Assembly: GCA_004802705.1 (NCBI GenBank)
Contig: SGPL01000374.1
Location: 8,733 to 32,919 of the forward strand
Direction: 5' to 3'
DNA: 24,187 bases
Origin: Bondarzewia mesenterica
Taxonomy: Eukaryota > Basidiomycota > Agaricomycetes > Russulales > Bondarzewiaceae
The notes under the pieces are model-generated. The model worked only from the letters and a program-made list of their open reading frames with translations, was not told the DNA's origin and searched no databases. This document shows, piece by piece, positions 1-24,187 of the stretch. A program made the translations under genes and the position numbers. How positions within the stretch are numbered: position 1 is the stretch's first letter; every line of letters starts with the position of its first letter.

Positions 1-151
1 AANGNNTCGTCANTNNNACGATNNACNNTGNNNTNNNTNNNNTNNNTNGNCGNNANNNNCNGCNGCANTNCGNGCTTANANNGTTTCGAAATAATGTCGA
101 CTGGATGTACTTCTGTAACTTACGTACGTACAACTCCTACTCGAANCACTC

Positions 152-2370
152 ATGCTTGCACCCCGCATCTTGCTTCAGCTCAACCATATCGGCTTTAGTT
201 GGCTTATCTTAGCTGCATTGTGTGCAGGGCAAGCGTATATCCCCGATGACGTCGCTTTGAAAGATCAGACGCCTTTCACTTCTAGTCATGATTTCTGTGG
301 CAGCCTTTCGCTCGGTTCCAAAAGGGTGATCACGCCTGAGTTGTCAGATTATGTCCGCGAAATCTTGCACAAGGAGGAAGTTCCTGGCTATTCCTTGGTT
401 GTTATTCATGCAAATAGCACGAGTGAGTACGTCGCGTTCGGAAACATGACGGAAGATGGGAANCCGATGACTACAGACGTGAGCTATCTTTCATTGATTT
501 TGGAATGCAAAAGACATGCAATTATAACTTTTCATCATCTTCCGAAAGACACTTTTCAATATCGCATCGTGCTCTAAGGCATTCCTATCCGCATCGATGG
601 GAATTCTGATGGATGATTACGGCAACGGACGCAACGTCACAGCGTTGCCTCCAGGCCTCGCAACGTTTGATTGGGATACGAAAGTAAAGGATTTACTGCC
701 GGATGAATGGGAACTCATGGATGAGTGGGCAGACTCGAAGGCTAGTGTGAAAGATATCCTGTCGCACGTCTCAGGAATGCCCAGGTAAGTATCGGCCTGC
801 TGTACTTATCTCCGAGTCATCTCGAAGTACCGACTCATATCAACCTTTCTTTCGGTCCACAGGCATGATTACTCTTATAGCTCAGGAGATACTCCGAGCA
901 AAGTAGTTGGCAACCTGCGACGCTTGAGACCAGCGTTCGAGCTTCGGGAAAAATGGTCATATAACAACCAAGTACGTGGGTGTTCTGCAACTGACATACG
1001 ATGCCATGGAGCACCATCATCGTCATGTCCTCTCACGAAACGTCCTTTTACCCACTTATGTACCCTTATGTCGCCACAGATGTATATGACCGGTGCGTAC
1101 ATCATAGCTAAGTATACCAACGGCTTCTACACCGCTTTCGCTTCGGATCGAATTTTCAAGCCTCTGAATATGTCATCAACGACATTCTCTCCCGAGGAAG
1201 CTGCCTCGTCCGGGAAGCTCGCGCAGACATGGACGAGCTTTGGTCGGCGGATACCATTCTGGTTCGCTGAAGACGACATGCACTTGAATGCTGGCGCTGG
1301 CGGCGTCATTTCTAGTGTCGAAGACCTTGCAAGTCACATCTCACCCTTACAGTTGATATATTTCAGTCACCGACATGTCTGGCTTGCTAGGAAAAATGGG
1401 TACGCGCACTGCTCAATGCAGGCGTCGACCCGCGCACGAATACGACGGTCATCCCCCGCGCCGCATTTGATGAAGTTACCACAGCACATGCGGTTATGAT
1501 AGGAAAGCCTTCATCTCCTGACGAGTCAATCACGGGCTACGGGATGGGTTGGTGGAGGATGTCGTACCTGGGTCACGAGGTGCGACTTTTCCGTTTCTTT
1601 TCTGGATTGCAAGCGGACATGAGCGGGAGTTTTGCTGAACGGTGCCAACTCCGTTTCAAAAGGTAATCTCACACGACGGATCGATCCCAGGAATCTCAAC
1701 ACGCGTCGCATTTTTGCCTGCGGACGGCCTGGGGATTGTCGCACTAGCTAATGCGGATGAGAAAGCTCAGGTCAATACGGCCGTGATTAATCGGGTGATC
1801 AGAGACGCTCTCAGTCTCAATGGCACGGATGCGAAAGCGTTGGTTCAGGATACAGAACACGCACATTCGCAGGGTAAGGACACATCGCTCCCGCTCTCGT
1901 TAGAGAGGTACACGGGCACATACAGCAACGCTGGTTATGGCACTCTCTCTTTGTGCGACGCCTCAGCCTCACAACCACCATCATCATACTGCGCGCGCGT
2001 GCTGTCCGATTTCCAGACAGTCGACTCTGCCACCTCGTTTATGGCCAATTCGTCGAAGCAGCTTCTCGCAGCCTGGCCCCGCATCTGGGGCTCCCATATT
2101 CGCCTCACCTATCATGAGGGGAACAAGTTTTTCACTGAGATCACTTCGTTGTTTCCGAGTGGCTATGGAAAGAATACGACACCGTTCGCGACGAGCGAGG
2201 GTCGGGACACTCCCATCCTAGAATTTGTCGAGACGGCAGGAAAGGTTGTTGGATTCGGATTGACCGGGACCGTGGACGATACGAAGGTAACAAGGAGGCA
2301 GAAGCTGGGCGGGGGTGTAGAGAAAGAGGCAGACGTTTGGTTTGTCACGATTTCTGGAAGTGACATATGA
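152..2370 (+). CDS. Secreted beta-lactamase/transpeptidase-like serine hydrolase
   Basis: Six exons: 152-478, 549-784, 863-971, 1080-1328, 1391-1579, 1663-2370, giving about 605 aa. The family is the class C beta-lactamase/penicillin-binding-protein fold, active-site serine enzymes acting on amide or ester bonds; the fungal substrate is unknown. The N-terminus has a hydrophobic stretch (GFSWLILAALCAG) that suggests a signal peptide. Family motifs appear only after splicing: SxxK as S116-C-S-K119 (in FNIASCSK), YxN as Y221-N-N223, and a His-Asp-Gly box at 374-376 in the place of KTG. The region around SHVSGMPRHD and the GYGMGWW segment are also typical. The fourth intron (1329-1390) needs a GC donor (CTT|GCAAGT). 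Base 463 is N, so one residue is unknown. The start is the first ATG giving a signal peptide; the upstream sequence is partly undetermined. Family call is firm, substrate is not. Confidence 0.9.
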
Positions 2371-2780
2371 TACATATAAGATGAAACATTCCTCACAACG
2401 TGCTAACGGTACAAATACAAAATGGGCTGTAAGCTATGGTTTCCGCGGGTATAAATGTGCATTCCAAGTTTGAGATGCGAAATAAAAATTTAAGGTCCTC
2501 CACATTTCGTCTCAACTGTGTTGTGTTTTAATGACGCAAAGCTTCGCCTGCCTAAGGTGCTTTGCCTTGGCCGGCTTGCAACAAACTGGACAGACCGGCT
2601 GCCTCTGCAATGAATCTTCGACACACCTAAATGAATCCATCATTTTCAAAATCCCAAGAGATATGCTAAAGAAACTTATGCAGTACAAAATAAGTGCCCA
2701 CAACGTAGTGCTGCACGATGTACTTGGGGGATTGATGCAGATTGGACAAGCAACTTGAACACCAGCAGTCTTTGATTTGA
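2371..2780. other. Intergenic stretch with no supported gene
   Basis: About 410 nt holding the 3' flank of the serine hydrolase gene. Short open frames on both strands (for example 2531-2758 +) show no recognisable motif, no splice logic and no family resemblance. I see nothing else here. Confidence 0.5.
2481..2486 (+). promoter_or_regulatory. Possible polyadenylation signal of the serine hydrolase gene
   Basis: AATAAA about 110 nt after the stop codon at 2370, in an AT-rich stretch. It matches the eukaryotic consensus, but fungal signals are loose, so this is tentative. Confidence 0.3.
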
Positions 2781-4057
2781 GCTGGTGTATTCGATCTGCA
2801 ATACGAGCAAGGTAATGCTTTCACCCAAAGCCACCAGACGTTCTGGAGCGAGTTTCTCCCACTTTTTTCAACTCCGCATCGAGCTCCGAACGGCTGGTTC
2901 CGAGACTAGGATGCGAAGGTTCCGAAGAAGTATGCCAGAGTATGCCCGGTATTTTCGAGAGACGTTCTTGAACAGGGCACAATTGACGTGCTATTCGCTT
3001 CTCAGAGCCTCCCGCACATTCAGAACTCCATGGACAATGTCACGGAATATCTGACACACCGTTTTGTTTTTTTTCCTCGGGCAAAACGTTTTCCGCTCTC
3101 TGTCGCCTCAACGCCGTGTTTTGTCTCTACCGTCTTTGACTCGTCCGCGTCAGAGGCCCTCATGCTGTCTTTCACCCCTGGTGGTAGGGAAGACTTCCTC
3201 ACTGCATTCAAGAAGCAGGCCACGTTAGCTTCAGAGGAGCTCGGGAACGTCAAGTATGTCGTCGAGAACCGTGAAACTGAGAGGATCGGGGAGATGAAGA
3301 GCGGCAAATGGGTGGCCTACGCCGCGCGCGCCATGGTCGTACGCTTCTGGGATCTCACCAAAAAGGCAGACTCGTTGGACATCTTGCTCGTTCTTGCCGG
3401 TTACGTCCTCATGCACACGACCTTCATCCGGCTCTTCCTTTCCTCTAGGAGCTCCGGCTCCAACTTTTGATTGATGACAGCCATCCTCTCGTCTTCCATC
3501 CTCTCGTTCATCGTCGCCCTCCCCATTTCAGGCTACCTCGACATCCCCCTCGAACCCGTGAGCCTCATCGGAGCGCTTCCCTTCCTCGTCTGCACCGTCG
3601 GCTTTGACAAGCCACTCCGGCTCGCCCGTGCTGTCTTTAGCCACACATGTTCACGCCGGCCGTCCAAGAGGGCCGGTATCGCGGGCAGATGAAGCCCGCA
3701 CCGGAATTGATCATGGAGGCGCTGGACAAGGTGGCAAACCCGATCTTGCGGGACTATGCTCTGGAGATCGCGGTGCTGCTGATCGGGGCGTACAGCAAGG
3801 TCGGAGGGCTCACGAAATTTTGCGCGTTGGCGGCGCTGTTGTTGACGATTGACTGTGCTGCGATGGCGACATTGTATTTTGCAGTGCTGAGTCTGATGAT
3901 CGAGGTGAGGAGGATCAAGATGCTCAGGACGCTGTCTCGCTCGGGGACAACCACCATGCTGCCTAGGGACTTCCTGGGCCCATTTTCAGCTGCCTGCTGC
4001 TCTGCGCCCTTTGGAATGACCATATTCTCCAGATTTGGCCAGGCCTGGAAATGTTGA
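2781..4057 (+). pseudogene. Truncated, disrupted HMG-CoA reductase N-terminal (sterol-sensing) region
   Basis: The translated pieces match the N-terminal membrane half of fungal HMG-CoA reductase, the rate-limiting mevalonate enzyme of the ER. Visible are the luminal segment with FTPGGREDF, the start of the sterol-sensing domain (LAGYVLMHTTF, ALPFLVCTVGFDKPLRLARA) and the later helices (KPAPELIMEALDKV, LRDYALEIAVLLIG, LMIEVRRIKMLR). The copy is broken. A TGA at 3468-3470 sits where the family has Trp (NF-stop-L), with the same frame continuing directly after it. One base is missing near 3645-3650 after VFSH. Homology ends near 3940 and the frame stops at 4057. The C-terminal catalytic domain is absent, so no reductase activity is possible. 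An upstream extension to about 2781 contains a TAG at 2907 and is less certain. It is best read as a decaying duplicate, the functional gene lying elsewhere. Confidence 0.85.
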
Positions 4058-4417
4058 CGGGAACGTCCTTGACTGAATGCATGATGCCTTTCGCATGTGT
4101 ACAAAATGGCTCGATTGCTTTGCTTTGTCCGGCGCATCACAATACTCATCTTGCGCTTTCATTATCATTCTCCATATGCTTCACAGCTTTTTCTTGATTC
4201 TGGACCGAGTTCTGCAACCGACTTGTCCCTGTTGGAGACTTCTGGGCACCGGAAACCAATCTGAGAGTCAGGTATCTTGGTGTTCAAACATTTAAATGGA
4301 GCCAAACCAACTAGGAATGCATCACCGTTGACACACATGCTTGTCTTCAGTTACTGATTTCTCAATAAAACAGGTCCATTTCCCCAACCAGCTACCGAGG
4401 ATCACTAATGGGACGAG

Positions 4418-4426
4418 TATATATAT
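4418..4426 (+). promoter_or_regulatory. TATA box of the CPL1-like gene
   Basis: An alternating TATATATAT run about 73 nt before the chosen ATG at 4499, in a good position for a core promoter. The wider 4058-4498 stretch is otherwise gene-free and holds nothing else I can support. Confidence 0.55.
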
Positions 4427-4498
4427 GCCCCCTCGAGTCACTTCTTTCCTTGAGTGTTTTTCTTTGCAACTTGGCTTTGCCCTCCTCTAACGCTCGTT

Positions 4499-5548
4499 AT
4501 GCGTCTTTCACCGTTATTCATGCGCTTTTTATCATCTCTTTCCGCTGTCAATCTTCTCGTGCTTCCTGTTTTCGCTCGCCTTGACTTTGCTTTGCGTCAA
4601 CATTATGAGCCTCGCGCTTTGCTGGATGTATGCGCATACATTGACGCAGACGCGTTGGCACATGCCGGTCTCGTCGGTATCCCGGCGAACGTGCTTGCAA
4701 ATCTTGATCTTTGCTTATGTCTCTCTGCGTTACCTCTGGTCCTTCAGACCAACGCCAATGTGAAAGCTCTCGTCGATATTGGAAATACTGCCGTCGACGC
4801 TCTTCTGACTGCTCTGGTGTGTCCTGATTTTTTTATGAACCATCGCTATACTGATAACATGGGCTTTTCATTATCTCAGATCAACTCTGTTCCGAGTTCA
4901 CGGCAGTGCATATACCCAGCGCACTCGTCGCCCTTATGCACCAAAAATGACCCCTGTGGCCATAGCTGCCAGCCTCCCTATGTACCTCAGAATGGTCAAT
5001 GCGTGTGTTCCCTTCCGTACAAGGAATGTAACGGCAAATGTGGCCAATTTCACAAGATGCTATGCCTGCACCCTCCCTTGTCCATTCAGTGCTTATCTAT
5101 AACATTTCCTAGGGATGTAGTTCCGCCGTGCCTGTCGCAAAGCGAGGCCTCAGGAACGTCCATCAAAACAGGATCCACAACTTGGCTCATGCTCAGGCAG
5201 AGTGTGGCCCTGGGGAGACCGTCTGTGGTGCACATTATGGCTCGGCTGGATTCGAGTGTCTGAACACCAACAGTGCACTGGAGAGTTGTGCGTTGCTTGT
5301 CCTTCCGTCACCTTCATATCCGCTTCACACTCACTTTCGCAGGTGGCGGTTGTGCGATCCCTAATCCATTCCCGTCTCCATCTCAGCAAGGTCCCAAGGG
5401 TGTCGATTGTGCCTCGCTTCCTGGTGTTCTCGACGCTGAATGCTCAGTTGGCAAATGCATCGTCAAACGCTGCCGGGATGATTTCAGCATCAGCACTTCT
5501 GGCGACGAATGTGTGGCTAAGGCCGTTGAAGTAGGGAGGCGAGGATAA
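4499..5548 (+). CDS. CPL1-like cysteine-rich secreted protein
   Basis: Proposed exons 4499-4816, 4880-5056, 5113-5287, 5343-5548, about 291 aa. The start at 4499 gives a clear signal peptide (about residues 1-26). A hydrophobic middle is followed by a cysteine-rich segment (C-x-C-x5-C-x3-C spacing around QCVCSLPYKECNGKC). The C-terminal part, from about residue 196, matches the CPL1-like domain of basidiomycetes (GFECLNT...LESC, GVDCASLPGV, CSVGKCIVKRC). Known family: CPL1 of Cryptococcus is a secreted effector linked to capsule and host interaction; most homologues are uncharacterised, and a role in host or environment interaction is only inference. Introns one and three are GT-AG. The second (5057-5112) must begin with AT to join the two conserved halves in frame, so the donor appears mutated or non-canonical. 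If unspliced, the frame runs into a stop before the CPL1-like domain is completed. Confidence 0.8.
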
Positions 5549-6155
5549 GGAGAAGACAGGGAGGTCAGGTGGGATACCAAGGGTCCGCGGTTTCATGTCT
5601 TGTGTACCACATGTCTTGAGTATCAACTTGCGTTTGGAGTCTTTTGTCTCGCAATGATCTGAACTGGTCCAATCTATAGCCCCAACACACATTGTCACTC
5701 TGCCTCGACAGCTTCCACCCCGAGCCACAGACGGGCAATTCACAGCCCGATACATTGACACCTCAGAGGCACCACCATCATCAGGAAATCGGTGAGGCCC
5801 CGACATGACCAGTCGGAGTTGGTAGCACGATAGCTCAGCGTCACTTGCCGCTCAGCTTTTATATGATAGTGGTGCGTGATTGATCAGTTACGATTTTTCA
5901 GAATTCGTATGGTGACGATCCAACTCACCTACTAGCAAGATGTAGTTCTGTGTAGGCTGGATGAGAATAAAACGACTCGGGGCTTTCGCTGATGTCTTCG
6001 GAGGAATTTGACCAGGCTCGTACCCAGCCTGTTCACGTATGGGTACAAGCCTGGCATTTCCCAGTACTTTAGAGTATGCAGTCTCTGTTGCTGAGCAGAA
6101 GATAGTCATTCTGGATTTGAGGATAAGCACCTACTATCATGGAGTTCACGGCCAT
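5444..6155 (-). CDS. Hypothetical protein (weak three-exon model)
   Basis: I do not recognise this. A model of exons 6155-6131, 6090-5929 and 5850-5444 joins in frame with GT-AG introns (the first only 40 nt, short for this genome) and gives about 197 aa. The middle exon encodes a hydrophilic stretch ending in FILIQPTQNYILLV; the last contains five cysteines (for example NCPSV, TMCVG, SSDHC, KTCGT). There is no clear signal peptide. Its 3' end would overlap the last exon of the CPL1-like gene antisense by about 100 nt, and it lies downstream of copy A on the same strand. The upstream sequence also has good splice-like sites (GTAAGT near 6239), so the true 5' end could differ, or the region may be the 3' untranslated tail of copy A. 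Confidence 0.22.
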
Positions 6156-6327
6156 GATATAGATGTTCACAATGAACAAATGGTGTATTCTGAAATACCG
6201 GCAAAATGATGTAGTCTACGACAGGATAGCAACTTACATTCCATGTGGACCAGTAAGGATAAAGCTCAATTATAACTCTGCGCAGCAAGAGTATCACTCT
6301 GCTGTTCCAGTGCTCAAGGGCTCAAAC

Positions 6328-8571
6328 TCAAGCTCGAAGGTCAAGCTTCAGCAAGGCGAACAGCAGTATGGCAGCGTTGCAAATAGGGCAACGCGCATTC
6401 TCCCTGACCTCCTTGACGATGCATCTATTTGGGTATAACCAGAAGCGTCAGATTTAGACGTCAAAAACAGGAAAGTGAAGATGCANATCTCACCTGTTGC
6501 AGAACAAATGCCCGCACGCCGTTGCCGTAATCTCTTCACAAGGGTCAAGAGTACAGGACCGGCAGTAGAACTGAGATCTCGTGGTCGCATTGGACGACGA
6601 GGATCTCAATGGCTGGGTTGTCGAAGATACAGCCCTCATGAAAGGAGAAATGATGGCAAGAGGTGTACTCGGCACAGCTGGCGGGGATGGCGACGACGTG
6701 GAGAACACGTCCATTTCCCTTGCCTCTCCGAGCAGCGTCTCCATGCGCTTGATCTCTCTCTGCCTCCACCCTCCTTCTTTCGCATTCGTAGGACTCCCGC
6801 TGGCACTTCCATTGAGAAGGTTGAAATTCGATAGGTCCCCAGAGGGCGTCTCAGCGATCGAGAGCCGAGAACGAGACGAAGATGGCTCAGAAGGGCTGAG
6901 AGGATGAGATTGAGTAGGCGTATGTACGGACGACGACGATGGTGACGACGTCATGAGATGTGGAGGGGGAGGGGTTCCATTTCTGTTAGAAGAATTTGTA
7001 GTAGCCCGTCGATACCAGAGAGGTACGTTTGAAGTTGAAGACTCTGACATGGTTCCGTTCGTCATTTCTCCATCAGGCGAACGATTGGACGTGTTGTCAC
7101 CGGAGAGAGTTGAGTTTGAAGAAGTAAGGCTGAACGTCCTTGCTCCGTCGCGATCAGAAAGGTCGAAGCCAGATATAGACCCCAAGCGCATTCTCGAGAT
7201 GCCACTCACGCCCTCCGGAACGTGTGAAATCGTCCGCGCACTCCGACCTGCAAGACCGGATGCAAAAACATTCGAAGAGGACGGCAAACTCTGAGCGGCG
7301 TGCGGCGCGCTCGTCTGCGTCCACGGCCATACCGATCTTAGCGTATGAGTAGGATAGCATGTGTCGCGAGTTCGACTTACAGACGAGGCCAATTGAGCCA
7401 ATGCTCTCCAAGGACCGGCCTCGGATGCCTATTCATCAGCTTCGTAGGTGTTGGAAGAATTCAGCTCCGTGTGTATGCTCACCTCCTCAGAACTCAAAGT
7501 TCCACTAGGTCCTGAATGAGGGTGCTGGTAGACCTGTTGAGAGGTTGAAGAGATGAAATGTGGTTGGGACTGACTACGCCATACCTCAGTCTTAGACTTC
7601 GTAGCCTAGGTCCAATCGTGAGCTACCACAGTCAAGGAAGAAATAAATGTGATGAACTCACAGTATGCGTTTCGGCATAGTGCTACAAACGAAAATAACA
7701 AGGCTTGTTCAACGAAAGACATGGGTGTTAGATATAGAAGAGAGAATAGTACCTCAACCTTCGTTTGCACGTCCTTGAAGACCTTGTAACATATCCCGCA
7801 CATGCTATGAATTCCCGGATCGCTATTGTGTAGATCCAACTCCGCCGAAGAAGCGAAGGGTATATCGCATATACCGCAACGCAACTCGGGATGAGCATGT
7901 TTACTAGCTTTGTGCTATGCATTCGACATGTCAGGCATATAGAGTATAATAGGCGACAGTTCAGCATACCTCGTCGAGCTTCGTCTGGCTCTCGAATCCA
8001 ATAAAACATTCCTCACAATGAGGATGATTCCCAGAATTGAGGTAATGCTTATCCAGTTCGTCCTTGAACATGATCAAATTACAGCACCTTACCCTCGGAT
8101 GCTCGTCCGCCATGTGCTTCATTTCGGATAGAAAAGATAAAAATGCAGAATCCGTGAGCCAGTGAGAACAGCTAAGGACAAGGAAATGCGTGGCTAACCA
8201 CGGCAAGAGCTTCATTGTCTCTCACTCCGCTGGCGCAACGACGACAGTTCGGATGAGCATCGGAGGCACGATAATGCTGTTCTAGAGCAGTCTGTGAATG
8301 AAATTTCCGATCGCATTTGTCGCAATAGACCACGTGCTTGGCTTCGTTGTGCTGATATCCAGATCGCAAGCGTGAGGAGATGAGACAATTTCGAAATATT
8401 GAAGAGACCGACCTGAACGTAGGATGGTCGATCCTTAAAAACACGCTGGCATTCGTTGCACAGCGGATGGGTCCCGCGCGCAGCATTAGCATGAGCCATC
8501 AACTCTTCAGGAGTGTTGAAGACTCTCTCTACTGAGGCTAGAGAGCACTGTTGTGAAGGGCAGGCGGGCAT
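6328..8571 (-). CDS. Eight-finger C2H2 / C-terminal RING protein, copy A
   Basis: Ten exons on the minus strand: 8571-8413, 8351-8199, 8116-7970, 7914-7753, 7682-7662, 7605-7585, 7533-7483, 7428-7381, 7314-6494, 6424-6328, giving 559 aa. Residues 1 to about 220 hold eight finger-like units, mostly C-x2-C-x12-H-x4/6-H; units 1 and 5 are degenerate. A Ser/Pro/Thr-rich linker follows. A C3HC4 RING ends the protein: C505, C508, C521, H523, C526, C529, C540, C543, then a conserved hydrophobic tail. RING domains usually recruit E2 ubiquitin enzymes; fingers may bind DNA, RNA or protein. A role as an E3 ligase is inference. The start at 8571 is supported by the MP-x-CP-like N-terminus shared with copy B and by a TATA box 64 nt upstream. 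Exons 5 and 6 are only 21 nt each and less certain. An undetermined base (6486) lies in the last intron. Confidence 0.82.
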
Positions 8572-8634
8572 TCCAAGATTTGTTCGTGGCAAGACTCGGA
8601 AAGGTGAGGACCTCTATTTGTATGAAAGCACCAG

Positions 8635-8642
8635 TATTTATA
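8635..8642 (-). promoter_or_regulatory. TATA box of C2H2/RING copy A
   Basis: Reads TATAAATA on the minus strand, 64 nt upstream of the chosen ATG at 8571. This matches a consensus core promoter and supports starting copy A at 8571 rather than extending it into upstream exons. Confidence 0.55.
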
Positions 8643-8700
8643 TTTTCAGGCGTCCCAGCTTTGATCATGCGCAGCCGCATGAAGGCCATGCGGATGGCAC

Positions 8701-9006
8701 TCAGTCGAAAACGTGGCCTGCTTCGCAAGGTCTCCTAGGATTCGTAAGTCCACGATCGGCGCGACTTTGGTTAGGAGAACAATGGTGGACGTCCACTCAC
8801 ATGTAATAAGCACAATCGGTCATCCCATAGTGAGTCTACGTTATTACGGCGTCAGTAGAAGGATACGTGCCTTGGCACAGTATGCCACTCACAGTCCTCG
8901 ACCAGCTTAGGTATTGATGGTCCAAGGGGACTCCAAGATTGGAACAAGTGTACAGAACAATGGACGTCAAAAGATGGTACGAAATGTACCTTCCCTTCCC
9001 ACACAT
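8701..9006 (-). CDS. Possible small minus-strand gene (very tentative)
   Basis: I do not recognise a family. Two introns with good signals lie here: 8892-8836 (GTGAGT donor, TACTGACG branch point) and 8800-8735 (GTGAGT donor, CCTAACC branch point). One model, exons 9006-8893, 8835-8801 and 8734-8701, starts at an ATG and gives about 60 aa with a mildly hydrophobic middle (LLTSIVLYTCS). A second frame through the same exons stays open longer, from 9133 to 8507, and would overlap the start of copy A. Because two frames compete, I trust the splice sites more than either protein. It could be the 5' leader of another transcript. Confidence 0.2.
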
Positions 9007-9908
9007 ACTGCCTTGTGATTATTACTGACTCGAACCTATTTCCCCTTGAGTGTTTGGGTACCTGTGGGGGAACTGTCGAAACATTCTCAATAGTTCCATG
9101 AGTCACAAACGAGGAAGTACATACTTCACTCACTGCTACCCTACTGCGCTAGACTGGTGACCAAATCTCTAGATAGCGGGCGCAGTGACGGACAAGTCGG
9201 GTACTGCGCCCTATCGCGGCCCAAGCTCAATGGCCTCATCCTTGCCCAAAAGGGTTTTACGATGTATGCCTTGAACCATGCCAGACTATTCCTGTGGTAC
9301 GCATCTACCTAGAGAATTTCCTGCTCTTCTCGCGGTGATGAATTTCAGGCATTCAGAATTGACTCGAAATTGTTAAGTCCGCCACGGTACGAAGGACACC
9401 TCACAATAAAATTGTGTACAAATGCACGTAGATATATGCGAGCTTGTTCTAGTCTCGCATTTATGCTTCACGTCAAAGTCATTCGCCTTGAAATCCGATC
9501 TAGTCAGCGACTAAGCACGCTACGGGAAATAGCTTACTCGCATGAGATTCGCCCTTTGCGTGCTATAAAGGCTCTAATTCGGGCTGATACGAGAATTCGA
9601 CAACGCTCGTCGTAAGTTTCTGTGACTGTCCGTTGACAGCTGTCGGTGAGCGCCTGAAGAATAACGAAAGATACGAGTCAGATAAACGTAGAACGTTATC
9701 CTTATACTTACATCTGATGAAGTACATCTTCCAACCTCCCGCTCTGCGCGTCCTAAGAAACGTGAACGAGTCGTACATCACATATTTGGTATGTTGTAGC
9801 ACGAAAGCGATACATCGCAGGGCGATCGATGGACGCAGCAATTCCGAAGGACGTGCGAGATACCGCAGCAAAGATGCTGCTGACTGTGCAGATGCCAGAA
9901 TCGAGAGC

Positions 9909-10016
9909 GAGTAGATAGTAGCATGCTTCATGGCGCTCTCTTGAATAGGGAAAGCGGATCAAGAGTAGGACATAGCTTGCTTCGTGGCGTCGTCTTAAAC
10001 AGGGAAAGCGGATCAA
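9909..10016. repeat. Imperfect tandem duplication, two 54-nt copies
   Basis: Copy one is 9909-9962 and copy two 9963-10016, directly adjacent. By eye 43 of 54 positions match. The right halves are almost the same, both ending in AGGGAAAGCGGATCAA. The divergence shows it is not recent. No gene or mobile element is evident around it. Confidence 0.75.
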
Positions 10017-10625
10017 TCTCCAGCATTAAAGTTAAGCAGTCCAAAGGCTAGCCAAAGTTAGTCCTCGCGTGTGACAAGATATACAAAGATAGAAGGGCGA
10101 CTCGGTCTATGATTTTCAGCAGGCAGCCAAGGAAAGAGAACCCAGACAAAAACTGAAGCATCATCGCAGCAAACACGCACCGTGCTCCACAAGCAATGGA
10201 AGATGAATTATGGCGTTAGCCGATACTGGCGCCTACCGCGTCTCATTTCTTCTCACAATATCAACTCACTACATATAGGGAAGAAATCACTAGGTCAGGC
10301 CGGGACAGTCGTCACAGTAGCCTGAGCTTTATCGCCCAGTCAGCCAATTCCAGAAGAGACCGCGGCACCCACTTCGTAGACGAGGCTGAGTCAAGACAAG
10401 TCTCGAGCTCGACGAAAAGCAAGCCAAATAAATCAAGGAAGAACCAACAGAGCAACTGGAGGATATTACAGGGCTTGAAGCTTCAAGACTTTACGAGACT
10501 ACGTCACCAAAAATATGCCAGGCCCGTCGCTATGAAATAGAAAACTTCATGAGGCCCGAGCAACGGCTTGATGTGGTGCGAAAAGACAGGCGACTCGGGC
10601 GTCCTCCAAATCTGTGACAAAATAG

Positions 10626-10646
10626 TGTGACATTGAGTATGTCACA
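10626..10646. repeat. Short palindrome with 8-nt arms
   Basis: TGTGACAT and ATGTCACA are perfect inverted copies separated by 5 nt. It could form a small hairpin or be a dimeric factor site, but it lies about 490 nt upstream of the halogenase ATG and such palindromes arise by chance. Confidence 0.4.
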
Positions 10647-11133
10647 ACTTCCTTGGCCGCTTTCAGCTAGTTTCAAACTGTTCCATTAGTATTCCTACGT
10701 CTCAGAAGAGCTCTCAGAAATTTAATGCGTCCTCGAACGAATTCGAATGGGCTCAGCTTGTTGTTTATGAAAAGATCACACAACGTTAACCTTCTTCTAT
10801 GGATTTTGCTTTCCATACGACCATGGATTGGACCGAAAATTCTGCCATTGTGGATCCATAGAACGTTCCCTTTCGCATCGTGATCGCTCAATACGGCTTC
10901 TTGGGACTTCGCTGTCGAGTTCCTCTCGTTGATTAGCATTTCTTTTCCGTTAGTTTCACCTTTTTCCCTTTCAGAACTCGGGGCCGATGAATTTTTGCGA
11001 TTCAATGCCGAGTATAAGACCATGATTTGCGCAACGGATCTTGCGGCTGTTCATCCGCCGACCTCTCCCCTTGTGTCTGTGCTACATCTCTTCCCTGACC
11101 CTCACTATTTTGTGCGAAATTTGAAAGACGACT

Positions 11134-14487
<3,354 letters not shown>

Positions 14488-15964
14488 AGAACTGTTGTGA
14501 GAGGTGCAAATTTCGTGAAGTTTGGACTTCCACGATGGCGTCTGGACTGTCACGGTTCGGGATCCGCTGTGTAAGTTAACTTTTGTTCTGGTGTGTTTTC
14601 TACGTTTCTTGGTGGTGCTTCTAGTTCGGGGATAGATCATTGTAAGTTATGTCCGCTGGTGTTATCAATTGCATTTCGTTGTGTCTGTAAGTACATACTT
14701 AGCTTTCTCGGTTTCGCATCTGTAAATGTAACCCCTCGGCATGGTTAAGGGCTTGTTTGTTTTAGCTTACCAAGTAATTTGTGTGGAAGTGCATGGGGTC
14801 CCTGCAACGTACCGAGCGCCTGCGTCGCGTCGCTGAGGACTCGTGATAAACACCGATCGCATAAAACTTGTCTGTCGCATAGTGTCGTTTACCACATGCC
14901 TATTGCCGCTTTCCAAAAGAAATCTGGGAGCGAAGGAAATGTGAAAATGTGGTCGACGTTCCGAGTGACCAGGACCTCACCTCTTCTGATCTCACCTATA
15001 CGGTATGAACACTTCGTGGACCTACATAAGCGCCGTGATCAAGTTGCTCCTGAAGGCCTGACATCCTGGGGCTGCTGCGCTTGGAATGCTGGAATATTGG
15101 ATCGAAGGTGACGCTCATTTTCTTGTTTCCCCGCTCTTTCCGAGTCAAAATACCATCTCCCTGGTTCCAAGTCTCCTCTCATGTCCAGTACTGACTACGT
15201 TGGCTTGCCTCGCTCGTTGTGGTAGACAACAGATGTATCTGTTGACTGCACAAGGGCCGGAGCGAAAGCTCCAGGTCTGACATGCACGTCGTTGAACGCA
15301 TCTGGTGTCAGTGTCAGGAGTTCTCGTCGCCTGTAGTGGGCGTTGCAACTGCCAATCTGGACTGCTATTCTATCTATTCATACCGTCTTGTTATGAGTCT
15401 CATCGAGCAAGAGTGACATGTCCCTGCCTCGTGATGTCCTCGCACCATAACGCGTGGCCAGTCCGAACCCCTCTATCACTGATCACAATCGTTGCGCAGA
15501 CCTCCTTTATATGACGATCTTGCGTTAGCTACGGAATTCATGCCATTTTGACGGGGAGATTCGACTTATCCTCCATCGCGTGTTCTCTGTACATGCTAGA
15601 TCGCTATTGAGAGGTAAGTAAAGTTTTGATTTCGTGCATGATCTGCTTATCATACCCATCAACATTCTGCCGCCGACCATTTAAAAGAAAATCCTCATAA
15701 GGAAACACGTATACACCCTGTCCACCAATGGCGCTGTGGAGGAGCTTCGAAAGCTCAGCAAGGCGAGAACGAGGCTGCTTGCGACCACATGCTGCACATA
15801 TTCAATCCCTTTTCCTCAAGGCTCGCTTCTTGAGATATACACGTTTCGCATGGCAGCCGCCCATACAGAGTCATTGCTTAAAAGCGCTGTCATGGTGATC
15901 AAGGGCCTGAGACCAGTCTTGACGTCTGACCCTTCTTAACCCCGCTCCCCTCAACCTCAGCGCG
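14488..15964. other. Intergenic stretch between halogenase and C2H2/RING copy B
   Basis: About 1.5 kb with no supported gene. The frames at 14779-15111 and 15736-15939 lack motifs, convincing ATG context and family resemblance. No clear TATA box precedes copy B; a TTTAAA near 15680 is too far to be sure. I see nothing else. Confidence 0.5.
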
Positions 15965-17439
15965 ATGCCAGTTTGTCCCCATTGCCAGAGCAACGTAGGA
16001 AAGCCCAACTTCAACAAGGTACGAATGTCATCTCGCCAATAAGCTCAAACTAGGATAAAGCCCCTCGTTTAGCACCTCATTCAGTATCATCCTATCTTGT
16101 GTGAGACATGCAACCGCAAATATGCAAGGCAGCAAGATCTGGAAGCGCATTATTTCAGTGTTAAAGAAAACATTCACCCCAAATGCAAGAGCTGTGGAAC
16201 AGGTTTCAAGGGTCCCCTGGAACTGGAAGCAGTGAGTGTCGTTGTATTCAACTTCACACTACTCTCGACTAATGCCATCTCATCTTGACCAGCACAATGC
16301 GTCTGTCCACCGACCATCGATACCCGTTGCTTGTGAATAACCAGTGAACGCAATCCCTCCACCGAGTATCCCTGGTCCATCGATTTCGTCCACGGTTGCA
16401 GAGGAATCTGAGTCGTCTGTCACCGAATCGCCTGATTCAGTTATTGCTGGCATGCTGGCTGCTGCCATACCGGCGATGCGTGGAGAACCTGAAGCCAGAA
16501 AAAAGGGGAAAGGTAGACTCTATGAGCCTGAATCTGAGCAAGTATGTCGTGATTGAACATACTCATTTCTACGCACTCATCTGCACTTAGTCCTTACCGA
16601 TCGAAGAAGATGCATCAATCGATTCCTTCACAGTTCTCACGAGCCGCACTCACAGTCCTCAATTCTCAGACGCGGACATGCACCAGATCATTTCGCAGTC
16701 AGGAGCGTATGACGACTCGACGCCAGCGTCATTACTTGACCATCCCGACGCACTATTGTTTGATGTCTCTCCTGTAGACGAGGTCGCAGGAGATGTATTT
16801 GGAATCGCGCAGAATGATGTTCGATCCGAGCACCAAGATGTGGAATCGCATGCTGGTCAAGAGTGAGCAGATTTTTTCATAGACCTAACTATGTGCATTC
16901 ATTCTCTTTCGCGCGGGGGCAGCTCCTCAATCACCATGTCGCAAGCAACTCTACGTGCGGATGAGGTTGCACCGGAAGCGGGTAAGCTCGTGTCTTCTCG
17001 ACTACTGAGGAGGTATTCCTCACGGTTGGGACGCAAGAATTATCATCAGCCCGTCAAGCTCAGAACACTTCGCCTCACCTCGACGAAGCGACAAATGCAG
17101 CTCCCGCAAACGCTCCCGTCGCACCTTCACCTTCGCATGTACAAGCATCCCCGCGCCCATCAGCACCATCACCAATCCCGAGTCTCAGTGAACCTCCAGT
17201 ACGATACGTTTCCCATATCTACTGCAGATCCTGCCGGCGGGATCCTTGCCTTGTCACCACGGCGACCATGTGTGGTCACATCTTCTGCAACAAGTCAGTG
17301 CTCTGGTTTCCCGTTTCACGTGAAAAATTCTCAACAATTTTTCAGTTGCATTGTCGACGAAGTTCTGAAATCCTCGCGGTGCCCGGTTTGCGGCACAGTG
17401 ATATTGCTTTACAGCCTGTTCAAATTACATGTGTTCTGA
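15965..17439 (+). CDS. Contracted C2H2 / C-terminal RING protein, copy B
   Basis: Proposed exons: 15965-16018, 16085-16231, 16293-16325, 16404-16541, 16591-16862, 16923-16981, 17038-17293, 17346-17439, about 350 aa. It starts MPVCPHC, then has two good fingers (CETC...H-x7-H and CKSC...H-x4-H in HNASVH) after a degenerate first unit. An acidic Ser-rich linker (DADMHQIISQ, SPVDEVAGD) and a Pro/Ala/Ser stretch follow. The C3HC4 RING is C297, C300, C313, H315, C318, C321, C332, C335, with the family's hydrophobic tail. Compared with A and C it lacks about five fingers, that is about three finger exons. The third-to-fourth exon junction is the weak point: an in-frame TAA at 16338 must be spliced out, and I chose donor GTTGCT with acceptor GCAGAG. 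The intron at 16982-17037 is needed to reach the RING frame. Likely an E3-type protein by RING; unproven. Confidence 0.75.
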
Positions 17440-18071
17440 GCGGACTCGTTGTCATGCGTCTTGAATCGCACTTGTACCGCCTTGATGCCAACGAATCCTT
17501 ATTTGCATAACTCGAGCCGTCCCACTCTCCGTGAGTTTACGCTTGTCACTTCTCATTATTGAATCCCTCCCAACTCTGTAGTTGCTTCAGGGAAGTCCGG
17601 GAAAGATGAGCAGTGGTAATTGAAGAGGGAAATTTCCGGAATGTCTCAATCGTGCTATGTTGCTCCTGATTGTCGTCTTTGACCCAACACCTTACATAGC
17701 TTTTCGAATGCCTTCCGCCTGCCAGTAACATCTTGAGTGACAATGACCTCCTTTTCAGCTGCAATGCCTCACAAACCGAAATGACATCTTCGACGCACAG
17801 ACGTTCGTCTGAAAGGCGATCATAGGCTTCTAAGGATCACTTGTTCGTTAATCACCGCATCCCCTTTCCCAAGCAAGTCAATATCCATGTGCCGCATCCA
17901 GACGTCCGGAAGCATGTCTCAGCCTGCGCAGACAGCCACTGTTCTTGTAGGCATCATCCTCGTGTTCCTCATGAGGCCAGCACATTTTCATCTCAGACCT
18001 ACAAGTACGTGACTTTTGGGCTGTCTCAGGCTCGTAGCGCACTCTATCCTGACTGACATCGTTCTGTTACC
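17440..18071. other. Intergenic stretch between copies B and C
   Basis: About 630 nt. The frame at 17841-18056 has His and Cys residues but no finger spacing, and no shared start with the family, so I do not count it as part of copy C. No TATA box is evident close to 18072. I see nothing else. Confidence 0.45.
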
Positions 18072-20056
18072 ATGCCCTATTATCCATTTCGCCTATGCAA
18101 TCGTCGATACTTCGAGACGGATGGTGCTCTGTTCCAGCATGCAAGGACCTCGAGAAGTACCCATCCATGTTGTATCCCGTGCGAACGTGTGTTCAAGGAT
18201 GATGAAGCTTATATTCAGGTATGTAGATCAATATATATCGGATGGTGAGCGTACTAACATGAATCTCAGCACAAGGAGTCTAAGCATACATTCTATTGCT
18301 ACAAGTGCAACCTGAAGTTTCAGTCTGAGGCAGCGAGAGAGCTGCACTATCGCAGCTCTAGGAATCATCCTACTTGCTCTCGGTGCAATACCAGCGTCTA
18401 TGGCCGCGATGCCCTGATACAGGTAGGGATATATACTACATGTGCGAGAATATATCTGAATATTGCCGGTTGTCTATTCCCCTCCCTTCCAATTGAAGCA
18501 TATGTCTCTACACCATCCTTTGGTTCCTTGCGGCCTGTGTGACGGTTATCTCTGTCACAAGGACGAATTGGAATCTCATTACTACAGCTCTTCCAATCAC
18601 CCAAGTTGTGCTCGGTGCGGCATCGGCTTCAAGAATACGGAGCTTTTCTCTAAGGTATGCTCGTCCCACTGTCGTGAGAGGCAATTGAACTCACTGTAGC
18701 TTCCCTTCCCGATAAAAACATGTTTTGAGTAGCACAAAGCCTCCGCCCATCCAGAGACAATACGATGCTCAATATGCAAAAGGCTGTTTGAATCGGATGA
18801 AGCGCTGGAGCAACACATCCGGGAGCCAGCTATTCATCCGAAATGTGGTTTTTGTAGCGGCATTTTTGAGAGCGCGGCTGTTCTTATCGAGGTGTGTTTT
18901 ACAATACTTATCCTGGTCATCGACGGTTCAGTGGCCCTGTCTCTAGCACGTAACCTCTCTCCACGTTCCCAACACGCTTGGACAGTCTTCCTCTAGTATA
19001 TCCACAATCAAGCCCGCGACGGTTTGTATGCTTGAGCAGGGCCTTACACATCATCTCATCATTCTTTGATTAACAGAAGCCAGCGGAAATATTAGGCTCT
19101 CCTGGCCCTAGTCCTTATGGTTCACGCACTGCAAGCTTTCGAAATTTCCAACAGGCCATTGGGTTTGACAAGCGCGCTACGCACAGACATGGAGTATGCT
19201 CTTGCAGTCCGATATAAAAATTATCATTGATTGTGTCTGCTGGCAGATGCCCTCAACATCTGCGACATCCCAAAGTTCCATTTTCTCTTGTTCAAGCGCA
19301 CCTTCTACTATATCTCCAACTCTTGGATCAATCACTCCTCCTATAACTGATGATGAGGACGTGTCAGGAGCGCATGATTCTGGAAAGGCATTTCCTCTGA
19401 ACGCGTCATCGTCATTTCAGCCACATTTTCGAAATATCTGGGATGAGAAACTTGATTTCGGGTTCACTGTGCCGGCCAAGGCTCCCAGTGAGGACTCATT
19501 AGCATCCCCGATACCGACCCCTCGACGCCTGCGAACCACCGTCTCTGTCTTTGACGAATTTTTATTCCGTGCACCAACAATCGACACTCGTAATGTCTTG
19601 ACCCCACTTGCAGCGAGTGGGCAAGCGTCGACTCTCCGGATCCAGCCTTCGACATCTTCGAAGGTGCCCTTGGCACAGACACCATCATCTGGAGATCCCT
19701 CTCATTTTTACTTGCTGAAGGGAATCCCCTCTCCAATTCCGGATTTACTGAGGACTTCGGGAGTGTTGCGACCTGCTATTGCCCCGGATATCGAGACTGA
19801 GCGATCTGCCCCAGAAAATCTGTTTCATTGCAGGATATGTCGAGCTGACCCATGCAAGGAAATTACTGTAACTGCTTGCGGACACGTCTTCTGTCACAAG
19901 TGAGTTCATGTCCAGCTTTCGCATGGGGTATCAACTGACTCCAGCCCATCTTAAAGCTGTATCGTGGAGAAAATCAGGGAAACCTCCAGATGTCCCGTCT
20001 GTAACGCTGCTATTCTGCTGTATACGCTATTGAAACTGGACGTTGTTCGGTCATGA
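18072..20056 (+). CDS. Eight-finger C2H2 / C-terminal RING protein, copy C
   Basis: Eight exons: 18072-18218, 18270-18422, 18499-18654, 18733-18891, 18947-19021, 19077-19193, 19247-19899, 19957-20056, giving 519 aa with all phases consistent. Eight finger-like units fill the first 220 residues or so. Units two to eight keep C-x2-C and paired His (for example CIPC...HKESKH, CARC...HKASAH, CGFC...HVTSLH); the first is degenerate. Exons one to four match those of copy A in order, and exon two is 153 nt in both. A Ser/Pro-rich linker leads to the C3HC4 RING: C464, C467, C480, H482, C485, C488, C499, C502, then the conserved tail. The start MPYYP aligns with the MP start of A and B. Intron one has a perfect TACTAAC branch point. 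Closer to A than to B. The E3-ligase role and the finger target are inference. Confidence 0.88.
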
Positions 20057-20694
20057 TTCTGCAGACGCTCCCAGTCTTGGAATTTCAGCTAATGACATTG
20101 CATCTGGCTTCTAGGGACGATGTCTTATCCCAGATTCGCCAATTATTGCAGATTCCTCTTGTAGTCTTACCTTTCCATGACTACATGTTTCTCAAATGCG
20201 GAGTATATGTGGGGTTTGCTATCTGACGGACGATCGTAACAGGCATAGCGTGCAATCTACGTATCATCTAGACGCTGCTGTGCAGCCTCATGATATAGTG
20301 ATGTCAAGTTAGCGTACGGGCCTTGTTCTCAGCGTGGGGATATGCAGTACATATCATTTTGTCGAAATTGGATGGTGCAGCAGACTTACGTCCGTCGTTG
20401 AAATTGTACACACTCAATAAACAATACTACGAAATGGACACAACCCTTTCTGAACCCTTCTGGCCTCACCAGGCAAAGTTAGGAATGCAATGCGGCACTT
20501 GGGAATTTTTGATACAAAGTGGTGTCCGTGCGCGGTTGAGAATTCGCTATATTTGTGGAAGGCCCCTAGCCGCGTATACAGCGGACTTTGAAGGCAACCA
20601 TTATATAGCATGTCGCGTCGCCCTGGCCCTATCACTCGTTGCTCTTTCCTCCCCATCTCCCACACCTCGTTATTACTCGGAAAACTTCTTGAAC
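20057..20694. other. Intergenic stretch upstream of the PARP-type zinc-finger gene
   Basis: About 640 nt. An open frame begins at 20323 and runs into the next gene, but only the part from 20695 resembles a protein family; the rest is chance read-through. It contains the TATA box listed at 20602. Confidence 0.5.
20602..20608 (+). promoter_or_regulatory. TATA box of the PARP-type zinc-finger gene
   Basis: TATATAG about 90 nt before the ATG at 20695, a suitable position for a core promoter. Confidence 0.45.
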
Positions 20695-22245
20695 ATGTCT
20701 GATACAGAGTCTAAAAAATCTGGTTATCGTCTGGAGTACTCTGCAAATAATAGGGCCAAGTGCAAAGGTGCATGGTTTTACCCCATGTTCATGATGGTGT
20801 TGGGCGTCGAACTGATGGTGACACGCGTTTGTCGGGTTTATAGGACCGAAACCGTGTTCGGGTGGGTTGGGTCTGTTTCTTCAGAAATGCTGTTACTGAT
20901 TGATGGGTATGTTCGTGCACAGGCACCACCCTTACCAAGGGTGAGTTGCGAGTGGGGACCATCGTTGATTTCCGCGGCCACACAAGCTAGTGCGTATCTT
21001 CATAAATTCCTAGTGTGCTTTTCATACTGATGGGTTTCCTCATGCCGTCTATCTCGACCGACGAAATCATCCTCACGTCGCATCTGCTGTGTATTGTTAC
21101 CCTTTGGCTCGCCAATCACAGTGCCTGGCGTCACTGGGGCTGCACAACGCCCCAAAATGTTTGCTAACATGAAGAAGCAGTTCGAGGACGCGTCGGAGCT
21201 CGACGGCTTCGAAGAACTCAAAGAGGAGGACAAAGAGCGCGTGCAAAAGGCTTGGGAGGAGGACCATGTTGCTGACGAGGATATTCCCGCTACTGCCAAA
21301 AAGTCTGAGGAGGACGAGGAGGCGGAAGAAGAGGAAAAGCCCAAGGCCAAGAGAGCGCCGGCGAAGAAAAAGGCAGAGAACGGAGACGCGGAAGACAAGC
21401 CGAAGAGAGGGCGCCCTAAGAAGGTAGTGACCGCTGTGTCTCTTGCTGCTAGAAGTCCACGAAGTTCACATTAACACTTTCTCTGTCTGCAGAAGGCAGA
21501 GGAGGCAGAGGAAGGAGAGGAAGAAGAGATACCGAAGAAAAAAGTTGCCGCTCGCAAACCTCGTGGTAAGGTAGGCCTTGATGATTTCAGTTTTATCGTC
21601 CATTCGTATCGTCTCACGCATTCTTATTTTTCAAAAGGTTGAGGAGGAAGTGGAGGAGCACGAGGAAGAGGAGGAGGCAGTAGAAGAAAAACCAAAGAAG
21701 AAGGCTCCTGCACGCAAACCGCGTGCCAAGGTACCACTGACTGCTAACTCGCTTCATGTCGGCTACTGATGCATGTTTTACAGAAGGCTGCCGAAGAGGA
21801 AGGAGAAGAGGAAGAGAAACCCAAGAAAAAAGCTGCAAAGAAGCCAGCTAGCAAGAAAGCTGCGCCCAAGAAAAAGAAGGTATGTACTCTTTCTTTCTGG
21901 TCTCAGACCTACGGCCATAACCCTAATGAATGCGTCGTATGTCAGCAGGAGGAGGAAGAATCTGGTGAAGACTTCGGCGCTGAGCTGGAAAAGGTTGACG
22001 AGGATGACGTTCTTGAAGAGGATGAAGCCGAAGAGGAGACGAACAAGAAACGCAAGGTACGGAATCATGTTTCACGCCCACGTTGTTACTCGTAGGACAA
22101 CGCGCTGACGCTGCCTTTCATCCAGCGTCCTGTCCCGAAGGCCTCTGGCTCCAAACCACCTTCCAAGAAGGCCAAACCCTCGTCTTCAAGGGCGAAGAAG
22201 GTCAAGGAGATTGTTGATAATTATGATGAGAGTGACGAGGAATAA
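20695..22245 (+). CDS. PARP-type zinc-finger protein with acidic/basic tail; apparent frame break
   Basis: Exons: 20695-20767, 20844-20861, 20923-20989, 21122-21423, 21493-21570, 21638-21730, 21784-21879, 21949-22056, 22126-22245; about 317 aa. The N-terminus is a fungal PARP-type zinc finger with ligands C23, C29, H57, C60 (HWGC). Such fingers bind DNA breaks or nicks; no PARP catalytic domain is present, so a nuclear DNA-binding or chromatin role is inferred. A segment rich in KKQFEDASELDGFEEL follows, then repeated units of acidic residues, PKKK and basic residues, ending in a Lys-rich and acidic tail. Fault: the HWGC part and the KKQFED part are in different frames. The junction is CCCCAAAA at 21150-21157, and the exons sum to 955 nt, one too many. 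This is a real frameshift or a homopolymer error. No other splice choice keeps both parts. Confidence 0.82.
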
Positions 22246-22778
22246 GTCAGGTCTTCCTATTCACCTTGTCGTTCGGATGTTTCGTTTGATATCTGTTTGG
22301 TCTATTTGTTCTGCCTGTTCGTTCTGTTATTTCCCATGCTGATGTATGTGTGCTATCAGTCATTGAAATGGTTGACATATACTACATGTCATTCAAGTTC
22401 GTGTTTTGTTGTATTCCCTTTGTAAAGAAGTGACGGATCAATCAAAAGCGCTCGGAAATGTCTCCGTGATAAGTGTCAAAGTCTTTTCGGCTTCTCAACA
22501 CGACAAAATGGTCTTGCAAGTAACCTTCGTCCTGTCTCTCGCCTTTCAATTGTTAGTCGGCATACCACGTCGAGCAGGTTCACAAGGATTACAATTATTA
22601 ACTGTTTATGATAAAGGCATTCAACGATAGAGGCTATAGCGATCCACGCTAAAAGAAAATACAATAATATGCGTCAGAGTATACCATACCTATCTCACCA
22701 TAATCACACTCCAGTGAAAAGTAAAACCCAAAAACCAAGTAGACAAAACTATGCCCGGAACCATCAGCGGTGAAGGAT
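22246..22778. other. Convergent 3' intergenic stretch
   Basis: About 530 nt between the stop codons of the PARP-type gene and the minus-strand CBM19-like gene. T-rich after 22246, AT-rich near 22650. Short open frames have no family resemblance. I see nothing else. Confidence 0.5.
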
Positions 22779-23672
22779 TCAGTAACCGTAATTGGCCGCC
22801 ACTGTGGATGTTGGTGCAGCAGTACCAGATGATGGGCGAGCCGTGAGCTGGATATTAGTGGGAGTAGAAATATTGGTGGAAGTGGAAGCGTTGACACTGG
22901 CTGTGTCGCTGCATGAACTGATGGCACTAGTGATGGCGCTGGCAGATGTGGAGGTGGACTGGGTAAAGGTCGACGTGGAGTTGGAGGGAAGGATGGTGGC
23001 GATGGAGAAAACCGCATTAGCCGTGAGTGATGAGATCAGGCTGGAGGCTGCGGCGGGCGCGAGGGTCTGCGTCTCGGAGGGGAGAGTGGTGGAACCAGTC
23101 GCTGGAATAGTTATGGTAACGGTAACGGTCCCTTCTTCATCACCACCGTCGGTAACAGAAGTGGCATTTGCGGTGGGAAGCGAAACGTTTTTGTTGGATA
23201 TTTCCATTGACACAATACCGCCCTTCGCACCGGTTGCAGAGATGATGGATTGCGCGTTATTTTGGCTCGTGCATGCCACGAACTACGGAGGAATACGTCA
23301 ATGTTTGCCGTCAAGCATAGTTCGAAAGTGATCACGCACTGTCCCGTTATTTCGTATCGAGGGAAGCGCGAAGCATTGCTTGCCCGAGGGACATCTCTGC
23401 GTTGTCCATGACGTGCCATTGCAAAGGGCGAACGCGTTGTCGATGCAAGCGGTCTCACCATCTGGAATGCAGATCATTAGTAACTGTCATTTCAAGCAAA
23501 GAGAATGCGCACCATTGCATGCATCTGTCTTCTTAAGATCAGCGAACTCCGCATTGAGGCTTTGCGCGTTTTGGCCATTGGCGAGGAGTGTGCTGTTGTC
23601 CAGCGACAAGGGCTGCGCAGAGACGACGCAAGATGCCAACAGAGAGAGAAAGATGATCAAAATGGGTGCCAT
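22779..23672 (-). CDS. Secreted CBM19-like chitin-binding domain protein
   Basis: Three exons on the minus strand: 23672-23513, 23461-23340, 23282-22779, giving 261 aa. A clear signal peptide covers about residues 1-19 (MAPILIIFLSLLAS...). A compact six-Cys domain follows (C52, C59, C67, C77, C83, C98) with the pattern ETACI-x6-LCNGTSW and C-x5-C-FALP, typical of CBM19-like modules of fungi. CBM19 binds chitin, so it probably acts at the fungal cell wall or in the secretome. From about 110 to the end the protein is rich in Ser, Thr, Ala and Val, likely an O-glycosylated stalk; I see no firm GPI signal. The first intron has a TTACTAATG branch point. Introns are GT-AG and all phases agree. A TATAAG on the minus strand near 23868 lies about 200 nt upstream and is a weak promoter candidate. 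Confidence 0.85.
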
Positions 23673-24187
23673 TATAATTGGACCAGATATTTTTGTCGAA
23701 TAGGTGTCTAAAGCGTGAAACGTAGAGTAGAACTGAACTTGAAGGGCGCACTACTAGCAGCAGTAGGTCGTTTGTGGTGTAGAGCACCAGGCTCGGGTAG
23801 CAGGAAAGTCTAGATGAGGGGCACAACGAAAGGAAAGATGCTGAATATCCATACAAGCCTCGAGTCCCTTATAATAAGATGGACAATGAAAGACAAGGGA
23901 CACATTGTCTCTAAGCGGCGGCGACGGTGACTTTGTTGAGAACAAAAGAACAAACACAACAGGCATTAACTCATATCAAATTGGCCAATTCCTTTCTGAA
24001 AGCAATCTTAACCTCAAAATTTTGGCAAATATTCAGACTTCCCCAAAATACTACTGAAAATTTAAATTTCAGCCTTTCCAAATTTATACATTATGCATCA
24101 AGAGAAATTTTTCTGATCCTAAGAAGAAACCTATCATTCAGACAAGCTGAACTAGCAAAAAAATTCCTTAGAAGGAAATTTACAGTA
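23673..24187. other. Upstream region of the CBM19-like gene, AT-rich end
   Basis: About 515 nt. The first 300 nt would be the promoter of the minus-strand CBM19-like gene. From about 23980 the sequence becomes strongly AT-rich, without open frames of note. I see no repeat or element here. Confidence 0.45.

What the first reader, a model, noticed from the sequence alone, without database searches (positions are those of the whole stretch)
6328..20056. Undescribed C2H2-array plus C-terminal RING family, three copies in one locus
Copies A (6328-8571 -), B (15965-17439 +) and C (18072-20056 +) share an MP start, tandem C2H2-like fingers, a Ser/Pro linker, a C3HC4 RING and a short hydrophobic tail. 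Linkers between fingers are only 2 to about 7 residues (often H-P-x-C), unlike the five-residue TGEKP-type linkers of classic arrays, so the array may be a compact rod rather than a DNA reader. An E3 ligase with a variable recognition array is a plausible inference. I know of no characterised protein with this layout.
Basis: partly seen in the sequence, partly recalled or inferred. Interest (0 to 1): 0.78.

Follow-up and report, generated by a model that had tools for sequence, protein, structure and literature searches.

The report
Mushroom zinc-finger ladder RING proteins
Three neighbouring genes of a mushroom-forming fungus encode probable ubiquitin-ligase-type proteins, each with paired zinc fingers in front and a RING at the very end, members of a mushroom protein family without a name in the records seen, whose finger ladder looks built to grip proteins rather than DNA.

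Summary
A and C are intron-containing genes joining a C2H2 finger array, a disordered Ser/Pro linker, a C3HC4 RING and a conserved ~15-residue tail (C: 519 aa, complete). B has the same parts with fewer fingers; its gene model is unresolved. The same layout stands in single annotated proteins of sampled Russulales and of a few more distant mushrooms, all with generic names only. A and C belong to separate old clades; a third (D) lies elsewhere in this genome. The array is a two-finger ladder: H-x6-H finger, two residues, H-x4-H finger; in A, B and C a phase-0 intron cuts each step at the same place. Finger helices carry almost no Lys/Arg, and contact positions are conserved between orthologues, so neither DNA reading nor a hypervariable recogniser is supported. 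Best reading: a RING E3-type protein whose ladder binds a protein partner. The residue that tunes RING activity is basic in only 5 of 98 rows (mostly near-duplicate clade A) and Glu in 18 of 19 D-type homologues, suggesting weak, regulated or partner-dependent activity. New variant of a known kind; function untested.

The parts
6328..8571 (-). copy A: finger array, Ser/Pro linker, RING, tail
   Evidence: clade A in tree
7753..8571 (-). A finger exons 8571-8413, 8351-8199, 8116-7970, 7914-7753 (phase 0, each ends just before the first His of an H-x4-H finger; the last zinc-binding residues lie in the tentative exon 7682-7662)
6801..6880 (-). A linker element, a variant of the RSKxSVAETPSGDLxNFxLLxGSP element conserved in clade A (limits by eye; the search pattern itself misses this variant)
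   Evidence: sequence; element
6494..6577 (-). A RING, first exon part (5' limit approximate; exon ends at 6494)
6328..6424 (-). A last exon: end of RING plus tail NAAILLFALLKLDLRA, stop
15965..17439 (+). copy B: MP start, one clear two-finger step, linker, RING, tail; gene model unresolved
16073..16231 (+). B finger exon (phase 0, ends before HNASVH)
17346..17439 (+). B last exon: end of RING plus tail GTVILLYSLFKLHVF, stop
18072..20056 (+). copy C: complete 519-aa gene, exons 18072-18218, 18270-18422, 18499-18654, 18733-18891, 18947-19021, 19077-19193, 19247-19899, 19957-20056
   Evidence: clade C in tree
18072..18891 (+). C finger exons: seven fingers in the order b a b a b a b after a degenerate N-terminal motif; the last zinc-binding residues lie in exon 18947-19021
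19661..19735 (+). C linker element SKVPLAQTPSSGDPSHFYLLKGIPSP, related to the clade A element (limits by eye)
19820..19899 (+). C RING, first exon part (5' limit approximate)
19957..20056 (+). C last exon: end of RING plus tail NAAILLYTLLKLDVVRS, stop

Best explanation
These are members of an unnamed Agaricomycete family of RING E3-type proteins. An N-terminal ladder of two-finger steps (H-x6-H finger, 2 residues, H-x4-H finger, about 4 residues) binds a protein partner or substrate; a disordered Ser/Pro-rich linker, carrying in clade A and in C a conserved short element, tethers it to a C3HC4 RING with a tail of fixed length that ends the protein, and the RING recruits an E2. Shown by sequence or model: architecture, ladder regularity, exon-module structure, conservation, charge, RING ligands and fold. 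Inferred: protein (not nucleic-acid) binding, E2 recruitment, ubiquitin transfer, and that activity is weak or partner-dependent in Russulales because the linchpin residue is mostly Asn, Glu or Asp rather than Arg/Lys. Partner and pathway are unknown.
Confidence: 0.6

Rival explanations
1. RNA- or DNA-binding RING protein: the jaz-like fingers read structured RNA or DNA and the RING ubiquitinates bound complexes, in the manner of Hel2/ZNF598-type factors.
For: 30 of 31 homologues hit zf-C2H2_jaz at E <= 0.01; fingers resemble DNA-binding arrays by sequence (PRDM9, CTCF, Aart) and Foldseek lists DNA-bound arrays first.
Against: Neutral to acidic arrays with 0-2 Lys/Arg at all contact positions of a protein, against 12 of 32 in classical arrays here. 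His spacing x6/x4 and the 2-residue linker fit neither TGEKP arrays nor, as I recall them, jaz proteins. The long Foldseek alignments superpose badly (rmsd 13-27 in the 36 rows at E <= 0.001), although uncertain inter-finger angles in the model could cause that.
Confidence: 0.15
2. RING scaffold without ligase activity of its own: some members (clade D with Glu at the linchpin) act as the inactive half of RING heterodimers with active paralogues, as MDM4 does for MDM2.
For: Linchpin differs by clade: Asn in 12 of 13 full-length clade A homologues, Glu in 18 of 19 D-type homologues, Asn, Asp, Asp and Lys in the four C members, Gly in B, Lys or Arg in the four distant rows P0010, P0014, P0015 and P0018. 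Members seem to share a contig in five species (equal contig lengths). [quoted passage not shown]
Against: No dimer evidence; the aromatic tail residue that cIAP1 uses in trans (passage seen) is not evident at the matching place; all RING rows keep the eight ligands by construction of the pattern; in four other species A and D lie on different contigs.
Confidence: 0.2
3. Hypervariable self/non-self or incompatibility recogniser: the array varies under selection and the RING triggers a response.
For: Two contigs of this genome carry the D/E region at 82-91% identity, and one has 1.2 kb more between finger exons; dN/dS of three D finger exons is 0.64, on only 9 synonymous and 21 non-synonymous changes; step number varies.
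Against: Contact positions are more conserved than the free finger positions in clades A and D; whether the two contigs are alleles is not known.
Confidence: 0.07

Closest known systems
Rabring7/BCA2/BTL (RNF115/RNF126) E3 ligases
   Same: N-terminal zinc module, a middle region with short motifs, RING after it (PMC3738576, passages seen)
   Different: One C2/C2 finger that binds ubiquitin and a RING-H2; no C2H2 ladder
Hel2/ZNF598
   Same: C2H2 fingers and a RING in one protein (layout recalled; only the starts of abstracts seen)
   Different: RING at the N-terminus with fingers after it (recalled); works in ribosome quality control and binds RNA (abstracts)
IAP family (XIAP, cIAP1) and MDM2
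   Same: Protein-interaction modules in front, RING with a short C-terminal tail (cIAP1 passages seen; the rest recalled)
   Different: BIR or other domains rather than C2H2 fingers; aromatic trans-tail residue not evident here; the P0002 tail is modelled as a short helix at low confidence
Classical C2H2 arrays (CTCF, PRDM9, ZFP568, Zif268)
   Same: Zinc ligands, finger fold and core residues
   Different: Five-residue TGEKP-type linkers and DNA-reading helices (Zif268: +11.4 per 100, 5 Lys/Arg at 12 contact positions), no RING

Membership tests
RING-type E3 ligase | Eight zinc ligands in C3HC4 order | tested here: met
   A, B, C, D and 94 of 110 proteins in hand match the pattern; Pfam zf-C3HC4 in 31 of 31 homologues at E <= 0.01
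RING-type E3 ligase | RING fold and E2-contact residues (hydrophobic at C1+2; Pro in CPxC) | tested here: met
RING-type E3 ligase | Basic linchpin residue after the last Cys (preferred, not universal, in active E3s) | tested here: not met
   K or R in 5 of 98 rows; N 64, E 19, D 3; many rows are near-duplicates from clade A; XIAP, with Tyr, is a weak but real E3 (passages)
RING-type E3 ligase | Ubiquitin transfer with an E2 | not testable with these tools
   needs an assay
Classical DNA-binding C2H2 array | Five-residue TGEKP-type linkers | tested here: not met
   2 residues in 91 of 91 a-to-b linkers; b-to-a 4 in 61 of 88, 5 in 3
Classical DNA-binding C2H2 array | Basic array with Lys/Arg at helix contact positions | tested here: not met
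jaz-type dsRNA-binding zinc finger | Match to Pfam PF12171 | tested here: met
   A and C over the cut-off, B just below it (21.8 against 22.6); 30 of 31 homologues at E <= 0.01
jaz-type dsRNA-binding zinc finger | H-x5-H spacing and long inter-finger linkers (recalled) | tested here: not met
   x6 and x4 alternating, linkers of 2 and 3-9; the N-terminal H-x5-H finger of P0014 and P0015 is an exception
IAP/MDM2-type dimeric RING | RING plus short tail at the extreme C-terminus | tested here: met
   13-18 residues after the last Cys in 93 of 98 rows
IAP/MDM2-type dimeric RING | Aromatic tail residue acting in trans on donor ubiquitin | tested here: inconclusive
   the common F/Y lies at +7 after the last Cys, not near +11 as I recall for cIAP1 and MDM2; tail alignment uncertain
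IAP/MDM2-type dimeric RING | RING dimerisation | not testable with these tools
   only monomers can be predicted here
Hel2/ZNF598 | N-terminal RING followed by fingers (recalled) | tested here: not met
   RING is C-terminal in A, B, C and the homologues listed that have one
Rabring7/BCA2 | N-terminal C2/C2 BZF finger | tested here: not met
   C2H2 ladder instead

The most novel reading that the evidence does not exclude
A mushroom-specific gene cluster encodes a set of RING proteins that pair with each other: members with poor linchpins (clade D, Glu; clade A, Asn) need a partner or a particular E2 to act, while each brings its own protein-binding ladder made of exon-encoded two-finger steps, giving a combinatorial E3 system whose specificity is changed by adding, losing or swapping whole steps.
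Probability: 0.15. Interest if true: 0.65.

Novelty: new variant of a known kind. Interest (0 to 1): 0.45.

Why it matters
The proteins of this family carry only generic names in the records seen. They have a strict and unusual finger architecture, two clades (A and D) found in most of the sampled Russulales genera, and simple tests for activity and binding. The family would give a case in which C2H2 fingers appear built as a protein-binding ladder rather than a nucleic-acid reader, and a natural series of RINGs that differ at the residue known to tune ubiquitin transfer.

Tried and rejected

Mended after checking my calls: clade C is known here only from Auriscalpium, Artomyces, an unnamed metagenome protein (P0001) and the window, so I no longer call it Russulales-wide; the intron numbers for B, the wording on conservation and the contig co-location list were corrected.

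Full report
The finding. The window lies in a 33-Mb, 844-contig genome, on contig C306. I translated the three places, read the DNA and built gene models. C joins eight exons with GT-AG introns into one 519-aa frame; a search over GT-AG chains with a codon score, start and stop fixed, gave the same exons (C was in its training set). A's four finger exons and its RING end are secure; its small middle exons are not. B keeps an MP start, one two-finger step, the RING and the tail. After B's last zinc-binding His the frame soon meets a stop, and chains that reach the RING in phase need 4 or more introns of 40-120 bases (3 or more at 35-150, 2 or more at 25-300). C itself has four introns after its last full finger exon, so B may be intact or not; I call it unresolved.

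One protein, not two. A search with C found 19 proteins, an alignment search 82 and a search with the RING of a D-type homologue 19; the lists overlap and 110 different proteins were in hand. Annotated proteins of Auriscalpium, Artomyces, Lactarius, Lactifluus, Russula, Multifurca and Gloeopeniophorella (Russulales, as I recall their classification), and more distant ones of Polyporus, Lentinus, Cristinia and Armillaria, carry fingers and RING in one chain; a Trametes protein (P0018) looks like a remote one (sequences). The names given are generic (hypothetical, uncharacterized, RING-type domain-containing, zinc finger C3HC4). Of 31 homologues, 31 hit Pfam zf-C3HC4 and 30 zf-C2H2_jaz at E <= 0.01, some below the curated cut-offs. 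16 of the 110 lack the RING pattern: short fragments, unrelated finger proteins, and two annotated Lactarius/Lactifluus models with arrays (P0031, P0034) whose ends look out of frame or cut by eye.

The ladder. In 33 homologues plus A and C, 179 of 186 adjacent finger pairs alternate between H-x6-H (a) and H-x4-H (b) fingers. All 91 a-to-b linkers are two residues; the 88 b-to-a linkers are 3-9, 4 in 61. The parser sees only these spacings, and many rows are close relatives. One step is about 52 residues. In A, B and C, and by eye in D and E, a phase-0 intron falls just before the first His of a b finger, so each inner exon encodes one step shifted by half a finger. The number of steps differs (for example 3 in P0011, 4 in P0007). 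In 13 of 13 full-length clade A homologues one a finger has adjacent cysteines (CC) instead of C-x2-C, as in window A.

Linker. Clade A linkers hold a 20-residue stretch (SVAETPSGDLANFHLLKGSP, mean pairwise identity 0.95 against 0.50 for the whole linker). A pattern for its core is in 70 of 110 proteins: clade A, P0001 of clade C and fragments, but not in the other two C-clade homologues (P0002, P0003) nor in any of 19 D-type proteins. Window C carries it; window A carries a variant that the pattern misses.

Evolution. In the whole-protein tree (32 rows) winC groups with P0001, P0002 and P0003 (100/98), winA with 11 A-type proteins (97/89), and the D copy of this genome with 9 D-type proteins (100/98); B is unplaced, and the RING-only tree resolves little. 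Clades A and D are found in Lactarius, Lactifluus, Russula, Multifurca, Gloeopeniophorella and Artomyces (A also in Auriscalpium); clade C here only in Auriscalpium, Artomyces, P0001 and the window. Equal longest-contig lengths suggest that A, C and D share a contig in Artomyces (734390), A and C in Auriscalpium (422403), and A and D in Lactarius psammicola (372320), L. quietus (381893) and Multifurca (808622); in Russula compacta, R. earlei, Gloeopeniophorella and Lactifluus subvellereus the lengths of A and D differ. Proximity is therefore probably old but not shown everywhere; contig breaks could hide it.

Elsewhere in the genome. A D copy with RING lies on C237 and C683, next to finger-only genes (E) on the opposite strand with no RING pattern found in the stretches fetched. 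The two contigs align at 82-91% over about 8 kb; C237 has 1.2 kb more between the E finger exons. Alleles or duplicates cannot be told apart here. Three D finger exons differ by 9 synonymous and 21 non-synonymous changes (dN/dS 0.64). A 6.5-kb stretch between A and B has no second copy in the genome apart from a short dispersed repeat.

Verdict. A real family without a name in the records and papers seen: a new variant of the RING E3 kind with a two-finger ladder. The E3 role is likely but untested; the binding partner is unknown.

Noticed in passing
G000 C237:19002-28184 and C683:5958-13986 (loci L035, L036): A region with a D-type finger+RING gene and finger-only E genes is present twice at 82-91% identity; C237 has an extra 1.2 kb between E finger exons.
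   Followed up: partly
window 9150-9208: A stretch of about 59 bases matches 24 other listed places in the genome at 83-97% identity, a short dispersed repeat. A second one lies at L035:9483-9523.
   Followed up: no
window 119-2367 (+): Frames that read, by eye, like a serine beta-lactamase-type hydrolase; Pfam gives only a weak DUF3471 match below cut-off in the pieces scanned.
   Followed up: no
window 4454-5260 (+): Open frame with a signal-peptide-like start and a Cys-rich middle (by eye); no Pfam match at E 0.01.
   Followed up: no
window 11833-12986 (+): Frames that read, by eye, like a flavin-dependent halogenase or monooxygenase; no Pfam match at E 0.01 in the pieces scanned.
   Followed up: no
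window 20434-22092 (+): Frames with a PARP-type zinc-finger-like stretch (by eye) followed by Lys/Glu-rich repeats; no Pfam match in the one piece scanned, 20302-21027.
   Followed up: no
P0027 and P0029 (Auriscalpium, Artomyces clade A): An extra single H-x4-H finger stands 56-69 residues after the ladder.
   Followed up: no
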